64,000 bases of DNA, taken from contig NZ_CP015105.1 of assembly GCF_002214545.1 (NCBI RefSeq), forward strand, positions 1,488,001 through 1,552,000, in the 5' to 3' direction. How positions within the stretch are numbered: the first letter of the stretch is position 1; the number at the start of each line of letters is the position of its first letter. Both the position numbers and the translations under genes were made by a program. This DNA comes from Thermococcus thioreducens. GTDB taxonomy: Archaea > Methanobacteriota_B > Thermococci > Thermococcales > Thermococcaceae. Shown here in pieces: positions 1 to 64,000 of this stretch. A model generated the notes under the pieces. The model was not told the origin of the DNA. It worked only from the letters and a program-made list of their open reading frames with translations, and searched no databases.

Positions 1-119
1 CATCCCTTTCCGAAGAAGATGAGCCAGATGAGCGGGTTAATGAGGCTCCCTATAACTCTTGCGCGGGAGCGGGAAAAGCGCTTGAGCTCACGGTATATCA
101 TCGTGGCAAACACCTGCAT
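1..119 (-). CDS. ABC-2 type transporter permease, N-terminal fragment (runs off the left edge)
   Basis: Only the first 39 codons are present; the rest lies left of the window. The start ATG (117-119) opens a peptide beginning MQVFATMIYRELKRFSRSR, a short basic amphipathic lead followed by the hydrophobic stretch NPLIWLIFF, which is the usual start of DrrB/ABC-2 permeases. It begins 5 bases after the stop of the ATPase gene on the same strand, so it is very probably the membrane partner of that ATPase in a drug- or lipid-export complex. The substrate cannot be told from the sequence. Confidence 0.8.
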   Translation of the reverse strand, partial: MQVFATMIYRELKRFSRSRARVIGSLINPLIWLIFFGKG

Positions 120-124
120 GCAAC

Positions 125-1105
125 TCACCTCCTCCTGGCCCGCATAATCATCTTTGCCACGTTCTGCTCGCCGCCCTCGTCCCTTATCTCTCTCCCCGTC
201 AGGTGGAGGAAGACGTCGTTGAGGGTCGGTCTGTGGTAAGTTACCTCAAGTATTTTGACCCCGTTTCTCTCCGCGAGCTCAAAGAGCCTCGGCAGGGACT
301 CCGCGGCGTTCTCAACGTCGAGCCTGACCCGCCCGTCCGGCAGGAGCCTGCACCCCCTGATAAAGTCCGCCTTGAGGCACTTCAGTTCCTCCCTTGCCTG
401 GAGCTTCAGGTAGATAATGTCGCTCCCCACGAGCTTTTTCAGCTCTTCAGCCGTCCCCTCCGCTATTATCTTCCCGTGATCCATTATCGCTATCCTGTCG
501 GCGAGTTGCTCGGCCTCGTCCATGTAGTGCGTGGTGAGGAATATCGTCATGTCCTGCTCCTCCTTCATGGCCCTGATGTAGTCCCAGATGTGCGCCCTCG
601 TCTGCGGGTCGAGGCCTATCGTCGGCTCGTCGAGGAACAGGATTTCAGGCTCGTGGAGGAGCGAGCGCGCTATCTCAAGCCTCCTCTGCATCCCACCGGA
701 GAAGAACTTGACGGGCCTGTCCCTGAACTCCCACAGCTCAACGAACTTGAGGAGGCGCTCGATTTTTTCCTTCAGTTCGTTTCCGCTCAGGCCGTATATC
801 CTGCCGTGGATGAGCATGTTCTCGTAGGCGGTAAGTTCCCTATCAACGCTTGGATCCTGGAAGACTATCCCTATTTTCCTCCTCACAGCTATTGGCTCTT
901 TAACAACGTCGTGGCCGGCTACGATGGCCCTTCCAGCGGTCGGCCGGAGCAGGGTCGTCAGGACGTGGACGGTGGTGGTCTTTCCCGCCCCGTTCGGCCC
1001 CAGGAAGGCGAATATCTCGCCCCTTTTGACCCTGAATGAAATCCCCTTGACGGCCTCGAAGTCGCCGTACTTTTTCACGAGGTCCTCAACTTCAATTGCG
1101 CTCAT
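125..1105 (-). CDS. ABC transporter ATP-binding protein, DrrA-like exporter family
   Basis: This is the ATPase of an ABC exporter, working at the inner face of the membrane with the permease encoded next to it. The 326-residue protein has Walker A GPNGAGKTT near residues 36-44, the signature FSGGMQRRLEIARSLL, Walker B ILFLDEPTIGLD and the switch His in TTHYMDEAEQ. The C-terminal ~90 residues form the accessory domain typical of DrrA/NodI-type ATPases. I chose the ATG at 1105 over an in-frame one at 1120 because GGAGG lies eight bases upstream and the start then just clears the padR stop. Gene order padR-ATPase-permease suggests a PadR-controlled efflux operon. Confidence 0.93.
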   Translation of the reverse strand: MSAIEVEDLVKKYGDFEAVKGISFRVKRGEIFAFLGPNGAGKTTTVHVLTTLLRPTAGRAIVAGHDVVKEPIAVRRKIGIVFQDPSVDRELTAYENMLIHGRIYGLSGNELKEKIERLLKFVELWEFRDRPVKFFSGGMQRRLEIARSLLHEPEILFLDEPTIGLDPQTRAHIWDYIRAMKEEQDMTIFLTTHYMDEAEQLADRIAIMDHGKIIAEGTAEELKKLVGSDIIYLKLQAREELKCLKADFIRGCRLLPDGRVRLDVENAAESLPRLFELAERNGVKILEVTYHRPTLNDVFLHLTGREIRDEGGEQNVAKMIMRARRR

Positions 1106-1106
1106 A

Positions 1107-1556
1107 TCACTCGCCTCCAAGAAGGATCAGGCGCAACTCTCTGGCGCATCCGGTGAGGAGCTTCCGAATTTTCGTCTTCTGCTCCTCGGTCAGCTCATCA
1201 ACCGACTCAAACAGCTCCCTGAAGGCGGCCTTCAGCTCGTCTCCCCCCAGTTCGAGGAAGACCCTGTAGGCGCGCATCCTGCGTTTGGCCTCTTCAAGCT
1301 CCCCCGTGTGTTCCTCAAGATACTTCCGGCCCTTCTCCGTTATGACGTAGGCCTTTCTGTCCCTCGCTCCCGTTCCGGCGACTTTGATGAGGCCGCTCCT
1401 CCTCAGGGAGGAGAGTATCGGATACACGGTTCCGGCGCTCAGCCTTATTCCGTACAGCCTCTCCAGCTCGGACATTATCCCATATCCGTGCTTTGGTTCC
1501 CTGAGAAGGTTGAGGATGAGAACTTTCATATGTCCACGAAAGTTTGGACGCTCCAT
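1107..1556 (-). CDS. PadR family transcriptional regulator
   Basis: A 149-residue winged-helix repressor. The N-terminal ~85 residues carry the PadR fold, with motifs LREPKHGYGIMSELE and LSAGTVYPILSSLRRSGLI, a wing containing RKAYVITEKGRKYL, and a C-terminal helical region for dimerisation. The ATG at 1556 is preferred over an upstream one at 1610: GGTGA stands five bases before it, and the longer form would begin upstream of the expected transcript start. PadR proteins usually repress linked efflux genes and their own promoter. A perfect 14-base palindrome at the expected transcription start fits autoregulation. The effector is unknown. Confidence 0.9.
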   Translation of the reverse strand: MERPNFRGHMKVLILNLLREPKHGYGIMSELERLYGIRLSAGTVYPILSSLRRSGLIKVAGTGARDRKAYVITEKGRKYLEEHTGELEEAKRRMRAYRVFLELGGDELKAAFRELFESVDELTEEQKTKIRKLLTGCARELRLILLGGE

Positions 1557-1563
1557 TTGCTTC

Positions 1564-1577
1564 ACCGATATATCGGT
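1564..1577. promoter_or_regulatory. perfect palindrome ACCGATATATCGGT, candidate PadR operator
   Basis: The 14-base sequence is its own reverse complement. It lies between the padR start codon (1556) and the TATA box (1591-1597), about where the padR transcript should begin, so a bound dimer would block initiation. A degenerate extra half (CGATATG) follows at once. Assignment to PadR rests on position only. Confidence 0.6.
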
Positions 1578-1590
1578 CGATATGTCATCC

Positions 1591-1597
1591 TTATAAA
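1591..1597. promoter_or_regulatory. TATA box TTATAAA shared by divergent padR operon and the gene at 1629
   Basis: This is the only good TATA element in the 72 bases between the two divergent start codons. It lies 38 bases from the padR ATG and 35 from the ATG at 1629, and its near-symmetry lets TBP be read in either direction. Both leaders would then be about 10-15 nt. Confidence 0.55.
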
Positions 1598-1628
1598 CCT
1601 TCCCTCCCACCTATCCAATGGTGGTAGC

Positions 1629-2060
1629 ATGAAGCTGGTTCTTAAACCTCTATTTGAAGCAGAACTGCCGGCGGACTTCGAGGAACTCATACGGAGCAAG
1701 CTCATGGGGATGGAGGTCAGAACTGGAGAGGAGATTGAGGTAGACCTCCTTGGAAAGCCGCTGCGATTCAAGGTTCTCCTGGCTGAGCCCTCACCTCTGA
1801 AAGTCAGGGGAAACACGAGGATAGAGTTCTCAACCGGAAGCATGGAAGTGATAGATCTTGAGTTCGATGAGCCCGTTAAAGATGTGGTTCCCTTTGAGAA
1901 AGGATTCGTCATCCTGCTCGAAAGAAAGGTTCTGATTCTGAACCATAATGGGCAAAAGATTTATAGCGGTGAGTTCGATGACCTAAAAGGAGTTAGGGCC
2001 TCCAAAGGGACAGTGGTGATAATCCATGGCAGAAGCAAAATCAGGCTCGTTAAGCCTTGA
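1629..2060 (+). CDS. conserved hypothetical protein, possible Cdc48-N-like beta domain
   Basis: A 143-residue protein I cannot assign firmly. The start ATG is preceded by GGTGG. Residues ~20-70 (for example SKLMGMEVRTGEEIEV and FKVLLAEPSPLKVRGNT) loosely resemble the double-psi barrel and second subdomain at the N-terminus of Cdc48/VAT ATPases. The second half is a set of short beta strands (FEKGFVILLERKVLIL, SKGTVVIIHG). There is no ATPase motif, signal peptide or membrane segment. The 3' end overlaps the start of the endonuclease III gene by 35 bases in another frame, so the two are probably co-transcribed. Confidence 0.7.
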   Translation: MKLVLKPLFEAELPADFEELIRSKLMGMEVRTGEEIEVDLLGKPLRFKVLLAEPSPLKVRGNTRIEFSTGSMEVIDLEFDEPVKDVVPFEKGFVILLERKVLILNHNGQKIYSGEFDDLKGVRASKGTVVIIHGRSKIRLVKP

Positions 2061-2757
2061 CATGTTCACCTTTGATGAAAGCTGGGAGGAGAAGAAAAAA
2101 CGCGCGGAAAAGATCGTCGAGATTCTGATGGAAACTTACCCGAGGGAGAAGCTCCTCATCGGCGATCCATATAGAACGCTGATACACTGCATAATCTCCC
2201 AGCGCATGAGGGACGAGGTGACCTATAAAGTGTGGAGGGAGCTTTTCAGGAAATACGGGGATATTGAAAGGATAGCAGGAACGCCCGTCGAGGAGATGCA
2301 GGAGTTTTTGAGGAAGAACGGGGTCGGCCTCTGGAAGACCAAGGGCGAGTGGATTGTCAAGGCCTCGCGGATAATCCTCGAAGAATACGGCGGAAAGGTG
2401 CCGGACGACATTAAGGAACTTATGGAGCTCCCGGGGATCGGAAGGAAGTGTGCCAACATAGTTCTCGCTTATGGCTTTGGGAGGCAGGCCATACCCGTTG
2501 ACACCCACGTGAACAGGATAAGCAAGCGCCTCGGCCTGGCCCCACCGAGGGTTCAGCCGGAGAAGGTCGAGGAGTACCTTGCAGAGCTAATCCCCTACGA
2601 GAAATGGATTTACGTCAACCACGCGATGGTCGACCACGGGAAGAGGATATGCAACCCGATAAGGCCGAAATGCAGCGAGTGTCCGCTGAGGGAACTGTGC
2701 CCCTACGCGAGGGGCCTGGTAACTGACGCAGATATAAAGGGAAATTCAAAGAAATAA
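2026..2757 (+). CDS. nth: endonuclease III, DNA glycosylase/AP lyase
   Basis: A bifunctional glycosylase that removes oxidised pyrimidines and cleaves the resulting abasic site in base excision repair. In the 243-residue protein the helix-hairpin-helix is LPGIGRKCANIVLAYG, with catalytic Lys141. The catalytic Asp159 lies in PVDTHVNR, and the [4Fe-4S] ligands follow the pattern C-X6-C-X2-C-X5-C at the C-terminus (CNPIRPKCSECPLRELC). The ATG at 2026 has GGTGA six bases upstream and is preferred, though an ATG at 2062 just after the preceding stop would also keep all catalytic parts. Length is slightly above bacterial Nth because of an N-terminal extension. Confidence 0.95.
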   Translation: MAEAKSGSLSLDMFTFDESWEEKKKRAEKIVEILMETYPREKLLIGDPYRTLIHCIISQRMRDEVTYKVWRELFRKYGDIERIAGTPVEEMQEFLRKNGVGLWKTKGEWIVKASRIILEEYGGKVPDDIKELMELPGIGRKCANIVLAYGFGRQAIPVDTHVNRISKRLGLAPPRVQPEKVEEYLAELIPYEKWIYVNHAMVDHGKRICNPIRPKCSECPLRELCPYARGLVTDADIKGNSKK

Positions 2758-2758
2758 T

Positions 2759-3334
2759 TCACTCCTCTTCCACTTCCTCGCCGGCGAGCTTCCTCAGCTT
2801 GTCGAGGTCGGAACCGACGGCTATGAGAACGTCGCCTTCCTGTATTGTGTCGTTTCTTCCAGGGTTGTAGATGTACCTTGTCCCGCGCTTTATTGCCAGT
2901 ATCCGGGTTCCTATTTTGCTTGGAAGTTTGAGCTGTTCGAGTGTCCTGCCGTGCAGAACGGAGCCACTGTGAACCGTCACCCTGCCGAGCTCCTCCTCGG
3001 TGTCCTCCATAATCTTTCTGATTATCGGGTGAGGCTCGACGTCGCGGAGGACGAGGTCGGATATCTTGTATGCCGCGTCGCTTATCTGCTCGTTTATTTC
3101 GGCCATATCTATGACGCTGAGAAGCTTTTCGGGATCATCCTCCTTCTTGGCGAGCCTCAGGGCGAGCCTTTTGACTTTGAGCGTAAGCTCGTCCATGCGC
3201 TCTTCGAGGAGGTAGACCTCCTCGGCTATGTCCTCGCTGTTGTACATGACGGAGGAGAACGCCAGGTCGACCATGAGGGATGAGAGGTCCTTCATCTCTA
3301 TGAGGCAGTTCCTAATCTCCTCAAGCTCATTCAT
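2759..3334 (-). CDS. PhoU-like and TrkA_C domain protein (putative cation-transport regulator)
   Basis: A 191-residue soluble protein. Residues 1-~105 are helical and match the PhoU-like domain (EIRNCLIEMKDLSSLMVDLAFSS motif region). Residues ~115-185 form a TrkA_C/RCK_C domain (VLHGRTLEQLKLPSKIG, YNPGRNDTIQEGDVLIAVG). TrkA_C domains bind small ligands and gate potassium or other cation transporters. No channel gene adjoins, so its partner is unknown. It overlaps the upstream paralogue by eight bases, and the two form one operon and a clear gene duplication. Confidence 0.85.
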   Translation of the reverse strand: MNELEEIRNCLIEMKDLSSLMVDLAFSSVMYNSEDIAEEVYLLEERMDELTLKVKRLALRLAKKEDDPEKLLSVIDMAEINEQISDAAYKISDLVLRDVEPHPIIRKIMEDTEEELGRVTVHSGSVLHGRTLEQLKLPSKIGTRILAIKRGTRYIYNPGRNDTIQEGDVLIAVGSDLDKLRKLAGEEVEEE

Positions 3335-3935
3335 TGCCCATCACCTTTATGTTGCCCCTGGCTATCTCTTTGAGGTAGTCTATGGACGTGTTCGTGCCCC
3401 TGCCTATGAGTATGTCGCCGGGGAATATCTTGAAGTCCCCATCGGGGTCGAAAATCCAGCGCTTGCCTCTCCTCACTGCGACAATCCATACGCCGGTGTT
3501 GGTCGCGAGGTCAAGCTCCTCAAGAGTCCTGCCGACGAGCAGTGAGTCCGCCGAGACGTAGATTTTACCTATTATCTCCTCGCTCCCCAGTATCGCCTCG
3601 GTTATGACAGGGTGAAGCTCCACCCCCTCCAGAACCATCTTCGCCAGGTCGGCGGCCGCGTTGGACATGTCGTCTATGGCGTGCGCCATGTGGAGTATGG
3701 ACGTTATCTGCTCCGCCTCCCTGGGTTTCCTCGCGGCCAGAACCGCGTGGACCATGAGGTGATAGTTGAGCAGGTCGAGGTACTCCTCAAGTTCAAGCAC
3801 TTCCTCGGCCATCTCCTCCTCGTTGAAGAGTACCGAGGAGTACGCGAGGTCAACCATCAGCTCTGCGGTGTTCTTCATCTCAACGAATATGTCCTTGACG
3901 TTTTTTGGAACCTCGATTTCGTCCCACTCTTCCAC
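3327..3935 (-). CDS. PhoU-like and TrkA_C domain protein, paralogue of the next gene downstream
   Basis: This 202-residue protein has the same layout as its neighbour at 2759-3334: PhoU-like helices (VEMKNTAELMVDLAYSSVLFNEEEMAEEV) and then TrkA_C (LLVGRTLEELDLATNTG, FKIFPGDILIGRG). The start is a GTG at 3935 with GGTGA seven bases upstream; no in-frame ATG lies nearby. A/T-rich sequence at about 3970-3985 could hold the promoter. The pair may act as a heteromer on one cation transporter; that is inference. Confidence 0.85.
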   Translation of the reverse strand: MEEWDEIEVPKNVKDIFVEMKNTAELMVDLAYSSVLFNEEEMAEEVLELEEYLDLLNYHLMVHAVLAARKPREAEQITSILHMAHAIDDMSNAAADLAKMVLEGVELHPVITEAILGSEEIIGKIYVSADSLLVGRTLEELDLATNTGVWIVAVRRGKRWIFDPDGDFKIFPGDILIGRGTNTSIDYLKEIARGNIKVMGNE

Positions 3936-4045
3936 CCGGCTCTCACCGATGGGGGAAAGATGGGAAATCTTATTTAGTTTTCGCCTTCGCTGACTGTTCT
4001 TTTTGAGCGGAATCTTTAAAAGTTTTTGTGATTAATTGTGAGTAT

Positions 4046-4675
4046 ATGGTAGTGAAGGAAAAACTCTACACTCTCAAACAGGCGAGTGAAATACTCGGAG
4101 TTCACCCAAAAACAATCCAGAAATGGGACAGAGAAGGGAAAATCAAAGTAGTCAGAACCCCTGGTGGGCGGAGAAGAATTCCAGAGAACGAAATCAAACG
4201 CCTTCTCGGAGAAACAACTGAAAACGGCATCATCATAGGCTACGCAAGAGTATCCAGCCACACACAAAAAGACGACTTGGAAAGTCAAATCGAGACGATA
4301 AGAGAGTATGCGAAAGAAAAAGGATGGCAAATCCAAATCCTCAAGGACATCGGCTCTGGATTAAACGAGAACAGGAAAAACTACCTTAAACTCCTCGAAC
4401 TGGTCGCAAAAGGCGAAGTCTCGAAAGTCATCATCACTTGTCCAGATAGGCTCACCCGTTTTGGATTCAAAACGCTTGAATTCTTCTTCCAGCAACACGG
4501 GGCAGAGATAATCGCCATCAACGAGAAGGAAAAGTCGCCGAGGGAAGAACTCATTGAAGACTTGATTACAATAATCAGCCACTTTGCAGGAAAACTTTAC
4601 GGGATGCGTTCCCCCAAATACAAAAAACTCAAGGAAGGCGCTAAGAAACTCATAGCGGAGGTTGAAAGCGAGTGA
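4046..4675 (+). CDS. tnpA: IS607 family serine recombinase (transposase TnpA)
   Basis: A 209-residue site-specific recombinase that moves the element by a serine-linked intermediate. Residues ~7-55 are a MerR-type helix-turn-helix ([20 protein letters not shown], then [14 protein letters not shown]). The resolvase domain begins at GYARVSS, with the nucleophile at about Ser70, followed by [18 protein letters not shown] and the DRLTRFG motif. In IS607 proteins the DNA-binding domain precedes the catalytic domain, as here. The ATG at 4046 is chosen; a GTG at 4028 is possible. A TATA-like CTTTAAAAG lies near 4015. The 3' end overlaps tnpB by four bases (GTGA). Confidence 0.93.
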
Positions 4676-5919
4676 AAATCGTCCTCACATACAGAGTGAA
4701 GCACAATTGGGACGTTGAAAACCTCCTCATGGCCTATCGAAGACTACTCCAACAGGCGATTGATGAAATATGGGATAACACGGTTTGGAAGGAGAAGAGG
4801 GTGAAACACTGGTACTCAGTTGGAAAAGGAAAATACAAGTATTATGAGACGACACGATTAATCCCCTATTTCCCAAAATCCAGCGAGTTCAAGAGAGAAC
4901 TGAGAAACAAACTCCTTCAAAACTGGTCTTTTGCAAAACACTACGTTGATTCGGCAATAAAAACCGCTTACTCAATCCTTGAGAGCTGGCGTCAGAATTA
5001 CCTCAAAGGAAGAAGGAAGAGAAAGAAACCAGTTGTGAAGAGGAAGTTTGTTCGGGTCAAGACCACTCTTATGAAGGTTGAAGGCTCTAAAATCAGAATA
5101 ACAATCAAACCGAGGGAAGAATACCTTGAACTCGACTTTTCTGGTGAGTGGTTCTACGAGAGGGTTAAGGGCTGGAAGGTTGGAGAGTTGGTAATCAGGG
5201 ATAAGGACGTTTACCTGGCCTTCTCGGAAGAGGTTGAGTTCTCTGGAAAGATTAAAATTGGGATTGATAGCAACTTGCTCAGCCTCGACGTTTATCACCC
5301 TGAGAAGGGCTGGGTTAAGGTTGATTTGAGCGAACTTCACAGGATTTCGGAGACTTACGATAGGGTTATTGACAGACTCAAGAGCATCCAGCGGAAGGCC
5401 CCGAAGAGGATTGGTATGTTGTTGAAAAAGTATTGGGTGAGAAGAAGGAATAGAATCGAAGACTTTTTGAATAAACTCTCTGTTCAGCTCTCAAGGGAGT
5501 TTCCTGACACTATCTTCGTCTTCGAGGACTTGAACAAGTTCAAAATGCTGGAGAACGGTTCGAAGAGGTTTAATCGGAAGCTCTCCCGCGCCACTTGGGG
5601 TAAGATTGTTCGGAAACTTTCTTACCGTGTTCCAATCGAGTTTGTTAATCCCGCCGGCACTTCCTCCACCTGCCCGAAGTGTGGGAATAAGTTAGAGTCC
5701 CGAAACGGGCTGGTGGTTTGCAAGTGTGGTTTTAAATCGGACAGGCAGTTCCTTGGTGCATTTAATGTTTTCGTGCGGGGACTTGGGGTCGCCCTGAGTG
5801 GGGGTGAGGCCCGTGATTTACTCCCCAATGAACCCGGAGGGGAGTTGAGGCTGATGAGCCCCAAGTCCGTCGTGAGTGTAGACTTGAACGGGAGGACGTT
5901 AACTCCCACTCCACCCTAA
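4672..5919 (+). CDS. tnpB: TnpB, RNA-guided RuvC-like nuclease of the IS607 element
   Basis: A 415-residue TnpB starting at a GTG that overlaps the recombinase stop. The RuvC-like active site is complete: Asp199 in KIGIDSNLL, Glu285 in FVFEDLNKF and Asp357 in [12 protein letters not shown] zinc ribbon with Cys334, Cys337, Cys350 and Cys352 lies between the last two motifs. Family knowledge: TnpB cuts DNA guided by an RNA made from the element's right end and helps keep the element in the genome. About 45 residues follow the last RuvC motif; their DNA can form several hairpins and probably doubles as guide-RNA scaffold. Confidence 0.93.
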
Positions 5920-5935
5920 AACTCACGACAGACAG
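5793..5935 (+). ncRNA. candidate TnpB guide RNA scaffold (reRNA/omega RNA) at the right end
   Basis: TnpB guide RNAs overlap the 3' end of tnpB and run into flanking DNA. Here three stems fit that picture. ACTCCCC (5820-5826) pairs with GGGGAGT (5839-5845). GTCGTGAGT (5869-5877) pairs with ACTCACGAC (5921-5929). Inside the latter, GGGAG (5890-5894) pairs with CTCCC (5903-5907). AGTGGGGGT near 5797 could also pair, with one mismatch, with ACTCCCACT near 5902, as in a pseudoknot. The guide would be the bases just past the element's right end, after about 5930-5940. Ends are estimates. Confidence 0.45.
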
Positions 5936-5998
5936 ACCCCTTCGAAAAGTTTAATACCAGCGGGGGGAACATTTGTGGGGTGAAGGGCATGGAGAGTG

Positions 5999-7174
5999 AT
6001 GGCAGTGACGGTTCAGGAATTCATGGGGCGGGTGAAGCACGCCTACAGGGTTTCGCTGCCGTCGCTGGTCATTTCGCTGGTCATAGGGTTCTTCGGCGGC
6101 ACGTTTCTGGGTAAGTACCTGGACAAGATCAGCCTGGAGTATCCAGGGCTCCTGATAATCCTCCCGGGCATGATGGGCCTGCGCGGAAACGTCTTCGGCT
6201 CGATGGCGTCCCGCTTCTCCACGATGCTGTACCTCGGTGACCTTGAACCGTCCTTGAGGGAGAAAAAGGTTTTGAAGAACATAGTCATCGCGATGATGCT
6301 CTCCCTGATCCCTGTGACCGTCCTGTGGGCCGTTGGCGTGATACAGGGGGTAAGGTACCACGCCCTTGACATCCTACTCATAGTCGTCAGTTCGACCATT
6401 CTGGTGTCCATCATCCTCGGCTACTTCACGGGCTTTGTGACGATATTCGCGTTCAGGAGGGACGTTGACCCGGACAGCATGGCCGCACCCCTCGTGGCCT
6501 CTGTCGGAGACCTGCTGACTATACCTTCCCTCATATCCTTCATCCTCCTGATAGAGGCATCAAGGAAGATGTTCTGGCTCGGAAATGCGGCCCTGATTGC
6601 GGTGTTTCTCCTTCTGATCATGGTCTCCAGGGTGAGAAAGGCGGAGGTTCTGGAGTTCCGGGAGCTATTCGCGACCGTGACCGCCCTGGCCCTCCTTTCC
6701 CTCGTCTCCGGCTTCACCCTCCAGCGCTTCAGCGGAGTGATAAGTGCCTCCGTACTCCTCGGGTTTGCGTACCCGTCTATCCTGAGCTCCTTCGGGAACT
6801 ACGGCTCAATAATAGCGGCGAAGACCTCAACAGCGCTCCACCTCGGTGAGGTCGAGGGATACCTCTCGAAGGAGCCGTTCATGGAGATGGCATCTCTCCT
6901 CCTGACTGCGCCCATCGTGGGCGTTCTGATAAATGTTTTCGGCGCTGTTGTAGTGTATCTAGTAACGGGCGTCCGGATCGGCCCCTTTTATCCGCTCATT
7001 ATTAGCTACCCCCTCATGGTGCTCTTTATAATGCTGTACTCCTACACTATATCTTACTTCCTCTTCCAGAGGGACATAGACCCCGACAGCGTGGCCATCC
7101 CGCTCATCTCGAACAACAGCGATATATTCGGGACGATTTACGTCGTCATAATAGCGAAGATGATGGTGGGCTGA
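5999..7174 (+). CDS. SLC41/MgtE-type divalent cation transporter
   Basis: A 391-residue integral membrane protein made of two repeats of the MgtE transmembrane domain. Each repeat has a Gly-rich segment (GLLIILPGMMGLRGNVFGSMASR; YPSILSSFGNYGSIIAAKTSTALHLG) and a signature ending in acidic residues (FRRDVDPDSMAAPLVASVGDLL; FQRDIDPDSVAIPLISNNSDIFG). In the family these Asp and Asn residues line a Mg2+ pore. The cytosolic N and CBS domains of bacterial MgtE are absent, as in SLC41-like archaeal proteins. The start is ATG 5999 (a GTG at 5996 is possible). TATA-like GTTTAATA lies near 5948. The next gene follows after one base. Confidence 0.85.
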   Translation: MAVTVQEFMGRVKHAYRVSLPSLVISLVIGFFGGTFLGKYLDKISLEYPGLLIILPGMMGLRGNVFGSMASRFSTMLYLGDLEPSLREKKVLKNIVIAMMLSLIPVTVLWAVGVIQGVRYHALDILLIVVSSTILVSIILGYFTGFVTIFAFRRDVDPDSMAAPLVASVGDLLTIPSLISFILLIEASRKMFWLGNAALIAVFLLLIMVSRVRKAEVLEFRELFATVTALALLSLVSGFTLQRFSGVISASVLLGFAYPSILSSFGNYGSIIAAKTSTALHLGEVEGYLSKEPFMEMASLLLTAPIVGVLINVFGAVVVYLVTGVRIGPFYPLIISYPLMVLFIMLYSYTISYFLFQRDIDPDSVAIPLISNNSDIFGTIYVVIIAKMMVG

Positions 7175-7175
7175 T

Positions 7176-7946
7176 ATGCTCGGCATATCCATGACGGCAT
7201 ACGGTGGAAAGAGCCTCAAGGGCTTTGAGCGGTGGGTGGAGCGGGCCAAGAGTCTCGGGCTTGGTTTCATAGAGGTGGTGAGCGAGTGGCCACACTACCT
7301 GACGAGGGAAACCCTCCCCGTCTTTCGAGATGCCCTTCACTCCTATGGACTGAGAGTGAGTGTCCATGCCCCCTTCAGCGACATCAACATAGGCTCCTTC
7401 AACGACAGGATAAGGGAAGCATCCCTTGGTATAATACGGGAGACCATAGAACTGGCCGCGGAGCTGGAGGCTACCTCAGTCACCATTCATCCCGGTCACT
7501 GTTCTCCAGTAAGCATGAAAAACAGGCGGAAATACCTCGAAATGCACAGGGAGTCCCTCAGAATGATCGCCAGATGGAGCAGCGAGTACGGCATCAAAGT
7601 TGGGGTCGAGAACATGCCGTACTTTCCCATCCTGGACGCCCAGACGTGTGAAAGGCTCCGGGAGCTGGTGGAGGGTATCGAGATAGGGGTGACTTTCGAC
7701 GTCGGGCACATGAACACGACCACGGGGAAATTCGAGCGTTTCCTCGATGTCCTTGGGGAGAGGATGATCCACGTCCACCTCCACGACAACTCTGGAAGAA
7801 AAGACGAGCACCTCGCGCTGGGAGACGGAACTGTCCCCTGGGCCAAGGTGCTCCCAAGGCTTCCGAAGACGACCTGGGCGCTTGAAGTCGGCGACATTGA
7901 ATCTGCCCGGAGAAGCCTCGAATTTTTGAAAAAATTACACTGGTGA
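7176..7946 (+). CDS. sugar phosphate isomerase/epimerase-like TIM barrel protein
   Basis: This 256-residue protein is of the AP endonuclease 2/xylose isomerase-like superfamily. Metal-site motifs are spread as expected: VTIHPGHCS, VGVENMPYF, GVTFDVGHMN, IHVHLHDNSGRKDEHLALGDGTVPW and WALEVGD. These supply the His, Glu and Asp residues that bind up to three metals in the family. Endonuclease IV members have nearly the same residues, so DNA repair cannot be ruled out, but the short length and loops look like sugar isomerases. It starts one base after the cation transporter stop and is probably co-transcribed. Confidence 0.8.
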   Translation: MLGISMTAYGGKSLKGFERWVERAKSLGLGFIEVVSEWPHYLTRETLPVFRDALHSYGLRVSVHAPFSDINIGSFNDRIREASLGIIRETIELAAELEATSVTIHPGHCSPVSMKNRRKYLEMHRESLRMIARWSSEYGIKVGVENMPYFPILDAQTCERLRELVEGIEIGVTFDVGHMNTTTGKFERFLDVLGERMIHVHLHDNSGRKDEHLALGDGTVPWAKVLPRLPKTTWALEVGDIESARRSLEFLKKLHW

Positions 7947-8046
7947 ACTTTTCAGTCCATCGGCGTCCAGTTTTTACAAAACGCAACTCTTTTATACATT
8001 TAAACTGAAGTTCTTGCGAGAAGCAGTTTCTGGCGGAGGGATACCC

Positions 8047-9465
8047 ATGGTGGAAAAGATAGTTGAGGACATGCGGCCCTTCTTCGACCCGAAGGCAGTC
8101 GCTATCATCGGTGCAACCAACAAGAAGGGTAAGGTTGGAAACGTCATTTTTGAGAACTTCAGGATGAACAAGGAGAGGGGCATCTTCAGGGGCAACATCT
8201 ATCCTGTGAACCCCAAGCTCAACGAGATTGACGGATACAAGGTCTACAAGAGCGTTGAGGAGCTCCCGGAGGACACAGACCTGGCGGTCATTTCAATCCC
8301 GGCACCGTTCGTTCCAGATACAATGAGGCAGATAGCGAAGAAGGGAATAAAGTCCGTCATAATCATCACCGGTGGCTTCGGTGAGCTCGGAGAAGAGGGC
8401 AAGAAGCTGGAGCGCGAGATACTTGAGATAGCCCGCGAGAACGGGATAAGGGTTATCGGCCCCAACTGTGTCGGTGTCTACGTCCCGGACACCGGCGTCG
8501 ATACAGTCTTCCTGCCCGAGAGCAAGATGGACAGGCCGAAGAGCGGGCCCATCGCTTTCGTCAGCCAGAGCGGGGCGTTTGCAGCTGCGATGCTCGACTG
8601 GGCAGCAATGGCTGGCATAGGCATAGGAAAGATGGTCAGCTACGGCAACAAGCTCGACGTTGACGACGCAGACCTTATGGACTACTTCATCCACGACGAC
8701 TCGATAAAAGTCGTCACATTCTACATAGAGGGCGTTAAAGACGGCAGGAAGTTTATCGAGAGCGCCAAGAGGGTAACCAAGGTCAAGCCGGTCATAGCCC
8801 TCAAGAGCGGAAGGACGGAGTACGGTGCCAAGGCGGCCTCTTCCCACACCGGCTCCCTGGCCGGAGCCGACACGATTTACGACGCCGTCTTCAAGCAGAC
8901 TGGAGTCATCCGCGCCGAGGACTTCGAGCACATGTTCGACCTGGCTAAGGCCTTTGCGGCACTTAAAGACAAGCTCCCGAGGGGCGACAGGATAGGCATC
9001 ATTACCGACGGCGGTGGAGCGGGTGTCATGGCCAGCGACGCCGTTGCCAAGTTCGGCCTCAAGATGGCCGACCTCAGCGAAGAGACGCTAAAGTTCCTCA
9101 GGGAGAACTTCCCGCCGCACGCCGTTGCCGGCAACCCGACCGACGTCGTCGGCGACACCGACGCTGAGCGCTATAGGATAGCCATCGAGGGCTTCGTGAA
9201 CGACCCGAACGTTGACGCTGTCCTCGTCATAGTCCTCTTCCAGGTCCCGCTCCTTGAGGAGGAGAAGATAATCGACATCCTCGCCGAGTACCAGAAGAAG
9301 AGCGACAAACCGATAGTTGCGGTTGCAATGGGGGGTAAGAAGACAGACTATTATGCAAAGATGCTTGAGGACAGGGGGGTCCCGGTTTACCCGACCCCTG
9401 AAAGGGGTGTCCGCGCTTTGGCGGGCCTTGTCAAATATGCTGAATACCTCAGGAGGGGCGCTTAG
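8047..9465 (+). CDS. acetate/acyl-CoA ligase (ADP-forming), alpha subunit
   Basis: This enzyme turns acyl-CoA, ADP and phosphate into the acid, CoA and ATP, the main substrate-level ATP step of peptide and sugar fermentation in Thermococcales. The 472-residue alpha subunit has a CoA-binding Rossmann domain (FFDPKAVAIIGATNKKGKVG), a succinyl-CoA-synthetase-like ligase domain (GPIAFVSQSGAFAAA) and the phosphorylated His at about 267 in AASSHTGSLAGAD. ATG 8047 has GGAGGG upstream and fits a TATA box (CTTTTATAC near 7990); the longer frame from TTG 8014 would begin too near the transcript start. The beta gene follows. Which of the several isoenzymes this is cannot be judged here. Confidence 0.93.
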   Translation: MVEKIVEDMRPFFDPKAVAIIGATNKKGKVGNVIFENFRMNKERGIFRGNIYPVNPKLNEIDGYKVYKSVEELPEDTDLAVISIPAPFVPDTMRQIAKKGIKSVIIITGGFGELGEEGKKLEREILEIARENGIRVIGPNCVGVYVPDTGVDTVFLPESKMDRPKSGPIAFVSQSGAFAAAMLDWAAMAGIGIGKMVSYGNKLDVDDADLMDYFIHDDSIKVVTFYIEGVKDGRKFIESAKRVTKVKPVIALKSGRTEYGAKAASSHTGSLAGADTIYDAVFKQTGVIRAEDFEHMFDLAKAFAALKDKLPRGDRIGIITDGGGAGVMASDAVAKFGLKMADLSEETLKFLRENFPPHAVAGNPTDVVGDTDAERYRIAIEGFVNDPNVDAVLVIVLFQVPLLEEEKIIDILAEYQKKSDKPIVAVAMGGKKTDYYAKMLEDRGVPVYPTPERGVRALAGLVKYAEYLRRGA

Positions 9466-9491
9466 CCCCTTAATCTTTCGGTGGTGGTACC

Positions 9492-10208
9492 ATGAAGGAG
9501 GAAGCCCTTAAAGTTATTAAGGAAGTTTTGGCCTCCGGCAGGACTTCGCTCGTCGAGTACGAGGCAAAGAAAGTTTTGAAAGCCTACGGCCTTCCCGTTC
9601 CGGAGGAAAAGCTCGCAAAGACGCTTGATGATGCACTCCGCTATGCGGAAGAGATCGGCTATCCCGTCGCCATGAAACTGATGTCCCCGCAGATTCTCCA
9701 CAAGAGCGACGCGAAAGTTGTCCTTCTCAACATAAAGACCCCCGAGGAGCTGAAGGAGAAGTGGGATCTCATCCACGAGAACGCGCGCAAATACCGCCCT
9801 GATGCAGAGATCCTCGGTGTCCTCATAGCCCCGATGCTGGAGGTCGGAAGGGAGGTAATCATAGGCGTCACCGAGGACCCGCAGTTCGGGCATGCAATAA
9901 TGTTTGGCCTCGGTGGAATCTTCGTGGAGGTTCTCAAGGACGTCACCTTCCGCATAGTGCCAATAACCGAGCGCGATGCGAGAAAGATGATCCAGGAGAT
10001 AAAGAGCTATCCGATTCTCGCGGGGGCGCGTGGTGAGGAGCCGGCCGACATAGACGCCATAGTCAACCTCCTCCTCAAGGTCAGCGAGCTCGTCGATGAC
10101 CTAAGGGACTACATCAAGGAGATGGACCTCAACCCCGTCTTCGTCTACGAGAAAGGTGAGGGTGCCGTTGTGGTTGATGCAAGGATAATCGTAAAGGAAT
10201 CTCAGTGA
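9492..10208 (+). CDS. acetate/acyl-CoA ligase (ADP-forming), beta subunit
   Basis: The 238-residue beta subunit is an ATP-grasp domain that binds ADP/ATP and takes the phosphoryl group from the alpha-subunit histidine. Recognisable parts are the substrate-lid region SLVEYEAKKVLKAYGLPVPEE, the binding strand YPVAMKLMSPQILHKSD, the Gly-rich GHAIMFGLGGIFVEVLKD and the metal-binding end EMDLNPVFV. GGTGG precedes the ATG. It lies 26 bases after the alpha gene, giving an alpha-beta operon; in some relatives the two subunits are encoded apart. A T-rich stretch just after the stop (10211-10222) is the likely terminator. Confidence 0.93.
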   Translation: MKEEALKVIKEVLASGRTSLVEYEAKKVLKAYGLPVPEEKLAKTLDDALRYAEEIGYPVAMKLMSPQILHKSDAKVVLLNIKTPEELKEKWDLIHENARKYRPDAEILGVLIAPMLEVGREVIIGVTEDPQFGHAIMFGLGGIFVEVLKDVTFRIVPITERDARKMIQEIKSYPILAGARGEEPADIDAIVNLLLKVSELVDDLRDYIKEMDLNPVFVYEKGEGAVVVDARIIVKESQ

Positions 10209-10241
10209 GCCCTTTTCTTTTTAAATTGTATCCAAAAAGGC

Positions 10242-10256
10242 GCCGGCAGGGCCGGC
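10242..10256 (-). terminator. hairpin plus T-run, terminator of the DUF257 operon
   Basis: Two copies of GCCGGC separated by AGG form a six-pair hairpin; on the minus strand it is followed by CCTTTTT. It lies just past the stop of the gene ending at 10265. The plus strand has its own T-rich stretch at 10211-10222 for the acyl-CoA ligase operon. Confidence 0.5.
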
Positions 10257-10264
10257 TACCTTGG

Positions 10265-10957
10265 TCAGTCGCCTGAAACGGACTGCAGGTATCCAACAAG
10301 CTCATCTGCGTCTATCGAGAACCTCTTCCCGCACTTTTTGACGTTGGGAGACTTTATGACCTCCATGATCAGCCTTGAGTCCTTGAACTCCAGCCGGAAA
10401 ACCCTCGTCGCCAGCTCCCTTATGTCCTCAAGGGTGCTCTCCTCCAAGAGGTCCCTGTTGACGAAGGTGACCTTTATCCTGTCCTCCGCCCCGAGGGAGG
10501 GGGCGCCCGTCGTACGCCACACTGTTGACGCAGGGAGGTCTGACCTGACGTTTATCATCTTTTCGATTCCCAACATAATTATCATCTTCAGTCCGGGAAT
10601 GCTGGCCAGCGCGTCCTCGTATTCCCTGCTCCAGACTGGGGCCGGTTTGAGTATGCTTATCCTCCTGAGGACGTTTCCAACGGGAATGGTTCCACCAAAC
10701 TTGATGACCGGCAGATCCTCAATCCACCCGGCAGGGATCCCCATTATCTCAAGGTGGGCCCGGATCACGTGGAGCTGGTCAAGGACGTCGCTGACGACGA
10801 CCTTCATTCCCTCTCTGGCCATCAGGAGAGGCAGGGAAACAGCCAGGTGTATCGGGTCGCGGGAGGCATACTCCACGACGACCGCTTCACCGGGTCTGAT
10901 GTTTCGGATGCTCTCAACGGCCTCGGGCACGCTTCTCTTTGTGACCACTTCACTCAC
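10265..10957 (-). CDS. DUF257 family protein
   Basis: A 230-residue protein of the Thermococcales DUF257 group. It shares with its upstream neighbour the motifs RPGEAVVVEYASRDPIHL, a beta strand with VVSDVLDQLHV and DLPVIKFGGTIPVGNVL. The order of strands and helices and the loss of a clear Walker A suggest a degenerate RecA/KaiC-like fold, an inference only. There are no membrane segments. It overlaps the upstream paralogue by eight bases, forming a two-gene operon. The function is unknown. Confidence 0.75.
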   Translation of the reverse strand: MSEVVTKRSVPEAVESIRNIRPGEAVVVEYASRDPIHLAVSLPLLMAREGMKVVVSDVLDQLHVIRAHLEIMGIPAGWIEDLPVIKFGGTIPVGNVLRRISILKPAPVWSREYEDALASIPGLKMIIMLGIEKMINVRSDLPASTVWRTTGAPSLGAEDRIKVTFVNRDLLEESTLEDIRELATRVFRLEFKDSRLIMEVIKSPNVKKCGKRFSIDADELVGYLQSVSGD

Positions 10958-11651
10958 CCCCTGAGGTCAGGCGCTCCCGGAGAGCGCACGGGTCGAGCTG
11001 TATCTCGGCACCATACTCCTCAAAGTATATGGACTTGACGACCCTTATCGTGAGCTTGCCGCAGTCTATCCTCGTCTCAAGTACGCGGGTTGATATCTCC
11101 TCGACCTCCTTCAGTCCCCTGCGGGACACACGCTTCCTGTTTATGAAGACCACGCCCCTGCTGTATGGGTTCCCGACCAGGGGCCTGGTGATTCCGGCGA
11201 AGAACTCCTCCATTTTGGCAGGATCCCTCTCAAGGAGCTGAAGCAGTTCAGACGTTCCCACAACGACCCTGATGAAAGGGGCCTCACCGAACTCATCATG
11301 TATCCTCCTGAGACCCTTCATGAGCTGTCTCTTGAATACGGCGATCTCCGCTGTCTCCTTTACCCTCGAAAGAACCTTGCCCGTGTCTATCTTTCCCCCC
11401 ACTTTGAGGACAGGAATCTCATTTAGGGAAGATGTATCGAGGCCGGCGAACGTCAGCTGGCTCTTCATGACGTGGAACCCGTCGAGGATATCAACAACAA
11501 TTACGGGCACACCCCTGCTCCTCGCATACTCAGTGATTACCTGAAAAAGCAGGTACACGGGCTCTCTGGATGTGTATTCCACAAGAACCAGCTCTCCCGG
11601 CCGTATCATGTCAGCGTAATCGAACACCAGATTCTCAAGAAATTCCCCCAT
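10950..11651 (-). CDS. DUF257 family protein, paralogue
   Basis: A 233-residue paralogue of the gene downstream, with RPGELVLVEYTSREPVYL, VIVVDILDGFHVMKSQL and EIPVLKVGGKIDTGKVL at matching places. The start at ATG 11651 has GGGGG upstream, whereas the in-frame ATG at 11666 has no ribosome site. A TATA-like TTTTAAGG lies near 11690. The conserved VEY(T/A)SR(E/D)P near the start is the most obvious candidate functional motif. The role is unknown. Confidence 0.75.
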   Translation of the reverse strand: MGEFLENLVFDYADMIRPGELVLVEYTSREPVYLLFQVITEYARSRGVPVIVVDILDGFHVMKSQLTFAGLDTSSLNEIPVLKVGGKIDTGKVLSRVKETAEIAVFKRQLMKGLRRIHDEFGEAPFIRVVVGTSELLQLLERDPAKMEEFFAGITRPLVGNPYSRGVVFINRKRVSRRGLKEVEEISTRVLETRIDCGKLTIRVVKSIYFEEYGAEIQLDPCALRERLTSGGE

Positions 11652-11734
11652 CTGCAATCCCCCCATGAGAATTTTTTGATATCCGTCCTTAAAACCGTTC
11701 CGTTGGCCAAAATAACCGTAAACGTATACTCGGA

Positions 11735-12064
11735 TTAACCTCCCTCTATTTCGCCCTCTTCCTCCTTCACAACGGCCTTGATGTAGCCCAGAATATCGTG
11801 GATTATGAAGAAGCTTATGGCCACCTCAACGAAGGCCATCAGGTTGCCCGCTATGAGAAAGAGCAGGGAGAAGAAAAAGGTTACCGCGGCGTATATCAGG
11901 GCAACTTTAATGGCGGTCTTGTTTTCAATTCCAACGCCGTAGGCAAGACCCATGTTGAATATCACGAAAGTCAGGTAAACGGGGGAGCTCAGAAAGTAAG
12001 CGTAGTAGAGGAGCAGAAAGCCGCTGAGAAATAGGAGAGAGGAAGCAACCCTAAGCCGTCTCAT
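11735..12064 (-). CDS. small integral membrane protein, unknown
   Basis: A 109-residue protein with about four hydrophobic helices (SLLFLSGFLLLYYAYFL; VYLTFVIFNMGLAYGV; VALIYAAVTFFFSLLFLIA; LMAFVEVAISFFIIHDILGYI) and an acidic C-terminal tail (EEEGEIEGG). No family recognised. Its start overlaps the stop of the cysteine synthase-like gene by four bases, so the two are probably translated together, which hints at a link with that enzyme or its substrate but does not show one. Confidence 0.65.
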   Translation of the reverse strand: MRRLRVASSLLFLSGFLLLYYAYFLSSPVYLTFVIFNMGLAYGVGIENKTAIKVALIYAAVTFFFSLLFLIAGNLMAFVEVAISFFIIHDILGYIKAVVKEEEGEIEGG

Positions 12065-12964
12065 ACCATCCCCAGGTAGCTTTCAAAGACCTCCACGTAT
12101 TTAAACCCATCGTCCGGGAAGATTAGGACATAGGTGCCATCTCCAAACTCCTCAGAGACCTTCTCATAGGCCTTTACAACTGCCCCCGAGCTCAGACCTA
12201 TGAGGAGGCCGTCGCCTCTGGCGACGCGGATAGCTCCTTCGATGGCCTCCTCCCTCGTTACCTCCACGACCCTGTCCACCTCAACTTGGAAGTACCACTT
12301 GGGCCTCGTCTCAAGGCGCTTGATCCCGGGAATCTTCTCGCCTTTCGCAGGGACGACGCCGACTACCTTGGTGTCGTAGCGCTCCTTGAAGTAGCTCGCT
12401 ATGCCTGCTATGTGTCCCGAAGTTCCGATGCCGGCTATTATGACGTCGGGGGTTTTTCCTATGCCCTTCAGCTGCTCGTCTATCTCCCCGGCGGTGAAGC
12501 GGTAGTGGGCGTCGAAGTTGTCGTCGTTCTCGAACTGGTTCAGGTTCACGGCTCCTGCCTTTCTGGCCTCCTCCTGGACGTAGCGAACCATAGAGGGGTC
12601 TATTGTCTCAAACTCTGTCATGACGACTTCAGCACCGAGAACCTTCAGGAGAACCTGCGTCGCTTTGGGTGTTGGCTTCGGCAGGTATGCCCTGAACTCG
12701 ATGCCAAAAACGTTGCTCAAAGCCGCCAGAGAAATCCCGACGTTGCCGGAGGTTGCCTCAAAAAGTCTTTTCGTGCCGTTGATGTCCCCGCGCTCAAGGG
12801 CCTTCATAAGCATGTTAAAAACAGCCCTGTCCTTTATGCTCCTGCTGAAGGGGTTAAAGAACTCCAGCTTGGCAAAATACATCCCCCCTCTCGGCTGAGA
12901 GCCTGACCAGGGGGGTCGGCTTGTACTTCTCGTAAAGCTCCAGCGTGCTGTTAAACACGTTCAT
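12061..12964 (-). pseudogene. PLP-dependent cysteine synthase family protein, frameshifted near the N-terminus
   Basis: The product belongs to the cysteine synthase/cystathionine beta-synthase fold. PLP Lys is in NPFSRSIKDRAV, the phosphate loop is EATSGNVGISLAA, and a second Gly-rich loop is GIGTSGHIAGI. Translation should begin at ATG 12964, which has GGTGA six bases upstream and gives MNVFNSTLELYEKYKPTPLV, the usual family start. That frame is lost in a run of six G (12883-12888 on the plus strand). Removing one G joins it to the frame MYFAKLEFFNPF that continues to 12061. As written, only a truncated protein from ATG 12882 could be made, lacking the PTPLVRL segment. Either a recent pseudogene or a sequencing error. 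Confidence 0.8.
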
Positions 12965-13186
12965 TTGCAATCACCGGGTTGGGCTCGGTGGAAGACCTTA
13001 AAAGCTTTCCGTAAACGAACAGTTGTGGACAGGATTGGGTAATCAATCCCCATTTTAAATGCTTTGGACATAACTCCAACAGTTGTATATTATTCAACTC
13101 CAGTTTTTAATACTAGCATTTCGAGGACAAAAGTGTTATATACTACTTTTGATAATTGTTGTTGAGAACTTCTTTGGGGGGGGCGG

Positions 13187-14602
13187 ATGCGAAAGTGGGT
13201 AACAATGCTCCTCCTTGGGCTTCTCCTCCTGAGCGGCTTTCAGACCGTCCAGGCGGAAGCAACACAAACCACCAACCGAGACCAGTCAACCTGTCAGGAC
13301 TGCTCCTGCATCAACGTTAACGTCCTTCTAAATAATCTCACGGCAAACATCACAAACCTGACTCACACCGTTGGACAGAAGAAATTGGAACTCGAAACCC
13401 TCTATGAGGAATGGAGCGCCGCCAAAAACACAAGCGTTCTCTTTGAAATCGTGAAGCTAAAAGATGAGATCAGACTCCTCACCAACGAGCTGAAGTACCT
13501 CGAACGCCAAAAGCTCAGCCTCCAGCTAGTCCAGAACTACACCCTGCAAACACCTTATGGGAGAAAGGTTCTCTATTATAAACTGCCTTCCGAGGGTACC
13601 ATCGTCCAAGAGCACATTAAAAAAGTTCACCCGGTGAGGACTGAGGTTGACTTGGAGTGGTTCATAGCCTACTACCGGCAGGCGGCAGAGCTGACGTTTA
13701 CCGAGGTGGTTCAAACGGACATGCGGATGAGAGAACTGCTTAAGAAAGTCAAAGCCGGGAACTACACTGAAGAGACCCTTAGGGAGATCTTCACCCTGCT
13801 GGACAGGAGGGAAAAACTCTGGAGTGAGATATACATGTTTGCGGAAGAGAAAGAAAAACTGCAAACCCTGCAAGCACTCAAAGAAACCGGACGAAAGCAG
13901 ACGCTGATAGCAAGTGCCACCGGGATAGAACCACTGGCAATAAACTTTGGCGGAATAAACACAGGAGTTCCTTGCTCATCATGCCCGAGTCCTTTACCAC
14001 CATTACCAGGTGTTGGCGATCCGAAATACGCAAGTAATGCTCCTCTAGTCAGGTATACATATTTCTCCCCAGTAACTGTTTGGGTTGGTATTTACCTAAG
14101 CACAACCCCAGATGTAGACAATTTCTGGGGGCAATATTGTACATATGAATTCCCACAGACTTCTACTGACGTAAAGAAATATTGGGATAGAGCAGTAGAA
14201 TTAACGGCACCCTATCTTGGGCAGTATTTCTATGAACGCGGGTCTATTCAGGTTAAGCTTTTTTATGAAGGGCAGGCATATAATTTAGTATCATACCAAG
14301 AAAGCAATTTAATTTGGCAATTTGATTGCAACAAAACTGGATGCTGGGTCATTAATTATAGACTAAAACTGTTGCATAATCCGAGTGCCTCTTATTTCAA
14401 TAAGTACTACAAACTATATGTGAACACGGCATGGTTAGCATGTTGTAAGAATGGAGATGTTGGGAGTACTTGCAAATGGGCAAATAGACACTGTGGAGGA
14501 TGCTTTGCACAAGATGCTGCAGCTACTCAGAATTTCGTCATATGTACAAAGGAGGAATATGGTGATCAGTGTGGGTGGGATTGGATAACAAAGTTCTCTT
14601 AA
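13187..14602 (+). CDS. secreted cysteine-rich protein with coiled-coil region, unknown
   Basis: A 471-residue protein with a clear signal peptide (MRKWVTMLLLGLLLLSGFQTVQA). After a C-X2-C-X-C cluster (CQDCSC), residues ~45-120 and ~185-245 are heptad-like coiled coils. A Pro/Cys-rich linker (CSSCPSPLPPLPG) leads to a ~180-residue C-terminal domain rich in Tyr, Trp and Cys. Several N-X-S/T sites suggest surface glycosylation. DNA from about 13980 to the end is much more AT-rich than the first half. A TATA-like TTATATA lies near 13137. The gene after it, an anchored protein, starts 12 bases downstream. I recognise no family. Confidence 0.75.
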   Translation: MRKWVTMLLLGLLLLSGFQTVQAEATQTTNRDQSTCQDCSCINVNVLLNNLTANITNLTHTVGQKKLELETLYEEWSAAKNTSVLFEIVKLKDEIRLLTNELKYLERQKLSLQLVQNYTLQTPYGRKVLYYKLPSEGTIVQEHIKKVHPVRTEVDLEWFIAYYRQAAELTFTEVVQTDMRMRELLKKVKAGNYTEETLREIFTLLDRREKLWSEIYMFAEEKEKLQTLQALKETGRKQTLIASATGIEPLAINFGGINTGVPCSSCPSPLPPLPGVGDPKYASNAPLVRYTYFSPVTVWVGIYLSTTPDVDNFWGQYCTYEFPQTSTDVKKYWDRAVELTAPYLGQYFYERGSIQVKLFYEGQAYNLVSYQESNLIWQFDCNKTGCWVINYRLKLLHNPSASYFNKYYKLYVNTAWLACCKNGDVGSTCKWANRHCGGCFAQDAAATQNFVICTKEEYGDQCGWDWITKFS

Positions 14603-14614
14603 AGAGGTGAAAAA

Positions 14615-15514
14615 ATGGCTTGGAAAAAATATCTAAGCTTTTTGTCCTTTTTAGTTATTACCACTCTGTTTATTTATTATTTAGGTAGCCGTATCCCCGT
14701 GGAGGAGAAAAGTGTTCCCGAACCAATAGTGATTCAGGAAAACAATAGTCCCAACATCAAGGAGACCCCTATGACGGATAATGGAAGCACCTCCACATTC
14801 CCTAGAGAAGAGAGCATCGAAAATCAGACGGACAAGTCACCAGAAGAAAGGATGAACATCACCCTTAAAGGGTGCCCAGTTGTGAAACGGGCAGGTTACG
14901 AGAATGGGTCGAACCTGTACGTCGGTTTCAAGATAGTCCACAACGGCACGGTACTGGCCACTTTCAACCTGCAGGGAGTCGAAGGAAGGTATCAGTGCTT
15001 CCATGAGGGAATACTCCTCTACGCATACTACCCCGGTGACCCCAATGGCCAGACCTCCATGATCTTCCTGGGCTACAACCTGAGCGAAAAATGGAGAAAA
15101 ACTTTCGATGGATTGACGGTTCCCATTTATCTCAAAGATCTGGATCTCTTTCTCTTAAAACGCGGAAGCGACGGGTGGTGCGCCCAGGGATGCCTCTACG
15201 GCCTAGACATCGAGAGCGGGAACACCACATTCAAGTTCTGTCTTGACTGCACCGAGATTCTCGACGTTAAGATTCTGGAAGACAGGGTCTATCTGACGGC
15301 CTCCGATGGGTACCTGTACCTGCTGAAAGGAAACGAGACAAAGAGGGCATTCGTCAAGTATATCCGCGGAGACGTGCCTGGAAAGAGCATGAAGATCATC
15401 GTTAAAGAGGATCACGTTGCCGTTGCTTACTTCTTCTACGAGGCCTCAGGCAGTACGAAATACGGGATGTGCATCTTCACGCCCGAACTCGAAAAGATAT
15501 CCTGCGATGGGTGA
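14615..15514 (+). CDS. membrane-anchored extracellular protein, possible beta-propeller, unknown
   Basis: A 299-residue protein with one N-terminal anchor (YLSFLSFLVITTLFIYYLG), a Ser/Thr/Pro/Asn-rich linker (~25-75) and an extracellular domain of repeated short beta strands (ILLYAYYPGD, MIFLGYNLSEKW, DRVYLTASDGYLYLL, DHVAVAYFFYE). The strand spacing resembles PQQ/WD-like propeller proteins, but I would not name a family. Several Cys residues may form disulfides. AGAGGTGA precedes the start, 12 bases after the secreted protein gene; the pair probably forms one surface module. The first 250 bases are AT-rich like the end of that gene. Confidence 0.7.
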   Translation: MAWKKYLSFLSFLVITTLFIYYLGSRIPVEEKSVPEPIVIQENNSPNIKETPMTDNGSTSTFPREESIENQTDKSPEERMNITLKGCPVVKRAGYENGSNLYVGFKIVHNGTVLATFNLQGVEGRYQCFHEGILLYAYYPGDPNGQTSMIFLGYNLSEKWRKTFDGLTVPIYLKDLDLFLLKRGSDGWCAQGCLYGLDIESGNTTFKFCLDCTEILDVKILEDRVYLTASDGYLYLLKGNETKRAFVKYIRGDVPGKSMKIIVKEDHVAVAYFFYEASGSTKYGMCIFTPELEKISCDG

Positions 15515-15519
15515 CAGCT

Positions 15520-16110
15520 TCAGAACACACCCTCTTTCACGAGCCTTCCCTTTATCCTCTCGAACTCTCCGAGCGAACCCCTCACCACAGGACGCCTCAG
15601 CACAAAGGGGCACGGCTCCTCGGGCTCGATGCTTATTTCAAACGTCCCTATCTCCTTCGCTATACTAACTATCTCCTCCTTGTCCCTGCCTATGAGGGGC
15701 CTGAGGATTGGCAGATCGCTCGCGGTGCTTATGATGAGCAGGTTGTCGAGGGTTTGACTTGCCACCTGGCCGAGGCTGTCGCCGGTGATTATCGCCTTTG
15801 CTCCGATTTCATGCCCTATCTTACAGGCTTTCCTCACCATCGTCCACTTGCAGAAGAGGCACGTCCACTTGGCCTTTCCAATCTCGGCCAGCTTCGAGAA
15901 AACCGGCGCCTGCTCCTCGTAGGAATCAACTATAACCGGCTCGTTCAGCCTTCCGTACCTTCCAAGAACCTCCCAGAGCTCAAAAACCTTGGACTCCTTT
16001 TTGGGGCTCTGCCTGAAGTGAACCGGTGTTATTTCAAAGCCCCTTCTGAGCATAAGGTATATCGCCACCGGCGAGTCAATGCCAGAGCTGAGCAACGCAA
16101 CTGCCTTCAT
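15520..16110 (-). CDS. ThiI-like PP-loop protein lacking the THUMP domain
   Basis: A 196-residue adenylating PP-loop enzyme like the C-terminal half of ThiI. It has the loop LLSSGIDSPVAIYLM, a C-X2-C pair (CLFCKWTMVRKA), the ThiI signature GDSLGQVASQTLDNL and a closing PVVRGSLGEFERI. It lacks the NFLD/THUMP tRNA-binding half, so it probably needs a partner or acts on another substrate. It keeps Cys at EPEEPCPF, the place of the persulfide Cys of E. coli ThiI, which the full-length ThiI of this window lacks. ThiI transfers sulfur for 4-thiouridine in tRNA. The gene is convergent with the anchored protein gene. Confidence 0.8.
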   Translation of the reverse strand: MKAVALLSSGIDSPVAIYLMLRRGFEITPVHFRQSPKKESKVFELWEVLGRYGRLNEPVIVDSYEEQAPVFSKLAEIGKAKWTCLFCKWTMVRKACKIGHEIGAKAIITGDSLGQVASQTLDNLLIISTASDLPILRPLIGRDKEEIVSIAKEIGTFEISIEPEEPCPFVLRRPVVRGSLGEFERIKGRLVKEGVF

Positions 16111-16152
16111 GGTCGGAAGAAATGAAGAAGGATATATGAAGCTTTCCTCAAC

Positions 16153-16707
16153 TCAGAGTTTGAAACCTCGGAGCTGGATCAGACCGGTGTAGACGAACCA
16201 CGCCAGTATCGTGGCGGCTCCAACCAGCTCCGGAATCGCGAGCCCCTTGAAGACCCTCGCCTTAACAAGGTAGAGCATCAGGGCAAAGGTGATGACCGCC
16301 AGAACGCTCCAGGCATAGCCGGCAGATGTTCCAGAACGGCCGAGTTTTATTCCGACGATGGCTATGTCCGTCAGCGCGAGGACGTAGAAAAAGACAGCCG
16401 CCGGGGCGTGGGGCGCGTACTCCTCTGGGAAAACTCCCACGAGGAACAGGAAAACCATCGCGAGCGGCATCAGGTAGCTCAGGCCGTTTCTCAGGGCTCC
16501 GATGGCGGCTATGAAACCGAGAACCGCGAAGATCATCAGAAAGCCGTTGAAGTAGTAGTTCACTGGATTCCGTATCGAGCCCATGTCGCTCAGTGCGTTT
16601 CCAGTGAAAGAGAACCAGGGGTTCTGGCTGATGACGATGATCAGACCTACGATGAAGATGGCCGGAAGTGAGAGGCTGATATATGCGGACAGTTTCGTGA
16701 ACTCCAT
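16153..16707 (-). CDS. DUF998 family membrane protein
   Basis: A 184-residue integral membrane protein with about six helices and the DUF998 hallmark NALSDMGSIRNPVNYYFNGFL near residues 37-58, followed by a conserved FPEEYAPHAPAAVFFY. The acidic and His residues of such regions face the membrane surface in the related CrtI/PAP2-like families, but the function is not known. It lies between two ThiI-type genes on the same strand, nine bases after thiI, so it may belong to that operon; a functional link is not evident. Confidence 0.8.
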   Translation of the reverse strand: MEFTKLSAYISLSLPAIFIVGLIIVISQNPWFSFTGNALSDMGSIRNPVNYYFNGFLMIFAVLGFIAAIGALRNGLSYLMPLAMVFLFLVGVFPEEYAPHAPAAVFFYVLALTDIAIVGIKLGRSGTSAGYAWSVLAVITFALMLYLVKARVFKGLAIPELVGAATILAWFVYTGLIQLRGFKL

Positions 16708-16716
16708 AAGACCACC

Positions 16717-17859
16717 TCAGCACTGCCTTTTCCGGGGTTCCTCCCCAAAGACCTCCCTGTAAATCTTCCTGAACTCCTCCCAGGAGCCCCTTATTACCGG
16801 ATGCTTTGGGATGAAGGGTATCTCGTCCTCCGGCAGGGTTGATAGCTCGAAGGTTCCGATTTTCTTGGCCATGCTCACGATTTCTTCCTTGTCAAGCCCA
16901 ACGAGCGGACGGTAAATCGGTAAATCGGTCGCCTGGCTGACTATGTACATGTTCTCAAGGGTCTGGCTGGCGACTTGGCCGAGAGAGTCTCCCATGACTA
17001 TTCCCTTTGCCCCAAACTCCCTCGCAATCCTGTCAGCGTTCCTCACCATCATGTACTTGCAGAAGACGCAGGTGTACTTCTCCTTCTTCATCTCGCGCAG
17101 CTTCTCGATGATTCTCTCGCGCTCCTTGGGCTTGACCACTATCAGCTCGCCCTTTCCGCCGTAGCCGTACTTCTTCAGCTGGGCCCAGATCTTCCTGACC
17201 TTTTCGAGGGTCTTCTCGCCCATGTAGATGTGGACGGGAATAACCTCAACGCCGCGCTTCATCATGAGGAAGGCGGCAACCGGCGAGTCTATGCCGCCGC
17301 TTAGCAAAGCCACCACCTTTCCCTGCGTCCCTATCGGCAGACCTCCCCAGGCGCGGATTTTATCAACGAAGACGTAAGCTTTGCCCTCCATCAGCTCAAC
17401 GCCGATCTCGATGTCGTACTCGTGCAGGTCAACTTCACTCTCCTCGTTCTCAAGGATGTATTCCCCGACCTTCGCCTGAACCTCGGGGCTCTTAAGGGGG
17501 AACTCCTTGGTGATTCTCCTCGCGGTGACCCTGAAGCGCGGCCTCTCAAGGCCCAGCTTACGCTTCTTCCTCCTGAAGAGCTTGAGGGCGGTTTTGTTTA
17601 TTTTCTCCATTTCGGCATCGACTTCCATTGCTGGCGAGAGGGAGACTATCCCGAAGACCCTCGTGAGGACTTCAACGGCTTCATTTGCCTTGTTAGTCCT
17701 GACGATGATCCTTCCATGCTTCGCCTCGACCTTCTTGAACCCGATCCCCTCGCTAACCAGAGCCTCACGGATGTTGTTCATGAGGATGTTCTCGAACCAT
17801 CTGCGAGTTTGCCTCGACTTCGTCCCTATCTCGCCGTATCTGACTATCACGACGTTCAT
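16717..17859 (-). CDS. thiI: tRNA 4-thiouridine synthase ThiI (THUMP plus PP-loop)
   Basis: This enzyme adenylates and thiolates U8 of tRNA. The 380-residue protein has an N-terminal ferredoxin-like/THUMP region (MNVVIVRYGEIGTKSRQTRRWFE, FGIVSLSPAMEV) and a PP-loop domain from ~170 with ALLSGGIDSPVAAFLM, C-X2-C in CVFCKYMMVRNADRIA and GDSLGQVASQTLENM. There is no rhodanese domain, as is normal in archaea. The position of E. coli Cys344 is Ile here (EDEIPFIPKHPV). ATG 17859 has GGTGA four bases upstream and is preferred over 17877. Next on the strand are DUF998 and the short paralogue. Confidence 0.92.
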   Translation of the reverse strand: MNVVIVRYGEIGTKSRQTRRWFENILMNNIREALVSEGIGFKKVEAKHGRIIVRTNKANEAVEVLTRVFGIVSLSPAMEVDAEMEKINKTALKLFRRKKRKLGLERPRFRVTARRITKEFPLKSPEVQAKVGEYILENEESEVDLHEYDIEIGVELMEGKAYVFVDKIRAWGGLPIGTQGKVVALLSGGIDSPVAAFLMMKRGVEVIPVHIYMGEKTLEKVRKIWAQLKKYGYGGKGELIVVKPKERERIIEKLREMKKEKYTCVFCKYMMVRNADRIAREFGAKGIVMGDSLGQVASQTLENMYIVSQATDLPIYRPLVGLDKEEIVSMAKKIGTFELSTLPEDEIPFIPKHPVIRGSWEEFRKIYREVFGEEPRKRQC

Positions 17860-17863
17860 GCTC

Positions 17864-18190
17864 TCACCCCAGCGCATGCGGGAACTTGATGACTATCTCC
17901 ACGTACTTCTGTATGACAACGTAGAGAACCACGGATATCAGGTAGGACGAGAGAAGTATGAGCTCGTTCATCTCGAATATGTGGGCCGCTATGGCCTTGG
18001 CCCTCGGCGTGGCGTCCACTATGGCGCGCATATACTTTCTCTTGAGCCAGTGGTTTGTCTGAATAGCCGCGACCAGAAGGAGAACCCCGACCAGGCCCCA
18101 CATCTTGCCCAAAGCGAGCATCAGGAACAGCGTTGAGGCAACTATTATCCAGCCACCGATGACGCCCAGCAGTATCACGAACTCTATCAT
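17864..18190 (-). CDS. small membrane protein, unknown
   Basis: A 108-residue protein with two hydrophobic segments at the N-terminus (MIEFVILLGVIGGWIIVASTLFLMLALGKMWGLVGVLLLV), a basic middle part (HWLKRKYMRAIVDATPRAKA) and another helix near the end (ILLSSYLISVVLYVVIQKYV). GGTGGGAGG precedes the ATG. It ends four bases before the thiI start, which suggests co-transcription. I recognise no family. Confidence 0.65.
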   Translation of the reverse strand: MIEFVILLGVIGGWIIVASTLFLMLALGKMWGLVGVLLLVAAIQTNHWLKRKYMRAIVDATPRAKAIAAHIFEMNELILLSSYLISVVLYVVIQKYVEIVIKFPHALG

Positions 18191-18231
18191 CCTCCCACCG
18201 GTTGAAGTTGAGGGGGAGGGAATAAAAACGT

Positions 18232-18840
18232 TTAGATGAACTTGCTGACCTCTTCGAAGGCCTTTTTCCTCTTCCTGGGTTTGGGCTCCCCACGCGGATA
18301 GCCTACGGGGATAACCCCAACTAAGTAGTAGTTCCCATCGAGTCCAGCCAGCTCTCTGACTTCCTCCTCTATCCCCGGGAAATTAGTAACGCCTATGTAA
18401 ACCGTCCCGAGGCCGAGCTCAACGGCCTTGAGCATAAGGTTCTGGATGGCCATCGCAGCGCTCTCGACGCTCCATATGAACTCCAGCTCGTCGAACTCCT
18501 TCCCCTGGAGGAACCTAACGCGCCGGTCAATGAAGACGGCTATGTATACAGGGGCCCTGAACATTCCCTCCCTGTATATTCTCTCCCTGAGCTTCTCTAT
18601 CTTCTCTTCGGGCAGATTCACGGCGCGGTAGTAGGCCTCCATGCCCTTTGCTATAAGGGTGTAAATCCTTTCTCTGGCTTCTTCGCTCTTAAAAACGACA
18701 AAGAGCCAGTTCTCCAGTCCGCTCGCAGTCGGGGCCCTCACCGCCGCCTCGATAAGTGCCCTGACCTGCTCCTCCGGAACCTCCCTCTCCGAAAAGTATC
18801 TGACCGAGGTTCTCCCGAATATCGCATCCCCGAGCTCCAC
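18232..18840 (-). CDS. nitroreductase family FMN-dependent oxidoreductase
   Basis: A 202-residue flavoprotein of the nitroreductase superfamily that uses NAD(P)H to reduce a substrate not given by the sequence. FMN-binding motifs are RTSVRYFSEREV near the start, AAVRAPTASGLENWLFVV, the central SAAMAIQNLMLKAVELGLGTVYIG and the C-terminal VGVIPVGYPRGEPKPRKRK, all in the expected order. The start is GTG 18840 with GGTGA upstream. It stands alone between a divergent gene and the small membrane protein gene. Confidence 0.88.
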   Translation of the reverse strand: MELGDAIFGRTSVRYFSEREVPEEQVRALIEAAVRAPTASGLENWLFVVFKSEEARERIYTLIAKGMEAYYRAVNLPEEKIEKLRERIYREGMFRAPVYIAVFIDRRVRFLQGKEFDELEFIWSVESAAMAIQNLMLKAVELGLGTVYIGVTNFPGIEEEVRELAGLDGNYYLVGVIPVGYPRGEPKPRKRKKAFEEVSKFI

Positions 18841-18934
18841 GTTATCACCCCTGAATCTTTCTCCCAGCCATTAATCAGCCTTTCCGAAACCAAAGGTTTA
18901 AGAGAATTCGGGAGTAAACCCAAGAGGTGAAAGC

Positions 18935-19648
18935 ATGTACGGATGGAGAGGCAGACTTGGACTTATAGTTCCCTCATCCAATACCACGATGGAAATAGAG
19001 CTTCATTTGGCCCTTCCGGAGGGAGTCTCGCTCCACACCGCGAGGGTTCCGCTTAGGAACGTCACCGAGGAGGAGCTCGTAAAGATGAACACCCTCTCCG
19101 TCGAGGCGGCCAGACTTCTGCGCGATGCTGGCGTTGAGATGATACTCTACGGCTGCACCAGCGGGTCGTTCATCGGGGGGAAGGATTACGAGAAGGAACT
19201 CGAATCCCGGATAGAGGAAGAGGTAAACGTCCCAGTCGTCAGCACCAGCACAGCTGTGGTAGAGGCCCTCAAGATGCTCGACGCCAGGGATATACTGGTT
19301 ATAACCCCCTACACCGACGAGATAAATGAACGTGAAAAGGAGTTCCTGGAGGCGAACGAGTTCAACGTCCTCGACATAAGGGGGCTGGGAATAGAGGACA
19401 ACACCCAGATTGGAAAACTCGAACCCTACGAGGCATATCGCCTCGCCAAGGCGAGCTTCATGGACGAGGCCGACGCTGTGTTCATCAGCTGTACCAACCT
19501 GAGGACATTCGAGATAATCGAGCCACTCGAAGAAGACCTCGGCATCCCCGTTGTTACAAGCAATCAAGCATCACTGTGGTTGGCCCTGCGCGAGATGGAC
19601 ATTATGGAACGAATCCCTTGGCTTGGGAGACTTTTCGCTGAGTTCTGA
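18935..19648 (+). CDS. maleate isomerase/Asp-Glu racemase superfamily protein
   Basis: A 237-residue protein like maleate cis-trans isomerase and arylmalonate decarboxylase. The two half-sites each carry a Cys: GCTSGSFIGG near residue 70 and ISCTNLRTFEI near residue 190. The N-terminal GLIVPSSNTTMEIE is the typical substrate loop. Members use the Cys pair for proton transfer or covalent catalysis on dicarboxylates; the real substrate is not known. A good promoter (CGAAACC and GGTTTAAG near 18890) and AGAGGTGA before the ATG support the start. Confidence 0.85.
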   Translation: MYGWRGRLGLIVPSSNTTMEIELHLALPEGVSLHTARVPLRNVTEEELVKMNTLSVEAARLLRDAGVEMILYGCTSGSFIGGKDYEKELESRIEEEVNVPVVSTSTAVVEALKMLDARDILVITPYTDEINEREKEFLEANEFNVLDIRGLGIEDNTQIGKLEPYEAYRLAKASFMDEADAVFISCTNLRTFEIIEPLEEDLGIPVVTSNQASLWLALREMDIMERIPWLGRLFAEF

Positions 19649-19716
19649 GCCTTTAACATTTTCTTGCCAACCTTTCCGAAATCCTTTTAAGAATTCACCC
19701 GCATTTTCTACAAGTT

Positions 19717-19733
19717 AGTCACTGAGGGTGATA
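19717..19733. promoter_or_regulatory. TGM-like operator AGTCAC-N5-GTGATA in the pfkC leader
   Basis: The Thermococcales glycolytic motif is TATCAC-N5-GTGATA and is bound by TrmBL1/Tgr. Here 10 of 12 bases match with the exact spacing. It lies about 30 bases downstream of the TATA box CTTTTAAG (near 19687), overlapping the leader and ribosome site. Motifs downstream of TATA are known to repress glycolytic genes when sugar is absent. Confidence 0.55.
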
Positions 19734-19736
19734 CAA

Positions 19737-21116
19737 ATGGGGCTCCTCGATGAGGCTAGGGGGATTTCAGTATACACCGCCTACAACACGAACGTAGACG
19801 CGATAACCTTTCTGAACGGGGAGATAGTGCAGAGACTCATAAAGGAGTTCGGGGCCGGAGCTGTCAGAAAACGGATGGACGACTACCCGAGGGAGATAAA
19901 CGAGCCCCTGGACTTTGTCGCGAGGCTGGTTCATGCCCTCAAGACTGGCAAGCCCATGGCGGTGCCCCTCGTCAACGAGGAGCTCCACACATGGTTCGAT
20001 TCCCACTTCAAATACGACGTTGAGAGAATGGGCGGCCAGGCAGGAATCATAGCCAACTTACTCGCGAACCTTGATTTCAGGCGGGTGATAGTCTACACCC
20101 CCCACCTTGCCAAAAAGCAGGCCGAGATGTTCGTGGAGGGGCCCAACCTCTTCTACCCCCTCATCGAGGACGGCAGGTTAACCTTCAAACATCCCCGCGA
20201 GGCTTACCGTGAGAACGACCCGATAAAGGTGAACCGCATCTTTGAGTTCCGCGCTGGAACGACGTTCAAGCTCGGGGACGAGACGATAAGGGTTCCCTTC
20301 TCGGGCAGGTTCATCGTCTCAGCGAGGTTTGAGAGCATAAGGATTTACACCGAACCCGAGCTGAAGCGGTTCTTACCCGAGATCGGCCTCCAGGTTGATG
20401 GGGCCATTCTCTCAGGCTACCAGGGGATAAAGCTCCGCTATTCTGACGGAAAAGACGCCAATCACTACTTGCGGGAGGCCAAAAAGGACATACTCCTGCT
20501 CAAGCGCGAGAAGGACGTCAGGGTTCACCTGGAGTTCGCTTCAATACAGAACCGCGAGCTCAGGAAGAAGGTCATCTACAACCTCTTCCCGCTCGTTGAC
20601 AGCGTGGGAATGGACGAGGCGGAGATAGCCCACGTCCTCAACGCCCTCGGCTACTCCAAGCTCGCGGAGAGGATATTCACCTACAACCGCATAGAGGACA
20701 CCGTCCTGGGCGGCAAAATCCTCGTTGACGAGATGAACCTAGAGGTGCTCCAGATTCACACGATTTACTACATCATGTACATCACACACTCGGACAACCC
20801 GCTGAGCGAGGACGAGCTGAGGAGCAGTCTTGAGCTCGCAACGACCCTCGCCGCGGCGAGGGCTTCCCTCGGGGACATAAAGAGCCCGGAAGATGTAAAA
20901 GTCGGCATGAAGGTTCCGTACAACGAGTACGGCGAGTTCGTGAAGCTCCGTTTCGAAGAGGCGAAGAGGCGCTTGAGAACCAGGGAGTACAAGATAGTCA
21001 TAATACCAACGAGGCTCGTCAAAAACCCCGTCTCGACGGTCGGCCTCGGCGATACCATCTCCGCAGGGGCCTTCACGAGCTACCTGGCGATGCTGAGGAA
21101 GAAGGGCGCGTTGTGA
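19737..21116 (+). CDS. pfkC: ADP-dependent phosphofructokinase
   Basis: This enzyme phosphorylates fructose 6-phosphate with ADP as donor in the modified Embden-Meyerhof pathway of Thermococcales. The 459-residue protein has the ribokinase-like core with the catalytic GLGDTISAGAF near the C-terminus. The family landmarks YTAYNTNVDAITFLN, INEPLDFVARLVHALKTGKP, GGQAGIIANLL and VDSVGMDEAEIAHVL are all present. The length agrees with known PfkC (about 450-460). ATG 19737 has GGTGA five bases upstream. The BRE/TATA is CGAAATCCTTTTAAG. Glucokinase is the close alternative, but the whole pattern fits PfkC. Confidence 0.95.
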   Translation: MGLLDEARGISVYTAYNTNVDAITFLNGEIVQRLIKEFGAGAVRKRMDDYPREINEPLDFVARLVHALKTGKPMAVPLVNEELHTWFDSHFKYDVERMGGQAGIIANLLANLDFRRVIVYTPHLAKKQAEMFVEGPNLFYPLIEDGRLTFKHPREAYRENDPIKVNRIFEFRAGTTFKLGDETIRVPFSGRFIVSARFESIRIYTEPELKRFLPEIGLQVDGAILSGYQGIKLRYSDGKDANHYLREAKKDILLLKREKDVRVHLEFASIQNRELRKKVIYNLFPLVDSVGMDEAEIAHVLNALGYSKLAERIFTYNRIEDTVLGGKILVDEMNLEVLQIHTIYYIMYITHSDNPLSEDELRSSLELATTLAAARASLGDIKSPEDVKVGMKVPYNEYGEFVKLRFEEAKRRLRTREYKIVIIPTRLVKNPVSTVGLGDTISAGAFTSYLAMLRKKGAL

Positions 21117-21144
21117 TTTTCCTCCTTATTCTCATTAAACCGGA

Positions 21145-21987
21145 CTATTTCATCAGCCCCTCTATCAGCCTCGCCTTCTCCTGGGCCTTCCTGAGGTGCT
21201 CGACGGTGACTTTGGTGTAAATCTGCGTCGTTGAGAGGTTCGAGTGGCCGAGCAGTTCCTGGATGGCCCTTATGTCGACGCCGTTTTCGAGCATGTGAGT
21301 CGCGAAGCTGTGGCGGAGCATGTGGGGCGTGACCTTGACCCCGGCCTTCTGCCCGTATCTTCTGAGGAGATACCAGACAGTCTTGGGTGATATCCTGTCC
21401 TTTTCCCTGCGCCCTTCCTCAACGATAAGGTACTCGCTGGAGTCTGTCCTCATCTCAAGGTAGGACTTTATCGCTTCCATCAGAAAGCCTGGAACCGGAA
21501 CAACCCTGTCCTTTGCACCCTTACCCCCGCGGACGATTATGAGAGAGCGCTCAAAGTCCACATCACTTTTTTTCAGGTTGCACAGCTCGCTTACCCTAAG
21601 GCCAGCACCGTAGAGCAGGAGAAATATCAGCCTGTCGCGCCTTCTCGTCGGGGGTATCACGGAGAGCAGCTTTCTGACTTCCTCGCGGGTTAGGGCCTTC
21701 GGCAGACTCCTGGGGACCTTTGGGGGCTTAAGCTTCTCGGCCTCCTCTTCAGCCCCCTCAAAACGGAAGTAGGAGCGAAGTGCCTGAACGACCAGGTTCA
21801 AGCTCCTGTTGGAGTAGCCCTCCTTTCTAAGCCTCGCGAGAAAGCGGAGGGCGGAACGGGAGTTGAGCTCTCCGCCCCACTCAAGGTATCTGCGCACATA
21901 GTAGGAGTACATCCTAATCGTGTTCGGGCTCTTTCCTTCTAGGTCAAGGTACGTCTCATATTCATCCAGGGTCTCATTGAGGTCCAT
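21145..21987 (-). CDS. xerA: tyrosine recombinase XerA
   Basis: A 280-residue tyrosine recombinase that resolves chromosome dimers at dif in archaea. The SAM-like N-terminal DNA-binding domain spans ~1-90. The catalytic set is complete: Arg131 (GAGLRVSEL), Lys156 (GGKGAKDR), His222 and Arg225 ([13 protein letters not shown]), His248 ([11 protein letters not shown]) and Tyr257 (QIYTKV). The length and lack of flanking attachment sites favour the housekeeping XerA over a viral integrase. The start is ATG 21987, one base after the stop of the Toprim/coiled-coil gene, so the two are co-transcribed. Confidence 0.93.
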
Positions 21988-21988
21988 A

Positions 21989-22888
21989 TCACAGCCCCTT
22001 CAGGAGTCCCTCGATGTCGTCGGGCTTTACCTCGGCGTTCTCAACGACTTCCGGCCCGCTCCGGGATTCGGGCTCCGGGGGCTTCGGCGGTTCTTCGGCC
22101 GGAGGCCTGGGCGGTTTGGGGGGCTCCTCTTTTATTGTCATGCTGAGGTAAACCGTCCTGAGCAGTTCGTCCACGAGAGCCCTGTCCTCGGCGAAGATGT
22201 AGCCCTGTCCGACTATCACTCTGCCCGCCAGGCCGAGCTTCTCGACGGCCTTTCCGATGTACGCCTCGTCCGGAACCGGCTCCGCCGGGAAGAGCGACTT
22301 CCAAGCCTCGTCAATGCGGTATATGTTCTTGGAGCTCTCAAGGAGTGCCTTAAGCCCCTCGTTCTCCTCTTTGAGTTTTTCGTTTTCTTCTTTCAGCTTC
22401 GCGTAGGCCTTCGCGACCGCCTCGTACTCCTCCTTGAGTTTTCTGTACTCCTCACCAAGGCCGTCATAGCGGCCCTTGAGGTCGAGGAGCTGGTTCCTGA
22501 GCGCCATGTACTCAGGGAGTATTTGAAGGCTCTTGAGGCCGGCGCGGACGAGGGTGTTCTTGAGCTCCTTCCTGACGAGCTCAACGTCAACGTGCTCCAG
22601 ATCGTGGCCGAGGGGGAGCTTCATCCTTTCAACGTGGCCGACCATCTCCCCCAGTTCGCTGAAGAGCCTCTCCGCCAGGTCTCTACCAACTCTGTCCGCG
22701 TCAGTCGCTATGATGAGAAGGTCCGCCCCGGCAGCTGCGCTCTTAGCTATCTCGACGTTCGTTGTCGGGATTATGGAGGAGATCGTTATGTTGTATTCGC
22801 TCCCCAAAGCGAGGCCCTGAAGGGCTTTGCTTACGACCTCCACATCGCTCGCCCCCTCAACCAGAATTCTAACATCGACTATGGCCAT
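21989..22888 (-). CDS. Toprim domain protein with central coiled coil
   Basis: A 299-residue protein. Residues ~1-115 are a Toprim fold with the acidic Glu of [14 protein letters not shown] and the D-X-D pair of [14 protein letters not shown], residues that hold Mg2+ in topoisomerases, primases and OLD nucleases. Residues ~125-185 are a strong coiled coil ([26 protein letters not shown]). A further domain (~190-260) and a Pro/Glu-rich tail ([20 protein letters not shown]) follow. ATG 22888 has GGTGG upstream. The gene lies directly before xerA, which suggests a role in chromosome processing; the exact activity is unknown. Confidence 0.75.
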
Positions 22889-22995
22889 TCGCACCACCTA
22901 ATTCTCTCTCCAGCTCGGGGTTTAAAACGCTTCCGCGTTGGAGAAACTCAGTGGGCATAAAACCGCATCCGATACAAGATGCAGAGCGTCAGGGG

Positions 22996-23703
22996 TTAAA
23001 GCTCAATCTCAAGGCTGGGCCTATCTAGGACGACCTTCCCGTCAGGAAGGAGGAACAGACTGAGCGCGTGGATTTCGACTCCCGCTCCTCTGGCCTCCTT
23101 CAAAAGCCTCACTATCTCGGGGTCGCCCCTTTCGTAAGGCCTAAATTTCTCAACGCCTGGTAAGGCACCTACAAAGAAAATCATCGCCCTTTCCCCGTTT
23201 TTTGATAGCTCTATCAGCTCTCTAATGTGCCTCTGCCCTCTCAGCGATGGACAGTCCGGGTACATTGCGTACTCACCTTTCTCTCCTCCCCTAAGAACGG
23301 CGCTCTTCATCTCAGCGTAGATTTCTCCCGAGGGGCATTCAAAGAGATAATCGAGGCGCGAGTTGCCGACCGTGATTTCCTTCCGTTTTATCCTGCACCC
23401 CCTGAGCCAGGGGATTAGGTTAAGCTCCAAAGCCCTCTCGAAGGCTTTAGCTTGAGTTCTTGTGTCTATTATCGCCCCTTTCCCTCCCAAGTCCTCGAAG
23501 GCAATAAGGATAAAATCGGTCTTTCCACCGCTCTTAGGGATGCAGAAGACCCTACTCCCGGGAATCATGAACTCCTCTAATCTACCTGTGTTGGTTACCA
23601 AAGCCCTCCTAACATTTCCGTCAACTTCAACCAGAGCCACGAAGCGGTTGAGCCTTTTAAGGAAGGTGCAGGGAACTACGTTGAGCTTGAGCAGAGCCTG
23701 CAT
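22996..23703 (-). CDS. sfsA: SfsA family protein
   Basis: A 235-residue homologue of the sugar fermentation stimulation protein. The N-terminal OB-like part (FLKRLNRFVALVEVDGNVRRALVTNTGRLEEF) precedes a PD-(D/E)XK-like core with RLDYLFECPSGEIYAEMKSAVLR and then YPDCPSLRGQRHIRELIELSKNG. The Asp, Glu and Lys of the core are those expected for a nuclease fold, but the in vivo role is unsettled; DNA or RNA binding is known for some members. The gene stands alone. Confidence 0.92.
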   Translation of the reverse strand: MQALLKLNVVPCTFLKRLNRFVALVEVDGNVRRALVTNTGRLEEFMIPGSRVFCIPKSGGKTDFILIAFEDLGGKGAIIDTRTQAKAFERALELNLIPWLRGCRIKRKEITVGNSRLDYLFECPSGEIYAEMKSAVLRGGEKGEYAMYPDCPSLRGQRHIRELIELSKNGERAMIFFVGALPGVEKFRPYERGDPEIVRLLKEARGAGVEIHALSLFLLPDGKVVLDRPSLEIEL

Positions 23704-23765
23704 GGTCTAATCTCGGGACACAGGGATATAAGCTTTTGGAACCCAAAAAACTCTCGAAAACTTTA

Positions 23766-23782
23766 TATCCTGTTACAGGATA
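23766..23782. promoter_or_regulatory. inverted repeat TATCCTG-TTA-CAGGATA at the ATPase promoter
   Basis: A perfect seven-base inverted repeat with a three-base spacer overlaps the TATA box (TTTATAT, 23762-23768) of the gene at 23802. Protein bound here would exclude TBP, so it is a candidate repressor site. The regulator is unknown; no HTH gene adjoins. Confidence 0.5.
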
Positions 23783-23801
23783 ATCCAGTTGGTGGATATA
23801 A

Positions 23802-25157
23802 ATGAGGTTTTACAACAGAGAGCGCGAGATGGAATCCCTCCGGAAGGCACTCGAACTGTCCCGCTCCCGGCTCGTGGTGGTGACCATAACCGGACGCCGG
23901 CGCGTTGGCAAGACAAGGCTGGTGAGGGAGTTTTTTGAAAGGGAGGGCGTTGATTATCTTGACTTCTTTATCCCAGTCAAAAGCGAAAAGCTCATCTTAG
24001 AGGACTTTTCCAGGGAGATTAGGATAAAGCTAGGGTACTCCCCTAGGTTCGGAACCTTCTCGGAGATGTTTGAATACCTGGAGGTAGCCAACGTCGGAAC
24101 AATTTTCTTTGACGAGTTCCAGAACGTTCTCCGGGTAAATCCAGCTATAGTCTTTGACCTTCAGCGTTTTATAGATAGAAATCGGGATAAGCCGCTCCTC
24201 ATAATACTGTCAGGTTCATATCTTGGGATGATGCGGAAACTGCTTATGTCCAGGAAGGCCCCCCTCTACGGCAGAAGCACTATCTTCATAGGGCTACAGC
24301 CTCTGCGTCCAAAATGGGTTTTCACGATGCTCGATGACCTTGGAATCAATGAGCCCACCCAGCAGGTTGAGTTTTACGGTATTTTCGGTGGGATTCCCAA
24401 ATATTACGAACTCATGGAAGTGTTCGAGGCTGATAACCCGCTGGACTTCATTACAGATGCGATTAAGTACTCCACAATCCTCTCGGCAGAGGGAGAAGGA
24501 CTTCTCATGGACGAGTTTGGTAAGGCGTACAGAACCTACTTCTCCATCCTTGATGCGATAGCCTCCGGGAAAAACAGGCTCGTTGAGATTGCCAACGCCG
24601 TCGGGATGAAACCTGGAAGCATAACAAAGTACCTCGAAGCATTAGAGGATTACTATGGGATAATAACCCGTGAAAGGCCCCTCCTCGGTGGCAGACGTTC
24701 GAGGTATGTAATCAGCGACTATTTCCTGAACTTCTGGTTCAGCATGATAGAACCCAACCGCAGGCACATTGAAGCCGGGGATTTTGAGACCCTTAGAAAG
24801 AACCTCAGGAGGAAGTTTCCAGAGTTCTTTGGAAGGGTCTTTGAGAGGGTGATGCTTGACCTACTTCACGACCTAAACGGGAAGCTCATTACCTTCGATA
24901 ACATTGGGCCCCAGTGGGGGAGAAACTACGAGGTAGACCTGGTTGCGGTTAATAGGGAAGAGAACACCGCCACATTTATAGAGGCGAAGTGGAAGACCAA
25001 CGTCGATGGTCCAAGAGAAATCGGCAGGCTTATTGCAAAGGCCCGGAACGTCCCGTGGGGTGGGGAAAAGCGCTACCTTCTCATAGCGAGGGACTTCCGG
25101 AAGGAGTGTGCTGACTGTATCACGATTGGTGAAGTTCTGGAGCACCTAAAACCTTAA
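23802..25157 (+). CDS. archaeal ATPase with C-terminal DUF234 (AAA/STAND type)
   Basis: A 451-residue ATPase. Walker A is GRRRVGKTRLVREFF near residues 28-42, and Walker B is GTIFFDEFQN. The middle has a winged-helix segment (LVEIANAVGMKPGSITKYLEAL). The C-terminal ~110 residues are a DUF234 nuclease-like fold with VDLVAVNREENTATFIEAKWK, whose Asp, Glu, Lys pattern resembles PD-(D/E)XK enzymes. This family is plentiful in archaea, often near mobile DNA; its role is unknown and defence or repair are possible. The ATG follows GGTGG. Confidence 0.88.
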   Translation: MRFYNREREMESLRKALELSRSRLVVVTITGRRRVGKTRLVREFFEREGVDYLDFFIPVKSEKLILEDFSREIRIKLGYSPRFGTFSEMFEYLEVANVGTIFFDEFQNVLRVNPAIVFDLQRFIDRNRDKPLLIILSGSYLGMMRKLLMSRKAPLYGRSTIFIGLQPLRPKWVFTMLDDLGINEPTQQVEFYGIFGGIPKYYELMEVFEADNPLDFITDAIKYSTILSAEGEGLLMDEFGKAYRTYFSILDAIASGKNRLVEIANAVGMKPGSITKYLEALEDYYGIITRERPLLGGRRSRYVISDYFLNFWFSMIEPNRRHIEAGDFETLRKNLRRKFPEFFGRVFERVMLDLLHDLNGKLITFDNIGPQWGRNYEVDLVAVNREENTATFIEAKWKTNVDGPREIGRLIAKARNVPWGGEKRYLLIARDFRKECADCITIGEVLEHLKP

Positions 25158-25172
25158 ATATCCAGGCCATGA

Positions 25173-26255
<1,083 letters not shown>

Positions 26256-26332
26256 TTCTCCCCTTTTCTTCCGCCAAATTTAAAAACCAGTTCGAGTATT
26301 CCAGGAGGGACGAGTGCACAAGGGTGCCCCTC

Positions 26333-27034
26333 ATGGAATCAGAAGTGACAGAGGTGCCTTTCTCCGCCCAATGGGAGTCAGTGGTAGCGATTGCCGGGGA
26401 TCCCGAGGAGCTGTTTCCATCGTTTCCATACAGGGTTAGACTTGTGAAGGAGGGCAACAGAACCATCGTTAGCCTGTCCGTCAGAAGGTTCCTTATGAAG
26501 TTCGATTTTGAGGGAGTCCTTGAGTTCACCTTCGGCGAGCCCTTCGTGACCTACGTCATGAAGGGAAGAAAGGGCCTCCTCATACTGTCATTCGCAGCTG
26601 AGGAGGGTGCTCTTCTGGCCAGGGCGTCAGCTGATATAGCCGGCGAGCGGCGGTTGAGGAGAAAGCTGCGGTTCCTCGCCACGGAATCGGGCAAGACTCT
26701 AGCCAGGATGGCCGAGAGCTATGAACTCGTGGCCCCTAAGATCATAGGTTCTCCCGCGGATTTCGTTGTTCAGAACTTTGACCCGTCCCTTCTGCCCCAC
26801 ATAATCAGGTACGTGAGACTGAAACTTGGGAAGCCATCATTCGCGCTTGTGGGCAGCAACGGGGGAGAAAGGTTTTCGGTAACGATAAGGGACAACGTCG
26901 TTGAGAGGGTCGAGCACGAGGGGCCTACAGGAAGCGCTATAATAGAGGTAGGAAAGGGTGTTCTGGACGTTACGGAGGATGATTTTCTTGGCATTGACGC
27001 CACGGGGAGGTATGAAATCAGGATTTTCCGGTAA
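26333..27034 (+). CDS. conserved hypothetical protein, possibly SRPBCC-like
   Basis: A 233-residue protein of alternating beta strands and helices. The first ~140 residues (FPSFPYRVRLVKEGNRTIVSLSV, FDFEGVLEFTFGEPFVTYVMKGRKGLLILSF, then a long helix with RKLRFLATESGKTLARMAE) resemble a START/SRPBCC lipid- or ligand-binding fold. The rest is a second alpha/beta unit. There is no signal peptide or catalytic motif. ATG 26333 follows GGGTG. The promoter is AAATTTAAAAACC near 26280. It is convergent with a membrane protein gene, overlapping it by 17 bases. Confidence 0.65.
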   Translation: MESEVTEVPFSAQWESVVAIAGDPEELFPSFPYRVRLVKEGNRTIVSLSVRRFLMKFDFEGVLEFTFGEPFVTYVMKGRKGLLILSFAAEEGALLARASADIAGERRLRRKLRFLATESGKTLARMAESYELVAPKIIGSPADFVVQNFDPSLLPHIIRYVRLKLGKPSFALVGSNGGERFSVTIRDNVVERVEHEGPTGSAIIEVGKGVLDVTEDDFLGIDATGRYEIRIFR

Positions 27035-27359
27035 CGGGCTCGACCCCTTCCCCCTCCTGCTTTTCCTCAGAGGGTTCTCCGGGGTTTGTGTTCTCACCCT
27101 TCAAAGCAACAGGTAGGATGGACTTGAGGGGAACTTCACCCTTCCGTTCAAGCTCCTTCTCAAACCGCCTCCACTCGTACCAGAAGAACAGTGCCCCAGC
27201 AATAATCCCAAATACTGCAAACGGCAATTTTGGCGGCAGTGGCAGCCCGCGGTGCCATGTGTGAAGCAGGAAGTTCTGATAAAGGAACAGGTACACAAGC
27301 CAGGCTATTATAACCGCCTCCACGGAGTACTCAATGAGTCTCTGATCCTTCTCGTCCAC
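27018..27359 (-). CDS. small membrane protein, unknown
   Basis: A 113-residue protein with two hydrophobic segments (AVIIAWLVYLFLYQNFLL and LPFAVFGIIAGALFFWYEW) and a charged, Pro/Glu-rich C-terminal tail. I set the start at GTG 27359 because GGTGA stands five bases upstream; a longer frame reaches back to 27410 but would begin before the shared TATA box and overlap the divergent helicase gene. No family recognised. Confidence 0.6.
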   Translation of the reverse strand: MDEKDQRLIEYSVEAVIIAWLVYLFLYQNFLLHTWHRGLPLPPKLPFAVFGIIAGALFFWYEWRRFEKELERKGEVPLKSILPVALKGENTNPGEPSEEKQEGEGVEPVTGKS

Positions 27360-27378
27360 ACTGCTCACCGGGGGAAAA

Positions 27379-27386
27379 GTTAAAAG
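27379..27386. promoter_or_regulatory. shared TATA-like element between the small membrane protein and the XPD-type helicase
   Basis: GTTAAAAG (read CTTTTAAC on the other strand) lies 23 bases from the GTG at 27359 and 27 bases from the ATG at 27409. It is the only well-placed TATA-like element for both genes, giving near-leaderless transcripts in each direction. Confidence 0.45.
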
Positions 27387-27408
27387 CGAGCCGTTAAAAC
27401 TCTTTCCC

Positions 27409-29328
27409 ATGAGTGAGACCGGAACGCCAGAATACTTTCCCTACGAAGAACTTAGACCGCATCAGCGGGAGTTCATAGAGCTCGTCTCAGAGGCCGTTAA
27501 AAACGGAGAAAACGCTATAATCGAAGCCCCTACCGGCTTTGGAAAGACTGTGAGCGTTTTAGCCGGAATCCTGCCTTACGCCAAGGAGATGGGCTACAAG
27601 GTTCTCTATCTAGCCAGAACCCACAGGCAGATGGACAGAGTCATTGAGGAGCTGAAGGCGATAAACAAGAAGAACCCCGTCTCTGGAGTCGAGCTGAGGA
27701 GCAGGAAGGACCTCTGCCTTCACACATACCTCACCCAGTTCACGAGCGACGCCTACACCGCCATGGTCGTCTGCAAGAACCTCAAGAAGCTCGGCAAATG
27801 TGAGTTCTACGAGAACGAGAAGAAGAAAAAGACGGAGTTCGACGAGCTGGTGAAGTTCTTCCTGAGCGAGCCGAGTCACCCGGCCGAGATTCTGAGCTAC
27901 GCGGAAACCTTAGAGCTGTGCCCCTACGATCTGACCAAGAGGATAGCGGAGAGGGCAGACGTCATAGTGGCCAGCTACCTCTACCTCCTCAGCCCAACCA
28001 TTCGGGAGAACTTCATAAGCTCCCTCGACGTTGACTACTCAGACCTGATAGTGGTTTTTGATGAGGCCCACAACCTGCCTGACCAAGCCATCTCAGCCTT
28101 GAGCGACCGGATAAGCATACATACGGTAAACAGGGCGATAAAAGAGGCCGACGAGTACAACGAGCACGAGATAGCCAACTTCCTCAGCATTTTCGGCCGC
28201 GGATTGGAGATGCTCTACGACGAGAAGCTCAAGGACAGGGACGTGCATGAAACCCCCATCCAGCCGGAGCTGGTCTTCGCGCACGTCGTTGATATCCTGA
28301 GCCTCGACACCCGTGGCCTCGTCAGGATTCTCAACGACATGGTCGCCGTTGGCGACGCCATAAGGGAGGACAGGATAGAGAAGGGCAAGCCGCCGCGCTC
28401 TTACATCGGCAGGATAGGCGAGTTCCTCCTCTTCTGGATCTCGCTCATTGGACGGGAGGACTACCTATTCCTCATGAGCAGGGACAAAGGGCTGAGCCTT
28501 GAGCTGGTTGCTTTAGATCCATCGAAAGCCCTGGGCTTCATCAGAAACGTCCAGAGTGCGGTTTTCATGTCCGGAACCCTCACCCCGATGGAGGCGTTCC
28601 GCGACGTCATGGGAATCGAAAACGCCCGAATGAAGAAGTTCCCGAGGATGGTAAAGAGAGAGAACGCACAGGTTTTAGTGGCTAAAGACGTATCGACGAG
28701 GGGTGATGAGCGCTCGCTCCAGGTTTACAGGCGCATGGTGGACTACATCGTCGAGGCGGCCAGACTCATACCGAAGAACGTCGGAGTCTTCACTGCTTCC
28801 TACGAGGTTCTCCAGGGCCTTCTCTCAGCGAACCTTCAAGTCAGGCTTGAGGAAACGGGAAAGGCGATATTCATTGAGAAGCAGGGCGCCAGCTCAGCAG
28901 AGAACGATGCGATGATAGCGAGCTTCAAGGCCCACGCCAGGGGGAAGGGAGCGGTGCTCCTCGGAGTCATGGGTGGAAGAAACAGCGAGGGGCAGGACTA
29001 CAGCGGCGATGAGATGAACGGTGTGATCCTCGTTGGAATACCCTATGCGAGGCCGACGCCGAGGGTTCAGGCCCAGATAAGGTACTTCGAGGGGAAATTC
29101 CCCGGAAAGGGCCGATACTACGGCTATTACCTGCCGGCCCACAGGAAGCTGGTTCAAGCTGCCGGAAGGGTTCACCGCTCAGCCGAGGAAAAGGGGTCAA
29201 TCATAGTCCTCGACTACCGCCTCCTCTGGAGCTCGATAAAGAAGGACCTGCCGGACTGGATGAAGGAATCTTTAAGGCCGGTTGATTTACCAAGGATGAG
29301 GCTGTATTTGAGGAGGTTCTGGGGTTAG
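27409..29328 (+). CDS. XPD/Rad3-type 5'-3' DNA helicase
   Basis: A 639-residue superfamily 2 helicase that acts in DNA repair. Motif I is EAPTGFGKTVSVLAG, the DEAH box is IVVFDEAHNLPDQA, motif III is SGTLTPM and motif VI is QAAGRVHRSAEEKG. Between motifs Ia and II, Cys residues at KDLCLHTYL, VVCKNLKKLGKCEFYE and ELCPYDL make the [4Fe-4S] site diagnostic of XPD, FANCJ and DinG helicases. The Arch domain follows. Length and order match archaeal XPD. The start is ATG 27409, apparently with a very short leader. Confidence 0.93.
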   Translation: MSETGTPEYFPYEELRPHQREFIELVSEAVKNGENAIIEAPTGFGKTVSVLAGILPYAKEMGYKVLYLARTHRQMDRVIEELKAINKKNPVSGVELRSRKDLCLHTYLTQFTSDAYTAMVVCKNLKKLGKCEFYENEKKKKTEFDELVKFFLSEPSHPAEILSYAETLELCPYDLTKRIAERADVIVASYLYLLSPTIRENFISSLDVDYSDLIVVFDEAHNLPDQAISALSDRISIHTVNRAIKEADEYNEHEIANFLSIFGRGLEMLYDEKLKDRDVHETPIQPELVFAHVVDILSLDTRGLVRILNDMVAVGDAIREDRIEKGKPPRSYIGRIGEFLLFWISLIGREDYLFLMSRDKGLSLELVALDPSKALGFIRNVQSAVFMSGTLTPMEAFRDVMGIENARMKKFPRMVKRENAQVLVAKDVSTRGDERSLQVYRRMVDYIVEAARLIPKNVGVFTASYEVLQGLLSANLQVRLEETGKAIFIEKQGASSAENDAMIASFKAHARGKGAVLLGVMGGRNSEGQDYSGDEMNGVILVGIPYARPTPRVQAQIRYFEGKFPGKGRYYGYYLPAHRKLVQAAGRVHRSAEEKGSIIVLDYRLLWSSIKKDLPDWMKESLRPVDLPRMRLYLRRFWG

Positions 29329-29459
29329 GATGACTTCATTTTTGGAAATCTCACCCTGCTCATATCTTTATTGCCCTAATAAAATTAGAATCCTGACTGG
29401 AATTCAAGAGTTCTCACGAAAAGATTAAAAACTTTGAAGTTGAGGGAATCATGAAGACC

Positions 29460-29524
29460 AAGCCCTTTGAGTGGTGGCCCCGGTAGACCCTCATGAAGCC
29501 GGGGATGCACCGTGAGAAGGGCTT
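29460..29524 (+). ncRNA. candidate structured RNA: long hairpin with its own promoter
   Basis: AAGCCCTT (29460-29467) pairs with AAGGGCTT (29517-29524). Inside, after tandem G-A mismatches, GGTG pairs with CACC and CCCCGG (29478-29483) with CCGGGG (29499-29504), leaving an apical loop with TAGA and ATGA. A BRE/TATA-like GAAAAGATTAAAAAC lies at about 29418-29432, placing the transcript start near 29450. The fold recalls H/ACA RNAs (stem, pocket, stem, kink-type loop), but ATG rather than ACA follows the stem. A short frame (MKTKPFEWWPR) also begins at 29451. The function is unknown. Confidence 0.4.
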
Positions 29525-29537
29525 ATGATTGCCCCCT

Positions 29538-30026
29538 TTATAATATCCCCTTTCTGCGGAGCGCTTTTTTAAGGGCCCTCAGGTTAGGAGTTTGCTCGTA
29601 AATCTCACGGCTGATATATGCGATGTTGTCAGTCAAAAGAACAATGTGACGGAACTCCCACCTTTTCTTGGCGATACTCTCTCTGAAAACGTTTTTCCTG
29701 CTTTGATATTCTCGCAACTTTTTTGATAGCACGACGTCATCGATTATCAAAACCCTTGCATCGCGTTCAAACTTGGCCATTTGCTCATACAGATCGTCAA
29801 AATAAGGAGTTACCTCTACGTAGTCCAACAGAGATTTAATGGACGCAAACCTCTGAGGAAACTTTGAGACATAATTTCTTTTCTCCTGCTTTTTAAGCTC
29901 GGATATGTGTCTAAGCCAGCCAGATTTTCTCCTAAGTTCCCCGAGGTTTTCGTATTTTATAACCACCAGGGCATAGATCGTTCTTTTCTCTTTGCTCCTG
30001 TCCACTGAAACTATCAGCGTTTTCAT
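29538..30026 (-). CDS. hypothetical protein, 162 residues
   Basis: I do not recognise this protein. It starts MKTLIVSVDRSKEKRTIYALVV, a beta hairpin with an early Asp, and has a second strand with acidic residues, DARVLIIDDVVLSKKL, and a third, HIVLLTDNIAYISRE. The spread of Asp residues on beta strands could suit an RNase H-like or PIN-like metal site, but this is conjecture. The C-terminus is basic (LKKALRRKGIL). GGTGG precedes the ATG. It is convergent with the candidate hairpin RNA, whose 3' end is 13 bases away. The region is more AT-rich than average. Confidence 0.65.
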   Translation of the reverse strand: MKTLIVSVDRSKEKRTIYALVVIKYENLGELRRKSGWLRHISELKKQEKRNYVSKFPQRFASIKSLLDYVEVTPYFDDLYEQMAKFERDARVLIIDDVVLSKKLREYQSRKNVFRESIAKKRWEFRHIVLLTDNIAYISREIYEQTPNLRALKKALRRKGIL

Positions 30027-30198
30027 TCAACCACCAGTCCCATTATCGATGGGTTTCTTTGGGTTTCTGAGAGTTCTTTATGGCTTACAGTTGTAAACCT
30101 CGTCCTTTTTACTTTTTGCCCTCAAGTTGGAGCCCTTGTCCTCACGACAAGCGAAACCCCTAAATACTTCCACGCCGTACTAAGCCGGGTGGTGTCCG

Positions 30199-30378
30199 TT
30201 GCAGGCCAACGTCAACCTCGATGTTCTTTTGGAGAAGATGATGGCGGAGCTGGAGAAGGCGAAAAAATTCAGGGCACTCAAACCCGATAATGTCATTGAG
30301 AACTGCATAGACAGCGCTCGTAAGGCCGCTGAGGAGAGAGACTCTGGGAACGTATTAGCTGGAAAAACAAAGAGATAA
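30199..30378 (+). CDS. small ORF, probably the frameshifted N-terminus of the following membrane protein
   Basis: A 59-codon frame opens at TTG 30199 after GGTGG and a promoter (GCGAAACC, CTAAATAC near 30160). It encodes a charged helical peptide (MQANVNLDVLLEKMMAELEK). The frame of the next gene is open back to 30333 with no start codon, and encodes similar charged helix (ISWKNKEISELEDHEEKL). The two frames overlap at 30333-30378, where GAGGAGAGAGAC offers a slip site. One missing base would join them into a single protein of about 480 residues. Confidence 0.55.
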   Translation: MQANVNLDVLLEKMMAELEKAKKFRALKPDNVIENCIDSARKAAEERDSGNVLAGKTKR

Positions 30379-30419
30379 GTGAACTTGAGGATCATGAAGA
30401 AAAACTCAACATATTCTTA

Positions 30420-31643
30420 ATGTCCTATGTCAGTGGGGTAGGTCTTGCTGCTTTATTCTTTTTTACTGGTGATGAAGGAAGTATAATTACATTCCTTTCT
30501 TTCGTTTTCTTAGGGTTCGCAGTTACTCTCGGCCTGCTGTTTTTCATAGTTGGTATTGTCGATTTAAACGCTACAAAAAAGAAGATCAAAGAGGCAAGGA
30601 AGGAAAAAGAAGAGCTTAAGAAGAAAGCTAATATGCCAATTGACAAGTTCGCAAAGGAGTATTTCAGCAAAGAGCTACCAATGGAAAGATGCAGAAAAAT
30701 AATCAGAGAGTACTCCCAAAAAAACAATGCGGACTGGAGAATACTCTCAACCATTCATCCACAACTTGAACAAGCATTGGTGGCACTTTCAGAAGGAAAC
30801 TTTATGAAAGCAGGGGACAAATTCAGAGAAGCCAGCGATGCTCTCAATGTCATGATGGAGATGTATAAACCCCTAACCACAGATTACAGAATTCAAGAAA
30901 TTCTTTCCTTTGAGAAAACAGAGGTACCCTGCGTTGTCAAGACTTTTCCCGATAAAATCCCCATTGGAATCATCACCCTAACTTTCGCGTCAAATGTGTG
31001 CCACGTCCTCCACTATGGAGACATGGACGAAGCAAGGAACCAGCTGGAAAAAGCCAAAGAACGTCTAAAAATAATGAGAGAAGAAAAGCGAGACTACACC
31101 TGTGGTGACCTTAAATTTTTCCAGTACCTCTTCGAGTTCCACTACTTCCTTCTCAAGGCAGTTGTTGAGGTCTACGAAGCTGAAGTTGGAGCAGTTGCAA
31201 AGCTGAGGGAGAAGCAGGCAGAGCGTCTCGCAGAGGCCAAACCCGTTGAGGTCCCAGCTCACGTTGAGAAAATCGCTGTCTCAACCGAGGAACCCGAGAA
31301 AGAACTTTACAGGGGAGAAGTCCGCTTCACAATGGGGACTCTGGGTCAAGAACGCGTTGGAACCCTTGTCATCACAAACAAGAGACTTAAGCTCACCGGG
31401 AAGTACAGGCTGAGGGGCATGGTCGCGACAGTTGCTATTAAGGCTGCCCTAAGAGCGGCAGGAATCGGAGAAGTGCACGAGGACATTCCTCTGAAGGACA
31501 TTAAATGGCTTGAACTCAAAAGAACATTCCTCGGTAGTTACTATCTTGAGTTCAAGGCAAGGGACAAGAAGTACACTATTTACACCGACGCGGCACAGCA
31601 CATATACAACCTCCTGAGACAGTACGGCGCCGAGGCGCTCTGA
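30420..31643 (+). CDS. membrane protein with coiled coil and C-terminal PH-like domain (5' part probably lost to a frameshift)
   Basis: The 407-residue frame has two membrane helices near the start (VSGVGLAALFFFTG; FLSFVFLGFAVTLGLLFFIVGIVDL), a coiled coil (KKKIKEARKEKEELKKKA), a helical middle, and a C-terminal beta-rich domain (LYRGEVRFTMGTLGQERVGTLVITNKRLKLTGKY) like bacterial PH/GRAM domains. ATG 30420 has no ribosome site, and the frame is open 87 bases further upstream, so the native protein probably begins at TTG 30199 through a frameshift. Function unknown; such proteins sometimes bind membrane lipids. Confidence 0.65.
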   Translation: MSYVSGVGLAALFFFTGDEGSIITFLSFVFLGFAVTLGLLFFIVGIVDLNATKKKIKEARKEKEELKKKANMPIDKFAKEYFSKELPMERCRKIIREYSQKNNADWRILSTIHPQLEQALVALSEGNFMKAGDKFREASDALNVMMEMYKPLTTDYRIQEILSFEKTEVPCVVKTFPDKIPIGIITLTFASNVCHVLHYGDMDEARNQLEKAKERLKIMREEKRDYTCGDLKFFQYLFEFHYFLLKAVVEVYEAEVGAVAKLREKQAERLAEAKPVEVPAHVEKIAVSTEEPEKELYRGEVRFTMGTLGQERVGTLVITNKRLKLTGKYRLRGMVATVAIKAALRAAGIGEVHEDIPLKDIKWLELKRTFLGSYYLEFKARDKKYTIYTDAAQHIYNLLRQYGAEAL

Positions 31644-31943
31644 GCTTCTTATTCTCCTTCCAGACAATGCCTTAACCAAGTTTTTCTTTCAAACTGGCAG
31701 GAGCCAAAGCGTGCAATCTAAAATTTGCCCGTGAAGAGGGTTTGGCTTTAAAATAGGCCATTAATCAGGTTTCAACTTTATTCTGGCGTCCAAAGGACGC
31801 CTTGTGGGGGTGAAACTCTTCAGAGCTGTAATTGTGGAATAAACCCGTAGCAAAATCGCCCGTTTTAACGTTCACGAACTATAAAATCTGCCCCACAAAC
31901 AGTCAGAACCTTTTGATGAAACTTTGCGTCAGCAAAGTTTCAA
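31644..31943. other. 300-base non-coding stretch with one hairpin
   Basis: No convincing gene here. GGCGTCC-AAA-GGACGCC (31785-31801) is a perfect seven-pair hairpin, and T-rich sequence near 31680 may end the preceding transcript. A short open frame from 31832 runs into the tRNA on the other strand and looks accidental. CTTTAAAATAGG near 31747 could be a promoter, but nothing clear follows it. Confidence 0.5.
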
Positions 31944-32051
31944 TGGTGCCGGGGCGGGGCTTTGAACCCCGGACCTCTCGGTTTCTCAGGCTCCCCCGAA
32001 GGGGAGCGGCCCTATGAGCCGAGCGCTCTGACCAGGCTAAGCTACCCCGGC
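31944..32051 (-). tRNA. tRNA-Met (CAT), elongator, with a 30-nt intron
   Basis: The acceptor stem is GCCGGGG/CCCCGGC with discriminator A and encoded CCA. The D arm is GCTTAGCCTGGTCAGAGC and the T arm GGTTCAAAGCC. Exon 1 (32051-32013) ends CTCATA and exon 2 (31982-31944) begins ACCGAG, giving the loop CTCATAA with anticodon CAT. The intron (32012-31983) is held by CTCA/TGAG flanked by three-base bulges TAG and AAA, a standard bulge-helix-bulge. The acceptor stem differs from initiator tRNA, which begins AGCGGG in these archaea. Confidence 0.93.
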
Positions 32052-32169
32052 ACTGCCCGAGCGCCCGGGTTATACCTTCAGGAGGGCATTTTTAAATCTT
32101 TCGATGGACACGAACCCGATGCTCTTTCGCTGGGGAACTGTTTTATAATCCCCCTCCAAAGTTAGGTTC

Positions 32170-33339
32170 ATGATGGGAAGGTTCCTCGCGGCGTTTGCCA
32201 TCGCGTTCATTGTCATCATCGCGGGCTGCCTCTCGGCCACTCCGGAGACCGGAACGCCCGAAAGTACCGCATACCAATCTACAACTTCAACCACTCCGTT
32301 CTCCACTCCAACGCCTGGTTCATCCCCCGCAACCTGGACTAATCCCCTTGTGAGCTGGGAGAACGTGACCGTGTCTCTCCCGGGCCAGGACGCCGAGCTC
32401 AGCTGTCCGGGAATCCTCTGGCGCTACATCCTCAGGGATGCACTTTCCTGTATGCTGGGCAGGGAAGAGCTTGAGGTCATATCACCCCTCGCGGAGGAGC
32501 TCAAGGGTGAAGACCTCGCCCAGAGTGCCTGGAACGTCCTAGCCTGGGAAGGAGAGTGGCTGAGCTACGACTGGGAGAAGGCCAAACAGCCCTTCGCCAA
32601 GGTCATAATATACCCCGACGGAAGAGAGGAGGTCGTTGAGGGGCAGAACAACACCATTCAGACCCCCTACGAGACGATAATGCGGAGAACCGGTATATGC
32701 ACCGACTACACAGTTCTCACGGATGCCCTGCTCCTGGCCATGAACTACTCGCCGGTCTACGCGATGGCCATAAACCTCACCGATTTGGGGCACGCCACGG
32801 CGTTGGTAAAGATAAACGGATGGTACTTCACCCTCGACCAGCACCTCCCGCCCATGGATTTAGGTGCCTACTACCGCTACTGGGAGCGGCAGGGGAGCAG
32901 GATAGTTAACGCCACCCTTTACGAGATAACACCGGGCGAAGAGAAGGCCAACGTAAAGGTTCTGGGCGTCGTTGCCGGCGAGGAGTTCCTCAACCAGGAC
33001 TACACCATGGGTGATGCCGACGCGAGGAATTTAGCCGTTTCCATGATGAATCTGCTCTATGAGGGATTCGGCCTGAAGGCCGACGAATCTCTGAAAAGCC
33101 TCTCCGACGGAAAGCTCCCGAGGGGGTACAGGGCCGGCTGGACGTGGGGGGTTACCTACTACAACCTGGCCGACTACTACCACCCCTTCTTCCATGAAGA
33201 GTACGCCGAGTGGCTGGTCTCCCAGATGCTTTCTGACCAAGAGTTCGCGGGCTACGTCCAGAAGAGCGACGCGGTCTGGATAGAGGTCCGGATAGAGGGC
33301 GAGGATTTAATCCTCACCATCTACCTCGGGAGCTCTTAG
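32170..33339 (+). CDS. transglutaminase-like domain lipoprotein
   Basis: A 389-residue lipoprotein-type exported protein. The signal ends in the lipobox IIAGC near residue 20, followed by a Thr/Ser/Pro-rich linker. The core (~150-260) is transglutaminase-like: RRTGICTDYTVLTDALLLAM supplies the Cys, LGHATALVKINGWYF the His and LDQHLPP the Asp. Such domains act as peptidases or cross-linkers; the substrate is unknown. TATA GTTTTATAATC near 32145 puts the transcript start at or near ATG 32170, so it is almost leaderless. Its 3' end overlaps the convergent helicase gene by 26 bases. Confidence 0.85.
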   Translation: MMGRFLAAFAIAFIVIIAGCLSATPETGTPESTAYQSTTSTTPFSTPTPGSSPATWTNPLVSWENVTVSLPGQDAELSCPGILWRYILRDALSCMLGREELEVISPLAEELKGEDLAQSAWNVLAWEGEWLSYDWEKAKQPFAKVIIYPDGREEVVEGQNNTIQTPYETIMRRTGICTDYTVLTDALLLAMNYSPVYAMAINLTDLGHATALVKINGWYFTLDQHLPPMDLGAYYRYWERQGSRIVNATLYEITPGEEKANVKVLGVVAGEEFLNQDYTMGDADARNLAVSMMNLLYEGFGLKADESLKSLSDGKLPRGYRAGWTWGVTYYNLADYYHPFFHEEYAEWLVSQMLSDQEFAGYVQKSDAVWIEVRIEGEDLILTIYLGSS

Positions 33340-34549
33340 AATAGCCCCGGGAGTTCCTTGGATAGCGGGAGTTTCTTCTTCCGCTTCTCCCGTAGTAACC
33401 GGAGCGATCACTTTCATACCTCTCGCGGTACTCCCTCGGGATCTCCTCGCTGAGCTCGGACTTCCTTATCTCCACGCCGACTACCTGTGCAATGTAGCGC
33501 AGCCTCTTGAACTCACCGGGCATTATGAAGGTTATCGCCCTTCCCCGCTTGCCCATCCTGCCGGTTCTCCCTATCCGGTGGACGTAGTCCTCGGCAGTCA
33601 TAGGCAGGGAGTAGTTGACGATGTGGCTTATGTCCTGAACGTCGAGGCCCCTCGCCGCAACGTCGGTCGCAACTAAAATCCTTGTTCTCTTCGTCTTGAA
33701 GCGCCAGAATGTCCTTTCCCTCGCGTTTTGGCTCATGTCGCCGTTTAGAGCCTCGGCGCTGTAGCCGGCTCTCCTGAGCCTCTCACTCAGCTCCCTGGTT
33801 TCCCTCTTGGTGGCGCAGAAGACTATGCCGTAGAAGTCGTTGCCGAGTATCTTCTTCAGCACCGTGAACTTCCACGCTGGGACGACCTCCACGTACTCCT
33901 GATCCACCATTTCCGGAACCAACTCGTCGCTGCTGACGCTTATCACCTCATGGTTCTTCATGTAACGCCTCGCGAGCCTTCTAATCTCTGGGGGCATGGT
34001 GGCAGAGAACATCAGCACCCTCTTCCTCCGTGGCGTCTCCCTGAAAATCGCCTCTATATCGTCTATGAAGCCCATGTCGAGCATCCTGTCGGCCTCGTCA
34101 AGGATGAAGAACTTCACCGAGCTTAAATCGAGAGTTCCGCGCCTTATGTGGTCGAGAACCCTACCGGGAGTTCCAACGATGACGTGGGTTCCCCTCTCAA
34201 GGGCCCTTATCTGTGGCCCTATTGGCTGGCCGCCGTAGACGGCATATACGTAAACCCTCTTCCTCCCACGGAGGCTCTTGATCTCGTCCGCCACCTGAAG
34301 GGCTAGTTCCCTCGTGGGCGTGAGAATTATCGCCTGAACGGCCCTTATTTTCGGATCGATGGCCTCAATTATAGGGAGCGCAAATGCCGCGGTCTTTCCT
34401 GTCCCGGTCTGGGACTGGCCGATTATATCGACGTCACCCGATAGGAGGCGAGGAATGACCTCCCTCTGAATGTCAGTTGGTGTTTCAAAACCCTTCTCTC
34501 TAACCGCCACTAACGTGGCCTCGGATAATCCCAATCTTTCAAAACTCAT
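33314..34549 (-). CDS. DEAD-box ATP-dependent RNA helicase
   Basis: A 411-residue helicase that unwinds RNA duplexes, likely in ribosome assembly or mRNA handling. Motifs in order: Q motif with FETPTDIQREVIP, motif I SQTGTGKTAAF, Ia PTRELALQV, motif II ILDEADRMLD, III SATMP, V ATDVAARGLDV and VI HRIGRTGRMGKRG. The last 40 residues are rich in Arg, Ser, Tyr and Gly, a disordered RNA-binding tail. The gene stands between tRNA-Lys and the lipoprotein gene. Confidence 0.94.
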   Translation of the reverse strand: MSFERLGLSEATLVAVREKGFETPTDIQREVIPRLLSGDVDIIGQSQTGTGKTAAFALPIIEAIDPKIRAVQAIILTPTRELALQVADEIKSLRGRKRVYVYAVYGGQPIGPQIRALERGTHVIVGTPGRVLDHIRRGTLDLSSVKFFILDEADRMLDMGFIDDIEAIFRETPRRKRVLMFSATMPPEIRRLARRYMKNHEVISVSSDELVPEMVDQEYVEVVPAWKFTVLKKILGNDFYGIVFCATKRETRELSERLRRAGYSAEALNGDMSQNARERTFWRFKTKRTRILVATDVAARGLDVQDISHIVNYSLPMTAEDYVHRIGRTGRMGKRGRAITFIMPGEFKRLRYIAQVVGVEIRKSELSEEIPREYRERYESDRSGYYGRSGRRNSRYPRNSRGYSKSSRGRW

Positions 34550-34618
34550 CTTCCTAACTCCTTACGTTGCTCAAACGCATCCCTTCTCAAACGGAACGCG
34601 TCGAGAAGAAACGCGGTC

Positions 34619-34696
34619 TGGCGGGCCGGGGGGGATTCGAACCCCCGACCACGGGATTAAGAGTCCCGCGCTCTAACCATGCTGAGCTACCGGCCC
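34619..34696 (-). tRNA. tRNA-Lys (CTT)
   Basis: The cloverleaf is complete: acceptor GGGCCGG/CCGGCCC with discriminator G and encoded CCA, D arm GCTCAGCATGGTTAGAGC, anticodon stem CGGGA/TCCCG around loop CTCTTAA (anticodon CTT), and T arm GGGGG-TTCGAAT-CCCCC. No intron. A TATA box AATTTATAAAGC lies upstream on the minus strand near 34730. Confidence 0.95.
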
Positions 34697-34823
34697 CCAA
34701 CCCGAAGTCATAGACGGGAGGTTGCTTTATAAATTTTTTGGTTTTGAATAGCTGGCAGGGTGTTGGCCTAAAAATGGGGGTATGACAAAAAAGATATAAA
34801 CACCTTTCTGTAATGTGAACCCG

Positions 34824-35570
34824 ATGATAACATACGAACACGTTAAGCTCTTGGTTGAAATAGTTGCTTTTGTCTCTCTTACAGGGGCACTCTATCTGTT
34901 GATTGCTCTTAGGGGAGTGTTAAAGGACATTTTAGGGACTTCGACAATACGGGGGGTATACATTGGTGGGATAATTTTCTGGTTTGGGTACCTGATAAAT
35001 GTCCTCAATGATGTTCTCACGCTAAGGTTCCTTAAGATACTGGACGACATTGTGGTCGCCATAGGCATGGTTGTAATAGCATATTCAACTATTTGGGTTA
35101 AGCGACAGATAGTAACGCGTGTAAAGCCTAGAGTCGTTCTTGAGGGGGAATCCGGGCTCCAGAGTGGGGCATACCTTACCAAACCGATGCACCCTCCGGA
35201 TCTTTTGAGGCTTTTATCAGGAAAAAAATTGTTTGCAGTAACAAGAAGCCCCCAAATTTATGAGTCCCTCAATGTTCCTTACATCTGGATAACGAACATA
35301 GATCATCCAAAGGCAATCTCCCCCACGAGACTTGCTCCCCTTTTACATGCTATAGTAAAAGGTGCCGATGATAACACATTTGTCATTTTGGACGGGCTTC
35401 ATTACCTTATAGTTCAGAACGGGTTTGAAGCAACCATCAAATTCCTGGTGTCCCTTAAAGATGCCCTCTCCGAGAAGAGCGCTGGCATTTTACTGATTGT
35501 TGACCCGGAAACCTTGGAAAAGAGACACCTTGCGATACTTGAAAGGGAATTCAAGTGGATACTAAGATAA
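34824..35570 (+). CDS. membrane protein with DUF835 domain
   Basis: A 248-residue protein with three hydrophobic helices in the first ~95 residues (LLVEIVAFVSLTGALYLLIAL; VYIGGIIFWFGYLINVL; ILDDIVVAIGMVVIAYSTIW). The C-terminal DUF835 domain (LLSGKKLFAVTRSPQIYESLNVPYIWITN, FVILDGLHYLIVQNGFEATIKFL, AGILLIVDPETLEKRHL) looks like a degenerate P-loop fold and is common in Thermococcales. No enzyme motif. TATA GATATAAAC near 34792 suggests a short leader before ATG 34824 (GTG 34815 is possible). GC content is low compared with neighbours. Confidence 0.75.
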   Translation: MITYEHVKLLVEIVAFVSLTGALYLLIALRGVLKDILGTSTIRGVYIGGIIFWFGYLINVLNDVLTLRFLKILDDIVVAIGMVVIAYSTIWVKRQIVTRVKPRVVLEGESGLQSGAYLTKPMHPPDLLRLLSGKKLFAVTRSPQIYESLNVPYIWITNIDHPKAISPTRLAPLLHAIVKGADDNTFVILDGLHYLIVQNGFEATIKFLVSLKDALSEKSAGILLIVDPETLEKRHLAILEREFKWILR

Positions 35571-35645
35571 AATGATGCCATTTTAAACCAGCCCTCTGCT
35601 ACCACAAAATTTATAAAGCCTCTCCGAGCGTTATACTTTGGCAAC

Positions 35646-35733
35646 GCGGGGGTTGCCGAGCCTGGTCAAAGGCGCGGGATTGAGGGTCCCGTCCCGTAGG
35701 GGTTCCGGGGTTCAAATCCCCGCCCCCGCACCA
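35646..35733 (+). tRNA. tRNA-Leu (GAG)
   Basis: A class II tRNA with acceptor GCGGGGG/CCCCCGC, discriminator A and encoded CCA. The anticodon stem CGGGA/TCCCG encloses TTGAGGG (anticodon GAG). A long variable arm (about TCCCGTAGGGGTTCC) and T arm GGGGTTCAAATCCCC follow. TATA ATTTATAAAG lies near 35610. Confidence 0.95.
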
Positions 35734-35937
35734 GAAACGTTTCTGTCTCGAATTGTCATTTGAATCACAAAATTCTCACAGCCTTTATCGGCCGATAACA
35801 AAAAACAGTTAGATTCCCAGAACACACGTCCTAGTTAGCCTGCTATCCAGTTGGAGCCCTATACAGTTCCATTCTACTCAAAACGCCTTTTGGCTCATAA
35901 AAATTGAAATATAAAAACGGGTTGGCTCATAAGGAAG

Positions 35938-36552
35938 TTACCATCCGTATCCATACATCCTCGCCATCAGGTGCCTCTTGATTTGCCTGCCGTAGTAGTA
36001 GCCTATGGCCATTCCAACGAGGAGCCCGCCCAGGTGGGCGTAGACGTTGACGCTTGGCAGGATGCTGTTTATCAGGAAGAGCACAAAGGCGTTTATTAAC
36101 GCCCCCTGCATGTTGCCTCCGACGACGCCCGTTATGAGTATCAGCGCCCCCACTATTCCGAAGAGGGCCCCACTCGCACCGGCGCTGACCGAGTTGGCCG
36201 GTAGCAGGAGGAGCGTCAGCAGGTTTCCGGCTAAACCAGAGACGAGGTAGACCATAACGAGCCGTTTAGGCCCGAGGATTCCCTCAAGCTGTCTGCCCAT
36301 CATCAGGAGGAAGTACATATTGAAGGCTATATGGAGTAGGCCCACGTGCACGAACATCGCGCTGATGAGCTGCCACCACCAGCCGTAGTTGAGGACGGCG
36401 TAGTTCCACTGGCCGAGCCTTGCCAAGACCTCGATGCTTATGCTGAGCGGGTTTCCACTGAGTATTGACTCCAAGACGTAGACCGAGACGTTTATCAGAA
36501 AGAGGGTGAAGGTGGCCTTCCCGTAGCGGGCAAAATACTTCTCAAGACTCAT
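35938..36552 (-). CDS. rhomboid family intramembrane serine protease
   Basis: A 204-residue membrane protein with six helices. The catalytic Ser is in SAGASGALFGIVGAL and the catalytic His in VNVYAHLGGLLVGMAIGYYYG. The conserved loop WWWQLISAMFVHVGLLHIAFNMYFL carries the HxxxN-type residues of the family. Rhomboids cut within or near membrane helices; substrates here are unknown. The start codon overlaps the stop of the IMPase gene by 11 bases, so the two form an operon with the DUF63 gene. Confidence 0.93.
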   Translation of the reverse strand: MSLEKYFARYGKATFTLFLINVSVYVLESILSGNPLSISIEVLARLGQWNYAVLNYGWWWQLISAMFVHVGLLHIAFNMYFLLMMGRQLEGILGPKRLVMVYLVSGLAGNLLTLLLLPANSVSAGASGALFGIVGALILITGVVGGNMQGALINAFVLFLINSILPSVNVYAHLGGLLVGMAIGYYYGRQIKRHLMARMYGYGW

Positions 36553-37324
36553 TTTCCAGCTCCTCCAAGATCATATCAAGCAGGTAGCGGTCGTTGACGG
36601 CTATTATGTTGGTCTTGCTCGTTGCGTCAAGTCTGAGCTCCAGCTCCCTTCCGGCCTCGTCCGTGACAATCGCCCCGGCTTCCCTTGCTATGAGCACTCC
36701 CGCCGCTATGTCCGTCGTCCTGACATAGTTCCGTATGTCAAGGACGCCGTCGAGAGCTCCTTTAGCAAGGTAAGTCAGCTCAACCGCTATAGCCCCAAGA
36801 ACGCGAACCCGCTTGACCCTCTCTATCAGCCCGAGACATCTTCCGCGCGTGTAGAAGCTGAGTGCCTCCTTTCCGCGTTCGGGTTTCCTGACTCTTATGG
36901 GCTTTCCGTCCATGTAGGCGCCTTCCCCAGGCAGGGCCTCGTAAAACGTCTTTGTGACGAACTCGTATATCGCACCATAGATGGGCTTCCTTCCTTTAAA
37001 GACGGCGAAGCTGAAGGCGAATATTGGTATGCCTGCGGCGAAGTTGTACGAGCCGTCTATGGGGTCAACGATGACCGTGTAGTTGCTCCCGTTGTCTATG
37101 AAGCCTATCTCCTCGCTGACGACATTAACGCCCAGGGGCTGAAGTCTGCTAAGAACAACGTCTTCAGCCACTTTGTCAACGTATTTGGTAACGTCTCCGC
37201 TGACGTTCTCTCCTATCGCCTCCCCCGCCTTGGGAGTGCCGAAGAGGGGCATTACTTCCTTTTCAACCTCCCTCGCGGTTTCGAGGGCGACCTCGTTCCA
37301 CGGGATTTCCGTATTAATTTCCAT
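36542..37324 (-). CDS. inositol monophosphatase/fructose-1,6-bisphosphatase family enzyme
   Basis: A 260-residue Mg2+-dependent phosphatase of the IMPase/FBPase family, whose archaeal members often act on both inositol phosphate and fructose bisphosphate. Metal-site motifs are VSEEIGF, IVDPIDGSYNFAAGIP and VRTTDIAAGVLIAREAGAIVTD, holding the Glu and Asp ligands. Thermococcales also use a different (type V) FBPase for gluconeogenesis, so an inositol or stress-solute role is plausible. ATG 37324 has GGTGG upstream. It lies one base after the DUF63 gene. Confidence 0.92.
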   Translation of the reverse strand: MEINTEIPWNEVALETAREVEKEVMPLFGTPKAGEAIGENVSGDVTKYVDKVAEDVVLSRLQPLGVNVVSEEIGFIDNGSNYTVIVDPIDGSYNFAAGIPIFAFSFAVFKGRKPIYGAIYEFVTKTFYEALPGEGAYMDGKPIRVRKPERGKEALSFYTRGRCLGLIERVKRVRVLGAIAVELTYLAKGALDGVLDIRNYVRTTDIAAGVLIAREAGAIVTDEAGRELELRLDATSKTNIIAVNDRYLLDMILEELENES

Positions 37325-37325
37325 A

Positions 37326-38138
37326 CTAACCACCCATCAGCATTATCAGCAGGTTCCTCATTCCCGGCCCGAATCCGAGGATGAACATCGTGAGCTTCAC
37401 AAAGTTTATCAGATCCGGATCCTCGTCCTTCATCCACCTGTCCAGTATCCACACGATAGGCAGCAGTATCAGAAACTTCTCGGGGTATATAACCGCCGGC
37501 GTCCCGAAGGCATCCATAAGCCACCTTGCGAGGACGTGCTGCTCCCAGAAGCCAAGGAACTGGATTCCTACAAATGTGGTTGTAGCGTCGTAGAAGTGGG
37601 TGTAAAAGAGGAGCGAGTTGTCCCTAACAAGGGCGAGCTTCTTCGAGACGAACCATATAAAGCCTTCTGCTATTATCAGCGCCGGAATGAAGTACTTGAA
37701 GACCTCCGTGTTGAAGTTAACCTTCCCCAGGTTTATTACCAGAACGAAGACCAGTCCACCGAGCAGAACCCAGCCGAAGTCCCGATAGAGAGGATAAAAC
37801 CTCTCTTCCGGCCCGACGTGCCTCCAGACGACGTAGAGAGAGGCTATCGCAAAGGCCGCTATGACGAAGTAGCCGCCGGGACTGACGGTCAGGTAAGTCC
37901 TCGGGAGGATTCCAACGTCGGTCATGCTCCTCATCAGCGGGCCGAGGATTATATACGGAATGAGCGCGCTGAAGAACCTCTCGTCAACCTTTATCCCCAT
38001 CCGCTTGAGCATGCGGTAGAGGATTATCACAGCTACGCCCAGAATTACAGCGTAGACAACCGTGTTCACGGGGTTGTAACCCTGGTTTTCCTGTATTGGT
38101 CTGATGAAGTACTCGTAAAAGAACTCGTAGAGCCCCAT
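37326..38138 (-). CDS. DUF63 family membrane protein
   Basis: A 270-residue archaeal integral membrane protein with seven to eight helices. DUF63 landmarks include the DERFFSALIPYIILGPLMRSMTD region, a proline-rich turn after ILPRTYLTVSPGGYF, and the His/Asp-containing FYTHFYDATTTFVGIQFLGFWEQH near residue 180. The function is not known. ATG 38138 has GGTGG four bases before it and is preferred over a start at 38186. First gene of an operon with the IMPase and rhomboid genes; divergent from egsA. Confidence 0.85.
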   Translation of the reverse strand: MGLYEFFYEYFIRPIQENQGYNPVNTVVYAVILGVAVIILYRMLKRMGIKVDERFFSALIPYIILGPLMRSMTDVGILPRTYLTVSPGGYFVIAAFAIASLYVVWRHVGPEERFYPLYRDFGWVLLGGLVFVLVINLGKVNFNTEVFKYFIPALIIAEGFIWFVSKKLALVRDNSLLFYTHFYDATTTFVGIQFLGFWEQHVLARWLMDAFGTPAVIYPEKFLILLPIVWILDRWMKDEDPDLINFVKLTMFILGFGPGMRNLLIMLMGG

Positions 38139-38212
38139 TCGACCACCATAGACCGTTGTTCCGATAGCCTTAAAGCTTTTCCCCACCCATATCTATCAGG
38201 ACGGTGGTTGAG

Positions 38213-39253
38213 ATGCATCTGATGCAACTGCCCAGAGAGGTGTTGCTGGGCGAAAATCTGAAGGGAGAGGCCGTCAACGTCGCGAAGAGGCTTGGCCTGG
38301 GCGAGAGAGCCCTGGTTCTCTACGGACCTAGGACAAAAGAGATAGCCGGAAAGGACATCGAGAAGAGCCTCAGGGAGTCGTTCGAGGTGAGCGCGCTGGT
38401 AATCCGGGAGGCCAGCATGGAGGAGGTTGGGAGAACCCTTGCTAAAATTGAGGACGATAACACTGACTGGCTCATAGCCGTTGGCGGCGGAAGTATAATC
38501 GACGTCGCCAAGCTTGCCTCGTTCAAGGCAGGAGTTCCCTTCATAAGCTTTCCCACCACAGCTTCCCACGACGGCATAGCGAGCGCAAATGCATCCATCA
38601 AAGACCTTGGAACCAAAACATCGGTCAAGGCCGTGCCGCCGGTGGCGGTCATAGCCGACGTCAGGGTTATCAAAACCGCCCCCTACCGCTACCTGGCCGC
38701 TGGTGTTGGCGACATGATAAGCAACCTGACGGCAGTGAAGGACTGGCAGCTGGCCCACAGGATAAAGGGCGAGTACTACAGCGAGTACGCGGCCTCGCTG
38801 TCCCTAATGAGCGCCAAGATGGTTATAAAGAACGCGGACATAATACGTCTCGGCAACGAGGAGAGCGTGAGAAAGGTTGTTAAGGGCCTCATCTCCTGCG
38901 GTGTGGCCATGAGCATAGCTGGCTCTTCGAGGCCAGCCAGCGGTGCGGAGCACCTCTTCAGCCACGCGCTCGATGCCATAGCGCCGAAGCCTGCCCTTCA
39001 CGGCGAGCAGGTCGGCGTTGGGGCCATAATAATGGCCTACCTCCACGGCCTCCGGTGGGAAAAAATTAGGGAAACCTTAAAGAAGGTCGGGGCGCCAACT
39101 AACGCATACGAGCTTGGGATCGACCCGGAGTATATAATTGAGGCGTTAACGATTGCCCACACGATACGGCCCGAGAGGTACACAATCCTCGGAAAGGACG
39201 GCCTCACGCGAGAAGCCGCCGAAAAGGCCGCTAAAATCACAGGGGTCATCTGA
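38213..39253 (+). CDS. egsA: sn-glycerol-1-phosphate dehydrogenase
   Basis: Reduces dihydroxyacetone phosphate to sn-glycerol 1-phosphate with NAD(P)H, the step that sets the stereochemistry of archaeal lipids. The 346-residue protein has the nucleotide loop VGGGSIIDVAKLASF, the FPTTASHDGIASANASI region, the metal Asp of AAGVGDMISNLTA, and metal His residues in SGAEHLFSHALD and PALHGEQVGVG, as in the glycerol-dehydrogenase-like family. ATG 38213 has GGTGG five bases upstream. GGGP synthase, the next enzyme of the route, is encoded at 54285. Confidence 0.95.
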   Translation: MHLMQLPREVLLGENLKGEAVNVAKRLGLGERALVLYGPRTKEIAGKDIEKSLRESFEVSALVIREASMEEVGRTLAKIEDDNTDWLIAVGGGSIIDVAKLASFKAGVPFISFPTTASHDGIASANASIKDLGTKTSVKAVPPVAVIADVRVIKTAPYRYLAAGVGDMISNLTAVKDWQLAHRIKGEYYSEYAASLSLMSAKMVIKNADIIRLGNEESVRKVVKGLISCGVAMSIAGSSRPASGAEHLFSHALDAIAPKPALHGEQVGVGAIIMAYLHGLRWEKIRETLKKVGAPTNAYELGIDPEYIIEALTIAHTIRPERYTILGKDGLTREAAEKAAKITGVI

Positions 39254-39283
39254 AGATCATCACTCACTACGGAGGTGTTTGGA

Positions 39284-39718
39284 ATGGCAATAATCACGTT
39301 AGTTGGGGAAAAGCTGGCAAGACCAGGGGTTGAATTCATATATTACGGCCCGGCAGAACCGTGCAAAACGTGCAAATTAGCTGGAGTCTGCGTTGGAAAC
39401 CTCGAACCCGGCAGGAGGTATAAAATTCTCAGGGTAAGGAGCATGCCCTCACACTCCTGCCCCCTCCATGAGGGAAAGGTGAGGGTCGTCGAGGTCGTCG
39501 AGCCGAGCATCGAGGTTGCCGTAGAGCCAAGACTGGCAATAGCAGGCTCGGTGATAAAGCTCCACCTCGCGGACTGTAGCGACAAGGAAAAGGCGGATTT
39601 GTTCAGGCCGGAGGGCCTCTTCGACGGCGACAGCGTCAAAATAATAGAGGTACTCGACGACGTTGAGTGTGACGGTAAGACATACAAAGTCGTCAAGGTC
39701 ATGCGCAAGAAGGACTGA
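39284..39718 (+). CDS. UPF0179 family protein
   Basis: A 144-residue archaeal protein of UPF0179. The N-terminal half has a Cys cluster, [18 protein letters not shown] and [11 protein letters not shown], of the kind that binds zinc or an Fe-S cluster. The C-terminal half is beta-rich and includes [18 protein letters not shown]. No known function. ATG 39284 is preceded by GGAGGTG at good spacing. It follows egsA by 30 bases and may be co-transcribed. Confidence 0.85.
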
Positions 39719-39720
39719 CC

Positions 39721-40722
39721 TCATTCTTTTTCCACTTTTGTGAAGGCAATTAGCTCTTCTCCTCCCGTGTTGATCTTGTAGGCATGTATCTTTCCGTCAA
39801 GGAAGTCCCTGATTGCCATCAGGATCTTTTCGCGCCTGATCAGAAGCTCCCGGGCTTCGTCAACACTCACCGCCTCAAACCTCAGCCTCTCCCCCGGCCG
39901 GCTCTGTGCAACGGTGGGAAGGTCTGCCGTTGCAACGACGGCTATCTTGGCGTAGCCACCGGTCGTCTGGGCGTCGCGCATCATGACTATCGGCTTTCCG
40001 CTGGCCGGTACTTGGACCGTTCCAGGTAGCAGGGGCTCCGTAACGATGTCCGCGCCCCTCTCGGAGTGTTCTATGGCCTTTCCATCGAGGCGGTAGCCCA
40101 TCCTGTCGGACTCGGGAGTTACGGTATAGGACTCGCTCAGGAAGGTCTCTATCCCCTCTTCGGTGAAGTGGTCGAGGCCGGGGCCGAGGACGACGCGGAC
40201 GGTCTTTTCCTTGGCGGAATAATCCGGCCTCAGCTCAGGAGGGAGGTACCTCCCATCCTTCCCTGTTAGTACCGCGTAGCCAAGGTTCAGCTTATCGCCA
40301 GCCTCCAGGGACTTTCCGAGATTCGCCTTCGGATAGGTCGAACAGCTCCCGAGGAGTGGCTTGCACTTTATCCCGCCGGCGAAGGCTATGTATCCGTAAA
40401 GTCCGCTCTTAAGCGTGCCGACCTCAAGGACATCTCCCCTCTTTGCCCAGTGGCTCGTCCACGGCTCAACAGGCACACCGTTGAGCTTCACCCCAACGTC
40501 GCCCGCAACCGCAAAGACTGCCGAGGCATTGAATCTAACCGTTGGGCCGGCCAGAAGGAACTCAAGGAGCGGAGCATCACCGGGGTTTCCGACGAGGTAG
40601 TTCGCCATCCTCGCGGAGTAATCGTCCATGAAGCCGGAAACCGGAACGCCGAGCTTTCGGTAGCCTCTCCTGCCTGAGTCCTGGACGGTTAGAAGCGAGG
40701 GCACTTTTAGGAGCTCAATCAT
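39721..40722 (-). CDS. pxpC: 5-oxoprolinase subunit C (biotin-dependent carboxylase-like, KipA type)
   Basis: A 333-residue subunit of the PxpABC complex, which hydrolyses 5-oxoproline (pyroglutamate) to glutamate with ATP. The start SLLTVQDSGRRGYRKLGVPVSGFMDDYSARMANYLVGN and the later YTVTPESDRMGYRLDG and DAQTTGGYAKIAVVATAD are typical of the family. Pyroglutamate forms spontaneously from glutamine at high temperature, so the enzyme has an evident use in a hyperthermophile. ATG 40722 has GGTGA upstream and overlaps pxpB by eight bases. Confidence 0.92.
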   Translation of the reverse strand: MIELLKVPSLLTVQDSGRRGYRKLGVPVSGFMDDYSARMANYLVGNPGDAPLLEFLLAGPTVRFNASAVFAVAGDVGVKLNGVPVEPWTSHWAKRGDVLEVGTLKSGLYGYIAFAGGIKCKPLLGSCSTYPKANLGKSLEAGDKLNLGYAVLTGKDGRYLPPELRPDYSAKEKTVRVVLGPGLDHFTEEGIETFLSESYTVTPESDRMGYRLDGKAIEHSERGADIVTEPLLPGTVQVPASGKPIVMMRDAQTTGGYAKIAVVATADLPTVAQSRPGERLRFEAVSVDEARELLIRREKILMAIRDFLDGKIHAYKINTGGEELIAFTKVEKE

Positions 40723-41404
40723 TCCTTTCACCCCATTCACGCTCGTAGAGCTCCCTGAATTCATCTTCGTCTACTGGGACGAACCTCACCCTGTCCCCCG
40801 GCCGGAGAAGGGTTGGCGGCTCTTTCGATGGATCGAAGAGTCTGAGCGGAGTTCTCCCAATGAGCCTCCATCCACCGGGGCTTTCGAGGGGGTAGATGCC
40901 GGTCTGTTTCCCAGCTATCCCCACCGAGCCGGCAGGAACCTTTATCCTGGGCCTCTCAAGACGTGGCGTCGCTATGCGCTCGTCCATACCGCCGAGGTAG
41001 GCGAAGCCCGGCAGGAAGCCGAGGAAGTAGACGCGGTAGACCGGCCTGCTGTGGATTTCGATGATGTCATCAACCGTGAGGCCGTTGTGCTCTGCCACGA
41101 ACTCGATATCCGGGCCGTATTTGCCACCATAAACGACGGGAACCTCGACGAGTCTGCCTTCAAAGCTCTCAATCCCCGCGTCCAGGAAACTTTTCACTGC
41201 ATCTTCGACCTGGGTGTAGCTGGTTTTAATGGGGTCGTAGACCACCAAGAGGGAGGAGTAGGCCGGCACCACCTCCATGAGCCACTCAAAGCCCGCTTTC
41301 TCTATCGCCTTCGCGAGAGAATGTATTCTATCGTTCACTTCCTCGTATATAACCTCCCCGAAGGAAACCAAGAGAGCGGAATCACCGAGGGGTTTGAATT
41401 TCAT
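40715..41404 (-). CDS. pxpB: 5-oxoprolinase subunit B (KipI type)
   Basis: A 229-residue cyclophilin-like subunit of PxpABC. Landmarks are KFKPLGDSALLVSFG, the middle EIHSRPVYRVYFLGFLPGFAYLGGMDERIATPRLERPRIKVPAGSVGIAGKQTGIYP in three conserved blocks, and GWRLIGRTPLRLFDPSKEPP. GGTGA stands four bases before ATG 41404. It is separated from pxpA by a toxin-antitoxin pair but remains on the same strand, five bases after the toxin stop. Confidence 0.92.
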   Translation of the reverse strand: MKFKPLGDSALLVSFGEVIYEEVNDRIHSLAKAIEKAGFEWLMEVVPAYSSLLVVYDPIKTSYTQVEDAVKSFLDAGIESFEGRLVEVPVVYGGKYGPDIEFVAEHNGLTVDDIIEIHSRPVYRVYFLGFLPGFAYLGGMDERIATPRLERPRIKVPAGSVGIAGKQTGIYPLESPGGWRLIGRTPLRLFDPSKEPPTLLRPGDRVRFVPVDEDEFRELYEREWGERND

Positions 41405-41408
41405 GGTC

Positions 41409-41786
41409 TCACCGATAGGGAGGTTTCAGAATAGATAGCCCCTCAACCCTTTCGAAGTGCCTGATATTGCCCGTAACAACAGTCAGGCCATGAACTATTG
41501 CGGTTGCAGAGATTACCGCGTCGCCAAGATGGAGCCCATAATCCCTACGGATTTCCCCGGCGAGGATTGCTATCTCTGAATCAACTGGAATCACCTCAAA
41601 GTGTCTGAGGAGTTTGAGGACTTTTTCCCTCTTAACGGGGTCCTTGGTGTCCCTACCCGAGAAGAGCTCGGAGATGGTTATCACAGAGACAGCAAGGCCT
41701 TCTCCGGCCAGTTCGGTCAGGTACAGCTTTGCCTCTTTTACACCCCTCAGAACGTCTATCAGAACGTCAGTGTCCACTAGATACAT
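41409..41786 (-). CDS. VapC-like PIN domain toxin
   Basis: A 125-residue PIN ribonuclease. Catalytic acids are seen in YLVDTDVLIDVLRG, the Glu of VITISELFSGR, and the Asp pair of LHLGDAVISATAIVHGLTVVTGN. Such toxins cut tRNA or rRNA when not held by their antitoxin. The start overlaps the end of the antitoxin gene by 20 bases; ATG 41786 begins MYLVDTDVLID, the usual family start. The gene lies inside the 5-oxoprolinase cluster. Confidence 0.88.
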   Translation of the reverse strand: MYLVDTDVLIDVLRGVKEAKLYLTELAGEGLAVSVITISELFSGRDTKDPVKREKVLKLLRHFEVIPVDSEIAILAGEIRRDYGLHLGDAVISATAIVHGLTVVTGNIRHFERVEGLSILKPPYR

Positions 41787-41970
41787 CCCTGTCCCACTCC
41801 TCGCGCAGTTTTCTGACATTTACATCCTCTTCGAAGATTCCAAAGGCGTTTTCAAGGTCTCTTATGAACTCGTCTATCACGATGAGCTTCACACGTCTTT
41901 TCTCGGGGATGTTGGGCTTTTTGGTTGGCTTGAAAACGCCGTTTTCATAGACCGCCTCAATAACCTCCAT
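41767..41970 (-). CDS. DUF104 (AF2212-like) antitoxin
   Basis: A 67-residue antitoxin. The first half, MEVIEAVYENGVFKPTKKPNIPEKRRVKLIVID, is the DUF104 beta-barrel-like DNA-binding part, and the acidic C-terminal helix should wrap the PIN toxin. ATG 41970 has GGTGG upstream. A TATA box (TTTATAC near 42006, minus strand) lies between pxpA and this gene, so the pair has its own promoter. Confidence 0.85.
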   Translation of the reverse strand: MEVIEAVYENGVFKPTKKPNIPEKRRVKLIVIDEFIRDLENAFGIFEEDVNVRKLREEWDRDVSSGH

Positions 41971-42011
41971 TTCTCCCACCAAATACTCTTGCGTGCTTCC
42001 CATGTATAAAC

Positions 42012-42779
42012 CTAACGAACTATCTCTTTCATCGGCACTACCCTAACGCCCTCTTCCTCAAGGACTCTTCTTATGTGGGCCGCAATTTCGACCGCTTTAG
42101 GATTGTCGCCGTGGACGCAGATGGTATCGGCTTTTAACTCGACCCACTCGCCGTTTATCGCCCTAACGCCACCATCCTTGACCATCGAGATAACGCGCTC
42201 GGCTATCTCATCTCTGTCGTGAATTACTGCCCCGGGTTTCGAGCGCGGGACGAGTGTTCCGTCCAGGTTGTATGCCCTGTCGGCGAAGACCTCGTGGGCT
42301 ACCCTAACCCCCATCTCCTCCGCTATTTCAGCCGGCCTTGAGCCGGAGAGGGCCACGAAGATAAGCCCCCTATCGAAATCCGCTATCCCCCCGATGACGG
42401 CCCTCGCGAGTTCCTCCTCTCTAACCATGGCGTTGTAGAGCGCCCCGTGCGGCTTGACGTGCTGGAGCTCGATTCCTTCCGCCCTTGTAAACGCATAGAG
42501 CGCACCTATCTGGTAGAGGATGTAATTGCGAGCCTCCTCCGGAGTGAGCTTCATATACCTCCTGCCGAAGCCGAGAAGATCCGGATAGCCAGGGTGGGCA
42601 CCAACCGCGACGCCCTTCTCCTTCGCGAGCTTCAAGGTTTTCCTCATGACCAGCGGGTCGCCGGCGTGCCAGCCGGTAGCTACGTTGGCGCTCGTGATGT
42701 AGTTCATGACTTCCTCATCTAGGCCTAACCTGTACCTCCCGAAGCTCTCTCCGAGGTCAGAGTTCAGGTCAACCCTCAT
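42012..42779 (-). CDS. pxpA: 5-oxoprolinase subunit A (LamB/YcsF family)
   Basis: A 255-residue TIM-barrel-like subunit of PxpABC. Family motifs are [90 protein letters not shown] and [15 protein letters not shown]. They hold the His, Asp and Arg residues of the presumed active site. ATG 42779 has GGTGG upstream and is preferred to ATG 42797. First gene of the cluster on this strand. Confidence 0.93.
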
Positions 42780-42838
42780 CCGCACCACCAGCTTCATTTC
42801 GACGGAAATCTAAAAAAGGGTTTCTCCGAGTTTAGGTC

Positions 42839-43333
42839 ATGAAGGTTCAGGTCATCGATGCGGCGGTCTTCATTCAGGGGTTCGATGTGGAGGGCGTTAC
42901 GACGCCTAAGGTCGTCGATGAGGTGAAAGACCCGGAGTCGAGGCTTTTTCTGGAGGGATTGATAAGCGCGGGAAAGGTTAGGGTTTTCCAGCCATCGAGG
43001 GAGAGCATTGAAGCCGTGATGGGAGCGGCGAGAAAGACGGGCGAGTTAAACGAACTCAGCGAGGCCGACGTTGAGGTTCTTGCCCTGGCATACGAGCTTA
43101 AAGGAGTTCTCTTCACCGACGACTACAACCTGCAGAACATAGCGAAGACCTTAGGAATCGAGTTCAGAACCCTCAAGAGGGGAATTAAGCGGGTAATCCG
43201 CTGGAACTACGTCTGCATCGGCTGTGGGAAGCGTTTCTCAGAGATGCCGCCGGGGGGTGTCTGCCCGGACTGCGGAAGCCCGGTGAGGCTGATACCTAAG
43301 AGAAAACGAAAAAAGAAAACAAGAAAAAGTTAG
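42839..43333 (+). CDS. nob1: rRNA maturation endonuclease Nob1
   Basis: Cuts the 3' end of pre-16S rRNA during small-subunit maturation. The 164-residue protein has a PIN domain with Asp7 ([11 protein letters not shown]), an acidic residue in VVDEVKD and the Asp pair of [14 protein letters not shown] zinc ribbon follows with Cys126, Cys129, Cys142 and Cys145 ([13 protein letters not shown]), and a basic tail. This order is that of Nob1 rather than VapC toxins. It overlaps the convergent gene by four bases. Confidence 0.92.
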
Positions 43334-44868
43334 CTTTCTGGAGTTTCTTCATCTTTCGGACAAACCCCAGTACGAGGGTTGCATCCCGAATTGAATAAAG
43401 GAAGCACCGTAACATCTGCATACATTGAGCTGAGCCAGTATTCGTTTCCACTGTACTCAAAGCGAACCGGGCTCTTGTAGAAGGTGCCAGAGACTTCTCT
43501 GTATCTGTGTTCGAGCCCTACCGTAATTCCAACGAGAGCATACTCTGAGCGGTATTTGGTCACGCCCACTCCCGCTGACAGCAGTACAGGATAAACATCG
43601 GCCCCCAGCGGGCCGTTGAGCTTTGGAAGCACTGGAGTGGCAACACTGAAGAGCGGTAGCGTCGAGATGCTCTGTGAAACGTCGAAGTTGTTAACGTCAA
43701 TGAAGTCCTTTGACTTCACAGTAAAGCTCGGCTTCCAGTAGCGTTCTATGTAGTACATGGCTCTTCTAAAGGTTCCGCCGTAGCGGGAAGGTGTCCCCTC
43801 CTCCTTACCCCACACCGGAATCAGCCTACCATTCCTTATCTCCGGTTGAGCCATTACGACATACATGGTGGTCTTGAGTGGGGTCTTTCCACGGTAGAGC
43901 CTGTACTTGGCAAGCGCTATGTCTCCCTTTATTCCGATTCCGACTACAGTCGGCCTCCTTATGTCTTCTCCCCTAAATCTGACGCTTTTTTTAAGCCACA
44001 GATGGTCTCCTTTCAGCGTGTAGACCATTCCGATTATCTCCGCCTCGTAACTTGTCCCAGTACCACTCCTGTCAACCGCTGCGACCGCCGAAAATCCTAT
44101 CTCAACTCCCAGGGTTCTTGAAGACATGAACTGCTCCCTTAAATATACATCATCAATTTCATTCACATCACCGTTCAGGTAAGCTGCGGCGAGCGGTATT
44201 ACAGTGTTGTCCTTTGTGTCGTAAACCTCCTCAAGCACCCAGTCAAAGCACACCGAAGTCCCGTAGGGACCGGGATAGCACTCCTCCAGGAAGGAACCGG
44301 GCGGAAAGGAATCAACACCAGAGGTCTTTCCGGTGGCTGCACTCGCCTCAAGGGGCTTTAGCTGCTCAAGCTCTTTGGAGGAGAACAAAGGACGAAAGTC
44401 ATTGGCAATCGAAACCTTGAAGCTTCTCCTCTTTAAAACCTCTTCAAGATTCAAAGGTATGCCTTTGACAAAGTAGCTGAGCCCGTCTTTTCCGCCGCTC
44501 GTGCCGAGGAGGACCACTCCTGGGTTCACGAGGGACGGGTCGGTCCCGGTTTTTCTGAGGTGTTCCTCCCAGGTTTGAAGGTATTTCTCAATCCGTCCGT
44601 AGTCCAGCTTGATTGAATTCTTGCCGGCGTAAGTGCCGAGGTCAACCGGCGTGCCGTTGGGGAGCATTCCAAGGACGGTGACTGTGTTCACGCCTTTGCT
44701 CGGAAGGAGGATCCTGGCTTCCGGCTCCTTGAACGGCAGAGTTCGATAGTAGGCAACCTTGACCTCCGTGTAGTCGCTCGCCTCAACCGGCGTGCTGAAA
44801 ACGGTCCAGAAAAGGGTCAATATCACTAGTGAGCTAAGAGCCAACACAACAATTTTTCTACGTCTCAT
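43330..44868 (-). CDS. secreted protein, unknown
   Basis: A 512-residue exported protein with signal [30 protein letters not shown]. The mature part is beta-rich with many Tyr, Gly and Pro and no metal or hydrolase motif that I can name. It has a few Cys ([21 protein letters not shown]) likely in disulfides. It may be a surface or pseudopilus-associated protein; this is a guess. GGTGGTGTGG precedes ATG 44868; the frame is open further upstream to 45036, but that part covers the RNA-like region and is out of context. Confidence 0.7.
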
Positions 44869-44944
44869 CCACACCACCGCTGACAGTAAACTATTTGAAG
44901 TATAAAAAACTTTCGGTTGGTTAGCCGTATGAAGAGAAGCTACA

Positions 44945-45046
44945 AAAATGCCCGAGTATTCACGCCCCGGACGGGCTCGGCGCTCATAGGGTACGTCACA
45001 ACCGCAAAGCGGTTCAGCCCGTCTTGGAATCGTCACGGCCCGCCGG
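44945..45046 (-). ncRNA. second structured region, possibly a degenerate C/D-type RNA
   Basis: On the minus strand GACGGGCT (45023-45016) can pair with AGCCCGTC (44980-44973), enclosing ACCGC-TTT-GCGGT (45014-45002). GTGACGA, 12 bases, then CTGA resembles box C, guide, box D', and GTGACG then CCGA a poorer second half. CCGAG and CTCGG form another stem near 44960-44985, followed by a T-run at 44943-44947. The boxes are imperfect and the ends are guesses. Confidence 0.3.
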
Positions 45047-45050
45047 GACG

Positions 45051-45106
45051 GCGTCAGGGCCAGTCCTCGTCATCAACATCAGTGCAATTCGCTGTCATCA
45101 TCCGCG
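45051..45106 (-). ncRNA. C/D box sRNA guiding two 2'-O-methylations
   Basis: All four boxes are present with canonical spacing on the minus strand: C ATGATGA (45101-45095), a 12-nt guide CAGCGAATTGCA, D' CTGA (45082-45079), TGT, C' TGATGA (45075-45070), a 12-nt guide CGAGGACTGGCC, and D CTGA (45057-45054). Short GCG/CGC flanks can close the ends. By the fifth-base rule, targets would be the A at position 5 of UGCAAUUCGCUG and of GGCCAGUCCUCG, presumably in rRNA or tRNA. It starts about eight bases after the stop of the gene at 45109, on the same strand. Confidence 0.88.
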
Positions 45107-45108
45107 GT

Positions 45109-45507
45109 TCAACCTTGGAGGTAGTAGGATATAAGCTTTCTCAGCTCGACGTTGCGCTCGGGCTTCACTCTCAAAAACCTCTTAAGCTGGCTGTTCTCGG
45201 CAAGTAATCCGGAAAGCTCGATGGCGAGTATCTTGTTGTCCTCGCTCAGGCCGTAGGCCTTGAAGCGGAGCGGGGCGTACTCCTTCTCAAGCTCCCACGT
45301 CCTTTCCTCAAGTTCCCTTACCATTTTCTCAAGCCCCTCAAGGTTTCCCTTCGGCTCACGGAACTCGCCGGTCAGGGCTATCTCAATGAGCCGCTCAACG
45401 GGAACTCCATACCTCTCACTGAGGCGCTTGAGTTCTCCCCACAGCTCTTCGTTTATCTCGACCTCGATTTTCCCGAAGCCCTTTTCGGGCTTAATGATGA
45501 GCTTCAT
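45109..45507 (-). CDS. hypothetical protein, third gene of the MNT/HEPN operon
   Basis: A 132-residue protein with a start that overlaps the HEPN stop by four bases. The first ~50 residues (IEVEINEELWGELKRLSERYGVPVERLIEIALTGEF) look like a ribbon-helix-helix DNA-binding unit. Then comes a coiled coil (GLEKMVRELEERTWELEKEYAPL) and a basic end. It may be an added antitoxin or DNA-binding part of the MNT/HEPN system; no family assigned. The C/D sRNA follows at once. Confidence 0.7.
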   Translation of the reverse strand: MKLIIKPEKGFGKIEVEINEELWGELKRLSERYGVPVERLIEIALTGEFREPKGNLEGLEKMVRELEERTWELEKEYAPLRFKAYGLSEDNKILAIELSGLLAENSQLKRFLRVKPERNVELRKLISYYLQG

Positions 45508-45872
45508 GCTTTTTCCTCCAGGAGTTTTCTCATGAGCAACAGAAACTCTTTCGCGATGTTGATTGCCTCTTCGACCTCTTCCTCATCAGGTTCATAGACT
45601 ATGTCGTACTGGTCTTCGTGCCTCAACTCCCTCATCCTGTCCAAAAGTTCAACCCAATGTTCTTCCAGCTTTCCGCTTTTAACGTAGAATTCTTCCAGAT
45701 AACGGGCGATGCAGTAGTGGCTTTTCTCACGCCAACCGTCACGGAAGAGAATCGCCCTGGCGGCATGGAACATGGCCATGTATGACGCCATAAGGGACGT
45801 TCGGTATGAACCATAGGCGAGGTTCTTCCTAGCCTCTTCAAGCCACTCCTCGGCGCGTTTAATGCTCAACAA
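45504..45872 (-). CDS. HEPN domain protein (probable toxin of MNT/HEPN module)
   Basis: A 122-residue helical HEPN protein with KRAEEWLEEARKNLAYGSYRTSLMASYMAMFHAARAILF near the start and LRHEDQYDIVYEPDEEEVEEAINIAKEFL toward the end. The classic R-X4-6-H motif of ribonuclease HEPNs is represented at best by RELRHE, so its activity is uncertain. I set the start at TTG 45872 (GGAG upstream), which overlaps the MNT gene by 14 bases; the frame is open to 45950 but the extra part would lie inside the MNT gene. Confidence 0.8.
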   Translation of the reverse strand: MLSIKRAEEWLEEARKNLAYGSYRTSLMASYMAMFHAARAILFRDGWREKSHYCIARYLEEFYVKSGKLEEHWVELLDRMRELRHEDQYDIVYEPDEEEVEEAINIAKEFLLLMRKLLEEKA

Positions 45873-46467
45873 TCCTTTCTCCTCTGATGGGAGAACCCTT
45901 CTTAGTAGATTCTTTTCGATGCATCCCTTGAATCCGTTCAAGCCCCTCACCCCATATCACCATCGAGCCGTATGCAAGTGAATAATAGAAGACTGGATCG
46001 TCGGCTCTAATTTTTCTGACCCTCTCTGGAGTGAGAAGAAGGAGGTTAACCTCCCTGCCGGTTGCTTTTTCTATCTTTCTCTTTAAGGAAGCGGATCTGG
46101 CTATGCTTGGCTTTTCAACGAAGATCCAAACGTCAAGGTCGCTTTCGGGGATGTTTTCTCCGGTTGCAAAGCTCCCGTATATTCCAAGGGCCCTAATCCA
46201 CTCGTCTTTTAGGGGTTCCAGCTTTTCAGAGAGGAACAGGAAGTTGATGAACCTTTTAAGCTCCCTCGTCTTAGGAACGTTTAGTATCCTGAAACCCCTG
46301 CCGGACTTCTCGGCCATGCCATGATCCACAAGAAGGCGGAGGGTTTTGGAAACGAGTCCTTTACTTAGACCCGTTGCCCTGGCGGTTTCTTCAACACCCA
46401 CCCGGGGACGCTCAAGTGCGTACCTGAGAATCCTGATTCTCTCAGGAGTTGACATCAGCTCATGCAT
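45859..46467 (-). CDS. HTH plus minimal nucleotidyltransferase (MNT) protein, probable antitoxin and operon regulator
   Basis: A 202-residue protein. Residues ~1-62 are a winged helix-turn-helix (VGVEETARATGLSKGLVSKTLRLLVDHGMAEK). Residues ~90-160 are a MNT nucleotidyltransferase with GSFATGENIPESDLDVWIFV, which keeps the GSxAxG and D-X-D residues. In known MNT/HEPN pairs the MNT adds AMP to the HEPN toxin and silences it. The fused HTH suggests that it also binds the three palindromes upstream. The ATG is close to the expected transcript start. Confidence 0.88.
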   Translation of the reverse strand: MHELMSTPERIRILRYALERPRVGVEETARATGLSKGLVSKTLRLLVDHGMAEKSGRGFRILNVPKTRELKRFINFLFLSEKLEPLKDEWIRALGIYGSFATGENIPESDLDVWIFVEKPSIARSASLKRKIEKATGREVNLLLLTPERVRKIRADDPVFYYSLAYGSMVIWGEGLERIQGMHRKESTKKGSPIRGERIVEH

Positions 46468-46480
46468 ATTACCAGCTCTC

Positions 46481-46541
46481 GTTCATGATTTATGAACTTT
46501 TTGTTCACACTCCGTGAACGATTTGTTCACGATCCGTGAAC
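46481..46541. promoter_or_regulatory. three phased 17-bp palindromes, operators of the MNT/HEPN operon
   Basis: GTTCAT-GATTT-ATGAAC (46481-46497), GTTCAC-ACTCC-GTGAAC (46503-46519) and GTTCAC-GATCC-GTGAAC (46525-46541) share six-base arms and a five-base spacer, and repeat every 22 bases. The first overlaps the likely TATA (TTCATAAATC, minus strand). The last lies over the 3' end of the preceding gene, whose stop is at 46527. The pattern suggests cooperative binding on one DNA face, probably by the HTH-MNT protein. Confidence 0.8.
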
Positions 46542-46859
46542 CTCCTCAAGCTCTCTCCTTTTCTCCTCGACCCTCTTCCTCAGTTCAGCGTTTTCCACCC
46601 TGAGCCTGTCGCGCTCGGCCATCATGAACTCCTTATCCCTCAAAGCCTTCTCGTAGAACTCCTTAAGATCTTCAATCTCACCCTCCATCTCGCGGAGCTT
46701 CTCCTCCAGCTTGGAGACCTTCTCCCCCAGGAGATCCTCACGCTCTGCCTGGAGGGTCTCTTCAACTCTGGGGAGGCTCTCGCGGAGGAAGGAGGTGATA
46801 TCTTTGCCCTTGAGGGCTTTGAACCTTTCCTTGGGCAGGATAATCCTGATTTCGCTCAT
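46527..46859 (-). CDS. coiled-coil protein, unknown
   Basis: A 110-residue protein beginning MSEIRIILPKERFKALKGK and then nearly all coiled coil (VSKLEEKLREMEGEIEDLKEFYEKALRD; DRLRVENAELRKRVEEKRRELEE). ATG 46859 overlaps the stop of the glycosylase gene (ATGA). The short N-terminal part could be a small DNA-binding motif, as in ribbon-helix-helix proteins; not certain. Its last codons contain one of the operator palindromes. Confidence 0.65.
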   Translation of the reverse strand: MSEIRIILPKERFKALKGKDITSFLRESLPRVEETLQAEREDLLGEKVSKLEEKLREMEGEIEDLKEFYEKALRDKEFMMAERDRLRVENAELRKRVEEKRRELEEVHGS

Positions 46860-47686
46860 TTCTTCTTCCTCTCCATCTCGGTCTTCCTGTCGTAGCAGAG
46901 GATGTAAAATGCCAGAAGCCCCTTCCACTTCCCGTAGGGTTCAATGACCTCGCGGACGTCTTTCTCCTTAACCTCTTTAAGGCTCCTCCCAAAAATCTTT
47001 GCTATCCCGCGCCTCAGCCCGAGGTCTCCGGCAGGGTAGACGTTCTTTCTGAGGCCATACGCGAGGAAGAGCTCGGCGCTCCACTTCCCTATGCCCCGGA
47101 ACTCTGTGAGGTACCTGATAGCCTCATTAACGCCCCAGTCCCAGAGTTCGAGGTCGAGCTTTCCGGCAAGGTAAAGCTCCGTCAGGGACTTTATGTAAGC
47201 GGCGCGATAGCCGAGCTTGGCCCTTTTCAGCTCATCCTCGCTCAGGGACGCTATCCTTTCGGGGGAGGGGAATGCGCGTAAATCCTCCACCTGCCTGCCT
47301 GCGAGCTCCACGAGGTTCTCTATGGCCCTCTGGGCGAAATCGAAGCTGACCTGCTGCTGGGCTATCGTCTCAACCAACGCCTGGTACGGGCTCGGGGCGG
47401 CAGGAACGGTCAGACCGTAGAACTCGTCTATGAGGAAGGCAAAGGGCGAATCGCTTATCTCGACGTAGAAGGAATCAAGGTCGGTATCAAGGCCGAGTAT
47501 GAAGATGAGCTTCTTCTTAGCTTCCTTTCTCTCCCGCCGGCTCCAGGAGTCAGGAAAGATAAAGCTCTCCCCATCGTAGCCAGCTATACCTCTCTCAAAG
47601 GCCTGGCAGAAAATGCCGTTCTCGAACTTCCATGTTCCGTTGCGTATCATCTCGCCCGCGGTCTTCCTCAGGTCAATCTCAGCCAT
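46856..47686 (-). CDS. HhH-GPD DNA glycosylase, AlkA-like
   Basis: A 276-residue glycosylase of the AlkA/OGG branch, which removes damaged bases. The N-terminal ~90 residues resemble the TBP-like fold of AlkA. The core has PSPYQALVETIAQQQVSFDFAQRAIENL, then the helix-hairpin-helix LTEFRGIGKWSAELFLAYGL and the catalytic Asp in VYPAGDLGLRRGIAKIFG. There is no Lys at the lyase position, so it should be a monofunctional enzyme; 3-methyladenine-type substrates are the likely choice. It overlaps the upstream small gene by 19 bases. Confidence 0.9.
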   Translation of the reverse strand: MAEIDLRKTAGEMIRNGTWKFENGIFCQAFERGIAGYDGESFIFPDSWSRRERKEAKKKLIFILGLDTDLDSFYVEISDSPFAFLIDEFYGLTVPAAPSPYQALVETIAQQQVSFDFAQRAIENLVELAGRQVEDLRAFPSPERIASLSEDELKRAKLGYRAAYIKSLTELYLAGKLDLELWDWGVNEAIRYLTEFRGIGKWSAELFLAYGLRKNVYPAGDLGLRRGIAKIFGRSLKEVKEKDVREVIEPYGKWKGLLAFYILCYDRKTEMERKKK

Positions 47687-47967
47687 CGGTCGAGCCTAAC
47701 GGGGTTCTCCCTTATATCCTTTAGGGTCGAGACGTAAAGTCTCTTACCGTCAATGGAGCGTTTGATTTGAACCCCTCCATGTTCTTCGAGGTAGCGGAGG
47801 GCGTCCTTTATATCCTCAGCCCGGACGTCAAAGCTCTTTTTGAGGAACTCCCAGTAAGGCTCACGGTTGGAATACTTTGCCGCCTCCCTTACGAGCTCCC
47901 ATGCCCGCTCGACCTTGTCCTTTCCCTTTGAAACGCGGTAGAGCTTTACCCGGGCCTTCAGGCTCAT
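47668..47967 (-). CDS. small conserved hypothetical protein, possible winged helix
   Basis: A 99-residue protein of helices and a beta hairpin: KVERAWELVREAAKYSNREPYWEFLKKSF, AEDIKDALRYLEEHGGVQIKRSIDGKRLYVSTLKD. The spacing of helices and final hairpin suggests a winged-helix fold. The TATA box (GATTTATAC, near 47988 on the minus strand) puts the transcript start next to the ATG, so translation is probably leaderless. First gene of an operon with the AlkA-like and coiled-coil genes. Confidence 0.65.
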   Translation of the reverse strand: MSLKARVKLYRVSKGKDKVERAWELVREAAKYSNREPYWEFLKKSFDVRAEDIKDALRYLEEHGGVQIKRSIDGKRLYVSTLKDIRENPVRLDRWLRLT

Positions 47968-48058
47968 GTTAGAAAATTGGCTCCAGATGTATAAATCACT
48001 TTTGGAGGACAGGCAAAAGATTTAAACCCCTTGGTGGTATTTAGTATAGGCGGTAGTC

Positions 48059-49402
48059 ATGAAGTCCAGGGTTGCGATGGTTGCAGTCGTTCTTCTTTTC
48101 GTCCTGCTTTTCCAGCCGGCAGTCCACGGCCAGGAAAAGGTGGTCTATGTCGCAAAGGTAGACGGCATGATAACCGGATATACCGTTGACCAGTTCGACA
48201 GATACATCAGCGAAGCGGAGAGGAACAACGCGGAAGCTATAATAATAGAGCTCAACACCCCCGGCGGCAGGGGCGACGCAATGCAGGCCATCGTTACGAG
48301 GATTCAGAATGCAAGGGTTCCCGTCATAATCTACGTCTACCCCTCGGGTGGAATGGCAGCATCAGCGGGCACTTACATAGCACTGAGCTCCCATCTGATA
48401 GCAATGAGCCCCGGTACAGTGATAGGCGCCTGCAGGCCGATACTCGGCTACGGTCAGAACGGGAGCATCGTCGAGGCACCGCCAAAGATCACGAACTTCT
48501 ACATAGCGTACCTTCGCGAGCTGGCCAGGATGAGCGGCAGAAACGAGACGCTGGCGGAGGAATTCATAACACAGGACAGAAGCGTCACTCCCGAGGAAGC
48601 CCTGAAATACGGCGTTATTGAGATCATCGCAACGAACGTTAACGAACTCCTCCAGAAGGCCGACGGAATGGAGACCAAAATTCCAGTTGAGGGGAAGGGG
48701 AGAGTAACCCTGCACCTGAAGGACGCGGAGGTCGTGTACATTGAGCCATCTTTCAGGGACACGGTCGTTAAGTACATAACAGACCCGACGATAGCGTATC
48801 TCCTCCTTAACCTTGGATTCATTGGCCTGATATTTGGCTTCCTCACGCCCGGCTGGCACGTCCCCGAGACAATAGGTGCAATAATGCTTGTCCTCGGCCT
48901 CATAGGACTCGGATACTTTGGATACAAGAGTGCAGGACTCGTTCTTATAGTCCTTGCGATGATATTCTTCATCGCCGAGGCGCTGACGCCGACCTTCGGC
49001 CTGTTCACCGTGGCAGGAGTGGCGACCTTCATCATCGGGGGCATAATGCTCTTCAGTGGAGCGGGAGGTGAATACCTGGTGACTGGGGAAACCTACACCC
49101 TCCTGAGGATCGCAATAATCGCCACGGCGGTTCTCCTCGGCCTGTTCTTCCTGTTTGGAATGGCCGCCGTGGTCAGGGCCCAGAAGAAAAAGCCCAAATC
49201 CGGAAGGGAAGAGCTCGTTGGCGCGGTCGGCAAAGTCGTCGAGGAGCTTGATCCGGAGGGCGTCATAAAGGTGCGCGGGGAGCTGTGGAAGGCCGTGAGC
49301 AGGAACGGGGCCCGCGTGGCCGTCGGGGAGGAGGTCAGGGTTGTTGAAGTCAGAGGGCTTGCCCTTATTGTAGAAAAAATTGGAGAAAGGAGGGAGGACT
49401 AA
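48059..49402 (+). CDS. NfeD-family membrane-bound serine protease (ClpP class)
   Basis: A 447-residue membrane protease like PH1510 of Pyrococcus, which cleaves the hydrophobic end of its partner stomatin. A signal sequence is followed by a ClpP/SppA-like domain (~27-230) with the Ser-Lys dyad at Ser102 (GGMAASAGTYIAL) and Lys143 (EAPPKITNF). Four to five membrane helices then span ~255-390, and a C-terminal NfeD OB-fold (VGAVGKVVEELDPEGVIKVRGELWKA) follows. The stomatin gene starts right after the stop. Promoter GATTTAAACC lies near 48020. Confidence 0.93.
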   Translation: MKSRVAMVAVVLLFVLLFQPAVHGQEKVVYVAKVDGMITGYTVDQFDRYISEAERNNAEAIIIELNTPGGRGDAMQAIVTRIQNARVPVIIYVYPSGGMAASAGTYIALSSHLIAMSPGTVIGACRPILGYGQNGSIVEAPPKITNFYIAYLRELARMSGRNETLAEEFITQDRSVTPEEALKYGVIEIIATNVNELLQKADGMETKIPVEGKGRVTLHLKDAEVVYIEPSFRDTVVKYITDPTIAYLLLNLGFIGLIFGFLTPGWHVPETIGAIMLVLGLIGLGYFGYKSAGLVLIVLAMIFFIAEALTPTFGLFTVAGVATFIIGGIMLFSGAGGEYLVTGETYTLLRIAIIATAVLLGLFFLFGMAAVVRAQKKKPKSGREELVGAVGKVVEELDPEGVIKVRGELWKAVSRNGARVAVGEEVRVVEVRGLALIVEKIGERRED

Positions 49403-50245
49403 ATGGCTCTTGTAACGACTACCAACGTGGTTCTTGGGATAGTTTTGCTGTTTGTTTTGATTATACTGGCGACGGCCATAAAGATAGTCAAGGAGTACGA
49501 GAGGGCGGTGATATTCCGCCTCGGAAGAATAGTCGGGGCAAGGGGTCCCGGACTGTTCTTCATAATCCCGATATTCGAAAAGGCCGTGATAGTTGACCTC
49601 CGTACCAGGGTCCTGGACGTGCCCGTCCAGGAGACCATAACCAAAGACAACGTTCCGGTAAGGGTCAACGCGGTTGTGTATTTCAGGGTAATAGACCCAA
49701 TAAAGGCGGTGACCCAGGTGGCCAACTACATTATGGCCACGAGTCAGATAGCACAGACCACCCTCAGGAGCGTCATCGGTCAGGCACACCTCGATGAACT
49801 CCTCAGCGAGCGCGAAAAGCTCAACCTACAGCTCCAGAAGATTATAGACGAGGCAACCGATCCGTGGGGAATAAAGGTCAGCACGGTCGAGATCAAGGAC
49901 GTCGAATTGCCGAGCGGAATGCAAAGGGCGATGGCGAGGCAGGCGGAGGCCGAGCGTGAGAGGCGTGCAAGGATAACCCTGGCTGAGGCAGAGAGGCAGG
50001 CCGCCGAGAAGCTCCGCGACGCCGCCGAGATAGTGTCCCAGCACCCAATGGCCCTCCAGCTCAGGACGCTCCAGACGATAAGCGATGTCGCCGGAGACCG
50101 GAGCAACGTTATAATCCTCCCGCTCCCGATGGAGATGCTGAAGCTCTTCCGGAGCTTTGCTGACACCGCAGAGGTCGTCAAACTGAAACTGGAAAAAGAG
50201 GTTGCAGAAAAGCTTGAGAATGAAGCGCGGGAGAAGCGGGAGTAG
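49403..50245 (+). CDS. stomatin/slipin (SPFH domain) membrane protein
   Basis: A 280-residue SPFH protein with an N-terminal helix ([21 protein letters not shown]), the band-7 domain ([51 protein letters not shown]) and a long charged coiled coil ([27 protein letters not shown]) before the C-terminal oligomerisation part. It forms membrane microdomains with the NfeD protease encoded just before; the ATG directly follows that stop codon. GGAGG precedes the start. Confidence 0.93.
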
Positions 50246-50389
50246 CGGCGCTTTGACATTTCACTTTTTCTCCGTTTTCGTCGACTTATTAAGAGTAAAA
50301 GTTTTATACCTCTACGCCTCAACTCCAAAGGAGTATACCGTGCCCTAAAATCGGACATGGGAGTACTGCTTATTCCGGGGGTGTTAACT

Positions 50390-51169
50390 TTGGAGGGTCG
50401 CTCAATTGTTTTTGCATCGGGAAAAGGTGGAACTGGTAAAACAACAACGGTTGCCAATCTGGGTGTCGCCCTGGCCCAGTTTGGAAAGGAGGTCATCCTG
50501 CTGGATGCCGATATAACAATGGCAAACCTCAGCTTAGTCCTTGGTATGGAGGACATTCCAATAACACTCCACGATGTCCTGGCAGGGGAGGCAGACCTCA
50601 AGGACGCCATCTACGAAGGTCCCGCGGGAGTCAAGGTAATCCCCGGTGGATTGAGTCTTGAAAAGATTAAAAAGGCCAAGCCAGAGAAGCTCAGACAGCT
50701 GATCAGGGAAATCGGACAGATGGCAGACTTTGTCCTCATCGATGCTCCGGCAGGCCTTGAGATGACATCGGTTACGGCGCTTCTTATAGGCAAGGAGTTG
50801 ATAATAGTTACTAACCCTGAGATTTCGGCCATAACTGACAGTCTCAAGACCAAGCTCATCGCAGAGAAGCTCGGAACCCTTCCGCTTGGAGCCATACTCA
50901 ACAGGGTTACCAACGAGAAGACTGAGCTGACCCAGGAGGAGATAGAGGCAATCCTTGAGGTGCCCGTCCTCGCGATGATACCCGAGGATCCCGAGGTAAA
51001 AAGAGCGAGTGCCTACGGTGTACCGCTCGTCATAAAGAACCCGACGAGTCCGGCGGCCATAGCTATCAAGCAGCTCGCGGCCAAGCTCGCAGGAATTAAG
51101 TGGCAGGCGCCCGAACCGGAGAGCCCGATTAAGAGGGTCTTCAAAGCGCTGTTTGGAGGGAAGAGGTAA
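50390..51169 (+). CDS. minD: MinD/ParA-family ATPase
   Basis: A 259-residue deviant-Walker ATPase. The Walker A is SGKGGTGKTTTVANLG at residues ~9-25, then VILLDADITMANLSLVLGMED and FVLIDAPAGLEM. The C-terminus KRVFKALFGGKR is a short amphipathic, basic helix like the membrane-targeting end of MinD. Archaea have several such ATPases; a division-site or positioning role is inferred. I chose TTG 50390 (MEGRSIVFASGKGG) because GGGGGTG lies upstream and the family begins so; an ATG at 50357 is possible. TATA GTTTTATACC is near 50300. Confidence 0.9.
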   Translation: MEGRSIVFASGKGGTGKTTTVANLGVALAQFGKEVILLDADITMANLSLVLGMEDIPITLHDVLAGEADLKDAIYEGPAGVKVIPGGLSLEKIKKAKPEKLRQLIREIGQMADFVLIDAPAGLEMTSVTALLIGKELIIVTNPEISAITDSLKTKLIAEKLGTLPLGAILNRVTNEKTELTQEEIEAILEVPVLAMIPEDPEVKRASAYGVPLVIKNPTSPAAIAIKQLAAKLAGIKWQAPEPESPIKRVFKALFGGKR

Positions 51170-51417
51170 TGGCCGAGGCACTGCTTTACGGAATAGTTGT
51201 CATTCTCATAGTGCTCAACATCGTCCTCCTTATGCTCTACTATTCAGCCAAGAGCAACCCCTACTACGTCGTTTACGACGAAGAAACCAAGAGCGCCCTC
51301 AAGAGGCGTGTCACCAGCCTCAAGGAAGACCTTGAGAGCGAGCTAGTTGACTTTGATGTCGAGGAGTGGGAGAAGACACTCGAAGAGTCCATAGAGGAAG
51401 AGGTCATGAACCTCTGA
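51169..51417 (+). CDS. small single-pass membrane protein after minD
   Basis: An 82-residue protein with one N-terminal helix (LLYGIVVILIVLNIVLLMLYY) and an acidic cytosolic tail (SLKEDLESELVDFDVEEWEKTLEES). Its ATG shares a base with the minD stop (TAATG), so translation is coupled. Thus it could be a membrane partner of the ATPase, which is inference. No family recognised. Confidence 0.7.
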   Translation: MAEALLYGIVVILIVLNIVLLMLYYSAKSNPYYVVYDEETKSALKRRVTSLKEDLESELVDFDVEEWEKTLEESIEEEVMNL

Positions 51418-51507
51418 AGTTTTCTAGCCCTTTTGTTATTAAACATTTCTGGGGCGTTAAATTTTAAAAGGTCTCTTTATTTAATCTTAACCTGGAGGTG
51501 GGGCGCT

Positions 51508-51756
51508 ATGAAACTCAGGCTCGGCTATCCAGACAGGATAGTCGAGGTGGACGGCAAAGTTGTCCGGGTTTTTAAAGGAAGGCTCGTAAGCGCCCCCCTC
51601 AGTGAGGTGGTTGGATATTATCTTAAGGGAGAAGGCCTCCTCCCCCCTGCGGTGAGGGACGTGGTTCCCGATATTGTGAGAGCCCTTCTGAGCACCGGGG
51701 AACTCCACTCAAGCGTGCTGACCATCACAGAGTATGGACACGGCATCAGCAGCTGA
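51508..51756 (+). CDS. small conserved hypothetical protein
   Basis: An 82-residue soluble protein, MKLRLGYPDRIVEVDGKVVRV at the start, then helices (LSEVVGYYLKGEGLLPPAVRDVVPDIVRALLSTGE). GGAGGTG precedes the ATG with good spacing and TATA-like TTTAAAAG lies near 51465. No known domain. It stands between minD and the AMP phosphorylase gene as its own unit. Confidence 0.65.
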   Translation: MKLRLGYPDRIVEVDGKVVRVFKGRLVSAPLSEVVGYYLKGEGLLPPAVRDVVPDIVRALLSTGELHSSVLTITEYGHGISS

Positions 51757-51882
51757 TTCTTTTTACATTTCTCTGCCAAGCGATACGAACAGCTGAACCT
51801 GCTTTAACAGCCAACCAGTCGAAAACATTTAAGTACTCTTCTGTCCAATAGGGTGAACTCGTGTGTAAAAGGAGGGATGGAA

Positions 51883-53394
51883 ATGAAGGCCAAGGTCAGG
51901 ATACTTGATATGTACAGCGGGAGGTATTCCGTTTTCATCAACGAGAAGGAAGCCAAAAAGGCCAAGCTACACCCGGACGACCTCGTGAAGATTGAAGCAG
52001 GCAAAAAGACAGTTTATGGCAGTGTCGTTGTTAGCAATCTCGTAAAGGAGGGCGAAATCGGAATAAGCAGGGACATTCTCCAGCTCCACAGTTTCTCTGA
52101 AGGAGAAGCTGTCATGGTAACACCCAGTGGTACCCCAGAAAGCGTCCGCTATATCAAAAAGAAGATGCACGGAGAGAAGCTCAGAAAGGTGGAGATAGAG
52201 GCGATAATCAAGGACATTGTGGACAGAAAGCTCCGCGATATCGAGATAAGCTCCTTTGTAACGTCGCTGGAGATAAACGGCCTTGATATGGATGAGATAG
52301 CCGCTTTGACGATAGCAATGGCCGAAACCGGTGACATGCTGGACATAGACAGGAAGCCGATAATGGATGTCCACAGCATCGGCGGCGTTCCCGGAAACAA
52401 GACCAACATACTCGTCGTGCCCATCGTTGCAGCTGCAGGATTGACGATACCAAAGACCAGCTCAAGGGCGATAACCAGCGCCGCCGGAACTGCGGATGTT
52501 GTCGAGGTTTTTGCAGAGGTCAGCTTCTCCCTCGACGAGATAAAACGTATAGTGGAAAAGATAGGCGCCTGTATGGTCTGGGGCGGAGCTCTGAACCTAG
52601 CTCCAGCGGACGATATAACCATCAAGGCCGAGCGCGCCCTGAGCATCGACCCGACCGGCCTCATGCTCGCCAGTATAATGTCAAAGAAGTACGCAATGGG
52701 AAGCCAGTACGTGCTCATCGATATCCCGACGGGCAAAGGTGTCAAAGTTGAGACCGTGGACCAAGCCAGGGCACTCTCCAGGGACTTCATAGAACTCGGC
52801 AGAAGACTCGGCCAGTACGTGGAGGTGGCCATAACCTACGGCGGCCAGCCGATAGGCCACACCGTTGGCCCGGCACTAGAAGCCAGAGAGGCTCTTTCGG
52901 CACTCATGACTGGCAGAGGGCCCGGAAGCCTGATAGAGAAGGCTACTGGTCTCGCAGGCATTCTCCTTGAGATGGGAGGAGTCGCTCCCGCAGGGATGGG
53001 CAAGAAAATGGCGAGAGAGATACTTGAGAGCGGAAAGGCCTGGGATAAGATGAAAGAAATCATAGAGGAACAGGGAGGAAACCCCGATATTAAGCCGGAA
53101 GAGATACCCGTTGGGGATAAAACATACACATTCACTGCACCAACCAGCGGTTATATAACAGGGATAGACAACAGGGCAATCACAGGAATAGCCAGAGCCG
53201 CCGGTGCCCCCGAAGACAAGGGAGCCGGAATAGAGCTCTACGTCAAGGTTGGAGAAAAGGTCAAAGAGGGCGATCCCCTATTCACGATACGCGCCGAGAG
53301 TGAAGCGAGGCTCGACCAGGCGATAGTCTTCGCAAGGAGAACTGAGCCGATAAGAATAGAGGGAATGGTCCTCCAGAGGATAGGGAACATCTGA
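51883..53394 (+). CDS. deoA: AMP phosphorylase
   Basis: Splits AMP (and CMP, UMP) with phosphate to ribose 1,5-bisphosphate in the archaeal nucleotide degradation route that feeds type III RubisCO. The 503-residue protein has an N-terminal double-psi-barrel-like extension of ~85 residues, absent from bacterial thymidine phosphorylase. The phosphorylase core follows, with [46 protein letters not shown] and a C-terminal barrel-sandwich part ([22 protein letters not shown]). ATG 51883 has GGAGGG upstream. TATA CATTTAAGTAC is near 51830. Confidence 0.94.
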
Positions 53395-53395
53395 C

Positions 53396-53785
53396 TCATT
53401 CCCTTTTTCTGTGCCTCTCATACCATCCCCACTCCTTTTTAGAACCGAAAGCCCTCACACCCTTCTGGACGAGGGTTATACGGAGCTCCTTGGCCATCTC
53501 GTGGGTTATCTCACCGTGCTCCTCCATCCAGTTGATTATCTCAAGAGCCTCGTCGTCCGTTTCGCATCTCCTGAGGAAGTCTATGACCGTTGGATTGTAA
53601 CCTGAGAAGTCCTGCATCTCATCCTCTTCCGCGATTGCCTTTTTCTCACTCGTCCTGTACCCTGCTATCGGAACGCCCTCTTCCTCAAGCTCCCTTGCCA
53701 GAGCCGGAAACTTCTCCTCAAACTCGTCCCTGTCGTACTCCTGCCAGGCAAACTCGTCTATAGCTCTCTTTTTCTTTTCGTCCAT
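53396..53785 (-). CDS. DUF2095 family protein
   Basis: A 129-residue acidic and basic soluble protein typical of DUF2095: EFAWQEYDRDEFEEKFPALARELEEEGV, YNPTVIDFLRRCETDDEALEIINWMEEHGEI, then VRAFGSKKEWGWYERHRKRE. Mainly helical with no catalytic motif. The family is limited to archaea and has no assigned role. It is convergent with the AMP phosphorylase gene, one base apart. Confidence 0.8.
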   Translation of the reverse strand: MDEKKKRAIDEFAWQEYDRDEFEEKFPALARELEEEGVPIAGYRTSEKKAIAEEDEMQDFSGYNPTVIDFLRRCETDDEALEIINWMEEHGEITHEMAKELRITLVQKGVRAFGSKKEWGWYERHRKRE

Positions 53786-53845
53786 ACGTCACACCGATAG
53801 AGAGTTGGGCCGGGAGTTTATAAACCCTGAGTGAGAGTCGTTCCC

Positions 53846-54295
53846 ATGAAGGGTGCGTACTTCCTCGTTATCCACCTGCCGGAAGAGAGGGAGATAACCA
53901 CAAAGGGCAGGAGATTCGTTTTAAGAAAAGGATACTACGTTTATGTCGGCTCCGCCATGAACTCCCTTGAGAAGCGGGTCGCCAGGCACTTCAGGAAAGA
54001 CAAAAAGCTCCACTGGCACATAGACTTCCTCCTGAGAGATGCAGAACTCCTGAGGGCGTACATGATCCCCAGCGGGAAGAGACTAGAGGAAAAGCTCTCC
54101 GCTGAGGTCTCCAGGCACGGAGAGGCCGTGAAAGGCTTCGGTGCGAGCGACGTTGGGGTGGAGACGAACCTCTACAGATTCGAGGAAGAGCCGGACGCAG
54201 TTCTGGTTGGGATACTCGAAAATCTCCGTCTGAAATGGAAAAGGATTAAAAGCGAGAGGGAAGCTATAGAATTCGGTGGAAAAAATGAAGCTTGA
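53846..54295 (+). CDS. DUF123 GIY-YIG-like nuclease family protein
   Basis: A 149-residue protein of the DUF123 type, a variant GIY-YIG fold. The two beta strands with Tyr-Gly residues are KGYYVYVGSAMNSLEKRVARHF, followed by KLHWHIDFLLRDAEL and a Glu late in RLEEKLSAEVSRHGEAVKGFGASD. These could form a nuclease site; in some genomes the domain is fused to endonuclease III. TATA TTTATAAACC near 53820 leaves almost no leader before ATG 53846. It overlaps the GGGP synthase gene by 11 bases. Confidence 0.85.
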   Translation: MKGAYFLVIHLPEEREITTKGRRFVLRKGYYVYVGSAMNSLEKRVARHFRKDKKLHWHIDFLLRDAELLRAYMIPSGKRLEEKLSAEVSRHGEAVKGFGASDVGVETNLYRFEEEPDAVLVGILENLRLKWKRIKSEREAIEFGGKNEA

Positions 54296-55046
54296 ACTGG
54301 GGAGAGTTGAGTCGTACATCCATGAAAAGCTCAAAAGAGAAAAGCTCCACTTTGTTCTCATTGACCCAGACGACGTTACCCCTGATGTGGCCGGAGAGAT
54401 AGCAAGGATGAGCGAGGAAGTCGGCGTCGACGCCATAATGGTAGGTGGCTCCACAGGGGCCGAGGGAGACGTTCTGGACGGCGTTGTAAAGGCCATAAAA
54501 GAGAGCTCAAGCCTTCCAACGATACTCTTTCCCGGTTCCCATGGCGGGATAAGCAGGCACGCCGATGCCATATTCTTCATGAGTCTGCTGAACTCTACCA
54601 ACCCCTTTTTCATAACCGGCTCCCAGGCTCTGGGGGCGTTCACAGTCAAGCGCTACGGCATAGAGCCCATACCAATGGCGTATCTGATTGTTGAACCCGG
54701 AGAAACGGTAGGCTGGGTAGGCGATGCAAAGCCAATCCCAAGGCACAAGCCGAAGATTGCAGCGGCCTACGCCTTAGCCGGCCAGTACCTCGGAATGCGC
54801 CTTGTCTATCTCGAAGCGGGAAGCGGTTCTCCAAAGCCCGTTCCGTCCGAGATGATCTCCCTCGTCAAGCACGTCATAGACGTTCCCCTCATAGTCGGGG
54901 GCGGCATAAGAACAGGGGAACAGGCAAGGAACGCCGTAAAAGCGGGAGCGGATATAATCGTCACTGGTACTGCTATAGAAAAAGCCGGCTCGCTTGAGAA
55001 GGCCAGGGAAAAACTGGAAGAGCTCAATAAGGGGATAAAAGGCTAA
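54285..55046 (+). CDS. geranylgeranylglyceryl phosphate synthase
   Basis: Joins geranylgeranyl diphosphate to sn-glycerol 1-phosphate, forming the first ether bond of archaeal lipids. The 253-residue TIM-barrel protein has LHFVLIDPDDVTPDVAGEIA, DAIMVGGSTGAEGDVLDGVV, FPGSHGGISRHADAIFFMSLLNS, VYLEAGSGSPKPVP and the phosphate site LIVGGGIRTGEQARNAVKAGADIIVTGTAIE. ATG 54285 has GGTGG five bases upstream. The EgsA enzyme that makes its substrate is encoded at 38213. Confidence 0.95.
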   Translation: MKLELGRVESYIHEKLKREKLHFVLIDPDDVTPDVAGEIARMSEEVGVDAIMVGGSTGAEGDVLDGVVKAIKESSSLPTILFPGSHGGISRHADAIFFMSLLNSTNPFFITGSQALGAFTVKRYGIEPIPMAYLIVEPGETVGWVGDAKPIPRHKPKIAAAYALAGQYLGMRLVYLEAGSGSPKPVPSEMISLVKHVIDVPLIVGGGIRTGEQARNAVKAGADIIVTGTAIEKAGSLEKAREKLEELNKGIKG

Positions 55047-55282
55047 GCCTCGGAAAGAACCTTGAAGGTTATCTTTCCGTTCTTGATTATTCTCTTGAGT
55101 TCGGAGAGGAGCTTCGGAGCGTCATCCTCGACTATCTCCATCCTGATTTCGCTAATACCCTCCAGTGTCGGCGGGAAGAAGTGTATGTCCCGAATCTTGC
55201 CCCTAACCTTTTCATAAAGACGGCCCAGAATCTTCCCCCTTCCTTCGTAGGGCAATTTAATGTCGAGTTCAACGATTTGCAT
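55043..55282 (-). CDS. small conserved hypothetical protein
   Basis: A 79-residue protein, MQIVELDIKLPYEGRGKILGRLYEKV at the start, with a beta-alpha-beta pattern like a ferredoxin-fold (ISEIRMEIVEDDAPKLLSELKRIIKNGKITFKVL). It could be a small nucleic acid- or partner-binding unit. ATG 55282 has GGTGA upstream. It overlaps the convergent GGGP synthase gene by four bases. No family named. Confidence 0.65.
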   Translation of the reverse strand: MQIVELDIKLPYEGRGKILGRLYEKVRGKIRDIHFFPPTLEGISEIRMEIVEDDAPKLLSELKRIIKNGKITFKVLSEA

Positions 55283-55302
55283 GCATATCACCATCCTATT
55301 TT

Positions 55303-55332
55303 ATGAAAAAAGGCCTATATAACCCTTTTCAT
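55303..55332. promoter_or_regulatory. inverted repeat around the TATA box of the gene at 55282
   Basis: ATGAAAAAAGG (55303-55313) and CCTTTTCAT (55324-55332) are imperfect inverted copies (two extra A in the left arm) that enclose CCTATATAAC. The central part is the minus-strand TATA, about 35 bases from ATG 55282. It may be an operator. Confidence 0.35.
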
Positions 55333-55433
55333 GAGCGAGAATTATCGAATTTTGTCCTGTGTATTCCCACCAGTTATGTCATCCACCACAAGACTTATCT
55401 TTTATCGCTTCGATTTTTATCGTGGTGATGCCG

Positions 55434-56279
55434 ATGCGTGCATTCATATCCCTCGACCTTGAGGGCCTGCCATACATAGTCAGCAGGGAGCATCTCTTCG
55501 TGAAGGGAGCACTCTACTCAGAGGCCAGGAAGATAGCGACCGAGATAGTAAAGGTCACCGCGGAAACACTACACCATGAGCTGGGTTTTGAGGAGATCAT
55601 CATAGCGGACAGCCACGGGCCGATGGTAAACATACTGCCCGAGGACACGCCGGACTACATCGAGCTGGTGAGGGGCTTTCCAAGGCCGCTCAGCATGGTG
55701 GCCTTTGCAAGGGGGAGTGACGCAGCCCTCTTCCTTGGCTACCACGCCAAGGCGGGTACCGATAGAGCGACCTTCGACCACACATACAGTGGAGCATCAA
55801 TAGACAGTCTGGAAATCAACGGCGTTGAAGTGAGCGAGTTCCTCCTCAACGCCTACCTCCTCGGCAGCTGGGGAATTCCCGTGATACTGGTGGGTGGAGA
55901 CAGGAGGCTCATAGAGACCGACGTTAAAACCTTCACCCCCTGGGCAGTTGGTGTCCCCTTCAAGGAGTCCCCCTCGCGCTACGCCGCCAAGAGCCCCGGA
56001 ATGCGCAGGATAAAGGCCATGCTGAGGGAGGGAGTTATAGAAGCCGTCGGGAGGCTGAAGAAGGAGGAGGCAAAGCCGCTCGTGACTGAGGAGCCCGTCC
56101 ACGTCAGGGTTCGCTTCCTCAGAAGCGACATGGCTGACACGGCCGAACTGCTGCCCTTTGTGAAGCGCCTTGATGGAAAAACGGTCGAGTTTGAGGCCAA
56201 GACCGTAGAAGAGGCATACAAGGTGTTCGAGCTGCTAACCTTGGCCGCGGCTGGGGTGAACGCGATAGTGACGAGGTAA
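55434..56279 (+). CDS. M55 family D-aminopeptidase-like protein (DppA type)
   Basis: A 281-residue zinc peptidase of the DppA family. Metal ligands are seen in FISLDLEGLPYIV (Asp and Glu), the His of IADSHGPMVNIL, the His of LGYHAKAGTDRATFDHTYSG and the Glu in INGVEVSEFLLNAYLLG. Bacterial DppA hydrolyses D-Ala dipeptides, but archaeal members act on other peptides; substrate unknown. ATG 55434 has GGTGA five bases upstream; the longer frame from 55359 lies upstream of the promoter region (TTATCTTTTATCGC). Confidence 0.88.
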   Translation: MRAFISLDLEGLPYIVSREHLFVKGALYSEARKIATEIVKVTAETLHHELGFEEIIIADSHGPMVNILPEDTPDYIELVRGFPRPLSMVAFARGSDAALFLGYHAKAGTDRATFDHTYSGASIDSLEINGVEVSEFLLNAYLLGSWGIPVILVGGDRRLIETDVKTFTPWAVGVPFKESPSRYAAKSPGMRRIKAMLREGVIEAVGRLKKEEAKPLVTEEPVHVRVRFLRSDMADTAELLPFVKRLDGKTVEFEAKTVEEAYKVFELLTLAAAGVNAIVTR

Positions 56280-56287
56280 CCGAGAAG

Positions 56288-56357
56288 TGTGCCCCCGGGG
56301 AGCGAAGGGGAATCACAGCTCGCCGAGGCGCTCATCCCCCGCGGTTTCCCGGGGGCA
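56288..56357 (-). ncRNA. H/ACA box sRNA guiding pseudouridylation
   Basis: The minus strand reads as a single H/ACA hairpin. The lower stem is GCCCCCGGG (56356-56348) with CCCGGGGGC, and ACA follows directly (56290-56288). The pocket has left guide AAACCGC and right guide UUCGCUC. The upper stem is GGGG/CCCC, then a kink-turn from AUGAG and GUGAU under a short GC-rich apex. About 16 nt separate the pocket from ACA. The guides predict U in GAGCG-UN-GCGGUUU, probably in 23S rRNA. They look, from memory, the same as those of Pyrococcus furiosus Pf91. Confidence 0.9.
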
Positions 56358-56380
56358 GTGTAATCTCCCCGAATCCAGAC

Positions 56381-58756
56381 TTAAGCTTTGTCCTCGTCCT
56401 CCACGTAAGGGGCAGTTATCACCTTCCTTATCTCCCTCGCCTTCTTCGGCCCGATTCCCTCAACCTCCTGGAGCTCCTCCTCCGTTGCCGTGAAAACCCT
56501 CTCCACGTTTCCGAAGTGCTTAAGGAGTCTCTTGGCCAGCGTCGCCGAGACATTGGGCAGACCTTCAACGATTAGCCTCTGCCTCTCAGCAAGCGTTAGA
56601 GCCTTCTTCTCGCTCCTAAGGCGAACCTCCTTCTTCCTCTCCTCCTGCTCGCGCTTGGCCATGAGGTAAATGAACTGGGCAGTCTCTTCTGTTCCGGAGG
56701 AGAACAGTATCGGAACCCCCCAGTCGAGGGTTACAGCCGCTATCGCACCCCTGATGGCGTTGGGGTGGACGTTTCTGATGCCATAGAGCTCGCCTTCAAT
56801 GATTATGACGGGCTTCTTGTAGGCCCTCTTCAGCCTCTCAACCTGGTCAAAGAGCCTGCCGTCGATGATAGACCCTATGAAGTCGTTGGCGCTCTTCCTT
56901 TCTATCCCGACCTCCTCGCTCACGACGTAGTCGGCAACGTCGAGGGTTCTGACCTCTATCTCCGCTCCGAGCTCCTTCAGGTGCTTTGGAACGCCGCTCC
57001 TCAGCTCGCGGCTGTCAACGTAGACGACTATCCCCTTCGGTTTTTTCACAAAGACCGGCTTTATCGGGAGCTTCTCATAGACCTCCTCCTTGGAAGGCGT
57101 GGGTTTCTCGGCCTTTTCCACTTTCTTCTCAGCTTTTTCGGGCTTTTCCTTCGGCTTCAGGAACTCATCGAGCGGGGTTATCTTCCCCTTCGAAGGCATC
57201 TCAACACGCTCCGGAACATTTTCCCTTATTTCAGCCCGGTTTGGATGAGCTTTTTCAAGTTCACGCACTATCTTTTTTATAGCCTCGAACATGCCCTTTT
57301 CTTTTCTCCTTGAGCTCCAGTAGTAGGCTTCATCGCGCGTCCCCCGGGCCATCAGTATAACTACCCTTCCCGGCCTGTGCCTCCCGGTCCTTCCGCGCCT
57401 CTGGATGCTCCTTATCGCCGAGGGCACCGGCTCGTAGAAGACGACGAGATCGACCTCTGGAACATCGAGGCCTTCCTCGCCAACGCTCGTGGCCACCAAA
57501 ACGTTGAACTCGCCGCGCGAGAACCTGTCGAGGACTTCTTTCTGCTCCCTCTGGCTCATCCCCCGGTCGTTGCTCCTGCTCGCCTGGCCGATGAAGCGCT
57601 CGGCAGTTACTCCCTCACCGTGGAGAACCTCGACGATCTTCCTTCCGGTGTCGCGGTAGTTGGTGAAAACTATGATTTTTGAGTTCGGCTTTTTCTTCAG
57701 TTGCTCCTTAACCATCTCCAGCATGCTCTCCATCTTCGGGTGGTCGAGGCCGAGCTCCTTCGCCTGGACAAGGAGGTATATCACCTTCCTCATGCGCGGG
57801 TCTTCCATGAGCTGCCTGCTGGATTTCGTCCTCTTATCTTCGCGGAGCTTCTTGAGATAAGCCCTCAGCGCAGTCAGCCCCTGCGTCTCAAGCAGTTCTA
57901 TCGCGTGCTGCAGCTTCACCGCCTTGGCCTGGTACATTCTAAGCCGGCCGAGCTCGTAGTTGCCCCGCGCGACCTCCTGGTTTATCTTCGAGCCCGCCTG
58001 GAGGACTTCCCTCTTTGAGATGTCCGGCGAGTAAGTCGAGACAAGCCCGAACTGGGCGAGGGGCTTGAGGCTCTCCTTGAGCATCTCTCGGAGGAGCTTC
58101 CGCACCTCTTTGTAGATGCCGGGAAGCTCGACCTTCACCCATTCAAAGCTCATTCTTTGCACGTAGGGTTTGACGTCGGGCGAGCTCTCCGTCCTGATCT
58201 CGATGCGCTCTATCCCGAGGTTCCTGATTATCTCGCGTATCCTCTCCTCGTCGCTCCCGGGGGATGCCGTAAGACCGAGTACGAGCGGGTGTTTAGCGGT
58301 TTTAAGGTACTCCTTGGCTATGAAGACGTAGGAGTAGTTTCCCACCGCCCTGTGGGCCTCGTCAAAAACGAGCAGAACAACGTCCTCTAAGGAGATTTTT
58401 CCGGTGAGGATGTCGTTTTCAACGGTCTGGGGCGTAGCCGTCACGATGACACTCCTCTCCCACAGCTCGGCCCTCTGCTTGGGCGAGAGCTCGCCTGTAA
58501 GGACGTTTATCTTCTCCGGGGAGATGTCAAAGAGCCGCCTGAAGCTCTCGGCGTGCTGGACTGCCAAAGGCTTCGTCGGGGCGAGCATGAGGACTTTTCC
58601 CCCGTACTTCGAGAGCCTATAATCGGCTATGAGCATGGCTATAAGAGTCTTTCCTAACCCCGTCGGAAGAACCACGAGGCAGTTGTTGTCCTTACAGCGG
58701 GCGTAGATTACCTCCTGATAAACGCGGGGCTCGATTATATCGCGGCGGAGATACAT
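56381..58756 (-). CDS. hef: Hef helicase-nuclease (XPF/FANCM family)
   Basis: A 791-residue protein that acts on stalled forks. The N-terminal superfamily 2 helicase has PTGLGKTLIAMLIADYRL, the DEAH box VLLVFDEAHRAVGNY, SATS-type motif GLTASPG and RRGRTGRHRPG. A Lys/Glu-rich linker (~530-570) follows. The C-terminal nuclease has YVDSRELRSGVPKHL and the active-site VGIERKSANDFIGSIIDGRLFDQ, and ends in tandem helix-hairpin-helices (VEGLPNVSATLAKRLL; VEGIGPKKAREIRKVI). Full length for the family. Its TATA is shared with the divergent gene at 58806. Confidence 0.94.
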   Translation of the reverse strand: MYLRRDIIEPRVYQEVIYARCKDNNCLVVLPTGLGKTLIAMLIADYRLSKYGGKVLMLAPTKPLAVQHAESFRRLFDISPEKINVLTGELSPKQRAELWERSVIVTATPQTVENDILTGKISLEDVVLLVFDEAHRAVGNYSYVFIAKEYLKTAKHPLVLGLTASPGSDEERIREIIRNLGIERIEIRTESSPDVKPYVQRMSFEWVKVELPGIYKEVRKLLREMLKESLKPLAQFGLVSTYSPDISKREVLQAGSKINQEVARGNYELGRLRMYQAKAVKLQHAIELLETQGLTALRAYLKKLREDKRTKSSRQLMEDPRMRKVIYLLVQAKELGLDHPKMESMLEMVKEQLKKKPNSKIIVFTNYRDTGRKIVEVLHGEGVTAERFIGQASRSNDRGMSQREQKEVLDRFSRGEFNVLVATSVGEEGLDVPEVDLVVFYEPVPSAIRSIQRRGRTGRHRPGRVVILMARGTRDEAYYWSSRRKEKGMFEAIKKIVRELEKAHPNRAEIRENVPERVEMPSKGKITPLDEFLKPKEKPEKAEKKVEKAEKPTPSKEEVYEKLPIKPVFVKKPKGIVVYVDSRELRSGVPKHLKELGAEIEVRTLDVADYVVSEEVGIERKSANDFIGSIIDGRLFDQVERLKRAYKKPVIIIEGELYGIRNVHPNAIRGAIAAVTLDWGVPILFSSGTEETAQFIYLMAKREQEERKKEVRLRSEKKALTLAERQRLIVEGLPNVSATLAKRLLKHFGNVERVFTATEEELQEVEGIGPKKAREIRKVITAPYVEDEDKA

Positions 58757-58777
58757 GTGCCTATATCCTCGGCGAAG

Positions 58778-58786
58778 TTTATAAAT
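58778..58786. promoter_or_regulatory. TTTATAAAT, TATA box shared by hef and the divergent gene at 58806
   Basis: The start codons at 58756 (minus) and 58806 (plus) are only 49 bases apart, with this one near-symmetric TATA in the middle. It is 26 bases from the hef ATG and 24 from the other, so both transcripts would be leaderless or nearly so. Confidence 0.6.
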
Positions 58787-58805
58787 TCTCGGACGAAGTT
58801 AGGTC

Positions 58806-59243
58806 ATGCTCCTCACGAGACACGCCCGGGAGAGGCTCGTCAAAAGGCTGGCGAAGAGGAGAAGACCTGAACGGATGTATTCTGCACTGTGGGACTTCCT
58901 CGACCGCTCGCAGAGAATTGACGTGAACGAGAGGGTGGTAATCTTCACGGACGGGAGGAGGAGCCTGGTCTGTGCCAGGCTAGAATGCGAGATGCTGTCC
59001 CTTGAGGAAATCAGGCAGAGGGTTTCCGGGATTTCCGAGGCCTACGAGTGCGTCTTCTTCGATGGGAGGATTGCCAGGCATACAGTCCCCAGGAAATTTG
59101 TGGAAGGCCTTCCGGACGGAAGGTACTGCCTCTACATGAACCGGGAAAAGAAGAGCCTTTACATAGGGAGCGAAGAACCAATGCTGGTCATAACAATAAG
59201 GCCCGCAAAACAGAGCGAACGGGAAAAGGCTAAGAGGAAATAA
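58806..59243 (+). CDS. hypothetical protein, 145 residues
   Basis: A basic protein I do not recognise. It begins MLLTRHARERLVKRLAKRRRPERMY, then has strands with RIDVNERVVIFTDGRRSLVCARLE and a second half with YECVFFDGRIARHTVPRKFVEGL and SLYIGSEEPMLVITIRP. The HARERLVKRL beginning recalls the start of RelE-like and DUF4258 proteins, many of them toxins or nucleases, but this is not firm. It ends about 20 bases before the antitoxin-like gene. Confidence 0.65.
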   Translation: MLLTRHARERLVKRLAKRRRPERMYSALWDFLDRSQRIDVNERVVIFTDGRRSLVCARLECEMLSLEEIRQRVSGISEAYECVFFDGRIARHTVPRKFVEGLPDGRYCLYMNREKKSLYIGSEEPMLVITIRPAKQSEREKAKRK

Positions 59244-59265
59244 AAATAACAACTTCCAGGTGAGA

Positions 59266-59490
59266 ATGGTGGGTGGCACCAACAGTCTAGTACCTTCAAC
59301 AATGGAGGTTCCGATTCCCCCAGAGTTTAAGCTCATTGCCAAGGTTCGTGGGGTACCGGAGGAAAGGCTGATTAGGGCGCTCCAAAGGTTTCTTGTCTTG
59401 GAAGCGATCTCTATGAACTCCAGGCTCGACATGAAAAACGCCAGAGGGCTCTCAAAAACCGTGGGGAAAGAAGCATGGAAATCGCTGTAG
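59266..59490 (+). CDS. small antitoxin-like protein paired with a PIN domain gene
   Basis: A 74-residue protein with PIPPEFKLIAKVRGVPEERLIRALQRFLVLEAISMNSRL, a pattern like the HTH/helical part of archaeal antitoxins that precede PIN toxins. GGTGA stands just before the start; GTG 59260, ATG 59266 and ATG 59302 are all possible. It overlaps the PIN gene by 16 bases, the usual antitoxin-toxin arrangement. Confidence 0.65.
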   Translation: MVGGTNSLVPSTMEVPIPPEFKLIAKVRGVPEERLIRALQRFLVLEAISMNSRLDMKNARGLSKTVGKEAWKSL

Positions 59491-59986
59491 TCGTTGATAC
59501 CAACGTCATCTTCGCGGCACTCGTTCGCTCAGAAGGCCTTAATAGATACATCCTGGCACTTTATCCCGAACTATTTCCGTTTTTCTATCCACAACTTGTT
59601 CAGGAAGAGATAACGAACCACATTAGTGAGATTGCAAAAAAGGCAGGAATAACACCAGAGGAGATAGAAATCGCAATGGAAATCATATTTGAACCAATGA
59701 CACCAGTATCGAGCTCTCAGCTTCGTCACTACAAACAAGAAGCAAGAAAATACGTCCGGGATCATGCAGATGCTCCCTTTGTAGCCTGCGCGCTGGCACT
59801 AAAAATGAATACGATGATGTTATCCTCCTAACGTGGAATATCAAAGACTACAAAGCCAGAGACCTCAAAAATCTTGGGATCCAAGTTATAACACCCTCCG
59901 AGTTCCTGAAATGGACAAAGGAATGGGAAGAATCTCATGCCTCCCCCACAGGCACGACGAATATCTCCCCGGAGGGCTCCTCCTGA
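59475..59986 (+). pseudogene. PIN domain toxin, frameshifted in its last third
   Basis: The first part reads MEIAVVVDTNVIFAALVRS, the PIN start with its Asp, and later RDHADAPFVACALALK, where the family has the D-X2-F/D acid. After an A5 run at 59801-59805 this frame ends at 59831. One base out, the DNA continues NEYDDVILLTWNIKDYKARDL and so on to a stop at 59986, exactly the missing end of the domain (LLTWNIKDY holds the last conserved Asp). One more A would restore the gene. As written, the toxin lacks its last catalytic part. Codon use is AT-rich compared with neighbours. Confidence 0.8.
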
Positions 59987-60594
59987 ATGAGGTCAACCTT
60001 GCCCATGTTGGAGAGGAACAGCAGGTAGAGGAAAGTTCTGGCCACTATCTTCGGCGTCGGATCAAAGACCAGGTCCCAGAAGTTTATCGGCTCCCTTGTT
60101 TCCCGGTACATGTTCACGACTATCTCGTGGAGCCTGTAAACGTGCTTCTCGATGTCAACGCGGAAGTCGTCGACGACGAATACCTCCTCCTCTATCTCGA
60201 CCTTCTTCCTCTTCCGCGGCTTCCTCTTCTCGGCCTCCTCAAGGGCGTCCATGAGTGCATCAAGCAGGTCGTCGAAGGTGTAGTAGCGCTCGACCCTTCT
60301 GAGCGGAGGTGCCAGGGGTTCAACCTCCACCCTTATGCGCTCCTCGTGGTGCTTCTCCTCTTCCTCCTCGTCGGCGTGGAGCAGGGCCTCGCTCTTCATC
60401 CTGACGAGGATTGACGCCGCCAGGATGGCCCTCGCCGAAACGCGGAGGTCGAGCTCCTTCATTTCCCTGAGTCTCTCGATGTACTTCTCGGTCAGGTCCA
60501 CTATGTCTATGTTCCAGGGATCGACCTTGCCCATCTGAACGAGCTGGAGGAGAATGTCGACGGGCGTTATCTCCTCCTCGCGACGCGATTCCAT
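59935..60594 (-). CDS. scpA: segregation and condensation protein A
   Basis: A 219-residue kleisin that bridges the heads of SMC. The N-terminal domain, EITPVDILLQLVQMGKVDPWNIDIVDLTEKYIERLREM and then LRVSARAILAASILVRMKSEALL, binds the SMC neck, and the C-terminal winged helix (VARTFLYLLFLSNMGKVDLIQEEPSGEIFVVPV) binds the cap. An acidic middle lies between. ATG 60594 has GGTGA upstream and follows the SMC stop by five bases, so smc and scpA form an operon. Its 3' end overlaps the broken PIN gene. Confidence 0.93.
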   Translation of the reverse strand: MESRREEEITPVDILLQLVQMGKVDPWNIDIVDLTEKYIERLREMKELDLRVSARAILAASILVRMKSEALLHADEEEEEKHHEERIRVEVEPLAPPLRRVERYYTFDDLLDALMDALEEAEKRKPRKRKKVEIEEEVFVVDDFRVDIEKHVYRLHEIVVNMYRETREPINFWDLVFDPTPKIVARTFLYLLFLSNMGKVDLIQEEPSGEIFVVPVGEA

Positions 60595-60599
60595 AGTTC

Positions 60600-63500
60600 T
60601 CACCCGCTCAAATGTCCGAACATCTCAGCATGCTCGGCCTCGCTCCTCTTCCTTGCCTCTTCAAGTATCTTCATGGCCTTCTCAAGGCTGAGCGCCACAA
60701 CTCTTGACACGCCGTTCCTCATGCTGACGCCGATTATCTTGTCCGCGTTGGCCATCATGACGTCCCTGAGGGTTATCACGATGAACTGGCTGTTCTGCGA
60801 TGCTTCTTTGATGAGGTCTGCGACGCGCTTGACGTTGGCATCGTCGAGGTGGGCATCGATCTCGTCGAAGAGGTAGAACGGCGCCGGCTTGTAGCGCTGT
60901 ATCGCGAAGACGAAGGCGAGTGCGGTTAGTGCCTTCTCACCGCCGCTCATGGCCTCTATGCGCTTGACGTCTTTTCCAGCAGGCTTGGCCTCTATCTCAA
61001 GACCGCCCGCGAAGGGGTCGTCCGGGTTCTCAAGGATGAGCCTGGCGCTCCCTCCAGGGGAGAGCTTCGCGAAGAGCTCCGAGAAGTTCCTGGCTATCTC
61101 GCTGAGGGTCTGCATAAAGACGTTCCTCTTCTGCCCCTCTATCTCCTCGATGAACTCCTCTATGCTCTCCTTCTCAGCCAGAACCTGCTCGCGCTTGCTC
61201 TTCAGCTCAAGGTATCTCCTCTCAACGACCTCGAAGTCCTCTATGGCCTTCATGTTGACGGGCTCAAGGGAGCGTATCTCCTCCTCCATCTTCTCTATCT
61301 GCTCCCTCAAAGCCTCAAGCTCCAGCGGGACTTCCTTGATGCTCCTTATGAGCTTGGTGTCGTGGTGCTTCAGCTCGTCCTGCTTCTCCTTCAGCGTTGC
61401 CTCGTACTGGGCGAGCTTTATCTTGAGTGTGTTGGCCTCGATGCGCAGCTCCTGGAGCTTGGAGTTGAGCTCGTCCTTCTCCGAGCGGAGGTCTATTATC
61501 TCGTTCTTGACTTTCTCGCGTCTCTCGCGGAGCTCCTTGAGCTCGTCCTTGACGCTCTCCTCAGCCTTCCTGAGCTCCTCAAGTTCCTTCTCGAACTCCT
61601 TTATCGCGTTCTCGTTCTCGGCGATGTTGGCCTTGAGGGCGTTTATCCTGTTCACGAGCCCCTCTATCTCCTCCTCGAGGTCGGCCTTCCTCGGGAGGAG
61701 CTCCTCGTTTATCCTTATCTCAAGGTTCTCAAGCTTACTTTCCACCTTGCTCAGCTCTTCCCTCAGCTTGCTTATCTCGTGCTCCACTTCCCTGATCTTC
61801 TGGTTCAGCTCCCTCGCCTCGGGGTTCTCAAGGGCCCTTTTGAGCTTCTCCCTCTTCTTCTCAAGCCGCTCTATCCTTCCGCGGAGCTTTGCCATGTCGC
61901 CCTTAGTTCCGTGAATCCTCTTCTCAAGAACCTCGATGAGCCTCTCGCTCTCCTCGATACCCTCCTTGAGGGCCTTATCTTCAGCAAGAAGACGCTCCAT
62001 CTCCCTCTGGACGACCTGAAGGTCCTTGCTCAGGTCGCTCTTTCTCATGCGGAGCTCAAAGAGCTCGTTCTGGAGGCCCTTAACCTCGATCTTGAGCGCG
62101 TTAATTGAGGATTCCAAAGCTTCTTTCTCACGTTCGAGCCTCTCGGCCCTCTTCCTTATCTCGTCGACGTTTACCCCGAGCTTGCCCCTCGGCCTGTAGT
62201 GGCCGCCGGTTATCGCCCCGCTCCTCTCAAGGAGCTCGCCGCCCAGGGTCACCATACGAACCTTTCCGATTCCTACTGCTCTTGCCTCACCCATGTCGCT
62301 CACGATGAGCGTGTCCCCAAGGGCATACGCTACCGCGTTTTTGAAGCGCGGGTCGTACTGAACGACGTCCATCGCAGGGATGCCGAGCGAAGGCCTCTCG
62401 CGCATAGAACGGGGCTTTATCTTGTTGAGCGGGAGGAAGGTCAGCCTTCCGAGCTTTTTCTCCTTGAGGAGCTTGATGGCCTTCTCGGCGACCTTATCGT
62501 CCTCGACCACAACGTTGTCGTAGTTCCCACCGAGGGCGACCTCCACAGCCAGAGCATAGTCCTTGTCCTCAACGCTTATCAGCTCTCCAAGCGAGCCGTA
62601 GAGGCCGGGAATGTTCTGGTTCTTGAGGAACTCTATGGCCCGGTTGCCCCTCACCTCACGCTGGGCCTCGGCTTTGATGAGCTCTTCCCTCGCTTTAGAA
62701 AGCTCCCCTTCGACCTTTCTGAGGGCTTTGGTCTTTTCCTCAAGCTCCTTTTCCGCCTTCCTAAGCCTCGCCTCCGCCTTCGACATCTTTCCGTCTATCT
62801 CCCCGAGCTCGGAACGCTTGGCCTCAAGGGATTTCTTTGCCTCCTCGATTTTGGACTTGAGTGCCGTTCTCTTAGCGCTGTCCTGTGCAATCTTGGTCTT
62901 AAGGCGCTCTATCTCTTCCTCGAACTTCCTGATGTCGCTCTCCTTCATGTAGAGCTCCCTCTTGGCCTCCTCAAGTTCGTCAACGACCTTGTCGAAGTCC
63001 TGTTTGGCTATCGCAAAGTCCCTGTCTATCTCTCCGAGCTTGATGACCAGCTCGTTTTTGACGACCTCTTTCTCCTTTATCTCCGCCTTGAGCTTCTCGC
63101 GCCTCTTCGTCCAGCGCTGAATGGCATTCCTGCTCTTCTCTATTTCCTCGGATACCTTCTTCAGCTCCTCCTTTGTCTTGGCGAGCCTGTGCTGACTGTC
63201 CTCTATCTCCTTCTGGGCCAGCTCGATGTTCTTCCTCGCCATCTCGATCTTCGACTGAACCTCGCTGATCTTCCGGGTAACCTCAAGGATGCCGTCCTCG
63301 CTCTTATCTTCAAGCTCCTTCTCGATGGCGTTCAGCTCCTTCTCTTTGGCGACTATCTCCTTGGCTATGTCCTTGAGGCGCTCCTCTATGGCAGCTATCT
63401 CTGCCTCTATCTCCTTGTCGCGGAGATTGTTCTCTTCAATCAGGGACTTCAGCTTCCGTATCTCACCAAGGAGAAGCGTAACCTTCGCCTTCTCGACACG

Positions 63501-64000
63501 GTCTTTGAGGTCGAGGTAGCGGAGGGCATCGTTGCGCTCCTTTTCAAGCTTGTCGAGCTGGGATTTGACTTCCCTGATGAGCAGGTCAACGCGAGCGAGG
63601 TTTTCTTCGGCCTGCTTCAGCTCCTTCAGGGCCTTCTCCTTCTTTGCATCGTACTCCGCTATTCCTGATATCTCGTCTATGAGCATCCTCCTCTCGGTCG
63701 GGCTCATCTTGATGAACTTGGTTATATCCCCCTGGAGAACGAGGTTGTATCCTTCGGGCGAAATCATCGCGGCGCTGAGGACGTCGAGTATGTCGCTCCT
63801 GCTTGTTCTCTTGCCGTTGAGCCAGTAGGTGCTCCTCCCGTCGGGATAAACGCGGCGCTTTATCACGACCTCATCCTCATCGATTGGAAAGCCCCTGTCC
63901 TCGTTGTTGAAGTACATCGCCACCTCGGCGTACTTTGCCGGCGCCTCTGTTTTTGTGCCCGCGAATATAAGGTCGCTTATCCTGGTGGCACGCATGGCCT
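60600..64000 (-). CDS. smc: chromosome segregation ATPase SMC, 5' end outside the window
   Basis: About 1,133 codons of SMC; the first ~50, with Walker A, lie right of the window. What is seen: the rest of the N-terminal head (ATRISDLIFAG, then NLVLQGDITKFIKM), a long coiled coil, a hinge at roughly residues 455-610 of this fragment (IPGLYGSLGELISVEDKDYALAVEVALGG), the returning coiled coil, and the C-terminal head with signature MSGGEKALTALAFVFAIQRY and Walker B FYLFDEIDAHLDDAN. The frame is open to base 64000, so any start inside the window is only apparent. It condenses and separates chromosomes with ScpA. Confidence 0.96.
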   Translation of the reverse strand, partial: AMRATRISDLIFAGTKTEAPAKYAEVAMYFNNEDRGFPIDEDEVVIKRRVYPDGRSTYWLNGKRTSRSDILDVLSAAMISPEGYNLVLQGDITKFIKMSPTERRMLIDEISGIAEYDAKKEKALKELKQAEENLARVDLLIREVKSQLDKLEKERNDALRYLDLKDRVEKAKVTLLLGEIRKLKSLIEENNLRDKEIEAEIAAIEERLKDIAKEIVAKEKELNAIEKELEDKSEDGILEVTRKISEVQSKIEMARKNIELAQKEIEDSQHRLAKTKEELKKVSEEIEKSRNAIQRWTKRREKLKAEIKEKEVVKNELVIKLGEIDRDFAIAKQDFDKVVDELEEAKRELYMKESDIRKFEEEIERLKTKIAQDSAKRTALKSKIEEAKKSLEAKRSELGEIDGKMSKAEARLRKAEKELEEKTKALRKVEGELSKAREELIKAEAQREVRGNRAIEFLKNQNIPGLYGSLGELISVEDKDYALAVEVALGGNYDNVVVEDDKVAEKAIKLLKEKKLGRLTFLPLNKIKPRSMRERPSLGIPAMDVVQYDPRFKNAVAYALGDTLIVSDMGEARAVGIGKVRMVTLGGELLERSGAITGGHYRPRGKLGVNVDEIRKRAERLEREKEALESSINALKIEVKGLQNELFELRMRKSDLSKDLQVVQREMERLLAEDKALKEGIEESERLIEVLEKRIHGTKGDMAKLRGRIERLEKKREKLKRALENPEARELNQKIREVEHEISKLREELSKVESKLENLEIRINEELLPRKADLEEEIEGLVNRINALKANIAENENAIKEFEKELEELRKAEESVKDELKELRERREKVKNEIIDLRSEKDELNSKLQELRIEANTLKIKLAQYEATLKEKQDELKHHDTKLIRSIKEVPLELEALREQIEKMEEEIRSLEPVNMKAIEDFEVVERRYLELKSKREQVLAEKESIEEFIEEIEGQKRNVFMQTLSEIARNFSELFAKLSPGGSARLILENPDDPFAGGLEIEAKPAGKDVKRIEAMSGGEKALTALAFVFAIQRYKPAPFYLFDEIDAHLDDANVKRVADLIKEASQNSQFIVITLRDVMMANADKIIGVSMRNGVSRVVALSLEKAMKILEEARKRSEAEHAEMFGHLSG

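What the first reader, a model, noticed from the sequence alone, without database searches (positions are those of the whole stretch)
29418..29530. Promoter-driven hairpin RNA of unknown class
Eight-pair and six-pair stems with tandem G-A mismatches, an apical loop with TAGA and ATGA, and a BRE/TATA-like sequence placed to start transcription near 29450. It resembles an H/ACA RNA but lacks ACA, and it contains two tiny frames (starting 29451 and 29493). It lies in AT-rich sequence beside genes I cannot assign.
Basis: partly seen in the sequence, partly recalled or inferred. Interest (0 to 1): 0.6.

Follow-up and report, generated by a model that had tools for sequence, protein, structure and literature searches.

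The report
Hairpin RNA paired with mobile nuclease
In heat-loving Thermococcus archaea this small folded RNA travels as a 0.8-kb unit with a gene for a tiny protein that has the fold of an RNA/DNA-cutting enzyme, which suggests an undescribed RNA-protein pair in which the RNA probably restrains or equips the enzyme.

Summary
The hairpin is real. It folds far better than shuffled sequence (z -4.5) and matches no Rfam family. It has 20 relatives in Thermococcaceae whose stems show compensatory changes. The H/ACA idea fails: there is no guide pocket and no ACA. A 162-aa gene (29538-30026, minus strand) converges on the RNA. AlphaFold gives it an RNase H fold (pLDDT 95, nearest RNase HII) with conserved acidic residues. 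It has no Pfam or NCBIfam family. All 32 homologous genes examined, in seven subfamilies, have a GC-rich foldable sequence on the opposite strand at their 3' end, and RNA type tracks protein type in 31 of 32. An empty site shows that RNA plus gene entered here as a 777-bp unit. RNAs also occur beside broken genes, beside replaced genes, or alone, and in tandem arrays on pT26-2-like plasmids; no gene was found without an RNA. Best reading: an RNA-protein module working like a toxin-antitoxin pair, with the RNA binding and restraining the nuclease. An RNA-equipped effector is the main rival. The nearest known kind is the DUF3800-associated RNAs, but membership tests fail. No expression or activity data were available.

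The parts
29367..30143 (.). Mobile unit: RNA gene plus convergent protein gene, each with its own upstream region (777 bp; boundaries uncertain by about 2 bp because of a shared TC)
   Evidence: Empty site in relative G062 contig C31...TATC joined directly to ACGACAAGCGAAACCCCTAAAT; 59 of 61 congeneric genomes have the flanking helicase sequence, most without the insert
29415..29433 (+). BRE/TATA-like promoter of the RNA (TATA part 29424-29431)
   Evidence: Sequence; TATA-like element upstream of the RNA at nearly all homologous loci, 8/8 matches at 9 of 21; no transcript data
29460..29524 (+). Structured RNA core, type A: P1, GA/GA tandem, middle helix, upper helix, K-loop-like apex (YRGA...AUGAAG)
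   Evidence: Fold z -4.46; 21 covariance-model matches in 115 genomes; covariation above all 500 shuffles
29485..29497 (+). Apical loop AGACCCUCAUGAA, K-loop-like; sequence almost invariant
   Evidence: Alignments A5 and A9
29538..30026 (-). 162-aa RNase H-fold protein, convergent partner; conserved D9, D96, E116, D133-N134
   Evidence: AlphaFold2 pLDDT 95.1, pTM 0.90; Foldseek best match RNase HII 1uax, E 1.7e-4, prob 1.00; superfamily alignment A7; no Pfam family and no NCBIfam family above its cut-off

Best explanation
The hairpin is the RNA half of a mobile two-part module. Its partner is the convergent gene 29538-30026 (minus strand), a minimal RNase H-fold nuclease. The RNA is transcribed from its own promoter near 29420 and folds into a rigid rod with a GA/GA tandem and a K-loop-like apex. 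The most likely mechanism is that it binds its cognate protein (possibly with L7Ae) and holds it inactive, so that cells losing the element are left with unrestrained nuclease, as in toxin-antitoxin addiction. Shown by sequence: the structure, the strict RNA-protein linkage, type matching, movement as one unit, and survival of RNAs beside broken or replaced proteins. Inferred: transcription, RNA-protein binding, nuclease activity, and inhibition as the outcome of binding. (Confidence that RNA and protein form one functional module: about 0.9; the figure below is for the antidote mechanism.)
For: Linkage: all 32 protein-gene ends examined, in seven subfamilies, have a GC-enriched flank whose antisense strand folds better than the sense strand (mean z -2.7 against -0.4 for 73 control ORFs). 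The RNA nearest each gene is of the same type as the protein in 31 of 32. Mobility: precise empty site, a second insertion that replaced part of an AlbA_2-type gene, two copies per genome at different places, and copies in pT26-2-like plasmids. Antidote-like asymmetry: of 21 type A RNA loci, 11 sit beside an intact protein, 5 beside a broken one (L003 with D9G and a stop, L008, L014, L015, L017), 4 have none (L012, L018, L087, L088) and 1 runs off a contig. No protein gene was found without an RNA. When a type A protein replaced a type C protein (L011 against L056), the type C RNA stayed behind. L015 and L017 carry opposite frameshifts in the same T-run, yet their RNAs differ at 3 of 63 bases. 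In Thermococcus kodakarensis, loss of the pT26-2-family elements TKV2 and TKV3 harms growth (PMC6972569).
Against: No toxicity, binding or transcript has been shown. The protein gene is about eight times longer than the RNA, so neutral decay would also break proteins first, and the asymmetry is not proof. RNase H-fold toxins with RNA antitoxins are not an established kind (own knowledge). The convergent layout differs from type III toxin-antitoxin loci. The TKV growth effect concerns whole integrated elements. Some broken proteins are in MAGs and could be assembly errors.
Confidence: 0.45

Rival explanations
1. RNA-equipped effector: the RNA is an activating scaffold or guide of the RNase H-fold protein (an RNP nuclease used for defence or competition between mobile elements), not its inhibitor.
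For: RNase H/RuvC-type fold with conserved acidic residues; faint PADLOC match to the Cas12f RuvC region, E 0.008; matched RNA and protein types; DUF3800 proteins with an RNase H fold are linked to Cas12a2 and to ncRNAs (PMC10910872).
Against: No variable, guide-like segment at a fixed place: the leaders differ in length and sequence even between copies at the same locus. Orphan RNAs and tandem arrays of RNAs of several types have no obvious use in this model.
Confidence: 0.33
2. The structure is a cis element of the convergent gene (bidirectional 3' end, terminator or mRNA stabiliser), not a separate RNA.
For: It always abuts the 3' end of the gene, and the sense strand also folds fairly well (mean z -1.9).
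Against: The antisense strand folds better in 32 of 32. Unpaired loop letters are among the most conserved. TATA-like elements lie upstream of the RNA. RNAs persist with no gene beside them (L012, L018, L087).
Confidence: 0.1
3. A divergent H/ACA-like modification guide or other L7Ae-bound host RNA.
For: K-loop-like apex with tandem G-A pairs and an overall hairpin shape.
Against: No ACA, no internal guide pocket (2x2 GA/GA only), patchy distribution (19 of 115 genomes), mobility with a gene, and no Rfam match.
Confidence: 0.07

Closest known systems
DUF3800-associated RNA motifs (Rfam families such as RF02969 DUF3800-I and RF02968 DUF3800-IX; named in PMC11701678)
   Same: Structured RNA beside a small RNase H-fold protein of unknown function. 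Several genuine DUF3800 genes in Thermococcales also have a GC-rich hairpin-forming sequence antisense at their 3' end.
   Different: No Rfam DUF3800 model matches this RNA, the protein has no PF12686 match, and profile comparison is only suggestive (hhalign prob 17.8, E 0.0014).
Type III toxin-antitoxin systems (ToxIN, CptIN)
   Same: Works-like: a small protein kept with a structured RNA on mobile elements, and the RNA outlives the protein.
   Different: The RNase H fold is not the ToxN fold, and the RNA gene is convergent rather than an upstream repeat array in the same operon.
Archaeal H/ACA guide RNAs (e.g. Pab160, present in this window)
   Same: Hairpin with a K-loop-like apex.
   Different: No ACA, no guide pocket, mobile, and paired with a nuclease-like gene.
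TnpB/IscB OMEGA RNAs
   Same: RNA from the 3' side of a RuvC/RNase H-fold gene on mobile DNA.
   Different: Opposite strand, a protein of only 162 aa, and no transposase or guide region recognised.
Kink-turn ncRNAs of Pyrococcus abyssi (sRk series, PMC3124441)
   Same: Thermococcal intergenic RNAs, some with K-turns.
   Different: The part of that paper read here lists no RNA paired with this gene family; sequences were not compared directly.

Membership tests
H/ACA guide RNA | ACA box 14-16 nt from the pair closing the internal loop | tested here: not met
   AUGAU follows P1 in the window; 3' letters vary among relatives with no conserved ACA; criterion from PMC4652768
H/ACA guide RNA | Internal loop with two guide strands | tested here: not met
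   Only a GA/GA 2x2 loop; the would-be guide strands pair with each other (GUGGUG/CACCGU), with a U-A to C-G change in L087
H/ACA guide RNA | K-turn or K-loop bound by L7Ae | not testable with these tools
   Sequence fits a K-loop (YRGA ... AUGAAG), inference only
H/ACA guide RNA | Match to an Rfam H/ACA family | tested here: not met
   Pab160 at 56288-56356 was recognised in the same scan
DUF3800-associated RNA | Match to an Rfam DUF3800 covariance model | tested here: not met
DUF3800-associated RNA | Partner protein belongs to PF12686 | tested here: not met
   No Pfam match
DUF3800-associated RNA | Remote homology of partner to DUF3800 | tested here: inconclusive
   hhalign prob 17.8, E 0.0014, aligning IIDD...LLTDNIAY with viD...QvADavaN
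DUF3800-associated RNA | Partner has an RNase H fold | tested here: met
Type III toxin-antitoxin | ToxN-type endoribonuclease fold | tested here: not met
   RNase H fold, best matches RNase HII
Type III toxin-antitoxin | RNA repeats upstream in the same operon | tested here: not met
   RNA is convergent, downstream and single in the window
Type III toxin-antitoxin | RNA inhibits a toxic protein | not testable with these tools
   Needs expression assays
OMEGA RNA (TnpB/IscB) | RNA on the same strand, overlapping the 3' end of a TnpB/IscB gene | tested here: not met
   RNA is on the opposite strand and the protein has no TnpB/IscB Pfam match

The most novel reading that the evidence does not exclude
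A mobile RNA-protein system found so far only in Thermococcaceae: a minimal 160-190-aa RNase H-fold nuclease with its own cognate structured RNA, in at least seven matched types, spread on plasmids, a virus-like element and chromosomes, with arrays of orphan RNAs acting as antidotes to (or guides for) foreign copies.
Probability: 0.4. Interest if true: 0.75.

Novelty: new variant of a known kind. Interest (0 to 1): 0.6.

Why it matters
It turns an unassigned hairpin and an unassigned gene into a testable pair, and gives a compact archaeal relative or look-alike of the DUF3800-associated RNAs, a set for which no function was found in the papers read. Thermococcus kodakarensis is genetically tractable and appears to carry a copy with an RNA array (L010; genome identified by size, from memory), so antidote or effector action could be tested directly.

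Tried and rejected
1) H/ACA guide: rejected on ACA, pocket and Rfam. 2) Tiny peptides: frames not conserved. 3) Sigma-type promoter and intrinsic terminator scan: nothing above chance, and not suited to archaea. 4) Plasmid and phage collections: the RNA gave no match; the 162-aa protein gave none, its 183-aa relative hit plasmid pT26-2, and subfamilies F, D and C gave none. 5) IMG/VR: no match for RNA or protein. 6) The first covariation count, on a MAFFT alignment that misplaced L018, was not above shuffles; after realignment to the covariance model and addition of L087 and L088 it exceeded all 500, but that alignment is fitted to the structure and most double changes come from two or three divergent rows. 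7) L019 (G060) matched only the leader in an unrelated gene start and was dropped. 8) Viral fold library: nothing convincing. 9) The Weinberg 2017 paper on DUF3800 RNAs is not held.

Full report
Observation. The sequence 29460-29524 (+) folds as P1 (9 pairs), GA/GA tandem, middle helix (6 pairs), upper helix (7 pairs) and a 13-nt loop. Its energy is far below dinucleotide shuffles (z -4.46, 0 of 200). A BRE/TATA-like run lies 28 nt upstream of P1. Nothing in Rfam 15 matches, even at relaxed thresholds, whereas the same scan found a true H/ACA RNA (Pab160) at 56288-56356.

Relatives of the RNA. BLAST found 20 hits in 18 of 94 family genomes, including the window itself. One of these, L019, covers only the leader and was dropped. 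A covariance model found 21 copies in 19 of 115 genomes, patchily spread and sometimes two per genome at different places. On the model-fitted alignment 95% of pair cells are standard, 8 of 22 pairs have changes on both sides (shuffled mean 2.4, 0 of 500 as high), and sliding the partners destroys pairing. The support is real but carried mostly by divergent rows (L018, L087), and an earlier MAFFT alignment that misplaced L018 and lacked L087 and L088 showed none. The loop (YRGA...AUGAAG) and the strand CACCGUGAG are conserved in sequence. The apex fits a kink-loop, by inference.

Partner. At nearly every copy the RNA converges on a gene like window 29538-30026 (-). The protein has no Pfam family, no NCBIfam family above its cut-off, and a PHROG of unknown function (phrog_31239, E 1.5e-14). 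AlphaFold2 on 13 homologues gives pLDDT 95.1 and pTM 0.90. Foldseek places it with RNase HII (1uax, E 1.7e-4, prob 1.00, TM 0.54), so the fold is RNase H-like. D9, D96, E116 and D133-N134 are conserved across the superfamily, consistent with an active site.

A general rule. Profile search found further subfamilies, including t26-18p of plasmid pT26-2 and a copy in a region with virus-like neighbours. All 32 gene ends examined have a GC-enriched flank that folds better on the antisense strand (mean z -2.7 antisense, -1.9 sense, control -0.4 with sd 1.1). One of them (L114) is a decayed gene whose end was set by eye. The RNA types differ between subfamilies but agree within them: the nearest RNA by sequence belongs to the same protein type in 31 of 32. 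That agreement is expected if the pair is inherited together, and it shows that pairs stay together. Several genuine DUF3800 genes of Thermococcales also have an antisense hairpin-forming flank, but not all, and with weak z-scores.

Mobility. In relative G062 contig C31 the sequence corresponding to window ...29366 joins directly to 30144..., so the insert is 777 bp and holds only the RNA and the gene with their upstream regions. In L020 and its relatives a similar unit replaced about 577 bp of an AlbA_2-type gene. pT26-2-like elements carry tandem RNAs of types C, A and B beside one type B protein (L010, L014, L016). pT26-2 itself has C and B but lacks A. L011 and L056 share the upstream small gene (t26-17-like) and the type C RNA but have different proteins: the protein was replaced and the old RNA stayed.

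Asymmetry. Of 21 type A RNA loci, 11 have an intact protein beside them, 5 a broken one, 4 none, and 1 runs off a contig. No protein lacked an RNA. L015 and L017 have seven and five T where six keep the frame, that is, opposite frameshifts at the same T-run, while the rest of both genes stays open and the RNAs differ at 3 of 63 bases. This is what an antidote RNA predicts. The larger size of the gene as a mutation target is an alternative cause, so the asymmetry supports rather than proves the model.

Interpretation. Established here: a conserved RNA, a conserved partner, strict linkage and movement as a unit. Inferred: transcription, binding, nuclease activity and inhibition. I prefer inhibition (toxin-antitoxin-like) over an RNA-activated or RNA-guided effector because there is no guide-like segment and because orphan RNAs and RNA arrays persist. 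The published growth defect on losing TKV2 and TKV3 (PMC6972569) is compatible with addiction but concerns whole elements.

Known kinds. H/ACA membership fails on tested features. The DUF3800-associated RNAs are the nearest kind: DUF3800 has an RNase H fold and ncRNA associations (PMC10910872). Here the Rfam models and PF12686 do not match, and remote homology is inconclusive. Type III toxin-antitoxin membership fails on fold and layout, although the working principle may be alike.

Noticed in passing
L087:1449-1617 (G005): An orphan RNA of the A/F type, without a partner gene in its genome, lies directly beside the last repeat of a CRISPR array (CRISPR-DR41).
   Followed up: partly
window 30148-30263: This stretch recurs at 80-91% identity in many Thermococcus genomes, including a second copy in the window's own genome (G000:C1:1744366-1744456): a multi-copy promoter or N-terminus of the small ORF at 30199.
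   Followed up: no
L015:985-1500 and L017:985-1500: Opposite frameshifts (7 T and 5 T where 6 keep the frame) in the same T-run of the partner gene in two genomes of one related genus; could be independent inactivation, phase variation or transcriptional slippage.
   Followed up: partly
L041:12480-12680 and equivalents in L009, L011, L020, L052, L055, L069: A 66-76-aa gene (t26-17-like, no Pfam family) overlaps the start of the nuclease gene in many copies; degenerate in L020 and reduced to a few codons in the window.
   Followed up: partly
L098-L104, 3' flank of the DUF3800 gene: Genuine DUF3800 genes have a nearly identical antisense hairpin sequence (GAGAUGAGGGUAAGUCCCGGUGUCCGCC...) that matches no Rfam family.
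   Followed up: partly
L108:1210-1372 (own genome near 1988.5 kb): Downstream of a DUF3800 gene of the window's own genome, two copies of a GGGCGGUCACGCCC hairpin sequence.
   Followed up: no
L006, L007, L008, L020: The RNA plus nuclease unit of this group has replaced part of an AlbA_2-type gene (checked in L020); the gene is continuous in L057, which has another type of the module beside it.
   Followed up: partly
L049:57-3300 (G022:C1 near 46.7 kb): A subfamily F copy of the module sits among virus-like genes (LamG-type structural protein, small basic proteins, zinc-finger protein).
   Followed up: no
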